Shown here in pieces: positions 1-64,000 of a DNA stretch of 64,000 nucleotides. How positions within the stretch are numbered: position 1 is the first letter of the stretch; every line of letters begins with the position of its first letter. Origin of the DNA: an uncultured Bacteriovoracaceae bacterium (GTDB lineage Bacteria; Bdellovibrionota; Bacteriovoracia; Bacteriovoracales; Bacteriovoracaceae); contig CATLOT010000008.1 in assembly GCA_950054155.1 (NCBI GenBank), positions 1 through 64,000 on the forward strand, read 5' to 3'. The translations under genes were made by a program, and so were the position numbers. Under the pieces are notes generated by a model. The model was not told the DNA's origin, did no database searches, and worked only from the letters and a program-made list of their open reading frames with translations.

Positions 1-293
1 GTTTTAGCGTAGTTAATCGGAATATCAAGGGTGAGGTTAGGGTCCACTTCATCCACGTTGATGTCCATGACATAGGGGATATCCACCTGATGGCAGATGA
101 CTTTGATGATGTCATGTGGATGAATATAATTGCGCTTAAGAAGGATTTCTCCAATCAGCTGACCAGACTCTTCTTGGGTTGAGAGGGCTTCACCGAGCTG
201 CTCTTCCGTAAGAGAGGTATGCTTGAGAAGAAGCTCACCAATTTTAGCTTTTTGCCCTTCTACTTGGGCCAGCATTTGATCAGATATTTTCAT
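1..293 (-). CDS. gspE: Type II secretion ATPase GspE, N-terminal part (cut by window edge)
   Basis: Only the first 97 or so residues are present; the gene runs off the left edge. The start is ATG at 293, preceded by a strong AGGAAGGA ribosome-binding site, nine bases after the stop of gspD. The visible part reads as the N-terminal GspE/MshEN-type domain (GELLLKHTSLTEEQLGEAL, then GQLIGEILLRKNYI-like helices followed by VDIPYV), which in the family couples the cytoplasmic hexameric ATPase to GspL. The Walker motifs would lie outside the window. Position directly after gspC and gspD supports the call. PilB-type ATPases share this domain, so the T2SS assignment rests mainly on the neighbours. 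Confidence 0.8.
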   Translation of the reverse strand, partial: MKISDQMLAQVEGQKAKIGELLLKHTSLTEEQLGEALSTQEESGQLIGEILLKRNYIHPHDIIKVICHQVDIPYVMDINVDEVDPNLTLDIPINYAK

Positions 294-302
294 CGATCCT
301 TC

Positions 303-2675
303 CTATTTCTTTAAGGCGCTCTTTGTTTCTTTAACTTCTTGAACAATCTCTTGATAGTTGGGAACATCCGCTAGTTCATCAAGGGGACTCATCCCACCAA
401 TACCATCTTGATTCTCATTGGTTTCTTTATAATTACGGTCACTATCATCGTAAAGAGGACCCTGCTCTTGCTGTTGAACTTTCTCGTAGAGACCTTTAAC
501 AGTTGTTCCAAAGGGGTCTTCTTCACCAACTGCTTTTTTAAGGTGATTGGAGCGGCGGTTAAGAATATCTTTCACGTTAGCCGCATTATCTTTTTGATAA
601 TTCGCAAGAATTCGCGGAGTCAAAAAGAAGAGGAGGTTAAGCTTTGTGACTTCCTTACTCGTACTCTTAAAGAGCCAGCCAAGCACGGGAATATCGCCAA
701 GAAGGGGAACCTTACTTTCGTTGAAAGTTTGGGAGTCTCTCATGAGACCACCCATCGCGATGGTATCTTTGTCTCGAACAACCACGGTTGTGTTGATCGC
801 CCGCTCGGTTGTGGCCACCCCAGAGCTGGCCTGAACCGGGCGGTTAGAAAAGTCTGAAATGGTTTGATCGATTTTAAGCTTGATAAAGCGCGTGACCTTA
901 TTAATTTGCGGTTTAATTTTAAGAGTAAGGGCTACCTTTTGAGGACGCACTGTGGTCTGAACCCCTGTGGCATTGGTCAGGGACTCTTGGACAGGAACCT
1001 GCTCACCATTTTCAAAAGTTGCTTCGGTGTTATCAAGGGCGAGAACCTGAGGAGTGGCAAGGACATTGGTGCTCGAACTTGAGGCAATCGCTTTAATGAG
1101 ACCATTAATAGAGTTAACTTCGATATCATTTCCATTGGGACCTGGAATGGTCAGGCGTCGTCCAGCACCAATACCAGCAAAGAGTCCGCCAAGAGAAGTA
1201 ATAGAGCCAGAGAGGAGGGCGGTAAGATCAGAAGTATTACCCGTGGCAATCCTTTGAGCATTACCACCACCTGTTGCACTAATAAGAGAGACCCCAAATT
1301 CACGGGAGTTGTTCACATTGGTTTCCATTAAAAGGCCTTCAACATAGACTTGATCTCTTGGAACATCGAGTTTGTTGATCACTTCTTTTAAGGTCAGGTA
1401 GTCCGTGGGAGAGGCCGTGACCACGAGGGCATTATTATCTTTATCGGCTGTAATCTTTACGTCGTCACTAAAGAGTTGACTGCCGCTATCATCATTTTGA
1501 GTGAGGCGGCTTCTTAGACGAGAGGTTCTGCCTGTGCGAGATGTGCTTTGTTGAGCCCCACTAACCAGGGTTGAAAGGGTCTTAGCAAGGGCTTCAGCGT
1601 CACCGTGATTAATATAGTAAACGTGAATACGTCCACCACCACGGCTCACATTCTTAACATCGAGTTTCTTAATGAGGTCACGAAGTTGTTTCGCTCCATC
1701 ACCATTGGCCATAGCGATAATGGTATTAGTTCTCGGCTCAGCGATAATCTTAGAGATATTTTCTCCCTTTGTCGCTCGTGAGCTTTTAAATTTAGTATTG
1801 GTGCTTTTGCCTTTTAAGATTTGATCGAGAAGTTTGGCAATTTCTTGAGCAGAACTATTTTTTACAGGAATAATCTGAAGAGTCTCTTCGTAGCCAGGAA
1901 CATCGATAAACTTAATAAGACGAGTAAGACGATTAATATTGGTCCCCGTATCTTGAACAATAATGGTATTGGTTTGCTTGATATCGATAATTCGACCATA
2001 GCGTGACATAAAGGGGCGAAAAGAGCGCGTCACTTCTGTAGAGTCAATATTCTTTAGGGGAAGAATTCTCATCACATAATTATCGGTATTAGGGGTGTAG
2101 TTTCCCGTGTAGATCTTTGTTGGGGTGTAGCGAATATCGCGAGTCGCAACGATTTTATAGAAGTTTCCACTGTTAACGAGAGAGAAGCCATTCATCTCAA
2201 GAGCGGTGAGGTAAGACTTCCAGGCGTCCCCGACAGTAATCGGAGAAGGGGAGATAATGCTCACCTTACCTTTAAGGCCCTTACCATCCATAATCAACTT
2301 TATTCCCGTGAGCTTTTGCATGTGCTTAGTAAGGTCTTCTAGAGATGTGTCGGGGAAATTAAAGTTTGTGATAACCTCAGGACCAAAGGCAGTCTCAGGG
2401 TTAAGATTGACATAGGTCTTATCTTTTTTGGCATCCTTAACAGTGTTGATCCCTGTGCCTCGGCCAAAGGCGTCGGTTGTACCCGAGTTGCCAAGATTGA
2501 TTGTTTTAGAGCCATTCTTTTTTATGAGGTTTGTTGAAGACTTCGTGTTATTTTGAGAAAACTTAGTGCGCCCCTTATAGCTATCAAATCCCTGGGCCAT
2601 GAGTGACTGACTCAGAGTAAGAGCTGTACCAATCATAAGAGGAGTACAGAGTTTTTCTAAATAGAGTGACTTCAT
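303..2675 (-). CDS. gspD: Type II secretion system secretin GspD
   Basis: Outer-membrane secretin of the type II secretion system, 790 aa. Residues 1-28 form a signal peptide ending SLMAQ. An N0 domain lies roughly at 95-175, followed by ring-building N1-N3 repeats to about 445. The C-terminal secretin core ends with the conserved VPLLGDIPVLGWLFKS and LLFFLTPRIL signatures at about 650-690. A polar tail of about 100 residues follows; it could serve pilotin or S-domain contacts (inference). A low-complexity Ser/Thr/Arg insert sits inside the N3 region, as in other GspD proteins. It is 16 bases downstream of gspC and 9 bases upstream of gspE, so the three form one operon. Confidence 0.95.
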   Translation of the reverse strand: MKSLYLEKLCTPLMIGTALTLSQSLMAQGFDSYKGRTKFSQNNTKSSTNLIKKNGSKTINLGNSGTTDAFGRGTGINTVKDAKKDKTYVNLNPETAFGPEVITNFNFPDTSLEDLTKHMQKLTGIKLIMDGKGLKGKVSIISPSPITVGDAWKSYLTALEMNGFSLVNSGNFYKIVATRDIRYTPTKIYTGNYTPNTDNYVMRILPLKNIDSTEVTRSFRPFMSRYGRIIDIKQTNTIIVQDTGTNINRLTRLIKFIDVPGYEETLQIIPVKNSSAQEIAKLLDQILKGKSTNTKFKSSRATKGENISKIIAEPRTNTIIAMANGDGAKQLRDLIKKLDVKNVSRGGGRIHVYYINHGDAEALAKTLSTLVSGAQQSTSRTGRTSRLRSRLTQNDDSGSQLFSDDVKITADKDNNALVVTASPTDYLTLKEVINKLDVPRDQVYVEGLLMETNVNNSREFGVSLISATGGGNAQRIATGNTSDLTALLSGSITSLGGLFAGIGAGRRLTIPGPNGNDIEVNSINGLIKAIASSSSTNVLATPQVLALDNTEATFENGEQVPVQESLTNATGVQTTVRPQKVALTLKIKPQINKVTRFIKLKIDQTISDFSNRPVQASSGVATTERAINTTVVVRDKDTIAMGGLMRDSQTFNESKVPLLGDIPVLGWLFKSTSKEVTKLNLLFFLTPRILANYQKDNAANVKDILNRRSNHLKKAVGEEDPFGTTVKGLYEKVQQQEQGPLYDDSDRNYKETNENQDGIGGMSPLDELADVPNYQEIVQEVKETKSALKK

Positions 2676-2691
2676 AAATCGTCCTTAAAAC

Positions 2692-4023
2692 TTACTCAAA
2701 ATTATATTCAAGATTCTGCTCACTGCCGTCGCGCTTAAGGCCTAATTCAAAGTGATCAATCTTATCGATTTGGCCAAAGAGAGACATAAGCTCGTTCATA
2801 CTTGTAATTTTCTTGCCATTAATACTGTCAATAATGTCATTTTCTTGGATATTCAGTTTGCTGTAGATGGAGCCAGGAACAATCTCTTGCATTTTAAAAG
2901 CAAGGGTTCCATCAGGGTTTTTAATCTGAACCGCACGGGCCTGAGTGAGGACATCAGAAATATTGGCGAGCATATTCTCACGCACGGCCTTCTTAATCTT
3001 AAAGACATTTCCAACATTAGTGATTCCGGAGTCCTTATCATCTTGAATGAGGCTTCGGGCCTTCTTAGGTTCTCTTACGATATTGAGAGGCTTGATACGG
3101 TTTCTTCTCTTATCTGACTTGGTTTCAATGTATTCACACTCGCGGCTCTTAAGGTTCTTAAAGATCAGGCGCTCAGAGTCGATTTTTCCCACCTCAATCA
3201 TATTGGGAACCTTGTCGCCGATACGAAGAAAATTATCTTTGCCACGAATTTGAACGCTTGCAAGACTCTTGACTTCATCTTGCAGGACAATGGTGTTGAC
3301 GAGTTGCAGGCTGAGGCTTGATTTCTTAGAGGCCTCTTTACAAATTTTAACTTCGTTAATGGGCTTGTCATTCTTAGGAGTAAAATTCTTTTGCGCTTCC
3401 GGTGCTTGAAAGAGGTCATTCTTTCTTAAGTCAGCAATGTAATTGCGAGTGGGGTCAATTTGAAAGTTGTTAGTGGCCACTGGTCGTGTCTTAGAGGCAG
3501 GAGCAGGGGAGAGAAAGCCTGTGAGAATACGACCTGTAAGGTAAGAGGAAAGAGAAACGAGCGCAATTAAAAAGACCCTGTGAACGGTAGGTCTATTTTG
3601 AGGACTATAAAGAGCTTCAAAGAAGCCATCTGTATTAAGGCGCGAGAAGGCACGCTTAACTGCAGAAAAATCGATATTAAGTTTCTTCTTCACTGTAGTA
3701 GGACCAAACTCTTTAAAAGAGGGATTGGTCTTATCGAGGTGATCTTCATCAACGCTATACTCTTCTTCATCATCGTCTAGGTCTGCCAGAGGCACACTTG
3801 GGGGCTCGCCTTGAGTGCGTTTGATGTCGGTGACGGTGAGGGTTTGGAAGGAGGGGTCGGTTTGATCGTCTTCGTACTCTTCCTCGTACTCTTCGTCATA
3901 TTCTTCATACTCGTATTCATATTCGTCTTCATAGACATCCTTCTTCTTTCTTTTGAAGAGAGATGAAGTCTTGTCTTTAAGACGAGCGAAGAATTGTGCA
4001 AACTTTGATGACGGTTTACTCAT
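2692..4023 (-). CDS. gspC: Type II secretion inner-membrane protein GspC with acidic cytoplasmic extension and PDZ domain
   Basis: Inner-membrane component that links the assembly platform to the secretin. At 443 aa it is longer than the usual 270-300. Residues 1-30 are basic, 31-53 are a Tyr/Glu/Asp low-complexity run, and a second acidic patch lies at 83-95. A single membrane segment lies at about 149-171. The periplasmic part holds an HR-like domain (KSLASVQIRGKDNFLRIGD) and a C-terminal PDZ domain at about 375-443 (PGSIYSKLNIQENDIIDSIN). The motif T-[DN]-PSF occurs twice in the cytoplasmic part. The long acidic cytoplasmic region is not part of the classical family and may be a recruitment tail (inference). 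Confidence 0.9.
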   Translation of the reverse strand: MSKPSSKFAQFFARLKDKTSSLFKRKKKDVYEDEYEYEYEEYDEEYEEEYEDDQTDPSFQTLTVTDIKRTQGEPPSVPLADLDDDEEEYSVDEDHLDKTNPSFKEFGPTTVKKKLNIDFSAVKRAFSRLNTDGFFEALYSPQNRPTVHRVFLIALVSLSSYLTGRILTGFLSPAPASKTRPVATNNFQIDPTRNYIADLRKNDLFQAPEAQKNFTPKNDKPINEVKICKEASKKSSLSLQLVNTIVLQDEVKSLASVQIRGKDNFLRIGDKVPNMIEVGKIDSERLIFKNLKSRECEYIETKSDKRRNRIKPLNIVREPKKARSLIQDDKDSGITNVGNVFKIKKAVRENMLANISDVLTQARAVQIKNPDGTLAFKMQEIVPGSIYSKLNIQENDIIDSINGKKITSMNELMSLFGQIDKIDHFELGLKRDGSEQNLEYNFE

Positions 4024-4173
4024 GAGCTAAATTACGGCCTCCTGCCTAATTCAAAGAATATACAATTTAATTTTAAAGCACTTAGCCCTGTTGCATCAAG
4101 CAATGATTTGGTCAATTTTTATGAAAAGCGCAAAGACCGAGTGCGCTGGTCGGGTTATTTCCTTGTTGGATTT

Positions 4174-4189
4174 CCGAACGCCTGTTTGG
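4174..4189. promoter_or_regulatory. Candidate PsrA/FadR-like operator upstream of acyl-CoA dehydrogenase
   Basis: The inverted repeat CCGAAC-GCCT-GTTTGG sits 48 bases before the acyl-CoA dehydrogenase start, with one mismatch between arms. Known PsrA-type operators of fatty-acid degradation genes follow a [CG]AAAC-N2-4-GTTT[GC] pattern, which this site nearly fits. Position and target gene make the match plausible, but a single site is weak evidence and no cognate TetR gene is in the window. Confidence 0.35.
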
Positions 4190-4236
4190 TAAACTTTTTA
4201 TCTAAAACTAATTAACGGAGTAAAGAGGTAGTATCA

Positions 4237-6000
4237 ATGAGTGATAAAGAAGAATTGCAATCAGTGGTTGGTGGCTTTTTCTATGGAGAAGTAGATGAGA
4301 GCGTGGTCTTTCCCTATCCGCACTTCTCACAGGAGCAAGTGGAGATCGCGAAAGAATTTACCGATGCTATTCGCAAATTCGGCGAAGACAATATTGACGG
4401 TGAAAAAATGGATCAAGAAGCCGTTATTCCTGAAAATGTGGTTCAGGGGCTAGCAGAGCTTGGTTTGATGGGTCTAGGTGTTCCTGAAGAATTGGGGGGC
4501 ATGGGTCTAGATTACAGTCTTTATAGTAGAGTTTTTGCTGAAGTCGCTGCTCATGATGGCTCTGTTGCAACCTTTATTGGAGCACACCAGTCAATTGGTT
4601 ACCGCGCGCTTCTTAATGAAGGAACTGATGAGCAAAAGCAAAAATATCTTCCGGCCCTCGCTTCAGGGGAAAAAATTGCAGCCTTCTGCCTCACCGAGCC
4701 GGGTTCAGGTTCGGACGCTTACTCGATTAAGACCAAGGCCGTGGATAACGGAGATGGAACTTATACATTGAATGGACAAAAGCTTTGGATTACCAATGGT
4801 GGTTCAGCGGCTTTTTATTCAGTCTTTGCTAAGACGGACCATGAGATTGACGGCAAGACGGTAGAGAAGATCTCTTGTTTTATCGTTGAAAAGGATATGG
4901 AAGGGCTTAGCTTCGGTGAAAAAGAAAATAAAATGGGGATTCGCGCCAGTGAAACACGCGCGGTCTACTTTGATAAGGTAATTGTTCCCAAAGAGAATAT
5001 TATTGGCGAACTGGGCAAGGGCTTTAAGATCGCAATGAATGTTCTTAACTCTGGTCGTCTTTCTCTAGGTGCCGGTTGTGTTGGTGGCATGAAGACTATT
5101 ATGGAGATGGCCACGGAGCATGCTAATGGGCGTAAGCAATTTGGTAAGACCATTACTGAGTTTGGTCTGATCCAAGAGAAGCTCGCTTCAATGGCCGCCC
5201 TTACTTATGCCACTGAAAGTGTTGTCTATATGACCACTGGTAATATGTGCAAGGGCATGCGTGATTACTATCTTGAAACTGCGGTTTGTAAAATCTTTGG
5301 CTCTGAGTGCCTGTGGGAAGTTGTCGATACGGCCCTTCAGATTGCTGCCGGTAATGGTTACATGAAAGAATATCCCTATGAGAGAATCATGAGGGACTCT
5401 CGTATTAACCTTATTTTTGAAGGAACGAACGAAATTCTGCGCTGTTTTCTGGCCCTGTCAGGAATTAGAGGACCGTCTGAAAAACTTAAAGAACTGGGAA
5501 AAATCTCCAATGTTTCAAAAGCTCTTGAAGATCCCATCAAGTCACTAGGTGTTCTGACAGACTTTGCTAAGAATAGAATCACAAAGATGATCCCAACACG
5601 CTCGCTTTCTCAGGCCCATCCAAGACTTGAAGAGTGGGCCAATGAGTTTAGCTCCATGCTTGGTGGTTTTTCTATTCAGGTTGAAAATACCCTGATGAAG
5701 TACGGTAAGAATATTATCGAAAATGAATTTCCTCAAAAGCGTTTAGCGAATATGACCATTCAGCTCTATGTCATGCTAGCAGTTATCTCAAGAACAACAG
5801 CTATCCTTAATAGTGAAAAGGTTGATGAGAAGAAAAAAGAATACTGCTTTGATCTTGCTCAGCACTCTCTTCGTCGCGCGAAGCACGAGTTCGTGGCCAA
5901 TCTCAAAGAGATGACCAAGAATATTGATAAGGTTGAAAAGCGCCTCTCTGACGCAGTTTCGGAGAATGGGGGATATGGTCTGGATATCATCGATTTCTAA
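4237..6000 (+). CDS. Acyl-CoA dehydrogenase, VLCAD/FadE type
   Basis: FAD enzyme catalysing the first step of beta-oxidation, acyl-CoA to trans-2-enoyl-CoA. The 587-aa length, with about 170 residues after the catalytic core, matches the very-long-chain (ACADVL/ACAD9) subgroup rather than short 380-aa enzymes. Signatures are CLTEPGSGSDAYSIKTKA and WITNGG for flavin and substrate binding, GRKQFGKTI, and IFEGTNEILR, in which Glu395 is the expected catalytic base. An AGAGGTAG ribosome-binding site precedes the ATG. It overlaps the downstream lipoprotein gene. The intergenic region shared with gspC holds a possible fatty-acid regulator operator. Confidence 0.93.
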   Translation: MSDKEELQSVVGGFFYGEVDESVVFPYPHFSQEQVEIAKEFTDAIRKFGEDNIDGEKMDQEAVIPENVVQGLAELGLMGLGVPEELGGMGLDYSLYSRVFAEVAAHDGSVATFIGAHQSIGYRALLNEGTDEQKQKYLPALASGEKIAAFCLTEPGSGSDAYSIKTKAVDNGDGTYTLNGQKLWITNGGSAAFYSVFAKTDHEIDGKTVEKISCFIVEKDMEGLSFGEKENKMGIRASETRAVYFDKVIVPKENIIGELGKGFKIAMNVLNSGRLSLGAGCVGGMKTIMEMATEHANGRKQFGKTITEFGLIQEKLASMAALTYATESVVYMTTGNMCKGMRDYYLETAVCKIFGSECLWEVVDTALQIAAGNGYMKEYPYERIMRDSRINLIFEGTNEILRCFLALSGIRGPSEKLKELGKISNVSKALEDPIKSLGVLTDFAKNRITKMIPTRSLSQAHPRLEEWANEFSSMLGGFSIQVENTLMKYGKNIIENEFPQKRLANMTIQLYVMLAVISRTTAILNSEKVDEKKKEYCFDLAQHSLRRAKHEFVANLKEMTKNIDKVEKRLSDAVSENGGYGLDIIDF

Positions 6001-7789
6001 GTCGATCTCTAAGACTTCAAAATTAATCTCACTGACTGCAGGGCTCCTTCTCCTCATGGGAGGAGGAGTTTCTTGCTCTTCAAAAAGCCCCGTTAAAAAG
6101 GGCAAGATCATTCGTAAGAAAGTAAAAAAAATCGTAGGTGATCCTAGTCTTAAGACCCCCCTTATTAAGGGCTTTAAAAATGTCACCGCATCATTAGGCC
6201 TTCAAGACGTAAAGGGAACTCTTCTCTACAGTGTCGATTGGAATGGAGATGGTGTTACCGATTTAGTCAGCCTCCCAGAGGCCTATGGTTTTCCAGAGTT
6301 CTTTGAAGGGGTGAGAGAGAAGAATTCCTTTCACTTTGTGAATCGCAAGAGTGCACCACTGGCAAAGGGAGTGAGGGCGAGTTTCTTGGCCTTTGCCGAC
6401 TTTAATAAAGATGGACGCCTTGACATGATTGTGGCCACCTTTAATCAAAAGACCGAATTAAATCGCTTTCCCTTGCGCCTCTTTCTCGGTCAAAAGGAAA
6501 AAAACGGTATTTACTTCAAAGAAGAAAGAGGGGCCTTTCTCAATCAAATCCTACCAGTTGTCAGTCTTAGTCTTATTGATGTGGATATGGATGGCTGGCT
6601 TGATGTCTTCGTGGGCAATTGGTTTGATAACACGAAGAAGGAATCAACTGTCACTCCAGACCGGCTCTACCTGGCAAGACCCGGGGGAAGAAAGTGGATT
6701 GATGGCAGTATTATGCTTGAAGATGAGTATAAATTTGATGAAGACTATAAAATCTATCCCAATGCGCGCCCGACAACGGGAAGCACCACTTGTGATATTG
6801 ACCGCAATGGTTATCCCGACCTTTTAACGGCCTCGTCTTCAGGCCAAAAGAATAAGGTTTGGCTTAATAGTAAAGGTAATGCTAATGCCGATCGCCTCCT
6901 CATTGATCATGCTAAAGAGATGGGGGTTGATGCTGATAAAGAGGGAAGTTACCTCGCTAGTGGGGGAGGCTTTACCCATTATCTTCTTTGTCATGACTAC
7001 AATGGTGATGGGCTCTTTGACCTTGCTTTGGGCGAGCTCTTTCACAGTTATGACCCTGAAACTCGTGACCGCTCAAGTATCCTAACGGGAAAGAGCTTTG
7101 ATAATCCTCCTCAATTTCTAAGAACGGAGTACCATAAAGATGACGGGAGTGGCTCTTGGAGTCAGGGGGATCGCAGGGCCATATGGGCAGACTTTAATTT
7201 TGACGGGCATCCCGATCTTTTGGTGGGAAATAGTGGCTTTCCCCCCAAGAGTCGTCTTATCTATTTTGAACAGGCCCCTGATCATAGCATGAAAGATATT
7301 GCTCACGACTTGGGAATAGATATTGTGAATCCCTCTGGCATGGTCGCGGTTGACTTCAATAAGGATGGACGCCTCGATATTATCAGCGGCCAAGTGAGCT
7401 TTAGAAACGCCGCCATGAACCCACGTCTCTATGCTTTTGAAAATCAATTTCCCTATGAAAAAAGGCGCATTCTTAAAGTGCGCCTAAAAGGGGTGAAGGC
7501 CAATACTATGGGCATTGGGGCTACGGTTCGCCTCAAAACAAATAAGGGAAGTTTTTTGCGCACGGTAGACTACTCCTATGGACCCATGAATTCTCAAAAT
7601 GAAGAAGGACTATGGTTCGGTTTAGGGGCTAAGGAAAGAGTAGAGAGTATTGAAGTGCGCTGGCCTTACCTTGTAAAAACCAAACGCCGTAAGCCTTATC
7701 CCTTAAGAAAGATTTACTCCCTTAAAAAATACCAATCTGCCCAGGATATTGTCCTCCACGAGGACGGTTCAGTCTTAACGTTGAACTAA
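5975..7789 (+). CDS. FG-GAP repeat / ASPIC-UnbV domain lipoprotein
   Basis: Predicted surface lipoprotein of about 604 aa. A signal segment ends in a lipobox (GGGVSC, Cys34 from this start). Seven calcium-binding FG-GAP/VCBS-type loops follow, such as DWNGDGVTD, DFNKDGRLD, DVDMDGWLD, DIDRNGYPD, DYNGDGLFD, DFNFDGHPD and DFNKDGRLD, which would form a beta-propeller. The C-terminus (GIGATVRLKTNKG to SIEVRWP) is an ASPIC/UnbV domain. The start is uncertain: ATG at 5966 or 5975 within the end of the dehydrogenase gene, with GGAG at 5961-5964; an earlier ATG at 5924 lacks a good ribosome-binding site. Such proteins are usually adhesive or ligand-binding; the ligand here is unknown. Confidence 0.85.
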   Translation: MVWISSISKSISKTSKLISLTAGLLLLMGGGVSCSSKSPVKKGKIIRKKVKKIVGDPSLKTPLIKGFKNVTASLGLQDVKGTLLYSVDWNGDGVTDLVSLPEAYGFPEFFEGVREKNSFHFVNRKSAPLAKGVRASFLAFADFNKDGRLDMIVATFNQKTELNRFPLRLFLGQKEKNGIYFKEERGAFLNQILPVVSLSLIDVDMDGWLDVFVGNWFDNTKKESTVTPDRLYLARPGGRKWIDGSIMLEDEYKFDEDYKIYPNARPTTGSTTCDIDRNGYPDLLTASSSGQKNKVWLNSKGNANADRLLIDHAKEMGVDADKEGSYLASGGGFTHYLLCHDYNGDGLFDLALGELFHSYDPETRDRSSILTGKSFDNPPQFLRTEYHKDDGSGSWSQGDRRAIWADFNFDGHPDLLVGNSGFPPKSRLIYFEQAPDHSMKDIAHDLGIDIVNPSGMVAVDFNKDGRLDIISGQVSFRNAAMNPRLYAFENQFPYEKRRILKVRLKGVKANTMGIGATVRLKTNKGSFLRTVDYSYGPMNSQNEEGLWFGLGAKERVESIEVRWPYLVKTKRRKPYPLRKIYSLKKYQSAQDIVLHEDGSVLTLN

Positions 7790-8572
7790 ATCACTGAGAA
7801 CTTTTAGGCTTTGGGGCATGCTCTTATAATTGAGAGTTGTCATATAGATGCTGGCCTGATTAAGACCTTGAACATTTTGAATAAGAAGCGGATCTGTTTT
7901 TTTGAGAACATGATCAGGCACTACTGCAATGCCCACATTCGCTTTAACAAGATCGACAATCGAGTGAATATCCTCAAGATAGATCAGGTCTGGTGAAGGC
8001 TTCTTGCTGATTTTAAAAATATTGTCTTCGTCAGAGTATACAATCCAGCGGTACTCATGAAGCTTCTTCTTATTGACCTCTTCTTTACTGATCAGCACTA
8101 GGTTTTCATCAAAGAGCTTTAAAGAGCTAATCAATTCCGATTGAATATTTTCTGAAGAAAAAATGACATCAAACTTTCCCTCTTCAATTCCTTCTTTAAG
8201 ATCTTTTTGCGTTCCCACCGTTAGGGTGAAAGCACGGTTATTCTTCTTATAAAATTTAGCGAGCCTGGGAATGAACCAATTCTTTAAAAGACCATGAAGA
8301 ATTCCCACACGCAGGGGACGGTCGTCTTCTCTATCAAAAATCTCATGGGTGAGTTGGTCAAATTGTTGGGCGGCCACAAAGAGGGAGTTGCCCTTTTCAG
8401 TGAGGATGACTTTCTTTGAGGAGCGAATAATGAGCTCCTCATCAAGGCTTTCTTCTAGGAGTTTGATCTGGCGGCTAACGGCCGATTGTGCGATTTTGAG
8501 GGACTCTGCCGCCTTTGAAAAAGACTGGTGCTGGGCCGTGAGAAGAAATGCTTTAAGATAACGATAGTCCAT
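7775..8572 (-). CDS. LysR-family transcriptional regulator
   Basis: DNA-binding regulator of 265 aa. Residues 1-60 hold the winged helix-turn-helix (SFSKAAESLKIAQSAVSRQI), and the rest is a shortened periplasmic-binding-protein-like effector domain (RVGILHGLLKNWFIPRL, AVVPDHVL). The length is below the usual 290-310. The start overlaps the end of the IscA-like gene by 20 bases, so the two are probably co-transcribed. The 3' end overlaps the FG-GAP gene by 15 bases in the opposite direction. The effector and target are not evident; divergent control of its own locus is typical for the family, but no divergent partner lies next to it. Confidence 0.9.
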   Translation of the reverse strand: MDYRYLKAFLLTAQHQSFSKAAESLKIAQSAVSRQIKLLEESLDEELIIRSSKKVILTEKGNSLFVAAQQFDQLTHEIFDREDDRPLRVGILHGLLKNWFIPRLAKFYKKNNRAFTLTVGTQKDLKEGIEEGKFDVIFSSENIQSELISSLKLFDENLVLISKEEVNKKKLHEYRWIVYSDEDNIFKISKKPSPDLIYLEDIHSIVDLVKANVGIAVVPDHVLKKTDPLLIQNVQGLNQASIYMTTLNYKSMPQSLKVLSDLVQR

Positions 8573-8984
8573 GGGGAGCCTTTAACGGAGGAACTTTCTC
8601 TTCGTCAGCTCTCCAAAATTTACCTGCAAACTTTTTCTGGTTGAGGTTTTGCACAACAAAACCCTCTTTATTATGATCAAAGTCCTGCTGGTAATCAACC
8701 AAACACTCCTGCAGATAGAAGGCGGTGAAGGGATCCATTAAAAGCTCAAGTGAGGTCTTCTCTCCTTGTTCATTAAGAAGAGGCACGTTGAGATCATCTT
8801 GATTAAGATCGGTAAAACCCACCGAGTAGGTAAAGCCATCACATCCTTTTCCACTGATCAGTAGTCTGAGGTATTTCCCCTTGAGGGTGAAATCATTTTC
8901 AATGATAAGCTCAAGTTGTGACACTGCCATTTCTGTGGCACTGACATGGGGGGTTTTAATTTGGCCTGGGTCGACAATCGTCTC
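8553..8984 (-). CDS. IscA/HesB-like protein lacking the C-terminal cysteine motif
   Basis: Resembles A-type iron-sulfur carriers (IscA, ErpA, SufA): a conserved beta-fold with LRLLISGKGCDGFTYSVGF, matching the family's first cysteine region, and LLMDPFTAFYLQECLVDY where the family has the buried helix before its last strand. The diagnostic C-terminal C-G-C is missing; the equivalent segment reads NQKKFAGKFWR. Without it the protein cannot bind a cluster in the usual way, so it may be a structural or regulatory paralogue. I chose ATG at 8984, preceded by AAGGA; a longer TTG start at 9026 is possible. Co-transcription with the LysR gene is likely. Confidence 0.7.
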   Translation of the reverse strand, partial: ETIVDPGQIKTPHVSATEMAVSQLELIIENDFTLKGKYLRLLISGKGCDGFTYSVGFTDLNQDDLNVPLLNEQGEKTSLELLMDPFTAFYLQECLVDYQQDFDHNKEGFVVQNLNQKKFAGKFWRADEEKVPPLKAPHGLSLS

Positions 8985-9086
8985 CATCTGATTCTGATCC
9001 TTGGTGCTTGAAGTCTTGTGGCCCAAGGCATATCGTGAAGCTTAAACTCTTACAAGGGCCTGGCCCTAGGAAAAAGGACTTGAAGC

Positions 9087-10814
9087 GTGGCAGCGATTAA
9101 TGTTGATCTCAAAATAACAGAACCATGGACACATCACGTCAAGGTCGCGATGACCTTTGAAGTCCCTGAAAATCAAAACGAATTTGAAGTTTTCATGCCC
9201 GTGTGGTCACCTGGCTCCTATATGGTGCGTGAGTATTCTCGTCATGTGCGCCGCCTAAGAGTTGTCCAAAAAAATGGCGAGTTCCTCTTCTTTGAAAAGA
9301 AAAATAAAAATACTTGGCTGATTGACCGCTCTAAAAGTGAGCTTAAAAATCTTACGACCGAAGTGAGTGTGGAGTATGAAGTCTACTGTAATGAGATTAC
9401 AGTGCGCACGAGTCACGTTAATCAGACCCACGCCTTTATTCATGGGCCCAGTGTTTTCATGGGAATTAAAGGTTACGAAGACAAGCTTCACCATCTTAAA
9501 GTTGAGTTTCCACCCATTTGGACTAAGCTTACAACTTCATTAAAAGACATTAGCCCCAAGCGCGAGGTCTTTCTCTATGAGGCCGATAATTATGATCGCC
9601 TCCTTGATTGCCCACTAGAGATAGGCTGTCATGAGACTAATGGTTTTAGGGTTGAGGGAAAAGATCATCACTTGGCCTTCTTAAATTTACCGCAAAAAAT
9701 TCATGGTGACTTAAGAAATGATATTAAAGTAATCACTCAAAAGGTCGCTGATTTTTGGGGGGAGATTCCCTACGAGCAGTATGTTTACATGGGTCACTTC
9801 TTTCCTAAGGTTTATGGTGGTTTAGAGCACTGCGATTCGACAGCTCTGCAATTTGATCCTTTCGAACTTGGTCAGGAAGAGGGCTACTTTGATTTTCTCG
9901 GTCTCGTAAGCCATGAGTATTTTCACACATGGAATGTGAAGAGAGTTAGGCCCGTTGAGCTTGGACCTTTTGATTATTCAGGTGAAAATTATACCAAGAT
10001 GCATTGGCTCACCGAAGGTTTCACAAGCTTCATGGATGACCTTCTTGTCTTTAATTGCAAACTTTCAAATGAAGACTTCTTTTTAAAGAGGCTTGTTAAA
10101 AAGATAAATGCCTACAACAAAACACCGGGGCGCCTCTTTGATTCAGTTGAAGACGCTTCCTTTGACGCTTGGATTAAGCTTTATAGACCCCATGAAAACT
10201 CAAAGAATTCGACGATTAATTACTATTTAAAAGGGGCTTTGATTTTCTTTTGCCTCAACTCCATGCTCAGTGCTGAGGGAGCGAACCTTCAAGACTTTGC
10301 ACGCCTTCTTTGGAAGCGCTACAAAGAAAATCCAGCAGAAGGCATGAGCAAAGAAGAGGTCCTTGAGATTTTAGAGAAAGTTAGTGGAGAAGATATTCGA
10401 AATGACTTTGAACGCCTACTCGTGAATACGGGTGAACTTCCTCTTGTTGAAAGCTGTGAAAAGGCGGGGCTAAAGGTTCACTTTAAGCAGTCAGAGGATC
10501 ACTATTGGGGTTGTGACTTTAAAAATCAAAATGGCGCTCAAGTTGTCCAAAATATCGTACTTGATGGACCCGCTCATAAATGCGGACTCAATCATGGCGA
10601 TGAAATTATTGGAGCAGAAGGTTGGCGTTTAACAGGGGAGAGTTTTAATTCCTTTTGTAAAACACTTAAGAAGTCGGCACCAGTTGAATTCTTGATTGCT
10701 CGCCAGGGACGCCTCTTAACCATTGAAGTCGCCCCTGAAAAAGCTCCGCAAGAAATTGAAAAGCTTGAAATAAAAGACCGTGCTCTCTTTGAGAAAACAC
10801 TCCTTCAATACTGA
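9087..10814 (+). CDS. M61-family metallopeptidase with C-terminal PDZ domain
   Basis: Glycyl-aminopeptidase-type peptidase of 575 aa starting at GTG, with AAAGGA upstream. The N-terminal beta domain (FMPVWSPGSYMVREYSRHVR) is typical of M61. The zinc site is HEYFH at 276-280 with the third ligand Glu310 in WLTEGFTSFMDD. A PDZ domain occupies about 470-560 (GPAHKCGLNHGDEIIGAEGW). No signal peptide is apparent, so a cytoplasmic role in peptide breakdown is possible. M61 proteins are common in protein-feeding bacteria. It converges on the phosphopantetheinyl transferase gene with only 7 bases between stops. Confidence 0.92.
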   Translation: MAAINVDLKITEPWTHHVKVAMTFEVPENQNEFEVFMPVWSPGSYMVREYSRHVRRLRVVQKNGEFLFFEKKNKNTWLIDRSKSELKNLTTEVSVEYEVYCNEITVRTSHVNQTHAFIHGPSVFMGIKGYEDKLHHLKVEFPPIWTKLTTSLKDISPKREVFLYEADNYDRLLDCPLEIGCHETNGFRVEGKDHHLAFLNLPQKIHGDLRNDIKVITQKVADFWGEIPYEQYVYMGHFFPKVYGGLEHCDSTALQFDPFELGQEEGYFDFLGLVSHEYFHTWNVKRVRPVELGPFDYSGENYTKMHWLTEGFTSFMDDLLVFNCKLSNEDFFLKRLVKKINAYNKTPGRLFDSVEDASFDAWIKLYRPHENSKNSTINYYLKGALIFFCLNSMLSAEGANLQDFARLLWKRYKENPAEGMSKEEVLEILEKVSGEDIRNDFERLLVNTGELPLVESCEKAGLKVHFKQSEDHYWGCDFKNQNGAQVVQNIVLDGPAHKCGLNHGDEIIGAEGWRLTGESFNSFCKTLKKSAPVEFLIARQGRLLTIEVAPEKAPQEIEKLEIKDRALFEKTLLQY

Positions 10815-10821
10815 TCAGGGA

Positions 10822-11424
10822 TTAATTCAGGGAGAGGACAAAGGCTTTGGTGATAAGGTAGCCCTCTTCATAGTGGTGAATGACTTCTCCAGAGAGAAGA
10901 TCATCAACCCAAAAAGAATGATCAATGACTTTTATATCTTTGAGGATAAAGGTTTTTTCACGGTTCCAAAAAAAGGAGGAGGCCTTAAAGGCGGCTTCCT
11001 TCGCACACCACAGATGAAGGGGATCGAGTCCACTATCTTGAGGATGGGCATACTTCTCAATCACGCCTTCTTTAATAGTGCGTGTTTGCTCTTCAATATC
11101 AATTCCCACACCTAACATGGCCTTGGTTTGGCGGGTGAGCATCGCTGCCGCTGCTCCTCTCGTGTGACTGAGGGAGACGATAAAATCGGGAAAGGCCTTG
11201 AGCTTGTGGTGATGGTCGATAACAAGGTCAGAGTGAAGGACGTCCTCTTTACAGAGGTTTGCTTCTTTAAGGCATGCCGCTAGTGCCATGCGGCTATTTT
11301 TCCAATGGGTAAGTCTAATGGGAGTGACTTCTTCAGAAGGGCTGAGGGGAAAATCATTGCCCTGTGAGTTAGTTATAAGTTTTTCATATACTTGGAGCAT
11401 TGCGCGCCTAGGTTGATTTGCCAA
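10822..11424 (-). CDS. 4'-phosphopantetheinyl transferase superfamily protein
   Basis: Transfers the phosphopantetheine arm of coenzyme A to a carrier-protein serine. The family signature is complete: GVGIDIE at 105-111 (Asp109 and Glu111 as Mg2+ ligands) and WCAKEAAFK at 139-147 (catalytic Glu and Lys). VSLSHTRGAAAAML at about 83-96 is the coenzyme A binding segment. At 200 aa it is close to the Sfp/EntD type rather than the 120-aa AcpS. No polyketide or non-ribosomal peptide genes are nearby; it may serve the fatty-acid carrier protein. The 265-base gap upstream separates it from the glutamine synthetase. Confidence 0.85.
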   Translation of the reverse strand: MANQPRRAMLQVYEKLITNSQGNDFPLSPSEEVTPIRLTHWKNSRMALAACLKEANLCKEDVLHSDLVIDHHHKLKAFPDFIVSLSHTRGAAAAMLTRQTKAMLGVGIDIEEQTRTIKEGVIEKYAHPQDSGLDPLHLWCAKEAAFKASSFFWNREKTFILKDIKVIDHSFWVDDLLSGEVIHHYEEGYLITKAFVLSLN

Positions 11425-11480
11425 ATTTTCTTTCTTCTGTCATAACAATTGTACACATGTTGTTGCAAGAGGAGTCAGTT

Positions 11481-11582
11481 GTGTTTCCCCATGAAGCTCA
11501 GGCCTTAATGGCAAAAATTGTCTTTTTTATTTTTGCTTTCCTAATTCTATGCCTCAATAATGGCATTAACTCGATGTATTAG
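11481..11582 (+). CDS. Candidate 33-aa small membrane protein upstream of glnN
   Basis: A short reading frame starts at GTG 11481, six bases after a strong AAGAGGAG ribosome-binding site. It encodes 33 residues with one hydrophobic segment (KIVFFIFAFLILCL) and stops at TAG 11580-11582. It could be a small membrane protein or a leader peptide. An in-frame ATG at 11457 has no ribosome-binding site. No homologue is recognised; the support is only the ribosome-binding site and the clean transmembrane profile. Confidence 0.4.
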   Translation: MFPHEAQALMAKIVFFIFAFLILCLNNGINSMY

Positions 11583-11606
11583 TTCGGACTAATCGAACTC
11601 ATTAGT
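11578..11606. promoter_or_regulatory. Inverted repeats ahead of type III glutamine synthetase
   Basis: The sequence ATTAGT-TCGG-ACTAAT (11578-11593) is a perfect 6-bp inverted repeat, and a third ATTAGT follows at 11601-11606 in phase with about two helical turns. Position about 85 bases before glnN suggests an operator. It does not match the NtrC or GlnR consensus. There is no T-run, so it is unlikely to be a terminator. Confidence 0.3.
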
Positions 11607-11689
11607 TGAATTTATAGACAATCTCTCTTTAGAATCGTTAGAATTATAGCCAATAAACCTAACGCTCGAATACCCCAAGGAGAGAGAGA

Positions 11690-13876
11690 ATGACTCAAAC
11701 TACCGACCGTCATACAGCAAGACGTACAGCTGTTGGTCGATCTTACCGTCGTATTGAAAGACCCAAAGACAATCAAGGCATTCCTTTAAGAATTAGCCAG
11801 TACTATGGTGAAAATACTTTTGATTATCGTAAAGCGAAGAATATTCCTGAAGCGGTAAAGAAAGAACTCGATATCATTGCAACTTCTAATAAGCCTCTGC
11901 CCAAAGAGCTTGCTGACGTTGTGGCCAAGACGGCGATGGAGTGGGCCATCACAAAGGGTGCGACTCACTTTTGTCACTGGTTCCAACCTCTCACGGGTTC
12001 AACGGCTGAGAAGCATGACTCTTTTCTTGATATTAAAAATGGAGAGGCCATTGAAAACCTTTCGGCCGGCCAGCTGATGCAAGGGGAGCCTGACGCTTCT
12101 TCTTTTCCCAATGGGGGCTCACGCTCAACTTTTGAAGCTCGCGGCTACACCTCATGGGACCTCACTTCACCCATGTTCCTTCTTGAAGGGGTGAATGGGA
12201 AAACTCTCTGTATTCCTACGGCCTTTATCTCTTACACGGGGCAGGCCCTTGATATTAAAACACCTCTTCTACGATCAGAAGTGGCCCTCTCTAAATCAGC
12301 GATTCGCTTTCTTAAGGCCATTGGCCAAGAAACGGCGCGCGTTCAATCCAATTGTGGAACTGAGCAAGAGTACTTTCTTGTTGATGAGGCCTTCTTTTAT
12401 GCGCGCCCTGATTTAGTGATGACCGGAAGAACTCTCTTTGGCTCTCTCTCTTCAAAGAACCAACAGCTTGATGATCACTACTTTGGTGATATCTCTGAGC
12501 GTGTGATGGGATTTATGCAAGAGCTTGATTATGAACTTCACCGCCTTGGTATTCCTGCAAAGACTCGTCACAACGAAGTGGCACCCGGTCAATATGAAAT
12601 CGCACCGATCTTTGATAACACTAACGTCTCAGCGGATAATAACCAGGCCTTAATGGCGACCCTAAAAAGAGTCGCGATTAAGCATCACTTTGTTGCTCTT
12701 CTTCATGAGAAGCCCTTTGCTGGTATTAATGGCTCTGGAAAGCATTTAAACTGGTCCATTTCAACTGTTGAAGGCGATAACCTTCTCAACCCTGGTGCAA
12801 ACCCAGAGAAGAATTACCGCTTCCTCACCATGTGTTCTGTGATGACTGAAGCTCTCTTTCGCCATGGAGGAATGATCCGCGCGGCGATTGCTTCGGCGGG
12901 AAATGATCATCGCCTAGGAGCGAATGAAGCGCCTCCTTCTATTATCTCGGCTTATCTTGGGGATACTCTAGAGAGAATCTTTACGGCCATTAAAGAAGGA
13001 AAGGCTGTTACTTCAAATAATGACACCAGCATGGATGTGATGACTCATCAACTTGCTGACCTTGATAAAGACAATACTGACCGCAACAGAACATCACCTT
13101 TTGCTTTTACGGGCAATAAGTTTGAACTGCGTGCTTGTGGCTCCGAGATGTCGATTGGTCTGCCTCTTTCAATTCTTAATGGTGCTGTGGCCGATGTCCT
13201 TGAAGATACGGCCGAGTTTATTGAGAAGGCCGTGGCCTCTGGAAAGAGTGCTGATGAGGCCATGCAAGAGGTGACAAAGAAGTGGATCACCAGTTCCTTT
13301 GATGTCATCTTTAATGGTGACGGCTATTCTGATGAGTGGGTGGTTGAAGCTGAAAAGCGTGGTCTTTTAAACCTACGCACTACTGCCGATGCCCTTCCTC
13401 TCTTTGTCGATCAAAAGAGAACGCAATTTCTTAAAGATCAAAAGATTTTCACAAAAGATGAACTCGATACTCGTTGTAATGTATTGATTGAAAGATACAA
13501 CACATTAAGAGAAATTGAGTTTGAAACTCTTATTCAAATGGTGAATCAGCACGTGATTCCTTCCATTTTGACTTATAAGAAGACTCTTGGTGATGTCATT
13601 AAGGTGCAAAAAGATATCGGCTTTGAATCAAGTGTGGAGCCCGGTATTTTTAAGAAGCTCAACTATACGACAGAGACTCTCTTTAATAGAGTTGAGAATC
13701 TGACCAATGGCCTCAGAGAGCTTCCTGAGGACGGAACAAAGCGCTCTAAAGTTATTGCTGATACGCTGATGCCTCTGACAGAAGAGGTGGCGAATCTTTG
13801 TAATGAAGTTGAAGAACTTGTGCCTGACTCTTTATGGGAATTGCCTAAGTACTACGACATGCTCTTTCTAAGATAA
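11690..13876 (+). CDS. glnN: Glutamine synthetase type III (GlnN)
   Basis: ATP-dependent condensation of glutamate with ammonia. The 728-aa length and the GSIII-specific N-terminus (GENTFDYRKAKNIPEAV) and C-terminal extension identify the dodecameric type III enzyme found in Bacteroidetes, cyanobacteria and some deltaproteobacteria-like groups. Visible catalytic regions include GTEQEYFLVD, NEVAPGQYEIAPIFDN, HEKPFAGINGSGKHLNWS and NRTSPFAFTGNKFELRACGS. Ribosome-binding site AAGGAGAGAGAGA. It sits alone between divergent and convergent neighbours; no nitrogen-regulation genes are adjacent. Type III enzymes are not controlled by GlnE adenylylation. Confidence 0.95.
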   Translation: MTQTTDRHTARRTAVGRSYRRIERPKDNQGIPLRISQYYGENTFDYRKAKNIPEAVKKELDIIATSNKPLPKELADVVAKTAMEWAITKGATHFCHWFQPLTGSTAEKHDSFLDIKNGEAIENLSAGQLMQGEPDASSFPNGGSRSTFEARGYTSWDLTSPMFLLEGVNGKTLCIPTAFISYTGQALDIKTPLLRSEVALSKSAIRFLKAIGQETARVQSNCGTEQEYFLVDEAFFYARPDLVMTGRTLFGSLSSKNQQLDDHYFGDISERVMGFMQELDYELHRLGIPAKTRHNEVAPGQYEIAPIFDNTNVSADNNQALMATLKRVAIKHHFVALLHEKPFAGINGSGKHLNWSISTVEGDNLLNPGANPEKNYRFLTMCSVMTEALFRHGGMIRAAIASAGNDHRLGANEAPPSIISAYLGDTLERIFTAIKEGKAVTSNNDTSMDVMTHQLADLDKDNTDRNRTSPFAFTGNKFELRACGSEMSIGLPLSILNGAVADVLEDTAEFIEKAVASGKSADEAMQEVTKKWITSSFDVIFNGDGYSDEWVVEAEKRGLLNLRTTADALPLFVDQKRTQFLKDQKIFTKDELDTRCNVLIERYNTLREIEFETLIQMVNQHVIPSILTYKKTLGDVIKVQKDIGFESSVEPGIFKKLNYTTETLFNRVENLTNGLRELPEDGTKRSKVIADTLMPLTEEVANLCNEVEELVPDSLWELPKYYDMLFLR

Positions 13877-13877
13877 T

Positions 13878-15164
13878 TTATTCTAAGGGTGAAGCGGGGT
13901 TCACGATAATACCGATATTTCGGGGACTCTGCTTCGCTTCAAATATTTCAAAGCAATAGGCATCAAGACCCTTTTCAATGAGCGAGAGGGTTCTATCCAG
14001 TAATAAAAGTTTTTCAAGCAAACGGCCAAAGCGCCATCTGATCATATTCGCCTGATAGATCCAAGTAAGCTTTTCTTGCAGCTCTTCTTGCTGATAGAAG
14101 TCATCAAGCTTCGCCTTAAGTTCTTCTTCACTTGAATGAGCGAGACCTAGTTTTTTTAGCTTGAGATGAGCGTAGTGGCTAAAGGGACCTTGGTAGTCAC
14201 GTGGGTGAGCGGAGCCAACTGTCACGAATTCACTCTCATAGTTTTGATCGATGAGATAAAAGTGAAGAGCACTTCTTCTCAGCTTTACAATTTTCTTTAT
14301 GCGATAGTCTTTCAAGCTAATCGTCGTGTGACCACGAGAAGCGAGGGTGAGGGCGTGCTGAGAAAATTGATAGAGGTCATTATCATTGGCGTAGCGGCTT
14401 AGGCGCGCTTCTTTTTCAGGATCAAGCTTCTGATAGCAGCAACCAAAATTTAAAAGGGCCTGATGAGAAGTTGCTCTATTGAGATGATGAAGAGCAAGGG
14501 GGCCACAGGTGTGAAGGCCAAAACTTGCCTTGGCCCTCTTAAAAACAAATTCCTCTGTCTCAGCATTTTCCTCTCCTGCAAAGGTGTGATTGATAAACTC
14601 AAGCTCACCAGCTCCCTCAGGTTTGGGGTACTTTTGATAGCGCTTAAGACCGAGCTCTTGAAACTCTTTATTCGTATCAAGAGTTGTTCCATTAAGACCA
14701 TGGTAGAGGCAAAGAATGCGAGGAAGGTGACCCTTACCACCGCCGATATCCACCACATGATCGCCGGCCTTAAGACCAAGGGTTGGAAGAAGAGAGACAA
14801 TTTTTTTGATCTCATGCTGTTTTTTTCCAGAGACTTTATTAAGGGCCCAGCTGGGATAAGCTTCTGGTTCAGTGACCTTGAGGTGGGGGAGACCTTCAAG
14901 TTCACTCATCTTTAAGAAGAGATTTCTAAGATCAGAATCTGGCCAATCAATGGGGGCATGACCATTTTCAAGAGCAAGCTCCTGCTCCTCTTTAAGGGAG
15001 CTAAGGGTCTCAAACCACTCCTCTTTAAAGTGGGGCACACAGTCAGGATAGAAGTTTAAGACTTCATAGGCCCAAATGGGGCGAAAAGGCGCCAAAAACT
15101 CGGCGAGTCTTCTCATTTCTTCTTCAATTGCTCGACGTCTCTTTTCCAAATTCACAGGCCTCAT
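13878..15164 (-). CDS. SAM-dependent methyltransferase, METTL25/RRNAD1-like
   Basis: Protein of 428 aa. A Rossmann methyltransferase domain begins at about residue 155 (HVVDIGGGKGHLPRIL), with an acidic residue in GTTLDTNKEF for the SAM ribose. Motif GLHTCGPLALHHLNRA followed by LLNFGCCYQKL is diagnostic of the Methyltransf_32 family, which includes METTL25 and RRNAD1. The substrate is unknown in bacteria; rRNA or protein modification is possible. The end lies one base from the stop of glnN, in convergent orientation. The start is 14 bases from murD, divergent, so the promoters overlap. Confidence 0.8.
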   Translation of the reverse strand: MRPVNLEKRRRAIEEEMRRLAEFLAPFRPIWAYEVLNFYPDCVPHFKEEWFETLSSLKEEQELALENGHAPIDWPDSDLRNLFLKMSELEGLPHLKVTEPEAYPSWALNKVSGKKQHEIKKIVSLLPTLGLKAGDHVVDIGGGKGHLPRILCLYHGLNGTTLDTNKEFQELGLKRYQKYPKPEGAGELEFINHTFAGEENAETEEFVFKRAKASFGLHTCGPLALHHLNRATSHQALLNFGCCYQKLDPEKEARLSRYANDNDLYQFSQHALTLASRGHTTISLKDYRIKKIVKLRRSALHFYLIDQNYESEFVTVGSAHPRDYQGPFSHYAHLKLKKLGLAHSSEEELKAKLDDFYQQEELQEKLTWIYQANMIRWRFGRLLEKLLLLDRTLSLIEKGLDAYCFEIFEAKQSPRNIGIIVNPASPLE

Positions 15165-15178
15165 GATAATCTCTTTCT

Positions 15179-16522
15179 ATGGATTTATCAGGGAAAAAGA
15201 TTGCCGTCTACGGCCTAGGTGTAAGTGGTCTCGGGGCCATTACTTATTTACGAGGAATTGCCCTTGATTCACTCGTTATTGTGAATAAAGGAGAGGGCTG
15301 GGAGAGTGAAGTGGGGGCGTTTTCTTACCCCATCACAACCCTGAGTGAAGGCACTCCTGAGGCGATCACGGCCCTTAGTCAGGTTGATTTGATCTTATTG
15401 GCCCCTGGCATTCCCCGCAGTTCAGAAACTTTAAGAGACGCCCATGCCAATAAAATTCCTATATGGAATGAGCTTGAACTTGCTTCGCGCTTCTTTCTTG
15501 GACCGATCATTGCTCTTACAGGAACCAATGGAAAGACGACTTCGGTGAGCTTTCTAGAAGTTGTTCTTAAGGAGCTTGGCTTTCATCCTTTCGTGGGCGG
15601 GAATATTGGACGCTCCTTTTTAGAGGGGTTAAGCACCAAAGAGAATTTTGATGTCGCCCTTTTAGAAGTTTCAAGTTTTCAATGTGAGTCCCTCGATCAG
15701 CTAAGAGCTGAGGTCGCGGGCATTCTCAATCTCTTTCCTAATCATGGAGAGCGCTACGATCATGTTGAGGATTACCGCCTGGCTAAGTGGCTCTTGGCAC
15801 GACCTCAGAAAAAGGGGGATCATTTCTTTGTGGGGCCTGGCTGTGGCGCAGCCCCTGAAGCTTTTGAAGCAACGATTCATCCTGTTTTAGAAGAAGAGCT
15901 TAGTGAGCACTTTGATATAAGCACCCTCAAGATCGTTGGGGAGCATAACCGCTTTAATCTGTGGTTTTGCTGGCGCATGATTAAGGCCTTTTGTGATGAG
16001 CGGGGGCTTGAGGCGCGACCTGCTTTTGAGCGTGCCATGAGTTCATTTAAGGGTGTTGAGCATCGTATTGAGTATGTGGGGACGCTAAAGAAAGACTCAA
16101 GGGTGACGACTTTTTATAACGATGCCAAGTCGACCAATTGGCAAGCGACTCTAACGGCGATGAAGGCCGTAAGCGAACTTGGTCAAAAGGTGAGTGTGCT
16201 TATTGGCGGGCAGCTTCGTGGGCACAATGATGAAGCACCTAAAGAAGTTAAAAGGTTTCTCAAAGAACATCCCTCTTATAAGATTTTTCTCTATGGTGAG
16301 AGTCGCGACCTCTTAGAAAATTCTTTCCATGATAAGAACCAAGAAGAAAGTGTTGTTAAAGCAAGTGCAGCGAGTTTAGAAGAAGTGATTGAACTTGCAA
16401 AAGAGCATCAAAGTGACGAAGAAGAAGTGATTCTTCTCTCCCCGGCCTTTCCTAGTTTTGATCAATTTAAGAATTATGCTCAAAGAGGCAAGCGCTTTAA
16501 GGAGCTTATCTCCTTACAGTGA
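15179..16522 (+). CDS. murD: UDP-N-acetylmuramoylalanine--D-glutamate ligase
   Basis: Adds D-glutamate to UDP-MurNAc-L-Ala in cytoplasmic peptidoglycan synthesis. The 447-aa protein has the N-terminal nucleotide-binding fold (VYGLGVSGLGA), the Mur ATP loop GTNGKTT at 115-121, the carbamylated-lysine/Mg region, HRIEYVG and the C-terminal NDAKSTN and LLSPAFPSFDQFKNYAQRG motifs. It is outside any dcw cluster; the flanking genes are a methyltransferase and an aminopeptidase, so this is an isolated copy. Its start lies within a 14-base divergent intergenic space, which limits the promoter to sequence inside the methyltransferase gene. Confidence 0.93.
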   Translation: MDLSGKKIAVYGLGVSGLGAITYLRGIALDSLVIVNKGEGWESEVGAFSYPITTLSEGTPEAITALSQVDLILLAPGIPRSSETLRDAHANKIPIWNELELASRFFLGPIIALTGTNGKTTSVSFLEVVLKELGFHPFVGGNIGRSFLEGLSTKENFDVALLEVSSFQCESLDQLRAEVAGILNLFPNHGERYDHVEDYRLAKWLLARPQKKGDHFFVGPGCGAAPEAFEATIHPVLEEELSEHFDISTLKIVGEHNRFNLWFCWRMIKAFCDERGLEARPAFERAMSSFKGVEHRIEYVGTLKKDSRVTTFYNDAKSTNWQATLTAMKAVSELGQKVSVLIGGQLRGHNDEAPKEVKRFLKEHPSYKIFLYGESRDLLENSFHDKNQEESVVKASAASLEEVIELAKEHQSDEEEVILLSPAFPSFDQFKNYAQRGKRFKELISLQ

Positions 16523-16807
16523 TGACACTGGCTGGATTGCGATTGGGGGCCTCCCCACGATAAGGGTCGGCAATAACAATCTTAAGAAGAAAGGCGCCGA
16601 GGCAAAAAACTACAATGTGGCGGATGCCGATTTTCATACTTTAGCCGCTGTCTAAAAGTTTTGTTGGGTACACCGGTATTTTCGACCAATTCACTCAAAA
16701 ACTTTAGAAATTTCTTTATTAAGTCACCGATATTTGGTCAAAACGCAAGGACTTTGGTAGGCTAATAGAGGAATTTTAATAATAAAATCAATAACTTAAA
16801 GAGGTCA
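16523..16807. other. Intergenic region murD to M24 peptidase, with direct repeats
   Basis: 285 bases without a credible gene. A short hairpin, TGGGG-GCCT-CCCCA (16544-16557), follows murD but lacks a T-run. Two imperfect copies of CACCGRTATTT followed by a CGACCAA or GGTCAAA sequence lie at 16671 and 16725, 54 bases apart, about 80-140 bases before the peptidase start. They may be regulatory half-sites. The ribosome-binding site AGAGG precedes ATG 16808. Confidence 0.4.
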
Positions 16808-18505
16808 ATGATGGGATATGCAAGTGGTGAATTTTCTTGGAAAGAATACCTTAAAGAGAAGAACATCGATGGATTTTATCTCCCAAGTTTTGACAACTAT
16901 TTGAGCGAGTATGTTCCTAAGGAAGATTCTCTGCGTATTTACCTCACTCAATTTACGGGCTCTGTGGCCGAGGCCCTTGTCACCAGTGATGGCATGATCA
17001 ATCTCTATGTTGATGGTCGCTACCATGAGCAGGCCGATCTTGAGTGTGACCTCAATCGTATTCGTGTCGTAAAGGTTCCCTTTGGCCAAAGTATTGGCAG
17101 TGCACTTGGGGCAGACCTTAAGAAATTGAAGACTGTTGGTTTCTTGCCCTTTCGAACGCCGGAAAAATTGCGTCAGGATTACAACTCACTAGAGTGGAGC
17201 TCTTTAAATGAAGAGGAGTTTCACTCCCTCATCGGCTTTAGTGCGCCTCAATTTTCTGGTGACCTGTGGGAGGTTCCTTACGAGAAAGAAGGCGAGCATC
17301 TTCTTAAAAAGTGGCAACGCGCCTTAAAGGACGGAGAAGGTGCTTTCTTAAGTGGCCTTGACGCTGTTGCCTGGGCCAGTGGTTTGCGCTCAAACTCTCT
17401 TCCTTATCAAGGAACTTTTCGCGCCCTCGCTCTTTTGACCAATAAGAAAATCCAACTCTTTGTTGATCCTTCAATGCTTGAAAAGGTTCAAGCTCATGCA
17501 ACGGCTGTTCGCGAAGTCTACCCCCTAAGTGACTTTAACGAAGAGATTAAAAACTTCGTCGTGGATACACTTTGGTGGGACCCCGGTTTTAGCACGGCCG
17601 CTCAAGTGGACCTCTTAAAAAGTGCCGACCAACTTAAGGGAAAATTAAAAGAGAAGAACTTCCATAGCGAATGGATGAGTTACAAGAGTGAGCCCGAAAA
17701 GGAGGCCTTTCGCACAAGCTTTGAAAAAAGTAATCAGGCCATCTATGACACCTTTTGCGCCCTCATTGAAAGAGTGAGAGTAGGGGAGAAAATTTCTGAA
17801 GTGGCCTTTAGAGATTCTCTTGAAAAGCGCTATCAAGAATTAGGGGCGCGCACCCAAAGCTTTCGCACGATTGCTGGTTTCGGTGCCCATGGCTCCATCA
17901 TTCACTACGGCACTCCCAAAGAGAGTACTTATTGTGAAGAGGGTGACCTCGTTCTTTGTGACTCGGGGGCGATCTATGAAGAAGGCTTTGCCACCGATTG
18001 CACCCGAACTGTACTCGCCCTTGGTGCCCCCAATGAAAAACAGCGCACTCAATATACATTGGTCCTCAAAGGCCTGCTGCAAGTTTTAATGGCAAGATTT
18101 AAAGAGGGGATTGAAGGAAATGAGCTTGATAAGCTTGCCCGTGCGGGTTTAAAGGAAAAGGGTATGGACTTTGCTCATGGCACAGGTCACGGGGTTGGGG
18201 TCAATGTTCACGAAGGGGGTTATTCCATTCGTCCTGAGAGTGTCACGCCGATGAAGGCCCATCGAGTGGGCTCTATAGAACCAGGTTTTTATGAGCCCGG
18301 AGTTGGTGGGATTCGCCTTGAAAATATCGCGATCGTGCAAAGAGATGAGCATAGTGAAGAGCTTTACTTTGAAGATCTTGTGACCATTGGCTTTTGGCTG
18401 CCCCTTGTTGAGCGCACCCTTTTAAGTGAGGCCGAAAATAAGTTTCTTGATGATTATGAAGCGCGCTGCCTAGAGAAGGGCCGCTCCTTCGCTCACTTGT
18501 TTTGA
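16808..18505 (+). CDS. Xaa-Pro aminopeptidase, M24B family
   Basis: Removes N-terminal residues preceding proline. It is 565 aa with a creatinase-type N-domain in two halves and a C-terminal pita-bread catalytic domain at about 310-540, the long architecture of eukaryote-like aminopeptidase P1. The five metal ligands are visible in order: Asp in LCDSGAIYEEG, Asp in ATDCTRT, His in GTGHGVGVNVHEGG, Glu in IEPGFYEPG and Glu in IRLENIA. No signal peptide; a cytoplasmic role in recycling of imported peptides fits. The 3' end overlaps the matrixin gene by 36 bases in the opposite direction. Confidence 0.93.
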   Translation: MMGYASGEFSWKEYLKEKNIDGFYLPSFDNYLSEYVPKEDSLRIYLTQFTGSVAEALVTSDGMINLYVDGRYHEQADLECDLNRIRVVKVPFGQSIGSALGADLKKLKTVGFLPFRTPEKLRQDYNSLEWSSLNEEEFHSLIGFSAPQFSGDLWEVPYEKEGEHLLKKWQRALKDGEGAFLSGLDAVAWASGLRSNSLPYQGTFRALALLTNKKIQLFVDPSMLEKVQAHATAVREVYPLSDFNEEIKNFVVDTLWWDPGFSTAAQVDLLKSADQLKGKLKEKNFHSEWMSYKSEPEKEAFRTSFEKSNQAIYDTFCALIERVRVGEKISEVAFRDSLEKRYQELGARTQSFRTIAGFGAHGSIIHYGTPKESTYCEEGDLVLCDSGAIYEEGFATDCTRTVLALGAPNEKQRTQYTLVLKGLLQVLMARFKEGIEGNELDKLARAGLKEKGMDFAHGTGHGVGVNVHEGGYSIRPESVTPMKAHRVGSIEPGFYEPGVGGIRLENIAIVQRDEHSEELYFEDLVTIGFWLPLVERTLLSEAENKFLDDYEARCLEKGRSFAHLF

Positions 18506-19288
18506 GGACTTCTTCTTAAAGAGGGCGCCAAGACTTAAAGAGAGGAGGATCCCTAATATAAGGGTGAGAAAACCACCCTTTGAATTCGTTGGAAACTCAA
18601 TCGTGCCACAACCGCTAATGGGCTGCTCAACGGGATAGAGGTAACTCACGCCCTCGACATCATCCCATCCAAGCGCCTCTCGGGTGGGAACACTTTCAAA
18701 GAGCATAAGATTATCTTGAAGTTCCGTGTGACCCAGTCCAATGGCGTGGCCAATCTCATGGGCGATCACGGCCACTTGCTCGCGGCGACTGAGGTCACCA
18801 AAAATAGTTGAAGCAATATCATTGAGAAGAATCAAAGAGCCATTAATTGTTTGGCCGCTGACATTATTGGGAACAGTGACGCCGAGAATACGGCCATTAT
18901 TATTAAAATTAGCGCCTTCAGTATTACATGAAATAAGCACGCCACTTGAAACGCGAAGAGCGGGATTAATAGTACAACTTGCCGCATTGGGATCAGTACA
19001 GGCCGTGCCTGTTTGAAAGTCACTGGCAACATTAATGACTGCACCTGCCCGCATTCTTAGGCTACTGGTGTGCACTCGATTCCAATACTCATCAACGGCC
19101 TCGCTAATAAGACCCAAGAGATCAGCATTGGAGAGACCGATTCTGGTGCAAGCATGTGAGGCCACATTAACGACGACGTCATCGACGGCTTCCATATCAA
19201 AGCTCGCCGCTACTGAGTTATTAAGAGTGAAGGCCTGTGCTTGAAAAGAAAACACAAGGGTGAGGAGGAGGACATTTATTTTGATCAT
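18470..19288 (-). CDS. Secreted matrixin-type metalloprotease with C-terminal membrane anchor
   Basis: Zinc endopeptidase of 272 aa. A signal peptide (1-19) is followed by a metzincin catalytic domain with HEIGHAIGLGH at 177-187 (His177, Glu178, His181, His187) and a Met-turn region (NLMLF). After SGCGT (225-229) comes a hydrophobic stretch at 239-257 ending in three lysines. The Cys/Gly-hydrophobic-basic layout resembles C-terminal sorting tags (MYXO-CTERM or GlyGly-CTERM like), though 12 residues follow the lysines. It may therefore be held at the cell surface (inference). The start overlaps the upstream beta-barrel gene by 4 bases (ATGA), which implies translational coupling. Confidence 0.85.
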   Translation of the reverse strand: MIKINVLLLTLVFSFQAQAFTLNNSVAASFDMEAVDDVVVNVASHACTRIGLSNADLLGLISEAVDEYWNRVHTSSLRMRAGAVINVASDFQTGTACTDPNAASCTINPALRVSSGVLISCNTEGANFNNNGRILGVTVPNNVSGQTINGSLILLNDIASTIFGDLSRREQVAVIAHEIGHAIGLGHTELQDNLMLFESVPTREALGWDDVEGVSYLYPVEQPISGCGTIEFPTNSKGGFLTLILGILLSLSLGALFKKKSSKQVSEGAALL

Positions 19289-19872
19289 AGGACTTCTCCA
19301 AAATGGTAGCGCAGGGTAAGGGCCACATTAAAAGTGCGGTTTCTTGAGTTGAGAGGATTGAAGACAAAGGCCTCGGTTCTCACACTGACGTCTTGATAGA
19401 ATTCATAATTAAAGGAAGTATTTAAAGTCACATTCCTAGAGATACTGGCCTCTTCTGGAATCGGAAAGTTTGTCGTGCTATCGCCATTTTGGATGGGGAC
19501 TGTTCCCCCTTCGCCACTAATACGCGTGAAGTAGAAGCCTCCACCAAGACGCCATTCAAATTCCTTTGTGAGGGAGTAGCCGAGGTTCGCAGTCATGTAA
19601 AAGACATTCCTAGTGATATAGCTGACTTCTCCACTTGGCCAAAGAAGACCAAGATCACCATGAAGACGCCACGCTTGATCGTCATCAAGAGGGAAGGACG
19701 CTCCGGCCTCAAGGGCCAGCTTATTATTGAAAAGACTCTTGTCGCCATTGACGTCAGTTTGATAGCGGCCAACGGCTTCATTCATAAGACCGACGCCAAG
19801 GTTAAAGTCATAGATGTCAGCCTTGCTGACGGTGCAAAGCCCCATGAGGAGGGTGAGGATTATCTTTTTCAT
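19285..19872 (-). CDS. Small outer-membrane beta-barrel protein
   Basis: Protein of 195 aa. A signal peptide ends at SKA (about 18) and alternating hydrophobic strands follow (FNLGVGLMNEAVGRY, LGLLWPSGEVSYI, WRLGGGFYFTRIS, FNVALTLRYHFGEVL). The final aromatic-rich strand is typical of eight-stranded barrels, although the last residue is Leu rather than Phe. No specific family is recognised. It is translationally coupled (ATGA) to the matrixin protease, so the two may act together at the cell surface; that link is inference. Confidence 0.7.
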   Translation of the reverse strand: MKKIILTLLMGLCTVSKADIYDFNLGVGLMNEAVGRYQTDVNGDKSLFNNKLALEAGASFPLDDDQAWRLHGDLGLLWPSGEVSYITRNVFYMTANLGYSLTKEFEWRLGGGFYFTRISGEGGTVPIQNGDSTTNFPIPEEASISRNVTLNTSFNYEFYQDVSVRTEAFVFNPLNSRNRTFNVALTLRYHFGEVL

Positions 19873-19974
19873 GGGAGAATTGTCTCAGAGGTTTAATCAA
19901 TGTGTAAATGCTTTCTCTATCCATTTTACGGCAATGGGTTTACCATGAAGGGGTCTTAAATTGAGGAGAAGAAA

Positions 19975-21090
19975 ATGTTTGAAAACTACCAAATCCCAAG
20001 TGAATTAATTCCCAGTGACCCGCGTTTTGGAAGTGGTCCTTCTTTGGTTCCGGTTCAGTACTTAAAGGCCCTCGCTGAAACTGGCGTGAATCTTATTGGA
20101 ACTTCTCACCGTAAGCCTGCGGTTAAGAATCTTGTGAAAGAAGTTCAAGAGGGATTAGCAAAATATTTCAACCTACCAAGTGACTATAGTGTGGTTCTTG
20201 GAAATGGGGGGGCAACTTTTCTCTTTGATAGTATCGGTCTTGGTCTCGTGGAGAAGAAGTCGGTTCATTACACTTGTGGAGAGTTTTCTTCAAAGTGGTA
20301 CAAGGCCCATAATCGTGTTCCTTGGATTGATGCTGAAGAAGTTTCAGTCGACTTTGGTCAAGGAATCGCTATTGAAAATAGAAGTGATGCCGATATGATC
20401 TGCTGTACTCTCAATGAGACTTCAACAGGTGTGATCGTGACTGACTTTCCTGAGGTTGATGGCAATACGATCTTGGCGGTAGATGCGACAAGTGGTGGCG
20501 GTCAAGTTCCCTGTGATCTCTCTAAAATTGATCTTTATTTCTTTGGTCCGCAAAAAGTCTTTGCCTCTGAAGGAGGGCTTTGGATTGCCATTATGTCACC
20601 CAAGGCGCGTGAGCGTGCTCTTAAAATTGCCGCCGATGATTCCCGCTACGTTCCAGATATTATGAATTGGAAGACGGCGATTGATAACTCAGATAAGAAT
20701 CAAACTTATAATACGCCTTCGATTAGTACCTTCTTCTTCTTAAATGAAACTCTTAAGGACATGAATAAGGTAGGGTACGAAGGGGTGCAAAAAGAATCTC
20801 AACGCAAAGCTGATCTTGTCTATGGTTGGGCAGAAGAGAAGGATTATCTTAGCCCTTATATTCAGGAGGCGAAGTACCGATCTACGGCCGTTGCAACCAT
20901 TGATGTTGATGACAAGATCGATACTGCCGCTCTTATCAAGAAGCTTGATAGTGAAAAGGCCGTCTTTAATATCGATGCTTACCGTAAGCTTGGCCGCAAT
21001 CAGTTTCGTATTGCTCTCTTTCATAATATTAGCTTTGCTGATCTTGAGAAGCTTACGAAACTCATTAGCCACGCCATTGAAAACCAATAG
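19975..21090 (+). CDS. serC: Phosphoserine aminotransferase
   Basis: PLP enzyme converting 3-phosphohydroxypyruvate to phosphoserine in serine synthesis. The 371 aa begin with the SerC signature IPSELIPSDPRFGSGPS and GTSHRKPAVKNLVKEVQ, which matches the subgroup typified by actinobacterial SerC rather than the E. coli form. The PLP lysine lies in LYFFGPQKVFASEGG. A short ATG-proximal GAGGAG ribosome-binding site precedes the gene. It is followed after 28 bases by an amidinotransferase-family gene in the same direction. Confidence 0.85.
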   Translation: MFENYQIPSELIPSDPRFGSGPSLVPVQYLKALAETGVNLIGTSHRKPAVKNLVKEVQEGLAKYFNLPSDYSVVLGNGGATFLFDSIGLGLVEKKSVHYTCGEFSSKWYKAHNRVPWIDAEEVSVDFGQGIAIENRSDADMICCTLNETSTGVIVTDFPEVDGNTILAVDATSGGGQVPCDLSKIDLYFFGPQKVFASEGGLWIAIMSPKARERALKIAADDSRYVPDIMNWKTAIDNSDKNQTYNTPSISTFFFLNETLKDMNKVGYEGVQKESQRKADLVYGWAEEKDYLSPYIQEAKYRSTAVATIDVDDKIDTAALIKKLDSEKAVFNIDAYRKLGRNQFRIALFHNISFADLEKLTKLISHAIENQ

Positions 21091-21118
21091 GTGCCAGGTT
21101 GAGTTTGGTAGGGTCTGA

Positions 21119-22189
21119 ATGATTAACGTCAATAATGAATGGGGTGAATTAAGAGAAGTTGTCGTTGGCAATATTGGCCAGTGGACGGAGATTCACCCCG
21201 ACTTTAGTTTTCGCCTCTACTATCAGGATAATCTCAAGAATGTCTTTCTTGAGAAGTCCATTAAGCTCCAGCAAAAGGTCATTCTTCAGCGCCAAGAAGA
21301 CCTCGACAATATGGCAAAGACCTTAGAGAGCGAGGGGATAAAAGTTTTTAGACCCTTGCCACTTGAAAGGCTCATGCCCTTTGAAACTCCAGATTTTAAA
21401 GACTGGCCGAGTCCTTGTCATAATCCTCGTGATCAGTTTCTTATCCTTGGCGATCAAATCATTGAGACCAGTTGCCAGTGGAGAAAGCGCTACTTTGAAA
21501 ATGATCTTCTTAAACCTGTCTTGATGGAACAGTGGCGCCAAGGTGCTCACTGGGTCTCAAGCCCCAGACCTCTTATGACGGAGGGGTCCTTTGACCTGAC
21601 TCATTTGAAAACCCATGGTGGCGTTGATCTTGAGGGTTGGGTTGAAGATGAAGAGAAACTTGAGATCATGTTTGATGGGGCCCAGTGCTTAAAGTTTGAT
21701 CAAGATATTGTGATGAATGTGCGCACCAAGAATCATTGGCTCGCCTATGAGTGGCTCAAGCGCCATCTCAAGTTTACCGGTGATAAGTATAGACTCCATC
21801 CTGTTGAACTTACGGATAATCATATTGATGGCATGATGATGCCCCTTGCTCCAGGGAAGCTTCTTATCAATTCTGGCTCGATGCCTGGAAAACTTGATCA
21901 GCTTCCTGACTTTCTCAAGAGCTGGGAAATTATTAAAGCCCCTGATGTGAGTAAGGAAGTGAGTGGTGAGAGTGAGGTTAAGCTAGCGAGCCAGCACATT
22001 AATATTAATGTTCTCCCGCTATCCCCTCAAAAGACCTTAATCTTTGATGATATCGACGGGCGCCACAATCAGCTAGGCGATCTTCTCGCTAAGCACTCTA
22101 TTGAAGCGCTCCCCATTCGAATGCGCCACTGCCGCCTCTTTGATGGCGGCGTTCATTGCGCGAGTCTTTGTCTCAATAGAGACGACTAG
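21119..22189 (+). CDS. Amidinotransferase-family protein (glycine amidinotransferase-like)
   Basis: Member of the pentein/amidinotransferase fold, 356 aa. Conserved parts are EWGELREVVVGN at the N-terminus, the EGSFDLTHL/GADCMW-equivalent region, DNHIDGMMMPL with the catalytic His, and LFDGGVHCASLCLN with the expected nucleophile Cys347. Related enzymes move an amidino group from arginine to an amine (glycine, inosamine phosphate). The acceptor is not evident. Co-orientation with serC 28 bases upstream hints at use of a serine- or glycine-derived acceptor (inference). The stop interlocks by 4 bases with the convergent small gene. Confidence 0.75.
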   Translation: MINVNNEWGELREVVVGNIGQWTEIHPDFSFRLYYQDNLKNVFLEKSIKLQQKVILQRQEDLDNMAKTLESEGIKVFRPLPLERLMPFETPDFKDWPSPCHNPRDQFLILGDQIIETSCQWRKRYFENDLLKPVLMEQWRQGAHWVSSPRPLMTEGSFDLTHLKTHGGVDLEGWVEDEEKLEIMFDGAQCLKFDQDIVMNVRTKNHWLAYEWLKRHLKFTGDKYRLHPVELTDNHIDGMMMPLAPGKLLINSGSMPGKLDQLPDFLKSWEIIKAPDVSKEVSGESEVKLASQHININVLPLSPQKTLIFDDIDGRHNQLGDLLAKHSIEALPIRMRHCRLFDGGVHCASLCLNRDD

Positions 22190-22416
22190 TAATCGTCTTC
22201 AGAGTCAGAGGGCTCGGTGTCCTCATCGTCGTCTTGGTTTAAGAAGGCTTCCTTCTTTTTTCCTACTTCTTTAAACTTGGCATCGCGCTCGTGATGTTCG
22301 GTATCTTCTCCGTGAGCGTGATCTTCTTCGCTACCACCGCTTCCACAGGAGCCACAGTGAGCGTAGAGATTTAAAGAGATAAGTGCAGTCATTACAATAA
22401 AGAGTAGCTTTTTCAT
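22186..22416 (-). CDS. Small secreted His/Asp/Glu-rich protein
   Basis: 76 aa: a signal peptide ending LYA at about 19, a Cys-His cluster HCGSCGSGG, a His-rich segment (DHAHGEDTEHHE) and an acidic tail. The composition suggests binding of divalent metals in the periplasm, but no family is recognised. Ribosome-binding site GGAGGAAAG. It lies 26 bases after tgt on the same strand, so it may be co-transcribed. Function unknown. Confidence 0.7.
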   Translation of the reverse strand: MKKLLFIVMTALISLNLYAHCGSCGSGGSEEDHAHGEDTEHHERDAKFKEVGKKKEAFLNQDDDEDTEPSDSEDDY

Positions 22417-22442
22417 TCTTTCCTCCAGAAAGAATAAGTATC

Positions 22443-23579
22443 TTAATCTTTACTGTAATTCGTCAAGAAATCTTCTTTAAACTCACGGTACCGGTCTTCA
22501 AGAATAGCTTCACGTGCTTTTTCCGCCATTGTCTTATAAAAGGCGATATTATGTTCTGTTGCTAAGACCTGACCTAGAATTTCATTACTATCAAAGAGGT
22601 GCTTTATATAAGCGCGCGTAAAGTTTTGGTTGGCATAGCAATCCACATTAGGATCAATGGGGTAGAAGTCACGACGATAGTTACGGTGACGGATTCTGAT
22701 TTTACCTCTAAAGGTAAAGAGCGTTCCCCCACGAGCAAACTTGGTGGGAATAATACAGTCACTCATATCAACGCCATTTTCCCAGATCATGAGAAGATCC
22801 TCAGGATTACCAACACCCATGACGTAGCGTGGTTTGTCCTTTGGCATTTTTGGAGCTGTGTACTTAACGATTTTCTCCATCAGCTCTGGGCCTTCCCCAA
22901 CACTGACGCCACCAATGGCGTAACCAGGAAGGTCTCTCTTTACAACTTCTTCCAAACATTCATCACGGTAGTCATCATAGGTAGAGCCTTGAATGATGCC
23001 AAAGAGGGCCTGCTTTGGATTGTGCCAAGATTCGATACAGCGGTCTAGCCAGCGGTGAGTACGGTCAATTGAAGTCTTGGTGTATTTGCGGTCCGCTGGA
23101 TAGGGAATACACTCATCAAAGGCCATCATGATATCACTGCCAAGATTTTGTTGAATTTCAAGACTCGTCTCAGGGCTTAAGAGAATCTTCTTACCTTTGT
23201 GGTCTTTAAACTCTGCACCCTCTTCCTTAATACTCTTTCTCTGGAGCGAGAAAACCTGAAAGCCGCCTGAGTCTGTAAGGATAGGGCGATCCCAGGCCAT
23301 GAATTTATGAAGTCCACCTGCTTTTTTCACAAGCTCAGAGCCAGGACTGAGGTGCAGGTGATAGGTGTTAGAAAGAAGAATGGGGGCATTCATTTTCTCA
23401 AGAAAAGTGGGCTGAAGAGCTTTGATCGCACCATGGGTTCCAACAGGCATAAAAACCGGTGTGGGAATAACGCCATGAGGAGTGATGATTTCACCCGCGC
23501 GTGCGCCAGTGTGCTTATCAACATGAACGACTTTAAACTTAAAGTGCTCTTTAACTTTTTCAGTAATCGGGGTGGCCAT
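22443..23579 (-). CDS. tgt: Queuine tRNA-ribosyltransferase with degenerate zinc site
   Basis: Exchanges guanine-34 of His, Asp, Asn and Tyr tRNAs for preQ1. The 378-aa protein has the family signatures PVFMPVGTHGAIKAL, ILTDSGGFQVFSL, DECIPYPADR, YAIGGVSVGEG and SDCIIPTKFARGGTLFT, the last with the catalytic aspartate. The zinc motif C-x-C-x2-C...H is incomplete: it reads V-D-Cys314-Y-A-N with His343, so two of three cysteines are gone while spacing to the histidine is kept at 29. The gene lies 12 bases after the FHA-RDD gene. queE is also in the window at 36301, consistent with a queuosine pathway. Confidence 0.92.
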   Translation of the reverse strand: MATPITEKVKEHFKFKVVHVDKHTGARAGEIITPHGVIPTPVFMPVGTHGAIKALQPTFLEKMNAPILLSNTYHLHLSPGSELVKKAGGLHKFMAWDRPILTDSGGFQVFSLQRKSIKEEGAEFKDHKGKKILLSPETSLEIQQNLGSDIMMAFDECIPYPADRKYTKTSIDRTHRWLDRCIESWHNPKQALFGIIQGSTYDDYRDECLEEVVKRDLPGYAIGGVSVGEGPELMEKIVKYTAPKMPKDKPRYVMGVGNPEDLLMIWENGVDMSDCIIPTKFARGGTLFTFRGKIRIRHRNYRRDFYPIDPNVDCYANQNFTRAYIKHLFDSNEILGQVLATEHNIAFYKTMAEKAREAILEDRYREFKEDFLTNYSKD

Positions 23580-23591
23580 CTGAGGTATTCC

Positions 23592-25856
23592 TTATTTATT
23601 GACCTCAAAGAAGCGTTGATCCCGTGTGAAGAGGGCCTTTTGGATTCTATTGAGGCTCAGCCTTAAATCTGTGAGAACTCCATCCGAGTTCTTAGGGTTG
23701 ATCCTTTGGAGCGCCTTGTCAATCTTCTTGTAAATATCCAAGAGTTGAAGTTGAAAAGGCTCATCCTCTTCCTTTATAGAATTTTTACTCAATTGTAGGA
23801 AGAGCTTTGTAATAATTTGTGACTCACTCTTTGAAACTTTCTTCTTTTGAGTAATCTGATAGAGGACATCTTGGGCAATGAGGGCAAGGGTTCTCACATC
23901 CTTTTGGTTGATTGCTGAACTTACGACACTGCTGTAGGTGCCTTTAAAGGGTTTGGCCAAATAAAATGTCTTCTCTAGGATTTCGTTATTAAATTTCTCA
24001 CTCTCAAGATCGGAAGTGGACATCAGCACATCTAAGACCTTCTTATCTGCATCTTCTTGTCTTAATTGAATAATTCCCAGGTTGAGATCATTTCTTAGGG
24101 AGCGGGTTTGAAGGACAATATTTTTCTTTCCTTCAAAGAGAGTCACTTGAGTGATGGGATCGTCACTTAGTTCTAGTTTGAGGGACTTTGCACTTGAATA
24201 GTAGGGGCCAAGAAAGGGGCCAAGGTCTTTTACATGAAGGTGAGCATTCTTTGGAGTCAGGGCAAAGCTGCTGTGAATGAGTCTCAGAATTTCTTTTTGA
24301 TCCTCAAGATCGTGATGAATATAGGTGAGCAGTGGATCTTCAGCCCATGTCTTCTTGAGCTTATCCAGAGTGGTTACTTCGACTTTCCTCGTAACGGAAA
24401 TAATATTACTTTTGGCAGGATGGATAACCGTTAAGATAGGGAAAAACTTCTTACCTCGATTGACGATTCCTGGGACGAAGCGGATGCGAGGGTCAAGGTA
24501 AGCTGTTCCTTCCACACCAAAAGCTAAACTCTTATAGCTGAATTCAGTTTCATTAAATTTACTTTTGTGGATGGGCATAGGTTTGGTTTCCACGGCAATC
24601 TTCGCACTTGACTGGGAGTAGTCCAAAAGAAGGGGAAGATTTAAGAGGGCAGTGGCAAAGAGGGGAAGAATGAAAGTTGCGAGAAAGAAGGTTAATCTCT
24701 TTCCCCTGATGGTGTAGCGAGACCCAGTGATAACCTCTTTAAATGATCTCTTGCGCAGAATGATAGGCAGATCAAAGATAAGTAATGGCATTAGAATCCA
24801 GCCGAGAAGAACACGAAGGGGACTTAGAATTCGACTGAGAATTCCGTTTCCATTATTTTTCAGGCCAATGAGGAAATGGCCAAAGGGAATGGCCAGTAAG
24901 AACTGAAAGATGATCTCAAAAGCAAGAAAGAGCGTAATAAAATGAAAGGTGCTCTCTTTGAAGAGAAAGGTCTTCGCCGTTTGGAAGAAGTCATTAGCAT
25001 AGGGAAGTTCGGCAAGTTCAGCAGGAAGTGTTTCTGGAACCTTTGTTAAAAGAGGCTCGATTTCTTTCCAAAGGTCACTTGTAATGCTTGTTACTTTGAT
25101 CTGTGAGGCTTCTTCAATAAGGGGAAGTCCATTATTAACAAAGAGGGAAAAGAAGAGGAGGGTGTAAAGTAAACCAAAGAAACGGGACAGGGGTCCAGCT
25201 GTTGCGCCTCCAATAGGACCATGCTTCTTCTTTCCTTTAAGTTTTAGGGCGAAGCGATCTTTCCCTGGCTTTTTTTCTTCTTTTTTCTTTTCTTCTTTGG
25301 GGGCTTTATTTCTTTTGAAGAGGCGCGCGAAGAGGCCGGGCTTCTTTTCCTTTACAGGTGCATCAACCTCATTGCCATCTTCGTCGACATAGACTTCTTC
25401 TTCAATGTATTCAAACTCGTCGTCGTTTTCCTCGGACTCTTCAGCTTCGTCGTCTTCAAGGATTGTTTCGGGTTGAGTGGAATCTTCGGTGCTAGGGATC
25501 GGTTCTTGCTCTATTGCTTGTTCTTCTTCATATTCTTCTTCGGGGATTTCTCGCTTTTCCTCGCGGACGATAATCTTGACCTTTTCGTTCGTACACTTGT
25601 CGCCCTTACTTAAAATATACATGCGGCCATGGCCACACTTTTGCGAGCCGACCTTAAAGGAGGCATCCGCTCCGAGGTGAGTAAAGGTAAGGACGCCATT
25701 TTGGACACGAAAACGGCCCTGAAGGGGAGAGAGGCCATGGTCAAGGATTCTAAGGTCACATTGCTCATCTGAACCAAGTTGGATTTCATTGAGGACTTCA
25801 ATGCGCTTATTGTCTTGCTTGGGTACTCGGACATCGAGTACGTAAACCTTTTCCAT
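23592..25856 (-). CDS. FHA-like / RDD-like multi-pass membrane protein
   Basis: Protein of 754 aa. Residues 1-95 resemble a forkhead-associated fold (EIQLGSDEQCDLRILDHGLSPLQGRF). A long Glu-rich linker (about 105-170) and a Lys-rich stretch follow. Four membrane segments lie at about 225-245, 298-325, 345-370 and 388-412, with RDD-like features (LSRFFGLLYTLLF; SRYTIRGKRLTFF). The last 340 residues are soluble and of unknown fold. The protein may sense a phosphothreonine partner in the cytoplasm and act in the membrane; no substrate can be named. AAGGAAG precedes the ATG. Operonic with tgt. Confidence 0.65.
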   Translation of the reverse strand: MEKVYVLDVRVPKQDNKRIEVLNEIQLGSDEQCDLRILDHGLSPLQGRFRVQNGVLTFTHLGADASFKVGSQKCGHGRMYILSKGDKCTNEKVKIIVREEKREIPEEEYEEEQAIEQEPIPSTEDSTQPETILEDDEAEESEENDDEFEYIEEEVYVDEDGNEVDAPVKEKKPGLFARLFKRNKAPKEEKKKEEKKPGKDRFALKLKGKKKHGPIGGATAGPLSRFFGLLYTLLFFSLFVNNGLPLIEEASQIKVTSITSDLWKEIEPLLTKVPETLPAELAELPYANDFFQTAKTFLFKESTFHFITLFLAFEIIFQFLLAIPFGHFLIGLKNNGNGILSRILSPLRVLLGWILMPLLIFDLPIILRKRSFKEVITGSRYTIRGKRLTFFLATFILPLFATALLNLPLLLDYSQSSAKIAVETKPMPIHKSKFNETEFSYKSLAFGVEGTAYLDPRIRFVPGIVNRGKKFFPILTVIHPAKSNIISVTRKVEVTTLDKLKKTWAEDPLLTYIHHDLEDQKEILRLIHSSFALTPKNAHLHVKDLGPFLGPYYSSAKSLKLELSDDPITQVTLFEGKKNIVLQTRSLRNDLNLGIIQLRQEDADKKVLDVLMSTSDLESEKFNNEILEKTFYLAKPFKGTYSSVVSSAINQKDVRTLALIAQDVLYQITQKKKVSKSESQIITKLFLQLSKNSIKEEDEPFQLQLLDIYKKIDKALQRINPKNSDGVLTDLRLSLNRIQKALFTRDQRFFEVNK

Positions 25857-25974
25857 TCGCTTCCTTGCAGATGATTAAAATAGAGGACTTCTCTGTTATT
25901 TTCTCTAAAAAGTTGAAGGAAAGCAACGGTTTAGCTCTATTTGAGATGCAACGGGTCAAATTCTTCTGGATATT

Positions 25975-26002
25975 GGACAAAAATTAGAATGGCCTTATGC
26001 TA
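25975..26002 (+). promoter_or_regulatory. Predicted sigma-70 promoter for outer-membrane protein gene
   Basis: TGGACA (25975-25980) and TATGCT (25997-26002) are separated by 16 bases and lie about 54 bases before the start of the 26056 gene. Both hexamers are near consensus. The position and direction fit, but no experiment supports it. Confidence 0.4.
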
Positions 26003-26055
26003 TCTGTATTCAAATTTAATTTATCAATTCTATGGGATGTTCAAGGAAGGACACT

Positions 26056-27363
26056 ATGATGGAACGTTTTAAACTCTTCTTGCGGTTTACTTTTTTATTA
26101 ATTGGGGTGGTTTATCTGGCTGAAGCACAAGCCGCCTATAATGTACTCGATCGTTTTCAGCTTTTGGAAGACAAGTTTAGAACGCAAGAGATGCTAAGAG
26201 AGTTCAATAGTAAGAACTTCATTATTGATATTCACGCTCTCGCGAACACCGATGTGACAGATTTTATCGGTGACGCTAATGATGTTGCCGACTTTCAAGG
26301 AACTGATCAAGAGAAACTTGACCGTGCCCAGGCCTTCTTAAGACAGTATGAAAATACAGAGCAAAACCTTAGAGCTGGCTTTGGTTTAAATATTCCGGTC
26401 TTTGGCTTTGAAGTAGCAGGAATTAAGTTTAAGCCCAATATTCGCGCTCAGGTGAATCTTGGCTTTCTTATGGGGATTCAATCATCAAACCTCACGCCAT
26501 CAGATGCTATCCAGTATCTTGGTTCCGATATCCCTGATCAAATCCGCGCGAAGCTTAATAATTGTGTGGGCTCTTTCTCACCTGGCTCAACAAGAGAGAG
26601 TAGGGATATTGTAAAATTCATGATCGATACCCCTGCGTGTGGTCTTACGGCGCAAGAACAAACAGCGATGCAAAGTTATGTCGGAGAATATATCTTCCCA
26701 GAAGATACAAGTGTTCCTGATATTAGAAACTATATCAAAGGTGAAGCCCGCGTCGGTCTAAGCTTTGATTACACTTATGATAAGAACTGGTTTGGTAACC
26801 TCTCAATCTACGGACTTGCTCGTGCCGATTACACGGTAAGAGTATCAGCTGATAACCTCACAGGTGACGGGGATGTTGCTGAACTTCCCGATGAACTCAA
26901 TACAACCATCAATGCTTCCGTTGATTATCGTCTTGGTTATAAACAAGACAATTGGATGGTCTTTGGTTCTATTGAAGACCTTAAGCTTGCCCGTGTCAGT
27001 GATAATGAAGAAGAGGGGGGGACGCTTATCTACGGTGAGGATCCACTCTTGAGACTTCATGGAGAGTATATGATGAAGCTTTCAGGTCTCTCTCTTAAGC
27101 CCTTTGGTGGTGTTCACAAGAGAAGTAGCTATGGTTTTGGCGATGGCCTTTACGTGGGGGCTGACCTTGGTGCTCACGTTTGGGAAGATAGTCTTGGTCT
27201 TAGACTGAGAGGAATGGTTGATAGTGAGCACCTTACGATCTCACCCATGGCCAATCTTTGGCTGATGCATATTGAATACATGCTTAAGCAGCCTCTCACT
27301 TCCGATGTTGACGGAATCAAGCCAGCCACTATACATTCGCTGAATATTCGTATCGATATCTAA
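26056..27363 (+). CDS. Predicted outer-membrane protein, unknown family
   Basis: Protein of 435 aa with a signal peptide (MMERFKLFLRF to AEAQA). The start at 26056 is chosen because AAGGAAGGA lies just upstream; an in-frame ATG at 26032 has none. The C-terminal half has alternating strands rich in Gly, Tyr and Trp (ARVGLSFDYTYDKNWFGNLSIYG, VDYRLGYKQDNWMVFGSIEDLK), typical of a beta-barrel that may carry long loops. Two Cys lie in an internal domain around residues 180-205. No specific function is recognised. Transcription probably continues into the helicase gene 24 bases downstream. Confidence 0.65.
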   Translation: MMERFKLFLRFTFLLIGVVYLAEAQAAYNVLDRFQLLEDKFRTQEMLREFNSKNFIIDIHALANTDVTDFIGDANDVADFQGTDQEKLDRAQAFLRQYENTEQNLRAGFGLNIPVFGFEVAGIKFKPNIRAQVNLGFLMGIQSSNLTPSDAIQYLGSDIPDQIRAKLNNCVGSFSPGSTRESRDIVKFMIDTPACGLTAQEQTAMQSYVGEYIFPEDTSVPDIRNYIKGEARVGLSFDYTYDKNWFGNLSIYGLARADYTVRVSADNLTGDGDVAELPDELNTTINASVDYRLGYKQDNWMVFGSIEDLKLARVSDNEEEGGTLIYGEDPLLRLHGEYMMKLSGLSLKPFGGVHKRSSYGFGDGLYVGADLGAHVWEDSLGLRLRGMVDSEHLTISPMANLWLMHIEYMLKQPLTSDVDGIKPATIHSLNIRIDI

Positions 27364-27387
27364 GTATCGCCCTTCAAGGAAATATTT

Positions 27388-28716
27388 GTGGCCTTTGAGC
27401 AATTAAATTTATTACCAGAAATAGGGGAGTTCTTAAAAGAGAACTCCCTCAAGCAACCGACAGAAGTTCAGTCAAAGAGTATCCCTCCTCTGTTAAAAGG
27501 AGAGGATGTAAGCGTGCTGGCGCAAACAGGATCTGGTAAAACTCTTGCTTACACCATACCTCTTTTTCATCGTCTAAAAATGAATGACGATGATATTCCG
27601 ATGGAGAGTCAATTTGGCGCTCCTCGAGGAATTATTTTGACGCCAACGCGTGAACTTAATCATCAGGTTTTTAAGGTGAGTAAGTCTGTCGCCCACCATG
27701 CCAAACTTCGTGTGCGTACACTGGTGGGAGGAGATAAGGGAAAGAGAAGTCGACGTCTTAATGAAGAGGCCTTTGATATTCTTATTTCTAGTCCGGGTCG
27801 TTTACTCAGTTCACTGGAGCGTAAAGAAATTAGCGCTGTACTTTTAGAGATGATAATTTTTGATGAAGCTGATCAGCTTCTTGATATGGGCTTTTCTCGT
27901 GAGCTTAAAAAAATTAATGAACTCATCGCCAAACAGAAGATTGATTTTCAAGTGGCGCTCTTTAGTGCAACTTGGCCTGCCCAATACCAAAATTTTCTTG
28001 CAGATATTTTTCCAAGCCGTCAATTTAAAGAAGTTGTCTGCCAAGGGGGAGTTCAGCTTAAAAGAAATATCGAAACCTACAATATTCACTGTGGTGTTCG
28101 GGAAAAAAAGAACCTTCTCAATGCCTTTTTAAAAGAGCAGGGAAAAGGGACTGGTGTTGTCTTTGTTAACCGCAAAGAAGATGTTCTTAAAATTTTAGAA
28201 GAAGTTAGAAAAGAATTTCCTCGTCGTAAGGTCAATGCTCTTCATGGTGGTCTTAGCCAAGGGGAGAGAAAGAAGGCCTTTGAAGAGTTTAGAAATAAAG
28301 GGGGAATTCTTCTCGCCTCTGATATCGCAGCTCGTGGCCTGGATATTGATAGTTTAGGTTGGGTCCTTAACTACGACCTTCCTTTTGAGGCCGTTTACTA
28401 TATTCACCGCTGCGGGCGAACAGGCCGTGCCGGAAAGCTAGGGCGTGTTTACAACTTTGTCACTGCAGGGGATTCAAAACTGATGGGAAGAATCAATGAA
28501 GCGATTCTCTCGCAAAGCTCTCTTGCTCTTAAACCACTTGATGGACCTAAAGGGCAAAGCCAAAAAGCTCCGCAAAAGAAGACCAATAAGAAGAAGGTCA
28601 CAAAGAAAGTCGCTAAGAAAGCGGCCCGTTCTAAGAAAGCTCAAAGTGCTCGCCGAAGTGCCACAGCAAGAGTGACCAAGAAAACTCCACGCTATAAAAA
28701 GAAGAAGAAAAAATAG
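27388..28716 (+). CDS. DEAD-box ATP-dependent RNA helicase
   Basis: RNA helicase of 442 aa starting at GTG with AAGGAAA upstream. All motifs are present: Q-motif region (LKQPTEVQSKSIPPLL), motif I AQTGSGKT, Ia PTRELNHQ, II DEAD in IIFDEADQLLD, III SAT in LFSATWP, and VI HRCGRTGRAG. The last 60 residues are a Lys/Arg tail likely to bind RNA, as in RhlE/RhlB-type proteins. It probably acts in ribosome assembly or mRNA turnover. It is followed after 10 bases by a small lipoprotein gene on the same strand. Confidence 0.92.
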   Translation: MAFEQLNLLPEIGEFLKENSLKQPTEVQSKSIPPLLKGEDVSVLAQTGSGKTLAYTIPLFHRLKMNDDDIPMESQFGAPRGIILTPTRELNHQVFKVSKSVAHHAKLRVRTLVGGDKGKRSRRLNEEAFDILISSPGRLLSSLERKEISAVLLEMIIFDEADQLLDMGFSRELKKINELIAKQKIDFQVALFSATWPAQYQNFLADIFPSRQFKEVVCQGGVQLKRNIETYNIHCGVREKKNLLNAFLKEQGKGTGVVFVNRKEDVLKILEEVRKEFPRRKVNALHGGLSQGERKKAFEEFRNKGGILLASDIAARGLDIDSLGWVLNYDLPFEAVYYIHRCGRTGRAGKLGRVYNFVTAGDSKLMGRINEAILSQSSLALKPLDGPKGQSQKAPQKKTNKKKVTKKVAKKAARSKKAQSARRSATARVTKKTPRYKKKKKK

Positions 28717-28726
28717 GAAAGCCTTC

Positions 28727-29149
28727 ATGAGAGTCATAATGACAACACTACTTCTCTTTATCCTTGCTAGCTGTAGCTGCAAGAAAGAGGAGGTCTTGTG
28801 GAGTCAGCTTGATATGTGGAAGATGGCCTATGAGTTTGATAAAACCATCGAAGTTGTGCCTATTCCAGATACACCCGAAGGTGCTCTAAAACGAGTTCTT
28901 TGTAGCAACTACCGTTCAGAGGGTTGCACGATAGGGACGGGAAAGAGAATTAAAATTCGTCTCGTGGAAATACTCGTTCTTCGCTACGATAGTGCTCGCA
29001 ACGCTTGCCTTGCAGCCCTTGAAATTGGTCAATGGCACGCTAAGAATTGGCTCTTTGATGATGTGACCAATGAGCCGGTGTTGATCGACTTTGTTCAAAA
29101 AGTATTCGATGCCAAGAAACCTAAAGAGATTGCTGATTGCGAACTTTAG
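28727..29149 (+). CDS. Small lipoprotein of unknown function
   Basis: 140 aa with a lipoprotein signal ending LASC (Cys16). The mature part contains five further cysteines (CSCKK, LCSNYRSEGC, ACLAAL, ADC), suggesting disulfides. Ribosome-binding site AGGAAAG. Its stop overlaps that of the convergent globin gene by 4 bases (TTAG). No family is recognised. It follows the helicase by 10 bases, so it is probably in the same transcript. Confidence 0.7.
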   Translation: MRVIMTTLLLFILASCSCKKEEVLWSQLDMWKMAYEFDKTIEVVPIPDTPEGALKRVLCSNYRSEGCTIGTGKRIKIRLVEILVLRYDSARNACLAALEIGQWHAKNWLFDDVTNEPVLIDFVQKVFDAKKPKEIADCEL

Positions 29150-29562
29150 GGAAAGAGTATCTTATTTCTTAAAAAGATTTCTTGAAAGTGTTTCACCTTC
29201 TCTCGCCAAACCTCAGTGAGAGCATGCTCTGGTTGTTCATTTAACGTTTCATTGAAGAGGAGTACCCAACGATTCACTTCGCCTTTTCTCACCCTTAATT
29301 TCTTATGAATGGAAATAAGAGAGAATGGGTCACTCTTATCGGGGAGGGGGGTACCTAGGAGTTGGTTCTTCCAAAAGTCATTAATTCGTGGAAGATGATG
29401 AGCAAATGCATCTAGCGGAGGCTGTAAAGGATGGACGTCACCCTCCGCTAGAGCAATTTTTCTAAATTGATAACCAATCAAGAAGTCTTTGGTCGCCTTA
29501 TCATAGAAGGCCCTGACGACATCCTCGATATAGTCATTAGCCCTTTGATTAGATTCGGCCAT
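29146..29562 (-). CDS. Group III truncated haemoglobin-like protein
   Basis: 138-aa globin. The pattern matches group III truncated globins: YQFRK with a B10-type tyrosine, RINDFWKNQLLGTP, then SIHKKLRVRKGEVNRWVLLFNETL, in which the His is the probable proximal haem ligand. Such proteins bind O2, NO or peroxide. I chose ATG at 29562, with CAGGAG just upstream; an in-frame ATG at 29622 would add 20 residues inside the neighbouring gene. It overlaps the end of the DksA/TraR-type gene by 14 bases, so translational coupling is likely. Function inferred from fold only. Confidence 0.7.
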   Translation of the reverse strand: MAESNQRANDYIEDVVRAFYDKATKDFLIGYQFRKIALAEGDVHPLQPPLDAFAHHLPRINDFWKNQLLGTPLPDKSDPFSLISIHKKLRVRKGEVNRWVLLFNETLNEQPEHALTEVWREKVKHFQEIFLRNKILFP

Positions 29563-29998
29563 ACTCCTGAGCCGTTTTCCCGAGAGACTTTGAAACTTTC
29601 TTGTAGAGCTTTGATTTCTCATTCATTTCAGAGTCTTCTTTACATGTAATACACATATCCGCTACGGGACGGGCCATAAGTCTTTCAAATGGGATTTCAG
29701 CATCACATTCTTTGCAAAGACCGTATTCACCGTTGGTAACGTCTTGAAGGGTTTTAGTGATTTTTTTAACGAGAAAGCCTTGGCGAGAAAGAAGTCTGGC
29801 CTCTTGCTCTTTTTCTCTGTTGTTGTTGGCCGCATCGACTTGTTCCTTTTGTTCATTAGGGTCGAGGGCGTATTGAGTTTGATCGGAAATCTTGTTGAGG
29901 ATATCTTCCTTTTGAGCGAGAAGAAGGTCCTCGAGTTGTTTAAGTTGAGCATCTGTAAGATGACTGTTGCGTCTCTGTACTTTTCCCATGGATGTCAC
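29549..29998 (-). CDS. DksA/TraR-family zinc-finger protein
   Basis: 149 aa. N-terminal coiled coil (LTDAQLKQLEDLLLAQKEDILNKI) followed by a C4 zinc finger, YGLCKECDAEIPFERLMARP to CITCKED, with both Cys pairs intact. DksA proteins enter the RNA polymerase secondary channel and work with ppGpp. The tip motif cannot be assigned with confidence, so it could be a paralogue rather than DksA itself. The gene overlaps the downstream globin gene by 14 bases. A 199-base gap on the other side separates it from the zinc-ribbon gene. Confidence 0.85.
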   Translation of the reverse strand: MTSMGKVQRRNSHLTDAQLKQLEDLLLAQKEDILNKISDQTQYALDPNEQKEQVDAANNNREKEQEARLLSRQGFLVKKITKTLQDVTNGEYGLCKECDAEIPFERLMARPVADMCITCKEDSEMNEKSKLYKKVSKSLGKTAQEYGRI

Positions 29999-30197
29999 TC
30001 CTGTAGTGTGTTCATTTTTAGTTCTCTCTCTAACTTCCGCCGCTCTTCCTGAGCACCTTGTTTGTTAAAAATTGAACTCGCCTATTGTTGTAGTGTAAGA
30101 AAATCCTATATCTGAAACCATTCGTAAATAATGTACTTCTAACAAAAGGTGACAGCTAAATGACAATGCGCCAAAGAATCTCTTTAAAATCAATATG

Positions 30198-30563
30198 TTA
30201 GAGTGCTTCGGTGTCAGCGGGGAATGGTGCCTCGCAATAGGGGCAGAACGTCCAAAATTGAAGGTCGAGATTTTGACGGCACTTTTGACAGGTGTAAGGC
30301 TTCTCAAGGTCAAGAAACTCATCGCTCCCAGCAACAAAGAGATCTTTTCTCATGGCCCTAATGGTAACGGAGTGAGCTTTGTAGTGACCCGGATTAAGGG
30401 GATCAGGTTTAAACATACCTGGACTGATCTTATCATCCGGTCGGATATTTACTTTAACTTCTTCCTCTGCTTGAGGGGTGAAGTGATTGGCACCAATGGC
30501 ATTGGTGGCGCTCATCAGTTTTTGATAAAAGGCATCTGTATCTGGATTTCTTTTCTTACTCAT
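30198..30563 (-). CDS. Zinc-ribbon protein of unknown function
   Basis: 121 aa. The last third holds two CxxC knuckles, CQKC and CPYC, separated by 13 residues, a zinc-ribbon typical of nucleic-acid or protein binding. The N-terminal 85 residues have no recognised domain. Its start overlaps the upstream helical-repeat gene by 4 bases (ATGA), implying translational coupling. No function assigned. Confidence 0.7.
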   Translation of the reverse strand: MSKKRNPDTDAFYQKLMSATNAIGANHFTPQAEEEVKVNIRPDDKISPGMFKPDPLNPGHYKAHSVTIRAMRKDLFVAGSDEFLDLEKPYTCQKCRQNLDLQFWTFCPYCEAPFPADTEAL

Positions 30564-31117
30564 ATTCTTCCTTGAGGGCTCCAGCGCTTAATGAGAAAGT
30601 CCACAAGGTCTTGGCTATTTTTCTTATGCTTATTAAAAAGGGCAGTGATCCCAGGCCTTGCTTTTAAGACATCCTCTTTAAGCATTATACTTTGATGGCC
30701 GAGGGATTCAATCGTTCGTAATGTCCACTCCACAACCTCGGGATCTTGGTGTTTAAGAAGGGGAGGAATCGCCTTCATAAAAGCAAAGGGAATTCTCTCT
30801 CCTTGTCTTTCACACTCTTCAATGATGACCTTTAAAGCAGCGTTAAGGGTGTAAATGAGAAGTTGGGATTCATTGCGCTCAGAAAGTACCTTACAGATGG
30901 GCTCAACAAAATCAAGAGAACCACGCTTTGAATGATCAAGGACACAGAGGATAGGCATAAATGATTCTTCTGGTGCCTGTTTACTATTTAATTCATTGAG
31001 GTGCCCAATAGAAAAGGTAATCTCTTCACTTGTAAGAGTATAGAGAGGGCGTTCGCCTCGTTCTAATTTTCCTAGAGTTTCTTTAAATAGCGTATTGAGT
31101 TCGTCAGGATTGATCAT
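30560..31117 (-). CDS. HEAT-repeat-like helical protein
   Basis: 185 aa, almost entirely helical in pattern with repeated units such as FMPILCVLDHSKRGSLDFVEPICKVL and HQDPEVVEWTLRTIESLGHQSIML, suggesting a small HEAT/ARM-type solenoid. Such modules bind partner proteins. It is translationally coupled to the zinc-ribbon protein downstream, so the two may form a complex (inference). Divergent from the 31196 gene with 78 bases between starts. Confidence 0.6.
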   Translation of the reverse strand: MINPDELNTLFKETLGKLERGERPLYTLTSEEITFSIGHLNELNSKQAPEESFMPILCVLDHSKRGSLDFVEPICKVLSERNESQLLIYTLNAALKVIIEECERQGERIPFAFMKAIPPLLKHQDPEVVEWTLRTIESLGHQSIMLKEDVLKARPGITALFNKHKKNSQDLVDFLIKRWSPQGRI

Positions 31118-31195
31118 GGGTAAACTATAGCATGAGGGCTCATCGAATTGAAATCGTGTTACACTTATTGTGATTATATTTTGAGGATGAATGAA

Positions 31196-31630
31196 ATGGT
31201 CAAGATTCGAGAGTTATCTGATAAGCAGTTGGTCGCGCAGCTTGAAAAGTATGAAAAGATCTACCTTCAATTAGTTGGTGAACGAGAGAAGCGTGTTAAG
31301 CGTGGCACCGTTGAAGAAGTTCTTCTTACTCAAAGAGAAAAGCAAGAATTAAAAGCCTCTCAAATTGAAGAAGAGGTTTTTAAAGAAGAGCCGCAAGAAG
31401 ACCAAAGCAGTGATGATAAAACTCAAGCCTTCCATTTAAAGTTTGATGATGCAGAAATCCTTAATATGGAAAAAGAAAAAGAAGCTGAGGCGATAGCTAA
31501 AGAGCCTGTGGAAGATGATGAAGTGCGTGTCACGCAGCTTTTAAAGCTGACCAAGGAGCAAATGGCGGAGCTTAAAAAGCCCGCTGTTAAAAAGGTCACA
31601 AAGAAGAAGAAAGTCCGAAAGAAGTCCTAA
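31196..31630 (+). CDS. Coiled-coil, Lys/Glu-rich cytoplasmic protein
   Basis: 144 aa. I chose ATG at 31196 because GAGGA lies 8 bases upstream; earlier in-frame ATGs at 31148 and 31187 lack such a site. The N-terminal 45 residues form a charged helix (KQLVAQLEKYEKIYLQLV), the middle is acidic, and the end is a Lys-rich tail (KKVTKKKKVRKKS). No family is recognised. The tail could bind nucleic acid, but this is not shown. Confidence 0.55.
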   Translation: MVKIRELSDKQLVAQLEKYEKIYLQLVGEREKRVKRGTVEEVLLTQREKQELKASQIEEEVFKEEPQEDQSSDDKTQAFHLKFDDAEILNMEKEKEAEAIAKEPVEDDEVRVTQLLKLTKEQMAELKKPAVKKVTKKKKVRKKS

Positions 31631-31632
31631 AG

Positions 31633-31649
31633 TGTCGAAAATATCGACA
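31633..31649. promoter_or_regulatory. Inverted repeat after the coiled-coil gene
   Basis: TGTCGA-AAATA-TCGACA is a perfect 6-bp inverted repeat immediately after the stop of the preceding gene and 95 bases ahead of the secreted-protein gene. There is no T-run, so an operator for the downstream gene is at least as likely as a terminator. Confidence 0.3.
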
Positions 31650-31743
31650 TATAATCTTTACCTCAAAAAGCCTCTATAAGCTCCCATACTCCTTAATTCT
31701 GGTAATCTCCTTAGCATTAAAATTATCTACGAGGAGAATACTA

Positions 31744-32058
31744 ATGCTTAAGATCATAGCGTTAATCGGAATACTTTCACTAAGTGCCCAAGCTGAGACA
31801 CGGACTGAGTTTATAGAAAGTACAAGTCACCAAATTTCAGTTGACCAAAGAATTAGAGGCGCCATTTTAACTGTTCATAACTCAATAAAGCACTTCGGTG
31901 TTGAGGGGTTTAACTATGGATATGCCTGCCAAGATATAGGAAAAGCACAGCTCGCCATTGATATTGCCATTCAGACAAAAATGAATATGGACATCGATCT
32001 CGACAAGCTATCTGATGATATCGATTCCATTCAAGATAAAATTTGCGTGAGAAAATAG
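31744..32058 (+). CDS. Small secreted protein of unknown function
   Basis: 104 aa with a signal peptide ending SAQA at about 17. The mature part is a helical domain with two cysteines (YACQDIG and KICVRK) that could pair. Ribosome-binding site CGAGGAGAA. No family is recognised. It ends at a bidirectional terminator shared with the FHA gene. Confidence 0.6.
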   Translation: MLKIIALIGILSLSAQAETRTEFIESTSHQISVDQRIRGAILTVHNSIKHFGVEGFNYGYACQDIGKAQLAIDIAIQTKMNMDIDLDKLSDDIDSIQDKICVRK

Positions 32059-32074
32059 AGTTTACGCAGAAGGG

Positions 32075-32098
32075 TAGGGCCATTGTTTTTCGGCCCTA
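32075..32098 (+). terminator. Terminator between secreted-protein and FHA genes
   Basis: TAGGGCC (32075-32081) and GGCCCTA (32092-32098) form a 7-bp perfect stem around a T-rich loop, followed by AGCCTTTTTCTTTTT. It terminates the plus-strand gene. The right arm contains the stop codon of the convergent FHA gene, so it may also serve the minus strand less efficiently. Confidence 0.65.
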
Positions 32099-32602
32099 AG
32101 CCTTTTTCTTTTTATTAGAGCGCTCTAGCATCTCTTTTGCCTTTCCTAAATTGCCTTTACCGCCGACCACAGTGACTTCTTTGAGTCCGTGGTGATCGCC
32201 ATCAAAGAGTTGTTCTTTTTCTTCTTCTTTGCCTTGAATGAGAGTGATACTTTTATTAAAAGAGTACTTCTTCCCAGGCTTACGTAAAAGTTGATTTGTC
32301 GAAAGGCTCATATGAGAGCTTGCAAAGCGAAGATAGGCCTCACCAATCTGGACGATATCATCAAGAAAAATTTGCGTTCTTTTTATCGGATGATTGTTTA
32401 TAAAGGTTCCATTCTTACTGTCAAGGTCGACAACCCACCACTTACCTTGCTTATATTCAAGCATACAATGGGCTTTGGAAGCACCATCCTCATTGAGAAC
32501 AATATCACTCTTGTCACCATCACGTCCCACAATGATTTGACTCGATCCCGTTTCATAAAAAGAGGACACACTATTTTCGACGACTTCAAAGACTACTTTC
32601 AT
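32096..32602 (-). CDS. FHA-domain protein coupled to beta-oxidation genes
   Basis: 168 aa. Residues 1-95 are a forkhead-associated domain with the core signature IVGRDGDKSDIVLNEDGASKAHC and DLDSKNGTFINN (Arg26 and the Asn-Gly turn), which binds phosphothreonine. The C-terminal 70 residues are charged and low-complexity. The ATG overlaps the stop of the FadJ-type gene (ATGA), so translation is coupled to fatty-acid oxidation. A regulatory link between Ser/Thr phosphorylation and beta-oxidation is a reasonable guess; no kinase is nearby. Confidence 0.8.
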   Translation of the reverse strand: MKVVFEVVENSVSSFYETGSSQIIVGRDGDKSDIVLNEDGASKAHCMLEYKQGKWWVVDLDSKNGTFINNHPIKRTQIFLDDIVQIGEAYLRFASSHMSLSTNQLLRKPGKKYSFNKSITLIQGKEEEKEQLFDGDHHGLKEVTVVGGKGNLGKAKEMLERSNKKKKA

Positions 32603-34764
32603 GACTCCTCCAGGAGTGCATCAGCAAGAATCTCTCTTGCTTCATGTAAACTATTATAGTTCTTATTAATAAGAGTTTTGAGTATTTTTGGGGGGCTAAA
32701 ACGCTCTCCCCATTGCAGCGCCATCGCTTGCAAGTCCTGAAGAAAGAGCTCATTACTCATTGAGTGGCAGGCGCTGACAACACCACCTGTTTCCGCGGGG
32801 AATCCCCACACGAGCAGGGAGGCGACATCACCTTCATAGGCGGTGTTAAGGACACCTTCTTCAAAGCACTTCATTGTTTCAACTAATTGGATATTAAAAA
32901 GGCGCTTTTTGATATCTTCAAAAGAAATTGGATTGGTGGGATCCTTTGGTTTTTCATACTCTTTTATCGCATCACAAAGCTCAGGCTCTGGCGAATAATT
33001 ATAGAAACCTTTTAAGGAACGTGAACCAAGGCGCTCTAGTTTTTGAGTAAATCGTGAAACGATACCGAGGATTTTTTGATCAATGGAATCGCGTATAAGC
33101 TCTTGGCCGCTCGCCTTGATTTGTGAGTGAAGGTATCCTTCAACCATAGGAAGAGAGAGATGATCGGCGAGTGATAAGGGGCTCTGAGGAAAGCCTAGAG
33201 CTAAACCTGCGTTCTCAATAACAGAGGGACTCATCCCTTCAATCAAGCATCTTAGCCCTTCTGCGATATAACTCATCATAATTCGTGTGGTGAAAAAACC
33301 TTCGCCATCTCTTATGACGACAGGAGTTTTCTCTAGTTGATGAACAATTTTTAGAGCGTGGATAAGAGCATTTTGTGATGTTTTATCACCTTTTATAATT
33401 TCTCCAAGAGGCACCTCTTTGACAGGGGAGAAGAAGTGAAGACCAACGAAGCGATCTCTATGGTGAATATTTTCACTCAAGGATTGAAGGCTAAAACTTG
33501 ATGTATTCGTGATGAGGATCGTCTCTTTGGGGATCACTTCCTCAATTTTCGCGTAGAGATCCTTTTTTAATTGGAGGTTCTCATCGATTGTTTCAATGAT
33601 AACCTCACACTGAGCGAGGTCACTTATATTTGATAGTGTCTTTATATTGGCGAGTATCGTTTCTTTGGCGAACTTTGTGACATCGTTACGCTTTAGTTTT
33701 TCTTCAAGGTCTTTTTGGATTAATCCTCTGCCCATTTCTGTGCTTGTCAGGTCTTTATCGAGAAGAAGTACTTGATGGTTTGTTGCCGCTAGGAGTTCGC
33801 TTATGCCTCTCCCCATAACTCCAGCACCAATGACTCCAATACTTCGTGGTGGAGAGAGTTGATCCTTTTTCTGAGCTCCTATTTTTCGGCAATAATTGAC
33901 ACCATAGTAAAGTGTTTGAATCATTCTTTGGGTGCTTTCAAGTTCGAAAAGTTCAGCAAATGATTGTGATTCAACAATAGAAGCTGCTTCTGGTGGAAGA
34001 AGACTAGTTTCGTAGAGGCAATTAAGTATTCGTTTAGGAGCTTCGCCCTTTCCACGATAATCAAGTTCGATTTGAGCGGCCATGTTAGAAAAGAATTCCT
34101 GACCCTCTTTTGAGTATGCAGAAAGGGAAGGAGTTCTTTTCTTTTCATTTTCTGGAATGACTTCATACTGTTGGATAAAAGCGATAGCATTCTCAATGAG
34201 ATCGTTCTTTGTTTCAACAAGGGCATCAATTAGGCCATGCTCTTTTGCTTTGAGAGGAGTATACTTTTCACCTTCAAGAAGTATTCTCAGTGAGCCCTTA
34301 ACTCCAATAAGAGAGGAAAGTCTACGCGTCCCTCCCGCTGCTGGCATGAGACCCATCTTGACCTCTGGAAAGCCTATTTTGATGGTGTGATGGTTGATCG
34401 CAATACGATAGTCACAGGCTAGGGCGAGTTCAAGGCCAACCCCTAGAGCACTTCCATTGATCGCTGCAACTACGGGACGTGGCCACTGTTCAAGGTCGTT
34501 AAAAACTTTTTGAAGCCTTTGACTAAAATCAAAGATCTCCATCGCCGTTTTTCCTTTGGTAAAAGCACTAATGTCTGCTCCAAGAAGGAACTCTTTATGA
34601 GAACTTGTGAAGATAAGTCCTAAAGTGTTCTTGTCGCGGATGATTTCTTCAACAAGAGTTTCAAGGTGAGTGATGAAGGCTTCATTGATAAGATTTTTAC
34701 CGGTCTCCCTATTTTCTAAGGAGAGGGTGATGATATCGTTTTCCATGCGCTGAATATTAATCAT
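32599..34764 (-). CDS. Bifunctional enoyl-CoA hydratase / 3-hydroxyacyl-CoA dehydrogenase, FadJ/FadB type
   Basis: Multifunctional alpha subunit of the beta-oxidation complex, 721 aa. The N-terminal hydratase (about 1-190) has GADISAF for the oxyanion hole and GFPEVKMGLMPAAGGTRRL with a catalytic Glu. The dehydrogenase begins near 300 with the NAD motif IGVIGAGVMGRGIS and includes NTSSFSLQSL and GLHFFSPVKEVPLGEII with the catalytic His. C-terminal tandem HAD domains complete the chain. It overlaps the thiolase gene upstream and the FHA gene downstream by 4 bases each, forming a tightly coupled operon. Confidence 0.92.
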   Translation of the reverse strand: MINIQRMENDIITLSLENRETGKNLINEAFITHLETLVEEIIRDKNTLGLIFTSSHKEFLLGADISAFTKGKTAMEIFDFSQRLQKVFNDLEQWPRPVVAAINGSALGVGLELALACDYRIAINHHTIKIGFPEVKMGLMPAAGGTRRLSSLIGVKGSLRILLEGEKYTPLKAKEHGLIDALVETKNDLIENAIAFIQQYEVIPENEKKRTPSLSAYSKEGQEFFSNMAAQIELDYRGKGEAPKRILNCLYETSLLPPEAASIVESQSFAELFELESTQRMIQTLYYGVNYCRKIGAQKKDQLSPPRSIGVIGAGVMGRGISELLAATNHQVLLLDKDLTSTEMGRGLIQKDLEEKLKRNDVTKFAKETILANIKTLSNISDLAQCEVIIETIDENLQLKKDLYAKIEEVIPKETILITNTSSFSLQSLSENIHHRDRFVGLHFFSPVKEVPLGEIIKGDKTSQNALIHALKIVHQLEKTPVVIRDGEGFFTTRIMMSYIAEGLRCLIEGMSPSVIENAGLALGFPQSPLSLADHLSLPMVEGYLHSQIKASGQELIRDSIDQKILGIVSRFTQKLERLGSRSLKGFYNYSPEPELCDAIKEYEKPKDPTNPISFEDIKKRLFNIQLVETMKCFEEGVLNTAYEGDVASLLVWGFPAETGGVVSACHSMSNELFLQDLQAMALQWGERFSPPKILKTLINKNYNSLHEAREILADALLEES

Positions 34765-35957
34765 GGATCCACCCTTTCAATAATTGTCGTAACGCCCATA
34801 CCTGAAAAGGTGCCAATGGATACTAAAGCAAGGCGTTGGTTCCTTGCCTCTAACTCATCTAAAGCACTTATGAGGAGCATGGCCCCCGTTGCTCCTTGAG
34901 GATGGCCAAAGGCGATAGAGCCCCCATTGACATTGACTTTTTCGGGGTCCAGTTTAAATTCATCAATAGTGTTTAGTATGACCGAACTAAAACTTTCCTG
35001 TATTTCAAAGAGATCAATATCTTCAATCTCCAGATTCGCCTGCTTTAAGGCCTTCTTGATAGATTGATTCATTCCCTTTACGAGAAGAGAAGAGTCTCCA
35101 CTGGCAACGGCAAAGGATCTTATCTTCGCCCTAGGGCTTAATTCATATTTTTTGGCCATGCGCCCATTCCCTAGAAGGAGAGCAGCGGCGCCGTCTGCAT
35201 TTGGACTTATATTACCAACATGATGAAGATGGGCTATCTTTTCAAGTTCGGGATAGCGGAAAATGGCGCGAAAATCAAAACCTGGGTTTTTAAAGAGAGG
35301 CTCAAAATTGGCGAGTCCCTCCATTGTCGTTCCCGATTTCACCAGCTCATCATAACTGAGAAAGCTATGACCAATTTGCGATTTAATGGGAAGCAGAGAG
35401 TTTTTAAAGGCTGCACGATCTTGAGCAAGAGAAGCTTTCTTATGGGAATGAACCGCCCATTGATCGAGGTCTCTGCGAGAGTACCTCTTAAGACTTGCAA
35501 GAAGGTCGGCTGCCACGCCTTGAGGAATAAAGTTATGCGCAATCTGAGGGTCGCTCATAAGAGATCCTCCATCACTATGAAGAGGAACGCGACTCATGCT
35601 TTCAAGTCCACCAGCAATGAGCAATTGATCTTGACCAGCACTAATTCTTAAAGAAGCTAAATTGACTGATTCAAGTGAGGAAGCGCAGGAACGATTGATC
35701 GTCACCCCCGCGAGAGTAGAAGAAAATCCAGCGTGAAGAGCACATGCTTTTGCTACGAGACCACCTTGCTCTCCCACAGGTGCACCTACTCCTAGAATAA
35801 GATCATCGAGAGACGGAGAAGGGATATTACTTCTGTTTAAGAGTTCTTTGAGAACCTGAGAGGCCAATTCAACTGGCTTTACGACTTGGAGGCTTCCTCC
35901 TTCTTCACCATTTCCTCTTGGTGATCGTAGAGCATCGAAAATGAAGGCATCCTTCAT
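34761..35957 (-). CDS. Thiolase (acetyl-CoA acyltransferase) lacking the C-terminal catalytic cysteine
   Basis: 398 aa. The nucleophile Cys lies in NRSCASSLESVNLAS and the catalytic His in GGSIAFGHPQGATGA. The third catalytic element, the Cys in the family motif C-x-G-G-G-x-G, is absent; the matching C-terminal segment reads SIGTFSGMGVTT. In standard thiolases this Cys acts as acid/base, so activity may be reduced or altered. As first gene of the operon with the FadJ-type subunit, it is the natural partner for beta-oxidation. Overlap of 4 bases with the next gene. Confidence 0.88.
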   Translation of the reverse strand: MKDAFIFDALRSPRGNGEEGGSLQVVKPVELASQVLKELLNRSNIPSPSLDDLILGVGAPVGEQGGLVAKACALHAGFSSTLAGVTINRSCASSLESVNLASLRISAGQDQLLIAGGLESMSRVPLHSDGGSLMSDPQIAHNFIPQGVAADLLASLKRYSRRDLDQWAVHSHKKASLAQDRAAFKNSLLPIKSQIGHSFLSYDELVKSGTTMEGLANFEPLFKNPGFDFRAIFRYPELEKIAHLHHVGNISPNADGAAALLLGNGRMAKKYELSPRAKIRSFAVASGDSSLLVKGMNQSIKKALKQANLEIEDIDLFEIQESFSSVILNTIDEFKLDPEKVNVNGGSIAFGHPQGATGAMLLISALDELEARNQRLALVSIGTFSGMGVTTIIERVDP

Positions 35958-36300
35958 GAACCCCCTCCTCGGCGGTTGGATATGGGTTTGGCTTTGGGGG
36001 CCAAAAAGACTTACATAACAAATACTTATCGGCAGTAAACTGACCTACTTAAATGGTGCTTGATTTCTTTTCATCTCAATTTTCAAATAAAAACAGCTAT
36101 TTAGAGGTTTAAATGGAGTTGGGAAGGAGAGGGAGGAGCCCCCTTTGCTCCTCCCTCAATCTCCATGACTAAGTCGCGGGTTTGATTCAAGTTTTGGGAT
36201 GGCTACTTTTTTTGAACACCAATTAGCGGGGTCAGTTTAAAGTGTATAAAGGTTCCTAAGCCTCTAGAAACATGTCGCGCATCGTGATATATATCCTCGG
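35958..36300. other. 343-base intergenic region upstream of queE, mostly a TIR element
   Basis: No gene is visible. The first 78 bases are the divergent upstream region of the thiolase operon, with an inverted repeat TTTGGC-N7-GCCAAA at 35987-36005. From 36036 to 36239 lies the TIR element described separately. The last 60 bases form the immediate queE leader. Confidence 0.7.
36036..36239. repeat. TIR element copy 1 (MITE-like or structured leader)
   Basis: 204 bp bounded by imperfect 23-bp inverted repeats: 36036-36058 begins TAAACTGACC, and 36217-36239 ends GGTCAGTTTA; 18 of 23 positions match. The body shares AAATAAAAAC and T-run segments with copy 2 (58088-58290) at equal spacing, with roughly 60 percent identity by eye. 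At the centre is a perfect 10-bp stem, AGGGAGGAGC (36130-36139) with GCTCCTCCCT (36147-36156). No coding capacity. No target duplication is clear at this copy. Confidence 0.7.
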
Positions 36301-37002
36301 ATGAACTCAAGACTCAACATCAACTCAATTTATAGGGCCACCGAAGGGGAAGGCCACTGGCTAGGAAGCCCACAAGTCTTTGTGCGCTTTCAAGGCTGCG
36401 CAATTGGTTGTGTGAATTGTGATTCAAAAGAGACGTGGGACTTTCCCCTCCAGGGAACTCTTAGTATGGAGCAGACCCTAGAGAACGTCAGAAGAGAAGC
36501 TCTCGGAAAGATTAAAAGAGTGAGTATTACAGGCGGCGATCCTCTTCATCCTAAGAATGATGGGGCCGTTCTTGCTCTTGTTAAGGAACTTAAAGAGAGA
36601 CGGTACTGGATTAATATTGAGGCCGCTGGGACGCGGATTGTTCCGGAGATCTTTGATCTTATCGATTTCATTTCTTTTGACTTTAAAACGCCTTCGACTC
36701 AAGTGCGCTGTAATGAGAAACTCTTCATGCGCTTAGTTGAGCAGTATAAGGGCAAGTTTCAGATTAAAGCTGTTATTGAAACACGCGAAGACTTTGATGC
36801 AGTTCTAGAATTTCATGAAAAGAATTTTCCTGAGGGACGTGATTTTCCATGGTACCTGACTCCTTCTTATAATCTTGGTGAAGAGTTTCCCATGAAGCGC
36901 TTTCAAGAAGTGATTGATTGGAATGAGGAGTGTGGCGGTCTCTTTCGTGTGGTGGGTCAGCAGCATAAATGGCTCTATGGCCCAGATAAGAAGCAAGTCT
37001 AA
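36301..37002 (+). CDS. queE: 7-carboxy-7-deazaguanine synthase
   Basis: Radical-SAM enzyme of queuosine biosynthesis that ring-contracts 6-carboxytetrahydropterin to CDG. 233 aa. The start is IYRATEGEGHWLGSPQVFVRF, followed by the cluster motif CAIGCVNC (CxxxCxxC) and ITGGDPLHP for SAM binding. Length and motifs match QueE. The gene stands apart from other que genes, downstream of a TIR element. It ends convergently with a 4-base overlap with the small membrane-protein gene. Confidence 0.92.
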   Translation: MNSRLNINSIYRATEGEGHWLGSPQVFVRFQGCAIGCVNCDSKETWDFPLQGTLSMEQTLENVRREALGKIKRVSITGGDPLHPKNDGAVLALVKELKERRYWINIEAAGTRIVPEIFDLIDFISFDFKTPSTQVRCNEKLFMRLVEQYKGKFQIKAVIETREDFDAVLEFHEKNFPEGRDFPWYLTPSYNLGEEFPMKRFQEVIDWNEECGGLFRVVGQQHKWLYGPDKKQV

Positions 37003-37256
37003 TTTCCTCGCTTTAAATTTTCTTTTTCAATAAGTTCTGCCGGGTCACGAAAGTCTTTTCTTTTGTCTGTAACGTTACCTTCTTCTTGTTTTTCAACCTT
37101 CTTCTTCTTTCTCTCGGCTAAAAACCTTAAGCCAAAAAGTCCTACCCAACCCAGAGGCATAAGGGCCATGAGAAAGTGAGCGACAGGAGAGTCGGGATTA
37201 AACATGAGAAAGTAAATGCCACCTGCGATGGTGGTGATGAGGACTACAACTTGCAT
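36999..37256 (-). CDS. Small two-helix membrane protein
   Basis: 85 aa with two membrane segments (VVVLITTIAGGIYFLMF and FLMALMPLGWVGLFGLRFL) and a long charged cytoplasmic tail. No family recognised. It lies 8 bases after the 37265-37687 gene on the same strand, probably co-transcribed. Confidence 0.6.
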   Translation of the reverse strand: MQVVVLITTIAGGIYFLMFNPDSPVAHFLMALMPLGWVGLFGLRFLAERKKKKVEKQEEGNVTDKRKDFRDPAELIEKENLKRGN

Positions 37257-37264
37257 AGTTTTTC

Positions 37265-37687
37265 TTAAAAGAGGCGGTCTTTACTTATAGCCATATCAAT
37301 CAGATTGCCGTTGTCTTCAGAGGCTTCCTTATTATTAAAGTTATCCCTATTTCTAATTTCGAGCATTTCTTGACCGTAGCTTCTTAATGAAGAAAGGCTT
37401 ATGAGACAGTAGTCTGCATTGGCCGCTTCACTTTCTTCTTCTGGGGTCGAGCTTTCAGTGACGACAACAAGGCGGTGATCGCCTGGAAGCTTTTTAAGAG
37501 CGACCTTGATGAGAGCCTTTGACTTACTCACACTAGGAGCACAGAAGACAGCGTAGTTTTTCTTATTATTAGGGTTATAGGTGATGAAGTTCCAAAGGGT
37601 GGATTGACCATTGGTCATCGTCACATCAAAATCAAAAGCTTTAAAAGTGAGCGTACAGGCCGTGATAAATTGCTTTTGTTTTGACAT
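37265..37687 (-). CDS. Hypothetical protein
   Basis: 140 aa, no signal peptide. A mixed alpha/beta pattern (LWNFITYNPNNKKNYAVFCAPSVSKSKALIKVALKKLP, HRLVVVTESS, ADYCLISLSSL) suggests a small Rossmann-like or restriction-fold domain, but I do not recognise a family. Start ATG has a weak GGAAGG upstream. Probably in one transcript with the small membrane protein. Confidence 0.5.
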   Translation of the reverse strand: MSKQKQFITACTLTFKAFDFDVTMTNGQSTLWNFITYNPNNKKNYAVFCAPSVSKSKALIKVALKKLPGDHRLVVVTESSTPEEESEAANADYCLISLSSLRSYGQEMLEIRNRDNFNNKEASEDNGNLIDMAISKDRLF

Positions 37688-37776
37688 GGAAGGTACCCTT
37701 GAAAATCCTAATCGCGATTAAAATATTTTAATTGTTATCGGTACTTTTTAAGCATTATTTATGAGATATTTTGGGA

Positions 37777-38907
37777 CTAAAACCCTAGGAGCTTTAAGGT
37801 CTTTGATTTAGAGGATTCTTTAGAGTTGATCCTCTTTTTCCAGTCTAGGTTTTGTCCATCACTATGCCCAAGAGTCATGGCATCTTGGTTGAGGGCTGCA
37901 CTAGAGGAGGCCTGACGAGAAAGTCGAGGGAAGGCCATATCGATTTGACGGATAAGCCTCTTTTCAAGAAGGACGAGGTCCTTTCCTGCACTTGTCGCCT
38001 TCATTTGACCTTTTTCATAATCAAGCTTGGCGCAGAATCCACGACTGACGCCTTTGATGTAACTGTTTTTGGCCCTGAGACCTTTTAAGTTGGGATTTTC
38101 TCGCCTTGTTCTTTGCCAGAGCTTTTCAAATTCTTTTTCAAGGTAATCGCACAGGTCCTTGGCCATTTCCACATTCAAGCGAGAGCCGACGACATCAAGT
38201 TTTACGCCCGAAGTATTTCGGTTAAAGACCGGCTGAACATAGAAGCGGCTAAGGATGTCGTAGAAGGCGTTAAGAGAAGAGTTGAGTTTCTTGGCCTGAG
38301 CTACTGTCATGACCACGGCCTCTTCCTCACTCTCTGTGTTTTGCAGGTCTGTATCCTTGAGGTTGTATTCCACAAGAAGTTTATTCGCCTTAATCGTAGC
38401 ATTTTCGGCTTCATGAGGATTATCACTAGAACTTAGAGCAAGGAGCTTTTGTATCCTTTCTTTAACTCTTTCAAAATCAGGATCTGTTTGAGCTTTAAGG
38501 TTATCTTCTTCTAGATTTGAGTAAGCGAGACTTACATTTTCAGCCCAGTGGAACTGGCGGCACACTCCCTTAAATTCGGGGCCGTGAGGCAGGAGGCTCG
38601 AAAACTGCTTTCCATAGAGAAGAAAGGTATAAAAGTGAGCGAGCTCATGGCGAAGAATATTGTCGATGACTTCGTCTTTCGCTAGGTACATGAGCTTCTT
38701 ATGAAGACCAATTTGGTAGGAGTCGGCGTTGAAGTAGCCTAGCTTTTTAGGGTCTTCAAAAATGACAAAGTGAAGAGGGTAGAGGAATCCACGCCATACA
38801 AAGCGTGTTCTTCTCACTTCGAGGCCCATTTCCTGAGTCATCAGAAAATGGGCCCGTTTTTTAATCTTTGAAAGAAAACTCTGTGTCGTCTTTGAGTAAA
38901 TGAGCAT
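37777..38907 (-). CDS. SprT-like / DUF2786 domain protein
   Basis: 376 aa. The N-terminal half is a SprT-like metalloprotease domain with the zinc motif HELAH at 87-91 followed by GPEFKGVCRQFH. A DUF2786 segment follows at about 145-185 (ERIQKLLALSSSDNPHEAENATIKANKLL). SprT/Spartan proteases act on DNA-bound proteins; DUF2786 is of unknown role. The start codon follows the stop of sdhB directly (TAAATG), so it is part of the sdh transcript. The C-terminal 190 residues are helical and charged. Confidence 0.75.
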   Translation of the reverse strand: MLIYSKTTQSFLSKIKKRAHFLMTQEMGLEVRRTRFVWRGFLYPLHFVIFEDPKKLGYFNADSYQIGLHKKLMYLAKDEVIDNILRHELAHFYTFLLYGKQFSSLLPHGPEFKGVCRQFHWAENVSLAYSNLEEDNLKAQTDPDFERVKERIQKLLALSSSDNPHEAENATIKANKLLVEYNLKDTDLQNTESEEEAVVMTVAQAKKLNSSLNAFYDILSRFYVQPVFNRNTSGVKLDVVGSRLNVEMAKDLCDYLEKEFEKLWQRTRRENPNLKGLRAKNSYIKGVSRGFCAKLDYEKGQMKATSAGKDLVLLEKRLIRQIDMAFPRLSRQASSSAALNQDAMTLGHSDGQNLDWKKRINSKESSKSKTLKLLGF

Positions 38908-39678
38908 TTAAGACTTGGACTTAACCGCCGACTTAAGGAACTCTTTATTCATACGCGCGATATTGGAAATATTAATTCCTTTTGGACAAGAAGCTTCACA
39001 TTCGGCTTCATTGGTACAATTTCCAAAACCAAGCTCATCCATTTTCGCAACCATATTGGCGGCACGTTGTTCAGCTTCAACCTGACCTTGGGGAAGAAGA
39101 GCGAGTTGAGAAATCTTAGCCCCAACAAAGAGCATTGCTGAAGCATTCTTACAACTTGCCACACAAGCCGCGCAGCCGATACAAGCTGCTGCATCCATTG
39201 CTAGGTCCGCGCTTTCCTTTGGAATAAGGATTTCGTTCGCGTCTTGAGCGTTCCCTGTGTTTACGTTCACATAACCACCGGCCATGATGATCTCATCAAA
39301 AGCACTACGGTCAACAGTGAGGTCTTTAAGGACGGGGAATGCTCTGGCACGCCATGGCTCAATAACGATGGTGTCACCGTCATTGAAGCTTCTCATGTGA
39401 AGCTGACAAGTTGTCGTTTCTTTCTCTGGACCGTGGGCTTGACCATTAATCATCAAAGAGCACATCCCGCAAATCCCTTCACGACAGTCGTGGTCAAAGG
39501 TTACGGGCTCTTCACCTTGGCCAACCAGCTTTTCATTGAGCTGGTCAAGCATTTCAAGGAAGGAAGAGTCTGTTGATACTCCTTCAAGAGTGTAGTCGAC
39601 CATTTGGCCTTTATCTTTGGCGTCCTTCTGGCGCCAGATCTTTAAATTGAGGGTCAATAGTTTTTCATCTGCGCTCAT
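38908..39678 (-). CDS. sdhB: Succinate dehydrogenase/fumarate reductase iron-sulfur subunit
   Basis: 256 aa. Cysteines for the [2Fe-2S] centre are in CREGICGMC and TTCQLH; [4Fe-4S] and [3Fe-4S] ligands lie in [13 protein letters not shown] and [15 protein letters not shown]. Passes electrons from SdhA to the membrane subunit. The family resembles the group with Bacteroidetes/epsilon-type enzymes (non-classical linker). It is 8 bases after sdhA, and the SprT-like gene follows at once. Confidence 0.93.
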
Positions 39679-39686
39679 AGGGCCTC

Positions 39687-41612
39687 CTATTTGTACGATC
39701 TCTGAGTTAGAGGTACGTTTTCAAAAGTTAGTTCTTCAGTGTTTCTTAGAGGTGTTGTCTCATCGCCTTGGTATTCCCAAGCAGCGACGTGACAAAAGTT
39801 TTCATCGTCACGAAGAGCTTCGTTTTCTGGAGTTTGAGACTCTTCACGAAAGTGACCACCACAAGATTCACGTCTTTCAAGGGCGTCACGGGCCATAAGC
39901 TCACCGAGCTCAAGAAAGTCGGCCACACGGTTAGCCTTTTCAAGCTCAACGTTGATACCAACTTCGGTTCCCGTCACTTTAACATCTTTCCAAAATTCTT
40001 TACGAAGATCAGAAATTTCATCGATAGCCTTTTTAAGGCCGTCTTCATTACGACTCATTCCCACTCTTTCCCACATGATCTTTCCAAGTTCCTTGTGGAA
40101 GGTATCCACTGACTTAGAGCCACCAATATGAAGAAGTCTATTAAAGCGGTCTTGAGATTCTTTCATACACTTATCAAACTCTGGGTGATCAGCGCTTACT
40201 TTATCAGTCATAAGACCTTCAGAAGCGAGGTAGTTACCAAGAGTGTAAGGAATAACAAAGTAACCATCAGCGAGACCCTGCATAAGGGCTGAAGCACCAA
40301 GGCGGTTCGCGCCGTGGTCAGAGAAGTTGGCTTCACCAAGAGCAAAACAGCCTGGCACAGTTGTTTGCAGGTTGTAATCAACCCAGAGACCACCCATCGT
40401 GTAGTGAACAGCAGGGTAGATTCTCATCGGGACTTGGTAAGGGTTCTCATCCGTAATACGGTTGTACATATCAAAGAGGTTTCCGTAGCGCTCACGAATG
40501 GCCTGCTCACCATCTCTTTTAATAGCGTCAGCAAAGTCGAGATAAACGGCAATACCTGTCTTGCCAACACCACGACCATCGTCAATCGCTTCTTTTGCAT
40601 TTCGAGAGGCAACGTCACGAGGAACGAGGTTACCAAATGAAGGATACTTTCTTTCTAGGTAGTAATCACGCTCTTCTTCTGGGATTTGACCTGGAGGACG
40701 ATTGTCGCCTTGTTTCTTAGGAACCCAAACACGACCATCGTTACGAAGAGACTCAGACATCAGAGTAAGCTTTGACTGGGCATCACCGTGAACAGGAATA
40801 CAGGTGGGGTGAATTTGAGTGTAACAAGGGTTACCAAACATCGCGCCTTTCTTATAGGCCTTCCATGCGGCAGAACCATTAGAAGTCATGGCATTTGTCG
40901 AGAGGAAGTAAACATTCCCATAACCACCCGTACAAAGAAGGACAGCATCTGCAGCCCACTTCTTAAATTCACCGGTGACAATATTTCTTGTAATTATTCC
41001 GCGCGTTCTTCCTTCAACGACAACAAGGTCAACCATTTCCTCACGAGTGTGAGATTTGATTTTTCCTTTTGCTGTTTCTTTCATCATCGCTGAGTAAGCG
41101 CCAAGTAAGAGCTGCTGTCCTGTTTGGCCACGAGCATAGAAAGTACGTGATACCTGAGCACCACCAAAAGAGCGGTTTGAAAGAGTACCACCGTATTCAC
41201 GTGCAAAGGGAACACCTTGGGCTGCACACTGGTCAATAATATTGTTAGCAACCTGAGCGAGACGATAAACATTGGCTTCACGGGCACGGTAATCGCCACC
41301 TTTTACAGTGTCATAGAAGAGACGCCAGATCGAGTCACCATCATTGGGGTAGTTCTTGGCAGCGTTAACACCACCTTGGGCCGCAATAGAGTGAGCTCTT
41401 CGTGGAGAGTCTTGAATACAGAAGGCATCGACATTGTAACCAAGCTCAGCAAGAGTTGCTGACGCTGAGGCACCGGCTAGACCTGTACCAACGACGATGA
41501 CATTGAATTTTCTTTTATTCGCAGGGTTAACAAGCTTCATTTTGAAGCGGTGGTTATCCCATTTTTCAGCGACTGGACCTTCGGGAATTTTAGAGTCAAG
41601 TTTCTTAGTCAT
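39687..41612 (-). CDS. sdhA: Succinate dehydrogenase/fumarate reductase flavoprotein subunit
   Basis: Catalytic subunit, 641 aa. The FAD-binding start is [15 protein letters not shown]; covalent-flavin region [18 protein letters not shown] region [13 protein letters not shown]; active-site region [16 protein letters not shown] with the catalytic His and Arg nearby. Length and sequence are typical of the B. subtilis/epsilonproteobacterial type. The ATG overlaps the stop of sdhC by 1 base (TAATG). Confidence 0.95.
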
Positions 41613-42286
41613 TATTGAGCTCCTTGAACATAACAGTAAATAGGAAGTGAGGAGAAACCACAGAAAACAACTAAGGCAAAAAGCTTAGCAAGACACTTCA
41701 AGAGAGGAGTGTATTTGGGGTGGTTAAATCCGATTGATTGGAAAGCACTCCAAAACCCATGGCTTACGTGAACAGCTACACACGCCATTGAGAAAATGTA
41801 CCAGGCAACGTTCAGTGGGTTTTGATAGAATTCAATAAGAAGACGGTAGAGGTCACGCATGACAACGCCATCATAAGTTTCTTCGTAGTAGGCCCCAAAC
41901 TTAAATTGAAGAATGTGCAGGACAACGAAGACGAGAATGATTAGACCTGTGACAGGCATAGAAGAAGAAGCGAAAGTTGAACCTCTTCCCGTCGCTTGGG
42001 TCATGTAGTACTTCACGGGACGGGCCATCTTATTTTCGATCGTAAGCTTAATGGCAAGGCCAATATGCTTGAGGAAAATTAAAAGGAGAATGGCTTCGGC
42101 GAGATAGATCAAGGGATTCGATACCAGAGTATGAGCATAGGTATTGAATGCTTGAGGGCCAACAAAAATGAGAAGGTTACCGAGAAGGTGGGATACGAGG
42201 AATCCACACAACAGAAGCCCGGTGACTCCCATGCCAAACTTCTTCATAATGGAAGAAGTTATTACTTTAAAGAATTGATTCAACAT
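41612..42286 (-). CDS. sdhC: Succinate dehydrogenase cytochrome b558 subunit
   Basis: Membrane anchor of 224 aa with five predicted helices ([42 protein letters not shown] and others) and several histidines for two b haems. A single large anchor identifies the B. subtilis-type complex II. Start ATG at 42286 with AGGAG upstream; an ATG at 42316 is less well placed. First gene of the sdhCAB operon. Menaquinone use is typical of this type (established knowledge); not testable here. Confidence 0.9.
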
Positions 42287-42431
42287 GACGGACACACTCC
42301 TTCGGCTTAGGGTCATATTAAGTAGTATTTTGATTTGAGATTTCCCTCTTATAGTAACTCAAACAAAACAGTAAGATAAGTCGTTTTTTTAGACAATTGA
42401 GCATACAATGGGCTTAACGGAGGATGTCTAT

Positions 42432-43289
42432 ATGATGCCAAACGCTAATGACCTTGTTGCCTTTATTGAAGTCACCAGTACCGGCAATCTTTCTCGTGCC
42501 GCAGAGAGACTCGGAGTGACTCAGCCAGCCCTAAGTCAGGCCATGAAAAGGCTTGAACAGGCGATGGACACTCAGCTTTTGCTGCGTTCAAAATCTGGAG
42601 TGGTGCCCACCCGCGCCGGTAATAAGTTACTAGCTGAAGCGCGTCAGCTGCTTGAGCAGTGGGAGCGTCTGGTTACCGATAGTCAAAAAGAGAATGTCCA
42701 TGTGAGTGGCACTTATCGTTTGGGCCTTCATACTTCTGTTGCGCTTTATACACTTTCCCATTTTGGTGGCGGGCTTATGAAGTCCTTTCCTGAACTTTCC
42801 CTGCAACTGGAACACGACCTCTCTCGTCGCATCACAGAAAGGGTTGTGAGCTTTCAATTGGATTTTGGAATTGTCGTTAACCCTGTTAGCCATCCTGATC
42901 TTGTCATCAAAGAAATTTTTAAAGACACCGTGGGCTTTTATCAGCTTAAGAAAATCCCAAAGTGTAATGAGAATATCCTCATTAGTGACCCTGATCTTAT
43001 TCAAACCCAGGAGCTGATGAGAAACACAAAGGGAAAGAAGAATCCCTTTGAGCGCACTATTTTCAGCTCCTCTCTTGAGGTGATTAAAGGTCTCATTTTA
43101 AATGGGGCAGGGGTGGGGGTCATCCCTGAGCGTGTGCTCGGCGAAGATATTAAGAAGGTGAAAAGAAGAGAGGAGTTTCCCATTTTTAAAGATCGAATCT
43201 GTATGGTCTACCGACATGACTTTCAAAAGTCACAAGCTGCGAGAAGTCTAAGTGCGAGTTTGATTGATTATCTCAAGGGCCTTGAGTGA
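42432..43289 (+). CDS. LysR-family transcriptional regulator
   Basis: 285 aa. HTH at 1-60 (TGNLSRAAERLGVTQPALSQAMKRLEQ), effector domain after 90. I chose ATG 42432, with GGAGG just upstream. It is divergent from sdhC across 145 bases, so it might regulate sdhCAB, as is common for LysR genes (inference). It is followed after 1 base by the unknown 429-aa gene. Confidence 0.9.
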   Translation: MMPNANDLVAFIEVTSTGNLSRAAERLGVTQPALSQAMKRLEQAMDTQLLLRSKSGVVPTRAGNKLLAEARQLLEQWERLVTDSQKENVHVSGTYRLGLHTSVALYTLSHFGGGLMKSFPELSLQLEHDLSRRITERVVSFQLDFGIVVNPVSHPDLVIKEIFKDTVGFYQLKKIPKCNENILISDPDLIQTQELMRNTKGKKNPFERTIFSSSLEVIKGLILNGAGVGVIPERVLGEDIKKVKRREEFPIFKDRICMVYRHDFQKSQAARSLSASLIDYLKGLE

Positions 43290-43290
43290 T

Positions 43291-44580
43291 ATGAAATTAC
43301 AGTTTGAAATTGATTTTCATCAATCTGAAAAAAGGGAACCACTCACAGTGACGTGGACTCTCTTAAAGAGGCCAAGTGCCTTGATGTGGTTCAAACTTCT
43401 TAATGATTTACTTAGTCGGGATAACCCTCTTAGTGCTCGCTTTACGGGCATTCCTCTTGCTCACAAGGATATGAATTCCTTAAGTGAACGCCTTAACACC
43501 GCGATTATGGTGATTAACGATGAGGGGAACTACACCATTAAAGAGCGAGCAGAGGGGAACTTTAACCAAAAATTTAGTAATGTGATTCACCATCATTTTG
43601 AAGTTCTCTATGGTGATGTCTTTGACCCGAGTGAAATTTACCGCAAGAGCTCACCCCTGGTACAGGCTGCGATTTGTGAACTCAATCAATGTATTCATGA
43701 TATGGAAGCGATTTCCCGAGAAAGTGAAAGTGACGCTGCTTTTAGTGGTGTGGTCGTTGAGTCACTAGACATGCGCCAATTCACTCTTCCTAATGACTTT
43801 TATCAAGACTTTGATTTAGATATCGCTTTTGGTGATATCGCCCTTCACTATGGCATCATTGGAAAAACATGGTGGGAAGTTTTCATTGATGAAGATGAAG
43901 AGATCTTTGCTGATGGGATTCGTCCCCTTAACGTGATCAGCGGAGATTTTGATATTCAGTTTGGAGAACAAAAGCTTACTGAAGAGAGGCGAGAGCAATT
44001 TTTTAAGTTTCTAGAAAGTCATGGCCAAGACCCAAAGGATCCTAAATTAGCCCTTGGTCATCTCTGTGTTGCAAAGTATGAGGGAAACTCCTTGGGGCTC
44101 AGTGTGGAGACTCTAGCAGCACAAAAAGAATTTAAAAGAGAGCTTGGTAAATTTCCTTTAATTGGGGAGATGAGGTTAATCAAAGACAGTGCTGTTATTA
44201 AATCAAAGTCCTTTCTTGACACTTACACAACTCATCATGGCTTTTTTGCCGTGAGTAGGAGCGAGATTAATGAACAGGATTGGTGTGTTGAAATCAAGGC
44301 CTGCCCCATCCAGCTTGTGATCGTCGAGTCTCAAAGCAGTGAGCTTCTCAAGTCTGCCGTAGCTCCTTTTAAGGGGGCCTGGAATCAAGAGCACACGGCA
44401 GTGATTCAACTTTCCCGTGAGAGCAAGGGACCTGTTGAGCTTGTCAGTTCTGACGCTTTAAACGGGCTAAAACTCGCGAAGAATGTTGTTCTCAGTCCTG
44501 GAGAGTACTGCCATCTCGCTTACACGGGAAAAGGACACTATATTTCTGCCCTTAAATCGGATCAAATGACTGATTTTTGA
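43291..44580 (+). CDS. Hypothetical protein, 429 aa
   Basis: No signal peptide, no membrane segment, no recognised domain. The N-terminal 130 residues include DGNYTIKERAEG and VIHHHFEVLYG, the middle is acidic, and two Trp-rich stretches (IIGKTWWEVFIDED, WCVEIKACP) suggest a globular enzyme or binding protein. ATG 43291 begins 1 base after the LysR stop, so it is probably translated from the same mRNA. The regulator may control it. I cannot assign a function. Confidence 0.55.
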   Translation: MKLQFEIDFHQSEKREPLTVTWTLLKRPSALMWFKLLNDLLSRDNPLSARFTGIPLAHKDMNSLSERLNTAIMVINDEGNYTIKERAEGNFNQKFSNVIHHHFEVLYGDVFDPSEIYRKSSPLVQAAICELNQCIHDMEAISRESESDAAFSGVVVESLDMRQFTLPNDFYQDFDLDIAFGDIALHYGIIGKTWWEVFIDEDEEIFADGIRPLNVISGDFDIQFGEQKLTEERREQFFKFLESHGQDPKDPKLALGHLCVAKYEGNSLGLSVETLAAQKEFKRELGKFPLIGEMRLIKDSAVIKSKSFLDTYTTHHGFFAVSRSEINEQDWCVEIKACPIQLVIVESQSSELLKSAVAPFKGAWNQEHTAVIQLSRESKGPVELVSSDALNGLKLAKNVVLSPGEYCHLAYTGKGHYISALKSDQMTDF

Positions 44581-44618
44581 CATCATAAGAATTAATGCGA
44601 TTATTTGATCCCCATCAT

Positions 44619-44634
44619 GGTTAATTTCTTAACC
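44619..44634. promoter_or_regulatory. Palindromic operator candidate before the persulfide operon
   Basis: GGTTAA-TTTC-TTAACC is a perfect 6-bp inverted repeat centred about 42 bases before the Blh-type gene start. AT pairs extend it on both sides. BigR/YgaV-type repressors bind palindromes upstream of similar operons, but the exact sequence does not prove identity. No T-run follows, so it is unlikely to be a terminator. Confidence 0.4.
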
Positions 44635-44668
44635 TATGGTCATACTGATTGTATTAAGGAGGACCTCA

Positions 44669-45550
44669 ATGTCCAATATTGAATCTTATCCAGACTTTAA
44701 TGTTAAAACCTTCTTTGATGAAGAAACTTATACTCTGACCTATGTGCTGTGGGATCCAAAGTCCCAGGATGGTGTCATTATTGATTCAGTCTTAAATTAC
44801 GATCACGCTAGTGGAAGAATTTCTTATGAATCTTTAGATGAACTAAGGACCTTTATTAAAGAAGAAAATATTAAGGTCCGCTATCTTCTTGAAACCCATG
44901 CTCATGCCGATCACCTCACAGGTGCTCTCGTTTTAAAGAGAGACTATCCTGAAGCTATCTTAGGGATTGGAAAAAATATTCAAGAAGTCCAAAAGGTTTT
45001 TAAGCCAGTTTTTAATTTAGATATACCTACCGATGGCTCTCAGTTTGATGTGCTCTTTGAAGATGGTGAAGTGGTAGAAGCGGGAAGCCTCAGTTTTAAA
45101 GTCCTCTTTACTCCGGGCCACACGCCTGCTTGTACGAGCATACTCTTTGAGGGGGTGGTCTTTACGGGTGACGCCCTCTTTATGCCAGACTACGGCACTG
45201 GACGCTGTGATTTTCCAAAGGGCTGCGCTCAAGATCTCTATGATTCCATAACAAAGAAGCTCTATACGCTACCAGAGAATACGGTGGTCTATACAGGGCA
45301 TGATTATATGCCAGGGGGAAGAGAGCTGCGCTATCATTGTACGGTTGAAGAGTCTAAGCGTGAAAATATCAGACTGAAGGGGAGTACTTCTCAAGAGGAA
45401 TTTGTTCGATTTCGAAGAGAGAGAGATGCCACTCTTAAAGCGCCCAAGCTTATTCTTCCCAGTATTCAAGTCAACATTGATGCAGGCAAACTGCCCCAGA
45501 AAGCGGAGAACGGTGTTCGCTATTTAAGAATACCCCTTAGTGAGGAATAG
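44669..45550 (+). CDS. MBL-fold hydrolase, Blh/persulfide dioxygenase-like
   Basis: 293 aa, metallo-beta-lactamase fold related to Blh and ETHE1. Zinc/iron motif HAHADH in YLLETHAHADHLTGA, then FTPGHTPACTSI, TGDALFMPDYGTGRCDF and VYTGHDYMP supply the remaining ligands. Start ATG 44669 follows a perfect AAGGAGG site. The family oxidises glutathione persulfide to sulfite. Downstream are a periplasmic haem protein and a TauE/SafE exporter, a set seen in BigR-controlled H2S-detoxification operons. No rhodanese or ArsR regulator is next to it. Confidence 0.85.
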   Translation: MSNIESYPDFNVKTFFDEETYTLTYVLWDPKSQDGVIIDSVLNYDHASGRISYESLDELRTFIKEENIKVRYLLETHAHADHLTGALVLKRDYPEAILGIGKNIQEVQKVFKPVFNLDIPTDGSQFDVLFEDGEVVEAGSLSFKVLFTPGHTPACTSILFEGVVFTGDALFMPDYGTGRCDFPKGCAQDLYDSITKKLYTLPENTVVYTGHDYMPGGRELRYHCTVEESKRENIRLKGSTSQEEFVRFRRERDATLKAPKLILPSIQVNIDAGKLPQKAENGVRYLRIPLSEE

Positions 45551-45553
45551 AAT

Positions 45554-46054
45554 ATGAAAATGATGATGCTTTCTCTTTTACTTCTTAGTCCTTTTAATCT
45601 CTTTGCAGAAGATCCATCAGCAAAGCTTGTTCCTTTAAAGAAAGAACTGATGAAAAATCTCCAAGGGAAACTAAAAACAGAAGGTCCTGTAAAAGCCCTC
45701 GAGTTTTGTCACCTCAATGCTCAAAAAATTACTGCTGCCAATCAACAGGGGATAGAGATTGGGCGCACAAGTCATCGTTTAAGAAATGCGAAGAATGCTC
45801 CTCGTGATTGGGTTAAACCTTATCTCTCTGAGTTTGTCTCAGGTAAGAGAAAAGAGGCTATTGCCGTCACTCTTAAGAATGGCAAAAGGGGTTACCTTGA
45901 GCCCATTCGTATTTCAAAAGGAGCGTGTTTAATCTGTCATGGAAACTCCCTCAGTAAACCCCTTCAAAGTGAATTAAAGAAGCGCTACCCTCAAGACCAA
46001 GCAACGGGATTTAAGATGAATGACTTTCGTGGTCTTTTTTGGATGGAGTATTAA
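45554..46054 (+). CDS. Periplasmic haem protein, DUF3365/Tll0287-like
   Basis: 166 aa with a signal peptide ending LFA. The single c-type haem motif CLICH lies near the C-terminus, after an alpha/beta domain with GRTSHRLRN and FKMNDFRGLFWMEY. The family includes Tll0287-like proteins and redox-sensing domains. In this operon it may pass electrons from sulfur oxidation or bind a small ligand (inference). It begins 3 bases after the Blh-like gene. Confidence 0.75.
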   Translation: MKMMMLSLLLLSPFNLFAEDPSAKLVPLKKELMKNLQGKLKTEGPVKALEFCHLNAQKITAANQQGIEIGRTSHRLRNAKNAPRDWVKPYLSEFVSGKRKEAIAVTLKNGKRGYLEPIRISKGACLICHGNSLSKPLQSELKKRYPQDQATGFKMNDFRGLFWMEY

Positions 46055-46057
46055 ACG

Positions 46058-46789
46058 GTGCTAGGTTTCTCTCTTGCCTTTCTTATTGGATTTACTCTAG
46101 GAATTCTCGGGGGAGGCGGCTCTATTCTCACGGTCCCGATCCTGGTGTATGCCCTTGGGATGGAAGCAAAGGTTTCTATCGCGATGAGTTTGGCGATTGT
46201 GGGTCTTACAAGTTTAGTGGGAGTTGTTAATCACTTTCGTGCAAAGAATGTCGCTCTTAAGGTTGCGGCCATGTTTGCTCCCTTTGCCATGATCGGAACT
46301 TTTTTAGGAGCAAAACTAAGTCAGTTTCTTTCGGGAAATACTCAGCTCATTCTCTTTGCCCTCGTGATGATGGCGGCATCCTTCTTTATGATAAAAGGCC
46401 GCTCTGAAAGTGAAGGCGATGAAAAAGAGATTAAGCTACCCATCCTTGCTCTTCAAGGCGTCCTTGTTGGCATTGTTACGGGAATCGTGGGAGTAGGAGG
46501 AGGCTTTCTTATTGTTCCTGCTCTGGTGCTTCTCGGTGGACTCTCTATGCGTAAGGCAGTGGGAACAAGTCTTCTCATAATTAGCCTTAACAGCTTTAGT
46601 GGATTCACTGGTTATCTTGGTTTAGTCGCGATTGATTGGCCCTTTTTGTTAAAGTTTAGTTTGTTTTCCATCGGTGGAATCTTAGTGGGAAGCCAATTAG
46701 TGCCCTATATCCCTCAGCGTGTTTTGAAAAAAGGCTTTGGAGTATTCCTTATTTTCATGGGGATCTTTGTTCTTATAAAAAACCTCTAA
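46058..46789 (+). CDS. TauE/SafE-family sulfite/organosulfur exporter
   Basis: 243 aa, about eight membrane segments; the conserved GILGGGGSILTVPILVY and GIVGVGGGFLIVPALV repeats identify the family. Starts at GTG 46058, three bases after the haem-protein stop. It would export sulfite or thiosulfate made by the Blh-type enzyme (inference from context). Confidence 0.85.
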   Translation: MLGFSLAFLIGFTLGILGGGGSILTVPILVYALGMEAKVSIAMSLAIVGLTSLVGVVNHFRAKNVALKVAAMFAPFAMIGTFLGAKLSQFLSGNTQLILFALVMMAASFFMIKGRSESEGDEKEIKLPILALQGVLVGIVTGIVGVGGGFLIVPALVLLGGLSMRKAVGTSLLIISLNSFSGFTGYLGLVAIDWPFLLKFSLFSIGGILVGSQLVPYIPQRVLKKGFGVFLIFMGIFVLIKNL

Positions 46790-46887
46790 AGCGAATTCGT
46801 TGACGCATAAAGTTGTCGTAAATTTACCCGATTTTAGGTAAAAATATGAAGAGAAAGGATTTCTTGGATTACTTTTTAGGGTAGGTT

Positions 46888-47556
46888 TTGAAGGCATCAA
46901 AGGTCACCATTTTATTTTCGACACCCCTTAAATTCAATATTGGATCGTGGGTGATAAAGAGTCGGCTATTAGGAATTGGCCTGCCCTTTAGTCATGTCAC
47001 TCTTGAGCTTCTCTTTGATGAAAAAAAGAAAACATACCTCATCTTTGAATGCAGTGACTTTGGTGTGCGTCTTATTAATCGTCGAAAGTTTTATCGTGAG
47101 AATAAGATCATACGAAGTTTTGATTTCTCACTTGATCAGCACCGTCATGAAGAGATAAAGGATTTTATCTTTAAAAATTTAGGGCATAACTATTCAGTTA
47201 AAGGGGTCCTTAGTCACGCGACGACAAATCTCTTTAAGAAGCCGATTCCTTACCTTAAAAAAGGTGATAAATTTAATTGCTGTGAAGTTATTTTCCTCTG
47301 TCTAAAAGAAGAGCTGGCATCGTACTTTAATGACTTCTATCAAGAGTATCCTCATCAAATTCCACCGGATATTCTCTACAAGGCCCTCCTTAAAATGCAG
47401 AGGGATCACGAACGAGAGAGAAATAAAGAGAGTGCTATTGCGAAGCGCCTGAAGCGTGAACTCGATTCCATGCAAAAGATTTCGCCCCAGTGGGAAGAGA
47501 GAACTCCTCTTCTGAGATCTGAAAATAATCCTTCGCCTTTTGAAAGTCTTCAATAA
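46888..47556 (+). CDS. Permuted papain-fold (YiiX/NlpC-like) protein
   Basis: 222 aa starting at TTG 46888 with AGGGTAGG upstream. Motifs FSHVTLELLF and KFNCCEVIFLCL match the His-first, Cys-later order of permuted papain-like YiiX/YebB cysteine hydrolases. Substrate unknown. The C-terminal 40 residues are charged and lie in a 122-base overlap with the convergent phospholipase D-like gene. A short hairpin precedes it at 46823-46842. Confidence 0.6.
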   Translation: MKASKVTILFSTPLKFNIGSWVIKSRLLGIGLPFSHVTLELLFDEKKKTYLIFECSDFGVRLINRRKFYRENKIIRSFDFSLDQHRHEEIKDFIFKNLGHNYSVKGVLSHATTNLFKKPIPYLKKGDKFNCCEVIFLCLKEELASYFNDFYQEYPHQIPPDILYKALLKMQRDHERERNKESAIAKRLKRELDSMQKISPQWEERTPLLRSENNPSPFESLQ

Positions 47557-48394
47557 CTTCATCTGGCCTATCATCGGCCAAGAGAAACGTTCCAAAGTGC
47601 ATGGCGATAGACTTATGACTTCCTAAATCGAGGTGGGCCTGACAGGCATCTTGGGGTGACATGTGGACAGGTTTCATAAACCAACGCGGAAGATAAGCTC
47701 CAATGGGGAGAAGAGAAAGGCTGATGGGGTCCTTTAAGAAATTCCTTATCTCACTAAAGTGCTTGGAGTAACCGGTGTCTCCCGCAAAGTATAGGAATTG
47801 ATCCGCGTCTCTTATGGCCCACGAACCCCACAGGCTTTGGTTTTGATCAAAGAGGGCGCGGCCGGAGAAGTGTTCCGCTGGTAAGAAAGTGAGGGGGAGT
47901 CCACACTTCACTTCTTCTTGCCACCAATCAAATTCCGTAACTTTCTGTGTTCCCATCTTTTTCAAAAGTTCTCCATCGCCTAGGGGAACACAAAAGTGAG
48001 GATCAAAGAGTCTTTTCAGTTTACTAAGGGTTTCGTAATCCAAGTGGTCATAGTGGTTGTGGCTAATAAGAACGATGTCGACCTTAGGAAGTGAGTCCAA
48101 CTTTATCCCAGGTCCTTGAATCCTCTTGGGGCCAAAGCCTTGAATAGGGGAGCAGTACTCTGACCAAATGGGGTCCGTGAGAATGATCGTCCCGTTTATA
48201 TTGAGTATAAAAGTCGAGTGATTAACAAAGGTCGCGCTATTGACACGATTAATGTAGTCTTGCGCTTCTTTAAAGGGCTCTTCGTGAGATGGCTTTTCTA
48301 TTGGCCTTAGGAATTTTTGATACTGCCATTTAAGGAGTCCACTAAGGCCATGAGATTGTTTATTGTGGCGATTGGAAAACTTTCGTCTCTTCAC
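47435..48394 (-). CDS. NAPE-PLD/RomA-like metallo-beta-lactamase hydrolase
   Basis: 319 aa with an MBL core: STFILNINGTIILTDPIWS, VLISHNHYDHLDY (HxHxDH) and IGAYLPRWFMKPVHMSPQDACQAHLDL. This order fits the N-acyl-phosphatidylethanolamine phospholipase D/RomA group. It could act on membrane lipids or acyl amides. The 3' end overlaps the convergent papain-like gene by 122 bases. No signal peptide. Confidence 0.85.
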   Translation of the reverse strand: MKRRKFSNRHNKQSHGLSGLLKWQYQKFLRPIEKPSHEEPFKEAQDYINRVNSATFVNHSTFILNINGTIILTDPIWSEYCSPIQGFGPKRIQGPGIKLDSLPKVDIVLISHNHYDHLDYETLSKLKRLFDPHFCVPLGDGELLKKMGTQKVTEFDWWQEEVKCGLPLTFLPAEHFSGRALFDQNQSLWGSWAIRDADQFLYFAGDTGYSKHFSEIRNFLKDPISLSLLPIGAYLPRWFMKPVHMSPQDACQAHLDLGSHKSIAMHFGTFLLADDRPDEVIEDFQKAKDYFQISEEEFSLPTGAKSFAWNRVHASGASQ

Positions 48395-48402
48395 TCGCAG
48401 GA

Positions 48403-48975
48403 TTACTTACAAGTTACCTTTTGCTCAAAAGAAATCTCAACATGGGACCATGTCTTCCCTTCGTGAAGGGCATAACAAGCTTTGTTGATTTGAGCGAGTC
48501 CATCAGAAAGAGCAAAGTCGAGAACATCGATATGTCCGTCTGCCTTAACCATGCCCTTTTCAAAAGAGTACTTCATCGGAACGGTTTGTTTCTTACCATT
48601 CATAAAAATATCAATGGTGAGAGTATCTTTTGAAACTTTCTTAATCTGACCAGTGATCATTCCCTTTGTCGATTCTTTTAAAGCACCAAAGAAATGCTTA
48701 ACAATCTTTTTATCTCGGGCAGGGTTTTTAGTGTTAACAGAGCCTGTGTCGATTGAGATCTTTTGATTTGCAAGAAGGGCTTTGATGTCTTTAGCACTCT
48801 TATTACCTTCGGATGTTGCTTTATCAAAGCTTCCGCCAACACCAACTTTCTTCATGGTCTTAAAGGCAACCCAAGAAACTTTCGGTTCACCTTTAAGAGA
48901 GCAATCAGCGTGGGCTGCACCAAGGGATAGAGTCATAACAAATGTCAGGAGTGATAATTTTTTTAGTGTTTTCAT
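48403..48975 (-). CDS. YceI-family periplasmic protein
   Basis: 190 aa with a signal peptide ending AHA. Pattern VSWVAFKTMKKVGVGGSFDKA and ISIDTGSVNTKNPARDKKIVKHFF matches the YceI lipocalin-like fold, which binds isoprenoids or fatty acids. Two Cys flank the domain. A second YceI-like gene is at 60465. It lies 8 bases upstream of the NAPE-PLD-like gene on the same strand. Confidence 0.8.
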   Translation of the reverse strand: MKTLKKLSLLTFVMTLSLGAAHADCSLKGEPKVSWVAFKTMKKVGVGGSFDKATSEGNKSAKDIKALLANQKISIDTGSVNTKNPARDKKIVKHFFGALKESTKGMITGQIKKVSKDTLTIDIFMNGKKQTVPMKYSFEKGMVKADGHIDVLDFALSDGLAQINKACYALHEGKTWSHVEISFEQKVTCK

Positions 48976-49041
48976 AGTGAAAGAGGTTAAGGGAAATGAA
49001 AGCTCTTGCCAAGGCGTGGGGAATAGGCGAATTTCGGGAGC

Positions 49042-49284
49042 ATGTTAGACAAAAACTCCTACCCCAGTGAGCACTTCGTTCCTTTGACGGGAAATGATTA
49101 TCTTCTCGGACGCCTTACTCTTAATAAGGCCCACGATGGATTGACGATGGAAATTGATATTGTGCAAAAAGAATCGCGCAAGATTTTTCGCTCTGTGGGA
49201 AGGCTTTATCATCTAAGTGATGATGATGAAGCATTGCATCTCGGAATTCAAAAGTTAGCCGAGTTTCTTAGGGAGTCAAATTAA
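49042..49284 (+). CDS. Hypothetical small protein
   Basis: 80 aa, no signal peptide. Beta-strands (LTMEIDIVQKESRKIFRSVGRLY) then a helix (DDDEALHLGIQKLAEFL). Start ATG has GGGAG upstream. Function unknown. A palindromic structure immediately after the stop could end its transcript. Confidence 0.5.
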   Translation: MLDKNSYPSEHFVPLTGNDYLLGRLTLNKAHDGLTMEIDIVQKESRKIFRSVGRLYHLSDDDEALHLGIQKLAEFLRESN

Positions 49285-49322
49285 TGAGCGCATGCGCTCT
49301 TAGTCAGTCGAATTTTTGACTC
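49273..49322 (+). terminator. Nested palindromes after 80-aa gene, possible terminator or activator site
   Basis: GAGTCAAA (49273-49280) pairs with TTTGACTC (49315-49322) and encloses the perfect 14-bp palindrome GAGCGCATGCGCTC (49286-49299). There is no clean T-run. The inner palindrome sits about 135 bases before the sigma-54 promoter, a usual distance for an enhancer-binding site, so both readings are open. Confidence 0.4.
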
Positions 49323-49420
49323 AAAAACCGCTAAAATTTGTCTTTTTTTACTTTGTGCGCCAGCTAGTATTTACAGGCCTTTAGAGATTTTTCTGTCAAT
49401 GGCCTCTGCAATACCATTTT

Positions 49421-49436
49421 TGGCACGCTCTTTGCT
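49421..49436 (+). promoter_or_regulatory. Sigma-54 (RpoN) promoter
   Basis: TGGCAC-N5-TTGCT, with GG at -24 and GC at -12 in correct spacing, matches the RpoN consensus at every conserved position. Predicted start is near 49447. It is followed not by a gene but by a short segment ending in a strong terminator. Confidence 0.8.
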
Positions 49437-49446
49437 TATATAATAA

Positions 49447-49538
49447 ACGTGTGTGTGTAGGAGCTACGAAAAAAGGATTTTTTCCAACTCCATCTAAATG
49501 TCTCTCGAAAAGCCCAGTTGGAAACAGCTGGGCTTTTT
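49447..49538 (+). ncRNA. Predicted sigma-54-dependent small RNA
   Basis: Between the sigma-54 promoter and the terminator lie about 90 bases without an open frame of note. The segment contains a nested hairpin (GGAG...AAAAAA-GGA-TTTTTT...CTCC) and ends in a GNRA-capped terminator stem. Two GGA motifs lie in loops, a layout seen in CsrA-binding RNAs. The regulator and target are unknown. Sigma-54 small RNAs such as Qrr, CrcZ and GlmY are precedents for the promoter class only. Confidence 0.6.
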
Positions 49539-49540
49539 GC
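49511..49540 (+). terminator. Rho-independent terminator with GAAA tetraloop
   Basis: AGCCCAGTTG (49511-49520) pairs with CAGCTGGGCT (49525-49534) across one G-T wobble, loop GAAA, then TTTTGCTTTT. This is a strong intrinsic terminator and lies before the 3' end of the convergent PepSY gene. Confidence 0.85.
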
Positions 49541-49565
49541 TTTTAAGCTTCAAAAATAATTGCCC

Positions 49566-50087
49566 TTACAAAGAAGCAACAACCATCACTATTAACCCAA
49601 GTCCAAAAGCCGCTCCAAAGAGCGGAAGTCTCTTTTTAAGGCTAAGAGTAAGGATCATTCCTGAGAGGATAAGAAGAAAGAAGGCAATACCAAAAGCGAT
49701 CTGCACTTTCTTCATGAGTTTTGGACCGTGACCAAAGTGGAGCTCCTGAAGAATCTTGATCCAATTAGGTTCTACTTTTTTAAACGTCATCCCCGTGTCA
49801 GTTTTATGAACTTCATAGTGATCACGTGTGGCCGGGCGAAGGACGCTATGGTTGCCACGACTCTTAACGTACTCAAAATCAAAGTCGACCTTCTGCGTTT
49901 TAAAGAGGGCACGTATGACATCAGCATCAGTGGTGTAGGGAGTCTCCACGCTAAAAGCATCAGTTTTAACAGCTTCACCTTTGATGCCCAGAAGGTATTG
50001 GGTTCCTGACAGGGGAATGATGAAGAGGAGAGGAAGAAAGAGGCCTACAAGAAAGAGGTGAATCTTAAGCCACAGATTGCGAGACAT
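49566..50087 (-). CDS. PepSY-associated membrane protein
   Basis: 173 aa. An N-terminal membrane segment (LFLVGLFLPLLFIIPLSGTQYLL) is followed by a periplasmic domain, then LQELHFGHGPKLMKKVQIAFGIAFFLLILSGMILTL and a last helix. This matches PepSY_TM-like proteins, often linked to iron uptake or redox. Conserved His in LHFGHG could bind haem or metal. No neighbouring transporter gene. Confidence 0.75.
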   Translation of the reverse strand: MSRNLWLKIHLFLVGLFLPLLFIIPLSGTQYLLGIKGEAVKTDAFSVETPYTTDADVIRALFKTQKVDFDFEYVKSRGNHSVLRPATRDHYEVHKTDTGMTFKKVEPNWIKILQELHFGHGPKLMKKVQIAFGIAFFLLILSGMILTLSLKKRLPLFGAAFGLGLIVMVVASL

Positions 50088-50115
50088 AGGTGATCCTTGA
50101 GTAAAATATTCGGGA

Positions 50116-50673
50116 TTAACACCTTAATAAGTAATCTCTTAAATCACTGAGGTCAACCCGTAGGGGGCCTAGAGCTTCGGGATTTTCTCGCTCATGAATG
50201 AGTTGGGCTTGAGATAGCATTGCGTTAAGTTGATCGAGATTAAGATCATCTTGCGCTTGGGGTTCACTGGTTGAGAAATTGAGGGGGCACCAATCGCGAA
50301 GTCTCTCCCCTTGCTCAGACTTCAAACTAAGCGCCATCCCCTGTGTTCGACAGAGGCTAGGTCGCGCTTCGTAAATAGAGCAGGAGTCTCCTCGTAAGAA
50401 GGCACAAGGCCGGTCTTCATCACCATCGCTATTAATGAAGGGCTGGTTTTGGCTTGAGGGAACTTCTTGTCTTTCTTTCCAAGCGGCTTTTTGCTCAGGG
50501 CTTAGGGCATGAAACCAATCCGTAATGATGGCAGCTTCCCAGGCGAAGACACTTAACCCTCCGACACAGCAGCGGCTGCAGCCTTGGGCGCAGGCCATGT
50601 CTTCTTTATATTTTTCAAAGAAGGCGTTAAAGCTATGTTCTGCTTTTCGTTGTAGGGGTTTGAGGTCACTCAT
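50116..50673 (-). CDS. YkgJ-family cysteine cluster protein
   Basis: 185 aa. Cysteine clusters CAQGCSRCCVG, CAFLRGDSCSIYEARPSLCRTQG and CPLNF match the YkgJ family, thought to bind iron or zinc. Start ATG 50673 lies within the end of the ureohydrolase gene (8-base overlap), so the two are translationally linked. An ATG at 50700 is less likely. Function not established. Confidence 0.8.
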   Translation of the reverse strand: MSDLKPLQRKAEHSFNAFFEKYKEDMACAQGCSRCCVGGLSVFAWEAAIITDWFHALSPEQKAAWKERQEVPSSQNQPFINSDGDEDRPCAFLRGDSCSIYEARPSLCRTQGMALSLKSEQGERLRDWCPLNFSTSEPQAQDDLNLDQLNAMLSQAQLIHERENPEALGPLRVDLSDLRDYLLRC

Positions 50674-51571
50674 AGAAGTCAAAAAGACTGGAGGCCACAA
50701 AGCGTGCAGCTCGTGTACTCAAGTCATCAAAGAGAGGATTAAACTCATAAACACCATAAAGAGCAGGATGCTCACTTTGATGCCAAAATTCCTGGCAGCT
50801 CTTAAAGACACTCCAAAATTGATCTTGGGAGAGTCCGCGATGATTGGGTGCAGAGACAGCACTCATATAGCTGCCATCAAGGCCATCACAGTCTAAACTC
50901 AAGCATAGAGTTTTATCACTATGCTGAGAGAGGATGACCTTAAGGCTTTTTTTAAGAGTGTCACTCTCATGCCAGTGCAGAACTTCCATCTCTCCCATGT
51001 CTTCAAAATTGGTGGGGTGATTGGCAAAGGAGTGAATACCAATTTGAACGAGGTGAAGGCGTTTTCCAAACTTTTTAAAGAGTTGACGAAAGGGAGTTCC
51101 TGAATGGGTTTGTTCATCAGCCCTGGTGTCGAGGTGAGCATCAATATTGAGAATCAGAATTTCTTCTTTAGGGTAGCGCTCAAGAAAGGCGTTAATTAAA
51201 GGGTAAATATGATCATGGCCTCCGCCGATATGGGCGATCTTTTTGAGGTGATCCGGGAGTGATTCTTTGATGAGATCTGTTTCTCGTTGCTGGACACTTG
51301 GAAAGTGTTCAATTTCTTCTTCAAGGCTCACACCGGTACTCAAGGCGGTGATGGCGGTGCTATCCGTGCTTAGGGGGACCATTTTTTTTAAGACAGAGGT
51401 GATTGCCTTTGGCCCATGTTTAGCACCACGCTTGCCCCCATTTCTCATGACCCCAAGGTCACAGGGGGCTTCAATGAGAAGATGGGGATGGATGTGAGAT
51501 TCATCAAAAGGCTTAAGACGATCAGACCATTTGAGAGTATTTCGTTCTTTGAGATTTGTTTGCCAGTTCAT
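50666..51571 (-). CDS. Ureohydrolase (arginase/agmatinase/formiminoglutamase family)
   Basis: 301 aa. Manganese ligands are present: GGGHDH, NIDAHLDTR and SLDCDGLDGS. Tail VYEFNPLFDDLSTRAARFVAS is typical. Sequence features are closest to formimidoylglutamase (HutG) but arginase or agmatinase activity cannot be excluded. No other his-utilisation genes are nearby. It overlaps the YkgJ-type gene. Confidence 0.85.
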   Translation of the reverse strand: MNWQTNLKERNTLKWSDRLKPFDESHIHPHLLIEAPCDLGVMRNGGKRGAKHGPKAITSVLKKMVPLSTDSTAITALSTGVSLEEEIEHFPSVQQRETDLIKESLPDHLKKIAHIGGGHDHIYPLINAFLERYPKEEILILNIDAHLDTRADEQTHSGTPFRQLFKKFGKRLHLVQIGIHSFANHPTNFEDMGEMEVLHWHESDTLKKSLKVILSQHSDKTLCLSLDCDGLDGSYMSAVSAPNHRGLSQDQFWSVFKSCQEFWHQSEHPALYGVYEFNPLFDDLSTRAARFVASSLFDFYE

Positions 51572-51643
51572 GAAAACATTCTACTCTTTTAGTCGGTATC
51601 TTTCTAGCTTGTTCTCAACCCCAGTGCGGCTATAATAGGATAG

Positions 51644-53419
51644 GTGACAGAAAAGTATTGGTTTATATTCCACGGAGATCATCATCTTGGCCCCTTCTCT
51701 TTTGAGCAAATGCTTGAGAAGGTCAACAACGATGAAATGGATCCGGAACAGCTTGTATGGCAAGAAGGGGATCCCGATTGGATGCCTTTCTTTCATCATC
51801 CTCGCGTTCAGCAAATGATTGCTGAACAAGAGGAAATTGATGAAGAGGCCAAGCGCCGCGAGCTTGAGCGCCTTGAGCGCGAGAAGAGGCGCAAAGAGCG
51901 CGAATTAGAGTTGCAGCTTAAGTTTAAAAAATTACGCCAGAAAGAGGCCCTTAAAAATAAGCCTAAGAAGATTGTCAAAGTGAAGGAACCAGGTCCTGAG
52001 GACCTGCCCCCACCGCTCCCTCCGATTCCAGAAGAGGAACCCACACCCCCTCAGCAAGAAATTGTCCTCGAACTCCCCAGTGAACCTGAGCCAGTCATCG
52101 AACCAGAAGTTGAACTGGAGCGAGAAGTTGAACCGGAGCCGGAAATTGAACTGGAACCAAAAATTGAACTGGAACCAAAAATTGAACTGGAACCAGAATT
52201 AGAACCGGAGCCAGAAATTGAACTGGAGCCAGAAATTGAATCTGAGGCGGAAGAGGTCGAGTCTCTTGAAGAAGAGGAATTTTACCTTGAGGATGACGAA
52301 GAAGAAGATGAAGGTGAGTACGAAGAGGAGTTCTTTGAAAAAGAGGACCAGCGCTTTGAACTTAAGGGAACCAAACTCTATCTCTCCTTAGGCCTTGTCA
52401 CCTTAGGGGTCGCCTTCATTCTCTATTTTTCAAACGAGAGCTTCCAGTCCACGCGCACTCCCTATCAAGTGACCAAGGCAACAAGAGAGTCGCTGATGAG
52501 AGTGGCGACACGACCTTTTAATGGGCGTGTAAGTCATCGCCTAAGAGCGACTAAAGATTATAATCGCCTTTGGCTCGCGACAAACTTTCCCTATGATGGG
52601 GTGGTCTTTATTAAGCTACAGTCCGTTCCTGGGCAAGTGTTGACCTCTGAAGTGAAGAAGAAAGTCTTTAATAATGAGAGGATCGTTCTTCAGTCTCAGG
52701 CCCTTTTAAAAGGTAAGATGGCCTACTTTGATGAAATTGAAATTCTCAAGGGGGATAATCTTCTTCCTGGTTTTTATGAGTACGAAATCACGAGTCGCCG
52801 AGAAGGTTTTATGGCGAAGCTAAGTGATTTTCTTAAAGATAAGCTGGTCTTTAAAGACATGAGTTTCACACAACAAAAGAATCAGCATTTTAAAGTGACA
52901 GGCAGTATTCTTCTTTCTTCGCTTGATAAAGAATCCTTTAAAAAACGCTTAGAGGTGCAAAAGAAGTTTCTCGAGCGTGAGCTGGTTCGGCCATTAAAAG
53001 AATATCGAGAACGCTATCAAACCTTCATTGGTCTCTTGGATCGCATTGAGAATCTTTATATTGAGATCATGAGAAGGATTACAAAGGGGCGCTCGATTTT
53101 TATGTTTGAAGAGCGCTACAATAAAGAAGTGGGGCCAATGCTCACAGACCTTATCGGAGATAGTTATAGACGCCACCTTTCTTTATTAAATCATAGCCCT
53201 GAGCAGTCGCAGGCCTATGAAGATCTTAATAATTATGGCAAGGATATTGGTCTCATCGCTTCAGAGATGGTAACTCGAACTAAGAAAGTTGGACGCCTCC
53301 GTCGTCAGAACACCAAGGCCCATGTCGATTACTTTAAAAGAAAAGTGGAGGCGCTTAAGGAAGTTGGGCGCTCTCGAATTAATGCCATTCGCGCCAAACT
53401 CAAAGAAGTCGAACCTTAG
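51644..53419 (+). CDS. GYF_2-domain, Glu/Pro-repeat, single-pass membrane protein
   Basis: 591 aa starting at GTG 51644 with AGGATAG upstream. Residues 3-55 are a GYF_2 domain (YWFIFHGDHHLGPFSFEQML, DPDWMPF). A basic coiled coil spans 62-105. A Pro/Glu spacer (115-205) with hexad repeats ELEPKI follows, then an acidic run. One membrane segment lies at 245-262; the remaining 325 residues are outside the cytoplasm and include long helices. The layout suggests a cytoplasmic protein-binding module on a flexible arm, anchored in the membrane. No partner is known. Confidence 0.75.
   Translation: MTEKYWFIFHGDHHLGPFSFEQMLEKVNNDEMDPEQLVWQEGDPDWMPFFHHPRVQQMIAEQEEIDEEAKRRELERLEREKRRKERELELQLKFKKLRQKEALKNKPKKIVKVKEPGPEDLPPPLPPIPEEEPTPPQQEIVLELPSEPEPVIEPEVELEREVEPEPEIELEPKIELEPKIELEPELEPEPEIELEPEIESEAEEVESLEEEEFYLEDDEEEDEGEYEEEFFEKEDQRFELKGTKLYLSLGLVTLGVAFILYFSNESFQSTRTPYQVTKATRESLMRVATRPFNGRVSHRLRATKDYNRLWLATNFPYDGVVFIKLQSVPGQVLTSEVKKKVFNNERIVLQSQALLKGKMAYFDEIEILKGDNLLPGFYEYEITSRREGFMAKLSDFLKDKLVFKDMSFTQQKNQHFKVTGSILLSSLDKESFKKRLEVQKKFLERELVRPLKEYRERYQTFIGLLDRIENLYIEIMRRITKGRSIFMFEERYNKEVGPMLTDLIGDSYRRHLSLLNHSPEQSQAYEDLNNYGKDIGLIASEMVTRTKKVGRLRRQNTKAHVDYFKRKVEALKEVGRSRINAIRAKLKEVEP
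52097..52243 (+). repeat. 18-base tandem repeats coding for Glu-Leu-Glu-Pro spacer
   Basis: Variants of an 18-base unit, GAACTGGAACCAAAAATT, encode ELEPKI/ELEPEI hexads inside the GYF_2 gene; two adjacent units are identical. The array is in frame and can vary in copy number by slippage without breaking the protein. Confidence 0.8.
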
Positions 53420-54336
53420 TCCTTTCTTGTGATGGGGTAGGAGAGTTTTCCGGCCTCGCTTTCATGGCGCTCGATATTTCCAATTCGACCTTTCTTCGTC
53501 TCTCCAAGCTTTGAGCCCCAGTAAATGGGGTCATGTTCAAAAATCACATCAAGATTTTTATGAATGATAAAGTCAAAGAGCTTCTCTTTATGAAGAGTCG
53601 TCTCGCCGGGGCTAATATCGTAGCCCATGACCCAAGGAAGATGGACATGGTTTGATGTGGGGACGAGGTCTGTCAGGTAGAGAAAATCTTTGGTGTAGGG
53701 ATGCATAAGCCAAGGGGTGTGGCCAAAGCTAACTTTAAAGCGCAGCTCCTCCTTGTTATTGAGCATAAAGAGAAGTCCCTCTTCACCTTCATAGAAGGTG
53801 AGCATGCCCTTAGCCTCATAATAGTCTTTTATAAGGGGATCAAAAGAGTGGGTGTGAAAAGAGCCTGCATCTCTTGGGGTCGCATGATGAGCATAGTGCC
53901 AGTGGTCTTTATGAATATGGCAGTGAGCATTGGGAAAGGTGGGCACAAGTTCTCCAGATTCATTTAATTTACCAATGCCACCCACGTGATCAAAGTGAAG
54001 GTGGGAGATCACCAGGTCGGTCACCTGATCACAGCTTAGGCCAAGCTGGTTAAGGGCTTGCTCTAGTGGGTCTTTTGAACTTCTCACATCAAAAGTCTTT
54101 TCAAATTTTTCATCGTGGTAATCGCCAATACCTGTGTCGACAACAACAAGGCGATCTTTGGAGCGAATGACCCATAAGCGCAGCGCTAAATTTACCCGAT
54201 TCATTTCGTCGGCGGGATGAACGCGATTCCACATAGGTTTTGGAATGATGCCATACATTGCTCCGCCATCGAGCTTAAAGAAGGCGGGTTCAAGGATTGC
54301 ATAGGCCAGAGAATCATCAGTTGGGGTCGAAATCAT
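53416..54336 (-). CDS. MBL-fold hydrolase, AiiA/lactonase-like
   Basis: 306 aa. Motif VISHLHFDHVGG (HxHxDH), VVVDTGIGDYHDEKF, and HIHKDHW and FEHDPIYW regions fit the N-acyl homoserine lactonase-like subgroup. Ribosome-binding site GAGGTAA. Could quench acyl-homoserine lactones or hydrolyse other lactones; substrate not shown. Stop overlaps the GYF gene by 4 bases. Confidence 0.85.
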   Translation of the reverse strand: MISTPTDDSLAYAILEPAFFKLDGGAMYGIIPKPMWNRVHPADEMNRVNLALRLWVIRSKDRLVVVDTGIGDYHDEKFEKTFDVRSSKDPLEQALNQLGLSCDQVTDLVISHLHFDHVGGIGKLNESGELVPTFPNAHCHIHKDHWHYAHHATPRDAGSFHTHSFDPLIKDYYEAKGMLTFYEGEEGLLFMLNNKEELRFKVSFGHTPWLMHPYTKDFLYLTDLVPTSNHVHLPWVMGYDISPGETTLHKEKLFDFIIHKNLDVIFEHDPIYWGSKLGETKKGRIGNIERHESEAGKLSYPITRKD

Positions 54337-54451
54337 TTATTTACCTCAGGTTTTTTTTAAAGAAATCAAGGCAATGTAGTGCATTGCTCCTAGAGTAAGT
54401 CACCTCATACCACTATTATGGGGACAAATTTTGATTGTAAATACAGTGGAG

Positions 54452-54465
54452 TGTCATTAATGACA
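54452..54465. promoter_or_regulatory. Palindrome TGTCATTAATGACA upstream of sucC
   Basis: A perfect 14-bp palindrome lies 31 bases before the sucC start. It looks like an operator for a dimeric regulator of sucCD, but no known consensus is matched with confidence. A second inverted repeat GCAATG-TAGTG-CATTGC occurs at 54371-54387. Confidence 0.35.
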
Positions 54466-54496
54466 TTTCATGAAACTCATTTTGGGAGTCTCGATT

Positions 54497-55672
54497 ATGA
54501 ATGTGCACGAATACCAGGCAAAAGGATTGATGCGTGAATTCAACATCAATACCTTAAGAGGTAAAGTGGCCAAGACTGTTGACGAAGCAGTTAAAGCAGC
54601 CGAAGAACTAGGCGGGAATATTTGGGTTGTTAAAGCTCAGATCCATGCTGGAGGTCGCGGTAAGGCAGGCGGTGTGAAGCTTGCTAAATCATTAGATGAA
54701 GTTCGCGCTCACGCGGATGATATCCTTGGAAAAACTCTGGTAACTCACCAGACAGGTCCTGAAGGAAAGAAAGTTCACACACTTCTTATTGAAGAAGGTT
54801 GTGACATTGATCACGAGTACTATGCAGGTCTCGTTCTTGACCGTGGCACTGGCCGCATCACTTTCATGGCTTCAAGTGAAGGTGGCGTTGAGATTGAAAA
54901 GGTTGCGGAGGAAACTCCTGAGAAAATTATCAAAGTAGCTATTGATCCTGCAGCGGGATTCACTCCCTTTGTTGGTCGTAAGCTTGCTTATGGAATTGGC
55001 CTTAAGGACAAAGAGCTGGTTAAGAAAGCTTCTAAGTTCTTCCATGGTCTTTATAACCTCTATACTCAAAAAGATTGTACTGTGGCAGAGATTAACCCTC
55101 TTGTTGTGACAAAGGGTGGAGATGTTCTCGCACTTGATGCGAAACTTAACTTCGATGCCAATGCTCTTTTCCGTCATCCGGAAATTGAAGAGCTTCGCGA
55201 TCCTACTGAAGAGTCTGCAAAAGAACTCGAAGCAGGAGAGCACGGTCTTGCTTACATTGAGCTTGACGGTAATATTGGATGTCTTGTTAATGGTGCCGGT
55301 CTTGCGATGGGGACTCTTGATATCATCTCACTCTTTGGTGGAAAGCCTGCTAACTTCCTCGATGTAGGGGGCGGCGCTACTAAGGAAACTGTACAAAAAG
55401 CTTTCTCTATCATTCTTTCTGACGACAATGTCTCTGCGATTCTCGTTAATATTTTCGGTGGAATTATGAAGTGTGACATCATCGCTGAAGGTGTTGTTGG
55501 AGCTGCCAAAGAGCTTGGAGTTAAAGTACCTCTCGTTGTTCGTCTAGAAGGAACAAACGTTGCTCTTGGAAAGAAAATCCTAAATGAATCAGATCTCGAC
55601 ATTATTGCTGCCGAAGATCTTGCAGATGCAGCTCAAAAAGTTGTTGAAGCTGCTAAAAAAGGAGGCGAGTAA
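54497..55672 (+). CDS. sucC: Succinyl-CoA ligase (ADP-forming) beta subunit
   Basis: 391 aa, TCA cycle. Begins [12 protein letters not shown] with ATP-grasp regions [20 protein letters not shown] and INPLVV, then [13 protein letters not shown] and [17 protein letters not shown] for the CoA/succinate side. Start ATG 54497 has GGGAG; an in-frame ATG at 54470 is unlikely. Stop overlaps the sucD start by 1 base. Confidence 0.95.
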
Positions 55673-56544
55673 TGGCCATCTTAGTAGGAAGAGACACAAA
55701 ACTCATCACTGTTGGATACACTGGAAAACAGGGAACATTTCACTCTCTGCAATCACGTGACTACGGAACAAACTTTGTTGGTGGTGTTACACCAGGTAAA
55801 GGTGGAACTGTTCACGAAGGTTTTCCTGTCTTCAACACCATTTTAGAAGCAAAGGAAAAGACAGAGTGTAATGCGGCGATGATTTTCGTTCCACCTCCTT
55901 TTGCAGCTGACTCAATCCTTGAGTGTATTGATGCTGAAATCCCACTCGTGATTGCAATCACAGAAGGAATTCCAATTACTGATATGGTTAAAGTTAAGGC
56001 AGCCCTTCGTGGTTCTAAGACACGCCTTATCGGTCCAAACTGCCCAGGAATTATCACTCCGGGTGAGTGTAAGATCGGAATTATGCCAGGTCATATTCAC
56101 ATGCCAGGTAAGGTAGGGGTTATCTCTCGTTCAGGAACTCTTACTTACGAAGCAGTTTACCAACTTACTCAAAGAGAAATTGGTCAATCAACTTGTGTTG
56201 GTATCGGTGGGGATCCTGTTAATGGAACGAACTTCATTGATATGCTTGAGCTCTTTGAAAAAGATCCAGATACTGAAGCCGTTATTATGATCGGTGAAAT
56301 TGGTGGTTCAGCAGAAACTGATGCTGGTCGCTGGATTAAGAAGAATATGACTAAGCCTGTTGTCAGCTTCATTGCTGGTGCTTCAGCGCCTCCCGGAAAA
56401 AGAATGGGTCACGCTGGTGCGATCATCTCTGGTGGAGATGACACGGCCGAAGCTAAGTTTCGTATCCTTGAAGAGTGTGGTGTAACGATTGCTCGTTCTC
56501 CAGCTGAGCTTGGTGCGAAAGTAGAAGAAGTACTTAAGAAATAA
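55672..56544 (+). CDS. sucD: Succinyl-CoA ligase alpha subunit
   Basis: 290 aa with the CoA-binding fold ([23 protein letters not shown]), [20 protein letters not shown], and [11 protein letters not shown] with the phosphorylated His247. Pairs with SucC. TAATG overlap. Confidence 0.96.
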
Positions 56545-56576
56545 TCCTGTAGAAGTTAATATTGAGGAGTTAAAAA

Positions 56577-56999
56577 ATGGAAAAAACATTTTCAATCGTA
56601 AAGCCAAACGCCGTTCTTGATAACAACATCGGTAACATCATCGCTCGCTTTGAAAAAGAAGGTCTTAGAATTGCTGCTGCAAAACTAACGACTCTTTCTA
56701 AAGAAAAAGCAGAGGGATTCTATATTGAGCACAAAGAAAGACCATTCTTTGGAGAGCTCGTTTCTTTCATGACATCAGCTCCAGTAATGCTCTTGGTTCT
56801 TGAAGGTGAGAACGCGGTCGACAAAAACCGTGAGATCATGGGTGCCACTAATCCTGCTGATGCTGCTGAGAACACTCTTCGTAAGCTTTACGCTAAGAGC
56901 GTTGGGGAAAATGCTGTTCACGGATCTGACTCTCAAGCAAGTGCTGAGAGAGAGATCAACTACTTCTTTGATGCCTCTGAAGTAATGGATCGTTTCTAA
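56577..56999 (+). CDS. ndk: Nucleoside diphosphate kinase
   Basis: 140 aa, catalyses phosphate transfer between nucleoside tri- and diphosphates. [10 protein letters not shown] at the start and the active His115 in NAVHGSDS. Ribosome-binding site GAGGAG. Follows sucD by 32 bases, and NDK is known to associate with succinyl-CoA ligase in other bacteria. The terminator at 57034 ends the operon. Confidence 0.96.
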
Positions 57000-57033
57000 T
57001 CATTTATTAGAGATTCTTCAAAAAAAGATAATG

Positions 57034-57063
57034 AAGCTCCCCATATTGGGGAGCTTTTTTTTT
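57034..57063 (+). terminator. Rho-independent terminator of sucCD-ndk
   Basis: AAGCTCCCCA (57034-57043) and TGGGGAGCTT (57047-57056) form a perfect 10-bp stem with loop TAT, followed by a T-run to 57063. Confidence 0.95.
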
Positions 57064-57079
57064 GTGCTAAACTAAGAGA

Positions 57080-58030
57080 GTGTTAAAAAGTCTTAAGTTA
57101 CTATTTGTGAAAGCCCTTAAAGATGAAGGGGAAGAGTCTTTAAAGAGAGCTCTAGGAGAAGCTTATCTTCAGTTTGAGGTTAGGGATGCAAGTGGTGAGT
57201 GGCTTCTCCTTGCTCTTAAGGAACACGAACATTATCTTCTTCCGACTTCTCTATCTCACGATCTGTTAAAATTTCTCGATGAGATTTAAGAGGGCTGTCT
57301 TGAAAATCAATCTTTAACGCCCTTTCTCGATCAATTAGAGGAGAATGATCTCCCAACTGATATAAGAAAAGTTGTCGATCCCATTCATCTCCTCTCCTTT
57401 GCTTTTGCGGTGGAGCGTCTTAATCTTCTGGGGATTATCAAGCTGCATTCCATTCAAAAGCCCGTGGTGCTTTTTCTAAAGGCTTGGAAAAAGGAGAGAA
57501 TGAGTAAGAACTTTGCAAAGTTCTTCCTCACTCTCAATATTTTTGAGGCCTTTCTCGTCGACCTTTGCACAGGTTTTTGGGCCAATGCCACCTTACCTTT
57601 GATGTTCTTTAATCCCAATTATCAGGGCTTCTTTGGCCTCTTTAAAAAATATCATTTTGGAGCGCCATCGCGCTTTAGTGAAGACGGCAATGGTCTTCTT
57701 CTCTTTAGTCCCGCCCAAAAGGAATGGAGTGATCTTTATCAAGTGTGGAATATGGCCTTGGTTGTTCAGTTTCCTCAATCCGTTTATCTTTTAACAAAGC
57801 TTCTGATTCCCTCTGTTAGTCGTTACAGTGACCGGCCTGGCAATTATATGCACCAAAGAATTAGCGCTCTTCTCTTGGCCATGAACTTCATTGACATGGC
57901 CCATCATCACCCTCGAACTAAAGTCGACATTTCACAAATTCCCCCTTTTCCAAAGGAAATTATTGAGCGCTGGGGATATATAAATGAGCTAAGTGCAAGA
58001 GATTACATGCGGCTAGTACGCCGCACTTAA
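57080..58030 (+). pseudogene. Gene interrupted by an in-frame TAA (316-codon frame)
   Basis: A GTG start at 57080 opens a frame that meets TAA at 57287-57289 after 69 codons. The same frame continues without a stop to 58030, and the 40 codons after the TAA read as normal protein (CLENQSLTPFLDQLEENDLP) with no start codon until GTG 57410, which lacks a ribosome-binding site. The simplest reading is one gene broken by a nonsense mutation or read error. The C-terminal part has hydrophobic and aromatic helices (FLVDLCTGFWANATLPLMFF) and HQRISALLLAMNFIDMAHHH. No family is recognised. The terminator of ndk ends before it. Confidence 0.6.
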
Positions 58031-58087
58031 GTTTTCCATAGGCTTTAAAAATGTCATTTATTTATGATAGGTTTTCCAAAACTTTTT

Positions 58088-58290
58088 TAAACTGACCGAC
58101 TTAAATGGTGTTTAAATTCTCTTGAGCTTAGGACTTTAAATAAAAACGTTAGCTTAGGACATTAATTGGTGTTGCCAAAAGAGAGGTAAGCTCTTAAGCA
58201 TGTCACCTAAGATATCCACCTTAAGTTGTTAGTTTAATTAACGATGAACTGGCCGTTTTTTTATCAGCACCAACTAGAGGGGTCAGTTTA
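58088..58290. repeat. TIR element copy 2, flanked by 11-bp direct repeat
   Basis: 203 bp, with imperfect 23-bp TIRs at 58088-58110 and 58268-58290 sharing the TAAACTGACC/GGTCAGTTTA ends and TGGTG/CACCA borders of copy 1. It is flanked by direct repeats AAAACTTTTTT at 58078-58088 and 58290-58300, a possible target duplication. Inside are two copies of AGCTTAGGAC-N-TTAA (58125 and 58151), 26 bases apart. It ends 20 bases before the start of the Cys-repeat gene, so the element forms its leader. Confidence 0.75.
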
Positions 58291-58309
58291 AAACTTTTTT
58301 TGGAGAGAA

Positions 58310-59137
58310 ATGATGAAGAAAATGACCTTTGCTTTTATGTTATCTTTTTCAGCTTTTGCTGGTCTCAATGATGCTGAATCCTTAGAACAAATTGCTTCCA
58401 ACCACTGGCGCGTGACCTGTCTTGATGGAACTCGTGAAACAGTGACCACTGAGCAGATTTTAAATAATGACGTTTGTGATCAATCCCCTCAATATGACAG
58501 TTGTGTAAGCGCGGCAACGAGTGCACTTCCAGCCCACCAACATGATAGTCAATCGGAGATGGCCCGTATTATCAAGGCCTGTTCAAAAGGCTCAGAGGGT
58601 GCTGGTCAGTGTGTGAAGTTTAGTACAGATAATCTTCCTGATTATAATCATGACTCTCTCAGTGAAATGATCTCCCTTATTGAAACATGTCGTGCGGTTG
58701 AAAGCATAAGTTCAGCCCTTTGTCTTAGGGTGACAGCAGAGGCGCTTCCTGATTACAACCACGACTCTCTCTCAGAAATGAAAAGACTTATCAGCTCCTG
58801 TGGCTCTGATTCAATGGGAATTGGTCAATGCGTACAGGGCTCACTAAATGGACTGCCTGAGTATAACTATGATTCTCTAAGCGAGATGGACACGATCGTT
58901 TCTAGTTGTCGTGACGCGAGAACAGTGGGCTCAGGGGAGTGTGTTGAGGTCGCTGTTGATGGCCTTCCTGACTACAACCACGATTCTCTTTCAGAGATGA
59001 CAAAAATTACCAAGGCGTGTTCTCAAGGCGGAAGAGGAGTTGGAAAGTGTTTAAAAGGAGCTGTGGCAAGTCTTCCTGATTATCAACATGATTCACTCTC
59101 TGAAATGCTCTCTCTCATTGAAAACTGTAGCCGTTAA
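58310..59137 (+). CDS. Secreted protein with six Cys-paired repeats
   Basis: 275 aa. A signal peptide (1-17) is followed by a 45-residue lead region with two Cys, then six repeats at 65, 101, 138, 174, 211 and 247. Each is C-x25-C with the core LPDYNHDSLSEM; the gaps between repeats alternate 10 and 11 residues. The first repeat is the most diverged (LPAHQHDSQSEM). Disulfides within repeats are likely. The family is not recognised. GGAGAG ribosome-binding site directly after TIR element copy 2. The stop interlocks with the DUF2914 gene by 4 bases. Confidence 0.8.
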   Translation: MMKKMTFAFMLSFSAFAGLNDAESLEQIASNHWRVTCLDGTRETVTTEQILNNDVCDQSPQYDSCVSAATSALPAHQHDSQSEMARIIKACSKGSEGAGQCVKFSTDNLPDYNHDSLSEMISLIETCRAVESISSALCLRVTAEALPDYNHDSLSEMKRLISSCGSDSMGIGQCVQGSLNGLPEYNYDSLSEMDTIVSSCRDARTVGSGECVEVAVDGLPDYNHDSLSEMTKITKACSQGGRGVGKCLKGAVASLPDYQHDSLSEMLSLIENCSR

Positions 59138-60300
59138 TCACCATCGGTAATAACCGTAAAGTTCCTCTCTTTGGTTTCATTCGAAGAGAGGATTTCAAAT
59201 TCAAGGCGGCCAATTTCAAGACCACTGGTCGTCTCAACTAAAACCCTCCACAGACCTGGCGTATAATTTTGCTTATAGGCATAGCCGCGAAAGCCTTTTT
59301 CTCTTCCCCCTAAAATACTTAAGGGGATCTTATCGCTCGTCAACCAGTCGCCACTCTTATAAGTCTGCCAATGAACAAAGACCTGATCTTCAAAACCGCC
59401 TGGAGCAAAGATACGAGCGAAGAAAAAAACCTTATCGCCGGGGCGTGCGCTAAAGAGTTCATCCGAAGTGTGCCAAAAGCGCCACCAGGGTCTTTCGTGG
59501 TGAAGTTCATAGCGGGGATAGTCTTTGACAACCTTGTGATAGACACCGGCCGTTTCAAGAGAGAGTGGAACTGGCGGCATTAAATTGAGAAGCCTCATCA
59601 CGAAGATAAAGAAAGCGAGACCGACGCCAGGAATAAGCCATGAACGTTTAAGGCTTGGCAGAGGGCATTTGATTTTAAGAAAGGCCCACAGAAAAAGAGC
59701 GAGTAAGAGCGCATAAATGGAAAGGCTCAAGATAAACATCAACGTCCCCACTTTGCCGCCAATTTGTGGAATATAAACTAAGCAAAAGGAAAGGAGAGAG
59801 AGGTTGATAAGGATACCCTTAATAAGGTGACCTAGTTTTTGAAAGGCGGGCAATTCATTGAGCAGAAGAAGGCTCACCATGAAGAGGAGAAAAATGAGAC
59901 TTGTTGAGAGGCTCGCACTCTTAAAATAAAAGAGCGTAAAAGCTGAAAGGAGTGCCCCCTGGCCGAAATGAAAAATCTCATCACGATAGGTGAGGATTAG
60001 AGTTTTGAGTTTTGAGGATGTCTCCGTAAGCTTAACTTCTTTTATTTCTAGGACAAAGGTGTAAAGAGAGATCACCAAATAGAAGGTGAGGGTGACAATA
60101 TTGAGACCATCATCAACTCGACCTAAAGTGAAGACATCAAGGAGAAACCCTCCAAAGAAAAAGAGGGCAGGAGCAATATGCTCATATTGCTCGTAGAACT
60201 CTTTAATTTTTATAGTCTTATCAGAGTCGTTGAGAATCAAATTTAGAAACTGGTTCCAAGGGCCATTACGATTGCAACTGTCCAGGTCATGACCAACCAA
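59134..60300 (-). CDS. DUF2914 multi-pass membrane protein
   Basis: 388 aa. Eight or so membrane segments occupy about 40-240, and the C-terminal soluble domain (YHKVVKDYPRYELHHERPWWRFWHTSDELF, VFVHWQTYKSGDWL, GLWRVLVET) matches DUF2914. The start is a TTG at 60300; a later TTG at 60240 is also possible, because a 24-aa frame with a good ribosome-binding site overlaps the first 20 codons. Function unknown. Confidence 0.75.
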   Translation of the reverse strand: MVGHDLDSCNRNGPWNQFLNLILNDSDKTIKIKEFYEQYEHIAPALFFFGGFLLDVFTLGRVDDGLNIVTLTFYLVISLYTFVLEIKEVKLTETSSKLKTLILTYRDEIFHFGQGALLSAFTLFYFKSASLSTSLIFLLFMVSLLLLNELPAFQKLGHLIKGILINLSLLSFCLVYIPQIGGKVGTLMFILSLSIYALLLALFLWAFLKIKCPLPSLKRSWLIPGVGLAFFIFVMRLLNLMPPVPLSLETAGVYHKVVKDYPRYELHHERPWWRFWHTSDELFSARPGDKVFFFARIFAPGGFEDQVFVHWQTYKSGDWLTSDKIPLSILGGREKGFRGYAYKQNYTPGLWRVLVETTSGLEIGRLEFEILSSNETKERNFTVITDGD

Positions 60301-60317
60301 AATACTATTTTAAACAT
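60243..60317 (-). CDS. Candidate 24-aa hydrophobic peptide before the DUF2914 gene
   Basis: ATG at 60317 is preceded by AAGGATGG nine bases upstream and encodes 24 residues, mostly hydrophobic (MFKIVFWLVMTWTVAIVMAL). It overlaps the proposed N-terminus of the DUF2914 gene in another frame. It could be a leader that couples translation of the next gene. Support is only the ribosome-binding site and composition. Confidence 0.25.
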   Translation of the reverse strand: MFKIVFWLVMTWTVAIVMALGTSF

Positions 60318-60464
60318 GGTTTCCATCCTTGTAGGTCTTAGTGCTCCCTCATAGAGCGGTCTTAGTATACCCAGAAAAATGGTCTAAGCGCTATAGTCTT
60401 TTGTCAGATTGATGTTAAACTATTTCTAGTTTCGTAATAATAAATAGTAATTAAGAAGGATTTT

Positions 60465-60947
60465 ATGAAAGCCATTAGTGTTCTCCTACTCAGTCTACTT
60501 TTTAGTGTCTCACTCTATGCCAAAGGTTCTTTAAAAGTACTTGTGAACCTCTCGCCGGCAGGGTCATTTGAAATCAAATCATCAAAGGTAAAAGGGAGTG
60601 TGAAGAAACAGGGAGACGCTTATGTCACAAGTGGCCTTAGTGTCCGAGTAAAGAGCTTTGATACTGGATTGGAGCTAAGAGATAATCACCTCAAGGATAA
60701 GCTGGAAGCCAAGAAGCACAAGAAGATTGAGATTCTTAAAGGAACGGCAAAAGGTGGCAAAGGTGTGGCCATTATCCAAGTTAAAGATATTCAAAAAAAG
60801 ATAAGCTTTAGTTATTCTGTTAAAGGGAATCGAATGATGGTTAAGTTTCCTTTGAATCTAAAAGACTTTAAGTTCAGTGGGATTAAATACGCAGGTATTG
60901 GCGTAAAGGATACAGTTCAAGTAAGTGCCGATGTTCCAATTAAGTAG
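60465..60947 (+). CDS. YceI-like periplasmic protein
   Basis: 160 aa with a signal peptide ending LYA. Pattern VTSGLSVRVKSFDTGLELRD and DKLEAKKHKKIEI matches YceI. AAGGA upstream. Overlaps the cytochrome lipoprotein gene by 17 bases, so the two probably work together, perhaps in handling a quinone-like ligand near a redox protein (inference). Confidence 0.8.
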   Translation: MKAISVLLLSLLFSVSLYAKGSLKVLVNLSPAGSFEIKSSKVKGSVKKQGDAYVTSGLSVRVKSFDTGLELRDNHLKDKLEAKKHKKIEILKGTAKGGKGVAIIQVKDIQKKISFSYSVKGNRMMVKFPLNLKDFKFSGIKYAGIGVKDTVQVSADVPIK

Positions 60948-61305
60948 AAATTTAATTTTGGTCCTGTCCCTGGTGGGCTGTGGCCAATCATTTAACTCTA
61001 ATACTAATGACTATAATCTTATAGCCTCAAGTTACTGTGCCGATCAGTCCAACACAGCCCTGTGCGATGCTAATGCTATCATTCAGCAAAACTGTGCCAA
61101 TTGCCATTTTCATTCTGGCTGGGCAGCTTACGATACTGATGAGGAGTGGATTAATTCTGGAAATGGCCGTGTGGTTGCGGGCGATGCTGATGGTTCAACC
61201 CTCATAACTAAACTTCGAAACTATGGGGGCAATATGCCTGAAGGTGCTCCCCAAATTAGTAACGAAGATGCCGAAACCTTACGAGACTGGATTAACGGCC
61301 TTTAA
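60931..61305 (+). CDS. c-type cytochrome lipoprotein
   Basis: 124 aa. Lipobox LVGC near residue 17, one haem motif CANCH, and a distal MPEGAP where Met can be the second ligand. An in-frame GTG at 60925 is an alternative start. Probably an outer-membrane or periplasmic electron carrier. Overlaps the YceI-like gene and converges with the TPR gene. Confidence 0.8.
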   Translation: MFQLSRNLILVLSLVGCGQSFNSNTNDYNLIASSYCADQSNTALCDANAIIQQNCANCHFHSGWAAYDTDEEWINSGNGRVVAGDADGSTLITKLRNYGGNMPEGAPQISNEDAETLRDWINGL

Positions 61306-61318
61306 ATTCTATCCAAAA

Positions 61319-62401
61319 TTAGAAAGTGTAGAGGGCGCCTAGAGACCAGATGCTTGAGCTAAAGCGCTGAACCTTACCAAACTTTGTCGTGATACCCCAT
61401 TTTTCAAAACGCCAATCCGCTTGAAGAAGAAGTCCGTAGGTAAAGATATCAGCGTCTTCAATAATATCCCCCTCAGCCGCTTCATATTCAGCTTGGCGAA
61501 TAACGAAGGGGATATGAAGACCTATTGAAGCTTGCTTAGAGGCCGGCTTCCAAAGAAAGCTAGGGCCAAAGAAGAGAGCTGAAGAGCTGACGTCCTTTTG
61601 AAAATAAGTAAAGGGGTCATTAGGATCATCATTTCCAATGGTCTGATTGGTAAGGGCATAGCAGCCACTGATATTCGTTTCCCAATAATCATTCTCATAG
61701 CGCCAGCCACCTCCAAGACAAGTGCCTTCACCAGTTGACTTGAGGGTGTACTCACCACCACTACTTCGGATCAGCTTCACTTCATCACGCCAAGAAACAT
61801 AGGAGCTTTGAACGAACCAACTCGTGCGATACTTGACGGCCTTGAGGTGTTGTTCTCTTTTTTCGATTCTCTCTGTAATCGTTTCATAACTATCGTCTTC
61901 ATAGTCACTCTCTTCGAGAATAGCGACGTACATGAAGGAATTTTTTTTGAGAAGCTCATAGAGGTTAGGGCGTAGTGGGCGGTCATCTGCTAAGATGATT
62001 TGGGCCAGCGCTTCAGCTCTTCTGTGGTAGGCCTCAAGAAGTTTCTCTGGAATATCTTCATCGCCTTCATAGTCGCCACTTTTATAGGCTGCAATGATGG
62101 CGTGGTTCTTCGCTTTGTAGTGATTGAGAATGAGGCTTGTGTACATTTTCTCAGCTTCTTTCCAGCGGCCTAATTTTTCAAAGCTGTAGCCAGCAAGAAA
62201 GAGGGCACCAGAGGGGGTACGACCATCATTTAGGTTAAAAGCGCGTGTTAAGACTTCGAGAGCGTCTTCATAATTTCCTCTTTTATAGGCGGCCTTAGCG
62301 GTTTCAAAGAGGCGCTTCTCACTCTTTGAAATTCGTAAAGGGGCTGCATAACTTAGTCCACTAAAGAAGAGGCACAGAATGAGGGAGAGTCTTAAAACCA
62401 T
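61319..62401 (-). CDS. TPR-containing outer-membrane-type protein
   Basis: 360 aa. A signal peptide ending SYA is followed by TPR-like helices (AKAAYKRGNYEDALEVLTRAF, LAGYSFEKLGRWKEAEKMY) to about residue 140 and a C-terminal beta-rich region ending LGALYTF, typical of a barrel closing strand. Start ATG at 62401 overlaps the upstream gene by 10 bases. No family name beyond this. Confidence 0.75.
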   Translation of the reverse strand: MVLRLSLILCLFFSGLSYAAPLRISKSEKRLFETAKAAYKRGNYEDALEVLTRAFNLNDGRTPSGALFLAGYSFEKLGRWKEAEKMYTSLILNHYKAKNHAIIAAYKSGDYEGDEDIPEKLLEAYHRRAEALAQIILADDRPLRPNLYELLKKNSFMYVAILEESDYEDDSYETITERIEKREQHLKAVKYRTSWFVQSSYVSWRDEVKLIRSSGGEYTLKSTGEGTCLGGGWRYENDYWETNISGCYALTNQTIGNDDPNDPFTYFQKDVSSSALFFGPSFLWKPASKQASIGLHIPFVIRQAEYEAAEGDIIEDADIFTYGLLLQADWRFEKWGITTKFGKVQRFSSSIWSLGALYTF

Positions 62402-63546
62402 AAGTGCACCTGTGTCGAGAGGTCCCAAGAATCATCGGCAACAGATGAATCACTATGGACGCGAGTATTGGTGAGGTCTGTTCTGAGCTCAATACTTTGA
62501 TAGGGAAACCATTGAATACCTGGGCCCCAGCGCAAGCGCTTGGCCTCTTCATCAAGATTGGGTTTGAGGTATTCAATAGTGTTTAAAAGAAAGAGTCCCT
62601 TCTTAGCAAGGACATGGGTTTGCACGAGCCAATAGCGATTGGTACTGATCACACCACGTAAGGGCAAGTCTTCAGCCACTTGGCCAATTTCTCCAAGGAC
62701 ACTATTGCCTTTTCCAAAGCCAAGGCGACCGTGAAGGGCATAGGCCGTGGTTTTCTTAAAGTCAGACTCTGACATTTGTAGGGAAGCTCCCGGGCGGAAT
62801 TGGGGAGTCCACGTGTATTCGGCAGTGGCCGCGAAACCCTTTTGGCGAACCTCAGCTTCTTCGGCCATATTTCCCACAAAGGCTTGAAGGCCAATATCCC
62901 AATCAGGGGTGGTGTAGTGAACGAGAAGCCCATGACTTTGATCATTCATGGTATTTGATGTTGTCACCCTACTAAAGGCCACATGATCGGGAATGCGAAT
63001 GCCATAGATCTTATCCATAAGGCCTGCGTAAATTCCCCATGAAGTATTAATTCGATAACCAATATAGTGCTCACGAGAGCGGTAAGAGTCAGTATATTCT
63101 GGCGTGCCACTTCTGGGCTCGGGGGCATAACCAAAGGTCGCTGAGACGATAAACTTGTCTCTATTGTCACTTGGGCCTAGGCGCAGGACGACGCTCGCAT
63201 TGGCATCCATATGGATGAATTCACTTTCAGAAGAATCCTCTCCAATATTCTTTTTAAGGTTGAGGCCGCGATAGTCCATGGAGGGGCGAATCCAATCATT
63301 AAAAGCTTCGGTGTACATGAAGCCACTCTTCTTTCCTCTCTTATCTAGAGTGTTTTCTTTAGAGTAGAAAGTATCACTGACAATGGAGGTAGCGGCGACA
63401 GCACGGCCATAGTCTGTGAGAGGACCATTGCCAAAAGGATTGTAGTGGCAGGTTAAACAACTCGTGTATCCGTAACCAATGAAGTTGGGATAGGCCTCGA
63501 GACGAGGACTAAGGAGGATGATTATAAAAAGGATGAGTCTCATCAT
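62392..63546 (-). CDS. Outer-membrane protein with N-terminal CxxCH motif
   Basis: 384 aa. A signal peptide (about 18 residues) is followed by FIGYGYTSCLTCHYNPFGNGPLTDYGRAVAA, in which CLTCH is a single c-type haem site. The rest is beta-barrel-like, ending STQVHLWF. A haem domain joined to a barrel suggests an outer-membrane electron conduit or a redox-gated porin; not proven. Overlaps the TPR gene by 10 bases and the HAMP gene by 4. Confidence 0.75.
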   Translation of the reverse strand: MMRLILFIIILLSPRLEAYPNFIGYGYTSCLTCHYNPFGNGPLTDYGRAVAATSIVSDTFYSKENTLDKRGKKSGFMYTEAFNDWIRPSMDYRGLNLKKNIGEDSSESEFIHMDANASVVLRLGPSDNRDKFIVSATFGYAPEPRSGTPEYTDSYRSREHYIGYRINTSWGIYAGLMDKIYGIRIPDHVAFSRVTTSNTMNDQSHGLLVHYTTPDWDIGLQAFVGNMAEEAEVRQKGFAATAEYTWTPQFRPGASLQMSESDFKKTTAYALHGRLGFGKGNSVLGEIGQVAEDLPLRGVISTNRYWLVQTHVLAKKGLFLLNTIEYLKPNLDEEAKRLRWGPGIQWFPYQSIELRTDLTNTRVHSDSSVADDSWDLSTQVHLWF

Positions 63547-64000
63547 CTTTCTTTTTCTCCCTTAAGGGCCAGTCGAACTTGATCGGCTACTTTGGTGAGG
63601 TGTTGATAGTGATCACCTTCTCTTAAAACGAGGGGACTCGTTCTTCCTTTGAGAAGCTCCTCTACGTACTGTTCAAAAGCGTAGAAAGGTCCTGCCGTGC
63701 GATGGGAGAGGATGATGCCTCCCATAAATACAGCAATGCTAAAGAGAAGCGTTAAGGAGAGGTAGGAGAGGATAAAGAAACTCAGCGTACTATTGGCATG
63801 GTGAGGAAGCTTATCAAGAAGCATCTCGCGCCAAAAGGTCAAAGAGAAGAGGCCAAGAAAGAAAGCACTCAAAAGAACCGTGCTTGCCATCTTCGCAGCG
63901 AAGCGGATTTGCTCGCGCGGAAGAATAAGATAGCGCCCCCTTTGATTTTCAGGATACCAAATAATCTTTTCATGAACGATGACATTATAGAGAATGAGAG
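63543..64000 (-). CDS. HAMP-domain membrane protein (cut by window edge)
   Basis: The frame continues to the right edge without a start, reading YNVIVHEKIIWYPENQRGRY and LILPREQIRFAAKM before the membrane helices. An ATG at 63888-63890 lies inside the protein and is not the start. Two membrane segments and a HAMP-type segment (SHRTAGPFYAFEQYVEELLKG) follow. No kinase or methyl-accepting domain is present downstream; the protein ends after HAMP. Confidence 0.7.
   Translation of the reverse strand, partial: LILYNVIVHEKIIWYPENQRGRYLILPREQIRFAAKMASTVLLSAFFLGLFSLTFWREMLLDKLPHHANSTLSFFILSYLSLTLLFSIAVFMGGIILSHRTAGPFYAFEQYVEELLKGRTSPLVLREGDHYQHLTKVADQVRLALKGEKER

Follow-up and report, generated by a model that had tools for sequence, protein, structure and literature searches.

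The window analysed here is a stretch of 64,000 nucleotides from an uncultured Bacteriovoracaceae bacterium, and one of its intergenic regions carries what appears to be the gene of a small RNA. The upstream neighbour is an 80-amino-acid open reading frame (ORF) at 49042-49284, on the same strand as the RNA, and the downstream neighbour is a convergent PepSY-type gene at 49566-50087. Between them, at 49421-49436 on the plus strand, pattern matching finds a sigma-54 promoter of the -24/-12 type, TGGCAC-N5-TTGCT. This RpoN consensus had been pointed out in a preliminary description of the sequence, and it is indeed the single match in the window, even when one mismatch is allowed. As chance would give a window this long about 1-1.5 matches at one mismatch, the box alone proves little. 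The promoter predicts a 5' end at 49447 and an intrinsic terminator predicts a 3' end at 49538, which would give an RNA of about 92 nt on the plus strand. The terminator (hairpin and T-run, 49508-49538, plus strand) is real, with a 12-14-bp stem, a GAAA loop and a T-run ending at 49538, and the interval between promoter and terminator, described as gene-free, contains no ORF of note.

The predicted RNA consists of a single-stranded GUGUGUGU, a hairpin with the loop AAGGAU (hairpin 1), a single-stranded UGUCUCUC and the terminator, in this order and all on the plus strand. The 5' single-stranded part, GUGUGUGUGU at 49449-49458, is a possible base-pairing seed and has GTGTGTG in 66/66 distinct sequences. 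Hairpin 1 (49460-49491) shows compensatory changes in its stems: in 4/4 pairs of the outer stem GGAG/CUCC (49460-49463 with 49488-49491) and in 3/6 pairs of the inner stem GAAAAA(A)/(U)UUUUUC (49468-49474 with 49478-49484). Its loop, AAGGAU at 49473-49478, contains a GGA at 49475-49477 and is a putative CsrA site. A second possible seed, UGUCUCUC at 49499-49506, has GTCTCTC in 62 of the 66 sequences. Folding of the whole segment gives -31.9 kcal/mol (z -4.0), and 0/200 shuffles were equally stable. Upstream of the promoter there are two candidate enhancer sites, listed without a strand, each with one mismatch to GTCA-N6-TGAC: GTCAAATTAATGAG at 49275-49288 and, 32 bp from it, GTCGAATTTTTGAC at 49307-49320. 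The stop codon of the 80-amino-acid ORF (plus strand) overlaps the first of these sites; this ORF has no Pfam or NCBIfam match, and relatives of it are found at 28 of the examined loci, mostly in an equal position.

Distribution, structure and coding potential

When the 120-base segment is compared with 59 relatives by BLAST, clear homologues are found in about 20 genomes of its own family, with identities of 73-98% over half to all of the segment. A search of related genomes with covariance models had been proposed in the preliminary description, and here both promoter and structure turn out to be conserved, with covariation. A model built from 23 sequences finds the RNA in 100 of 129 Bacteriovoracales genomes, essentially in single copy in each, and in 64 of the 73 good assemblies of the order. 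Records carrying it are labelled Bacteriovorax, Halobacteriovorax marinus, Bacteriovoracaceae, Halobacteriovoraceae and others of the same group; one Halobacteriovorax marinus isolate has it. No RNA was detected in two genomes of the window's own genus (G002 and G004), whose assemblies are possibly incomplete. Among 240 genomes of the phylum outside the family, the covariance search gave no convincing case and one weak match (G183), which consists of the tail of a coding stretch with the terminator behind it and has neither the promoter nor the conserved motifs. Rfam searches of the window and 20 relatives returned no family match at the gathering score, and a lax threshold added sub-threshold chance matches only. 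A literature search on Bacteriovorax small RNAs found no relevant paper in the library covered, and one on Halobacteriovorax and RNA-seq found no transcriptome study of that genus. Conservation of this kind (BLAST homologues, 100/129 model matches, and a promoter at every one of 51 distinct loci) means that the segment is not a chance feature.

Structure was assessed on 51 distinct sequences aligned to the covariance model. Standard pairs make up 93% across these sequences, 15 of 22 pairs have changes on both sides, and the covariation score of 0.481 exceeds that of shuffles (0.212) and of slid structures (0.161 at the highest). These figures lean towards the structure, because the alignment was fitted to the model. 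Even so, the structure is hard to doubt, since the slid controls score lower and the terminator stem turns over, with 8 of its 12 pairs compensated. The sequence of this stem varies between relatives with compensatory changes. The GNRA cap named in the preliminary description is incidental: the loop, GAAA in the window, differs between relatives.

A conserved reading frame had been named beforehand as the finding that would count against an RNA gene; it was looked for among the relatives and not found, and none of the start codons opens a consistent frame. A short peptide gene under sigma-54 control is accordingly very improbable. Most members do have ATG, GTG or TTG at UGUCUCUC, and in several a peptide beginning MSLEK could be read, but the ORFs from this start scatter from 6 to 80 codons, those from the commonest GTG start scatter from 4 to 79 codons, and the stops fall inside the terminator or past it. 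Equally hard to credit is a leader or riboswitch-like attenuator that acts in cis on the downstream gene. The intergenic position with a terminator at the end would suit it, as would three examined loci with a following gene no more than about 110 bp away on the same strand; the downstream gene runs convergently at most loci, that of the window among them, which largely refutes such a leader, and there is neither an Rfam riboswitch match nor an evident alternative antiterminator. What is strongly supported by these comparisons is a conserved non-coding RNA gene with a sigma-54 promoter, a tandem enhancer and a terminator. The preliminary claim of a stand-alone sigma-54 small RNA, new to the lineage as far as the literature covered goes, is thus upheld by the conserved promoter, structure and terminator and by the lack of an Rfam match. 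It is a small RNA uncatalogued so far, kept across nearly the whole order of mostly predatory bacteria. That it is a real small RNA under sigma-54 and enhancer control is almost certain, transcription itself being predicted from the sequence.

Promoter, tandem enhancer and diverged forms

Upstream DNA could be read at 51 distinct loci, and every one of them has the sigma-54 promoter, 11-14 nt before GTGTGTG. Sites of the form GTCA-N6-TGAC, with at most one mismatch, lie upstream in 45 of these 51 loci (mean of shuffled upstream regions, 2.3), and 28 of the 45 have two or more such sites, typically about 32 bp apart. The enhancer had been placed elsewhere in the preliminary description, at a palindrome at 49286-49299. 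This palindrome is 14 bp long and lies where it was said to lie, but it is not a conserved element, and the enhancer role falls to the GTCA-N6-TGAC sites between which it is found and which it touches. The gene for sigma-54, rpoN, is present in the window's own genome and most relatives (56/59 in all).

Searching whole genomes for the exact tandem GTCA-N6-TGAC pattern gives matches in 40 of 129 genomes of the order. In 36 of them the tandem lies 76-158 bp from the covariance match, distances that depend on strand, and the remaining four belong to genus g60, which has a diverged form of the RNA. A further match close to the end of a contig is seen in two genomes, and one of these also reads into the RNA. 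What follows the exact tandem, wherever it is found in the order, is the RNA, its diverged form in g60 or a partial copy where a contig ends. A reversed control pattern matches nowhere, and outside the family the exact tandem is found in only 7 of 240 genomes. As exact pairs stand only before the RNA or its diverged forms, an enhancer-binding protein largely dedicated to it is suggested, and the simplest reading of the sequences is that the strong tandem site of one such protein serves this RNA alone. This protein would bind the two sites, which in the window precede the predicted start by about 125-170 bp, and, once activated, would let sigma-54 RNA polymerase transcribe the small RNA. Its gene was not recognised among the neighbours of the RNA, whose flanks of 1.5-8 kb showed no GAFTGA motif. 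An enhancer pair apparently used for this RNA alone means that the activator may be a dedicated switch.

In g60 the promoter and enhancer are kept, and the RNA behind them lacks GUGUGUGU and UGUCUCUC. This RNA has two A-N-GGA motifs, for example GAGAAAACGGAAUUUCUC and GAAAACGGAUUUUC, in which N is C, U or G while the A and the GGA are constant; in some cases one or both of the GGA hairpins are missing from the minimum-energy fold. The form in G075 keeps enhancer-like sites, the promoter and the GGA hairpin and has lost UGUCUCUC. These diverged small RNAs, in L204-L207 (g60) and L218 (G075), are missed or scored weakly by the covariance model and were recognised by their enhancer sites and promoter.

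GGA hairpin, CsrA and possible mRNA pairing

The GGA in the loop of hairpin 1 is found in 66/66 distinct sequences, and 63 of them have A at the ANGGA position, two bases before it. A second GGA, 5' of the loop GGA, occurs in 54 of the 66, often inside the outer stem; in the window the two motifs are 12 nt apart. The preliminary description had seen GGA motifs in two loops and likened them to CsrA sites. For one hairpin, with its GGA at 49475-49477 in a conserved loop and the ANGGA context kept, this likeness stands; for a second loop it does not, as the GGA at 49460-49462 lies basally in the hairpin and the one in the terminator loop is not conserved. The consensus of CsrA/RsmE is ANGGAN in a hexaloop (PMC7652899), and a CsrA dimer can bridge GGA motifs 10-63 nt apart (PMC7652899), a range into which the 12 nt of the window fall. 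The main argument for CsrA is that the GGA motif survives divergence, in the ANGGAN context. CsrA, like RpoN, is close to universal, being encoded in 50/59 and 22/23 relatives. The window's own genome also encodes csrA, adjoining fliW, together with flgL-like and flgK genes; flgK, the flgL-like gene, csrA and fliW form one cluster (L212, 5984-9516, G000:C1), which is the FliW-CsrA arrangement of the lineage. Classical CsrA sponges carry several GGA motifs, and the several GGA hairpins that mark Csr/Rsm sponges are not seen here, where the main form has one invariant hairpin. The balance tips slightly towards the RNA binding CsrA. The weak A/U hairpin would present AAGGAU in its loop, and the loop would bind a CsrA dimer and titrate CsrA when the RNA is abundant.

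The two single-stranded stretches suggest a second activity: single-stranded GUGUGUGU and UGUCUCUC would probably pair with mRNAs, and for pairing by UGUCUCUC, judged as a separate claim, the chances look about even. No gene for Hfq was found in any of 59 genomes (0/59), and control genomes such as E. coli gave matches; CsrA may therefore also be the protein partner for pairing. The RNA could also be purely base-pairing and trans-acting, in the outline of Qrr or GcvB, using UGUCUCUC and GUGUGUGU, with the GGA hairpin serving stability or a protein other than CsrA. In its favour, the two stretches hardly vary and are left unpaired by the predicted fold, but g60 has neither and still keeps enhancer, promoter and GGA motifs, and we consider such an RNA rather unlikely.

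Its candidate target would be the DUF3450/ExbB (TonB-type) operon of the window's own genus. Around the start of the DUF3450 gene there are three copies of GAGAGAC in six of seven genomes of the genus and fewer in the seventh; one copy is at the Shine-Dalgarno position, and one copy of GAGAGACAT overlaps the gene start, with a MotA/ExbB-type gene next. In a sample of 467 kb, GAGAGAC is clustered within 60 nt at this leader alone; the sample is biased in that it was chosen partly around GAGAGACAT sites. In a ranking of duplexes over 424 gene starts the leader came 5th for the UGUCUCUC stretch, and for the GU stretch none of the ranked targets was convincing. On the other hand, the window's own genome shows no enrichment of GAGAGACAT, with 28 sites where the reversed word has 33, and outside this genus the DUF3450 gene was found just once in the family. 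The terminator hairpin preceding the gene has GUCUCUC in its own loop and is a possible local partner. G002 and G004 have the array with no small RNA detected, so the array may answer the local hairpin and not the small RNA. The DUF3450 leader is thus a lead, not a result. The array itself lies at about 49700-50480 of G000:C20 (minus strand) and also in L280, with the copies of the genus in L252-L258. The hairpin shows GUCUCUC in its loop on a variable stem, and pairing control may be in cis or in trans. Hairpin loops in general show no enrichment of GUCUCUC worth mentioning (7/98, against 141/2878 for control words).

Taken as a whole, a small RNA controlled by sigma-54 that binds CsrA, and that probably also pairs with mRNAs through GUGUGUGU and UGUCUCUC, is the reading we favour with reasonable though limited confidence. 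FliW is a protein antagonist of CsrA. A more tentative extension is that the small RNA and FliW both antagonise the same CsrA, such that a signal arriving via a dedicated enhancer-binding protein would reach flagellin and lifestyle control in predatory bacteria. According to a 2020 review, joint control of CsrA by FliW and small RNAs was undetermined in any species (PMC7652899). If CsrA is bound, control by FliW plus a small RNA becomes directly testable, and the Halobacteriovorax marinus isolate that carries the RNA is a ready test organism. The interest of this regulatory RNA is that it spans an order, essentially as a single copy per genome, and that RNA regulation in these mostly predatory bacteria is almost unexplored.

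Comparison with known small RNAs

The same phylum includes Bdellovibrio, with its attack-phase small RNAs, three of eight of which have FliA promoters (PMC3627812), and with merRNA, a 445-nt RNA with a c-di-GMP riboswitch (PMC3627812). Unlike these, the present RNA belongs to a covariance model without a convincing match outside Bacteriovoracales. It differs from Hfq-dependent base-pairing small RNAs in that none of the 59 genomes searched gave an Hfq gene. With CsrB/C, RsmX/Y/Z, McaS and GadY it has in common a GGA in a hairpin loop, in an A-N-GGA context, and many members have two GGA. McaS and GadY both base-pair and bind CsrA. In contrast to CsrB/C and RsmX/Y/Z, there is a single invariant GGA hairpin, control is by sigma-54, and FliW is also encoded while Hfq was not found.

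Stand-alone small RNAs under sigma-54 are GlmY in enterobacteria, Qrr in Vibrio, and CrcZ, CrcY and NrsZ in Pseudomonas. Members of this family are free-standing short RNAs with a -24/-12 promoter, upstream palindromic enhancer-binding sites and an intrinsic terminator. GlmY shares these features (PMC6075780), and the QseF/GlrR sites before glmY are TGT-N12-ACA (PMC6075780). The GTCA-N6-TGAC sites described here have the same half-sites with two bases fewer between them; further differences from GlmY are that the present RNA has no Rfam match and, judged by the GAFTGA motif in its flanks, no activator gene as a neighbour. In its outline, a short free RNA with a -24/-12 promoter, palindromic upstream sites and a terminator, it is like GlmY, Qrr, CrcZ, CrcY and NrsZ.
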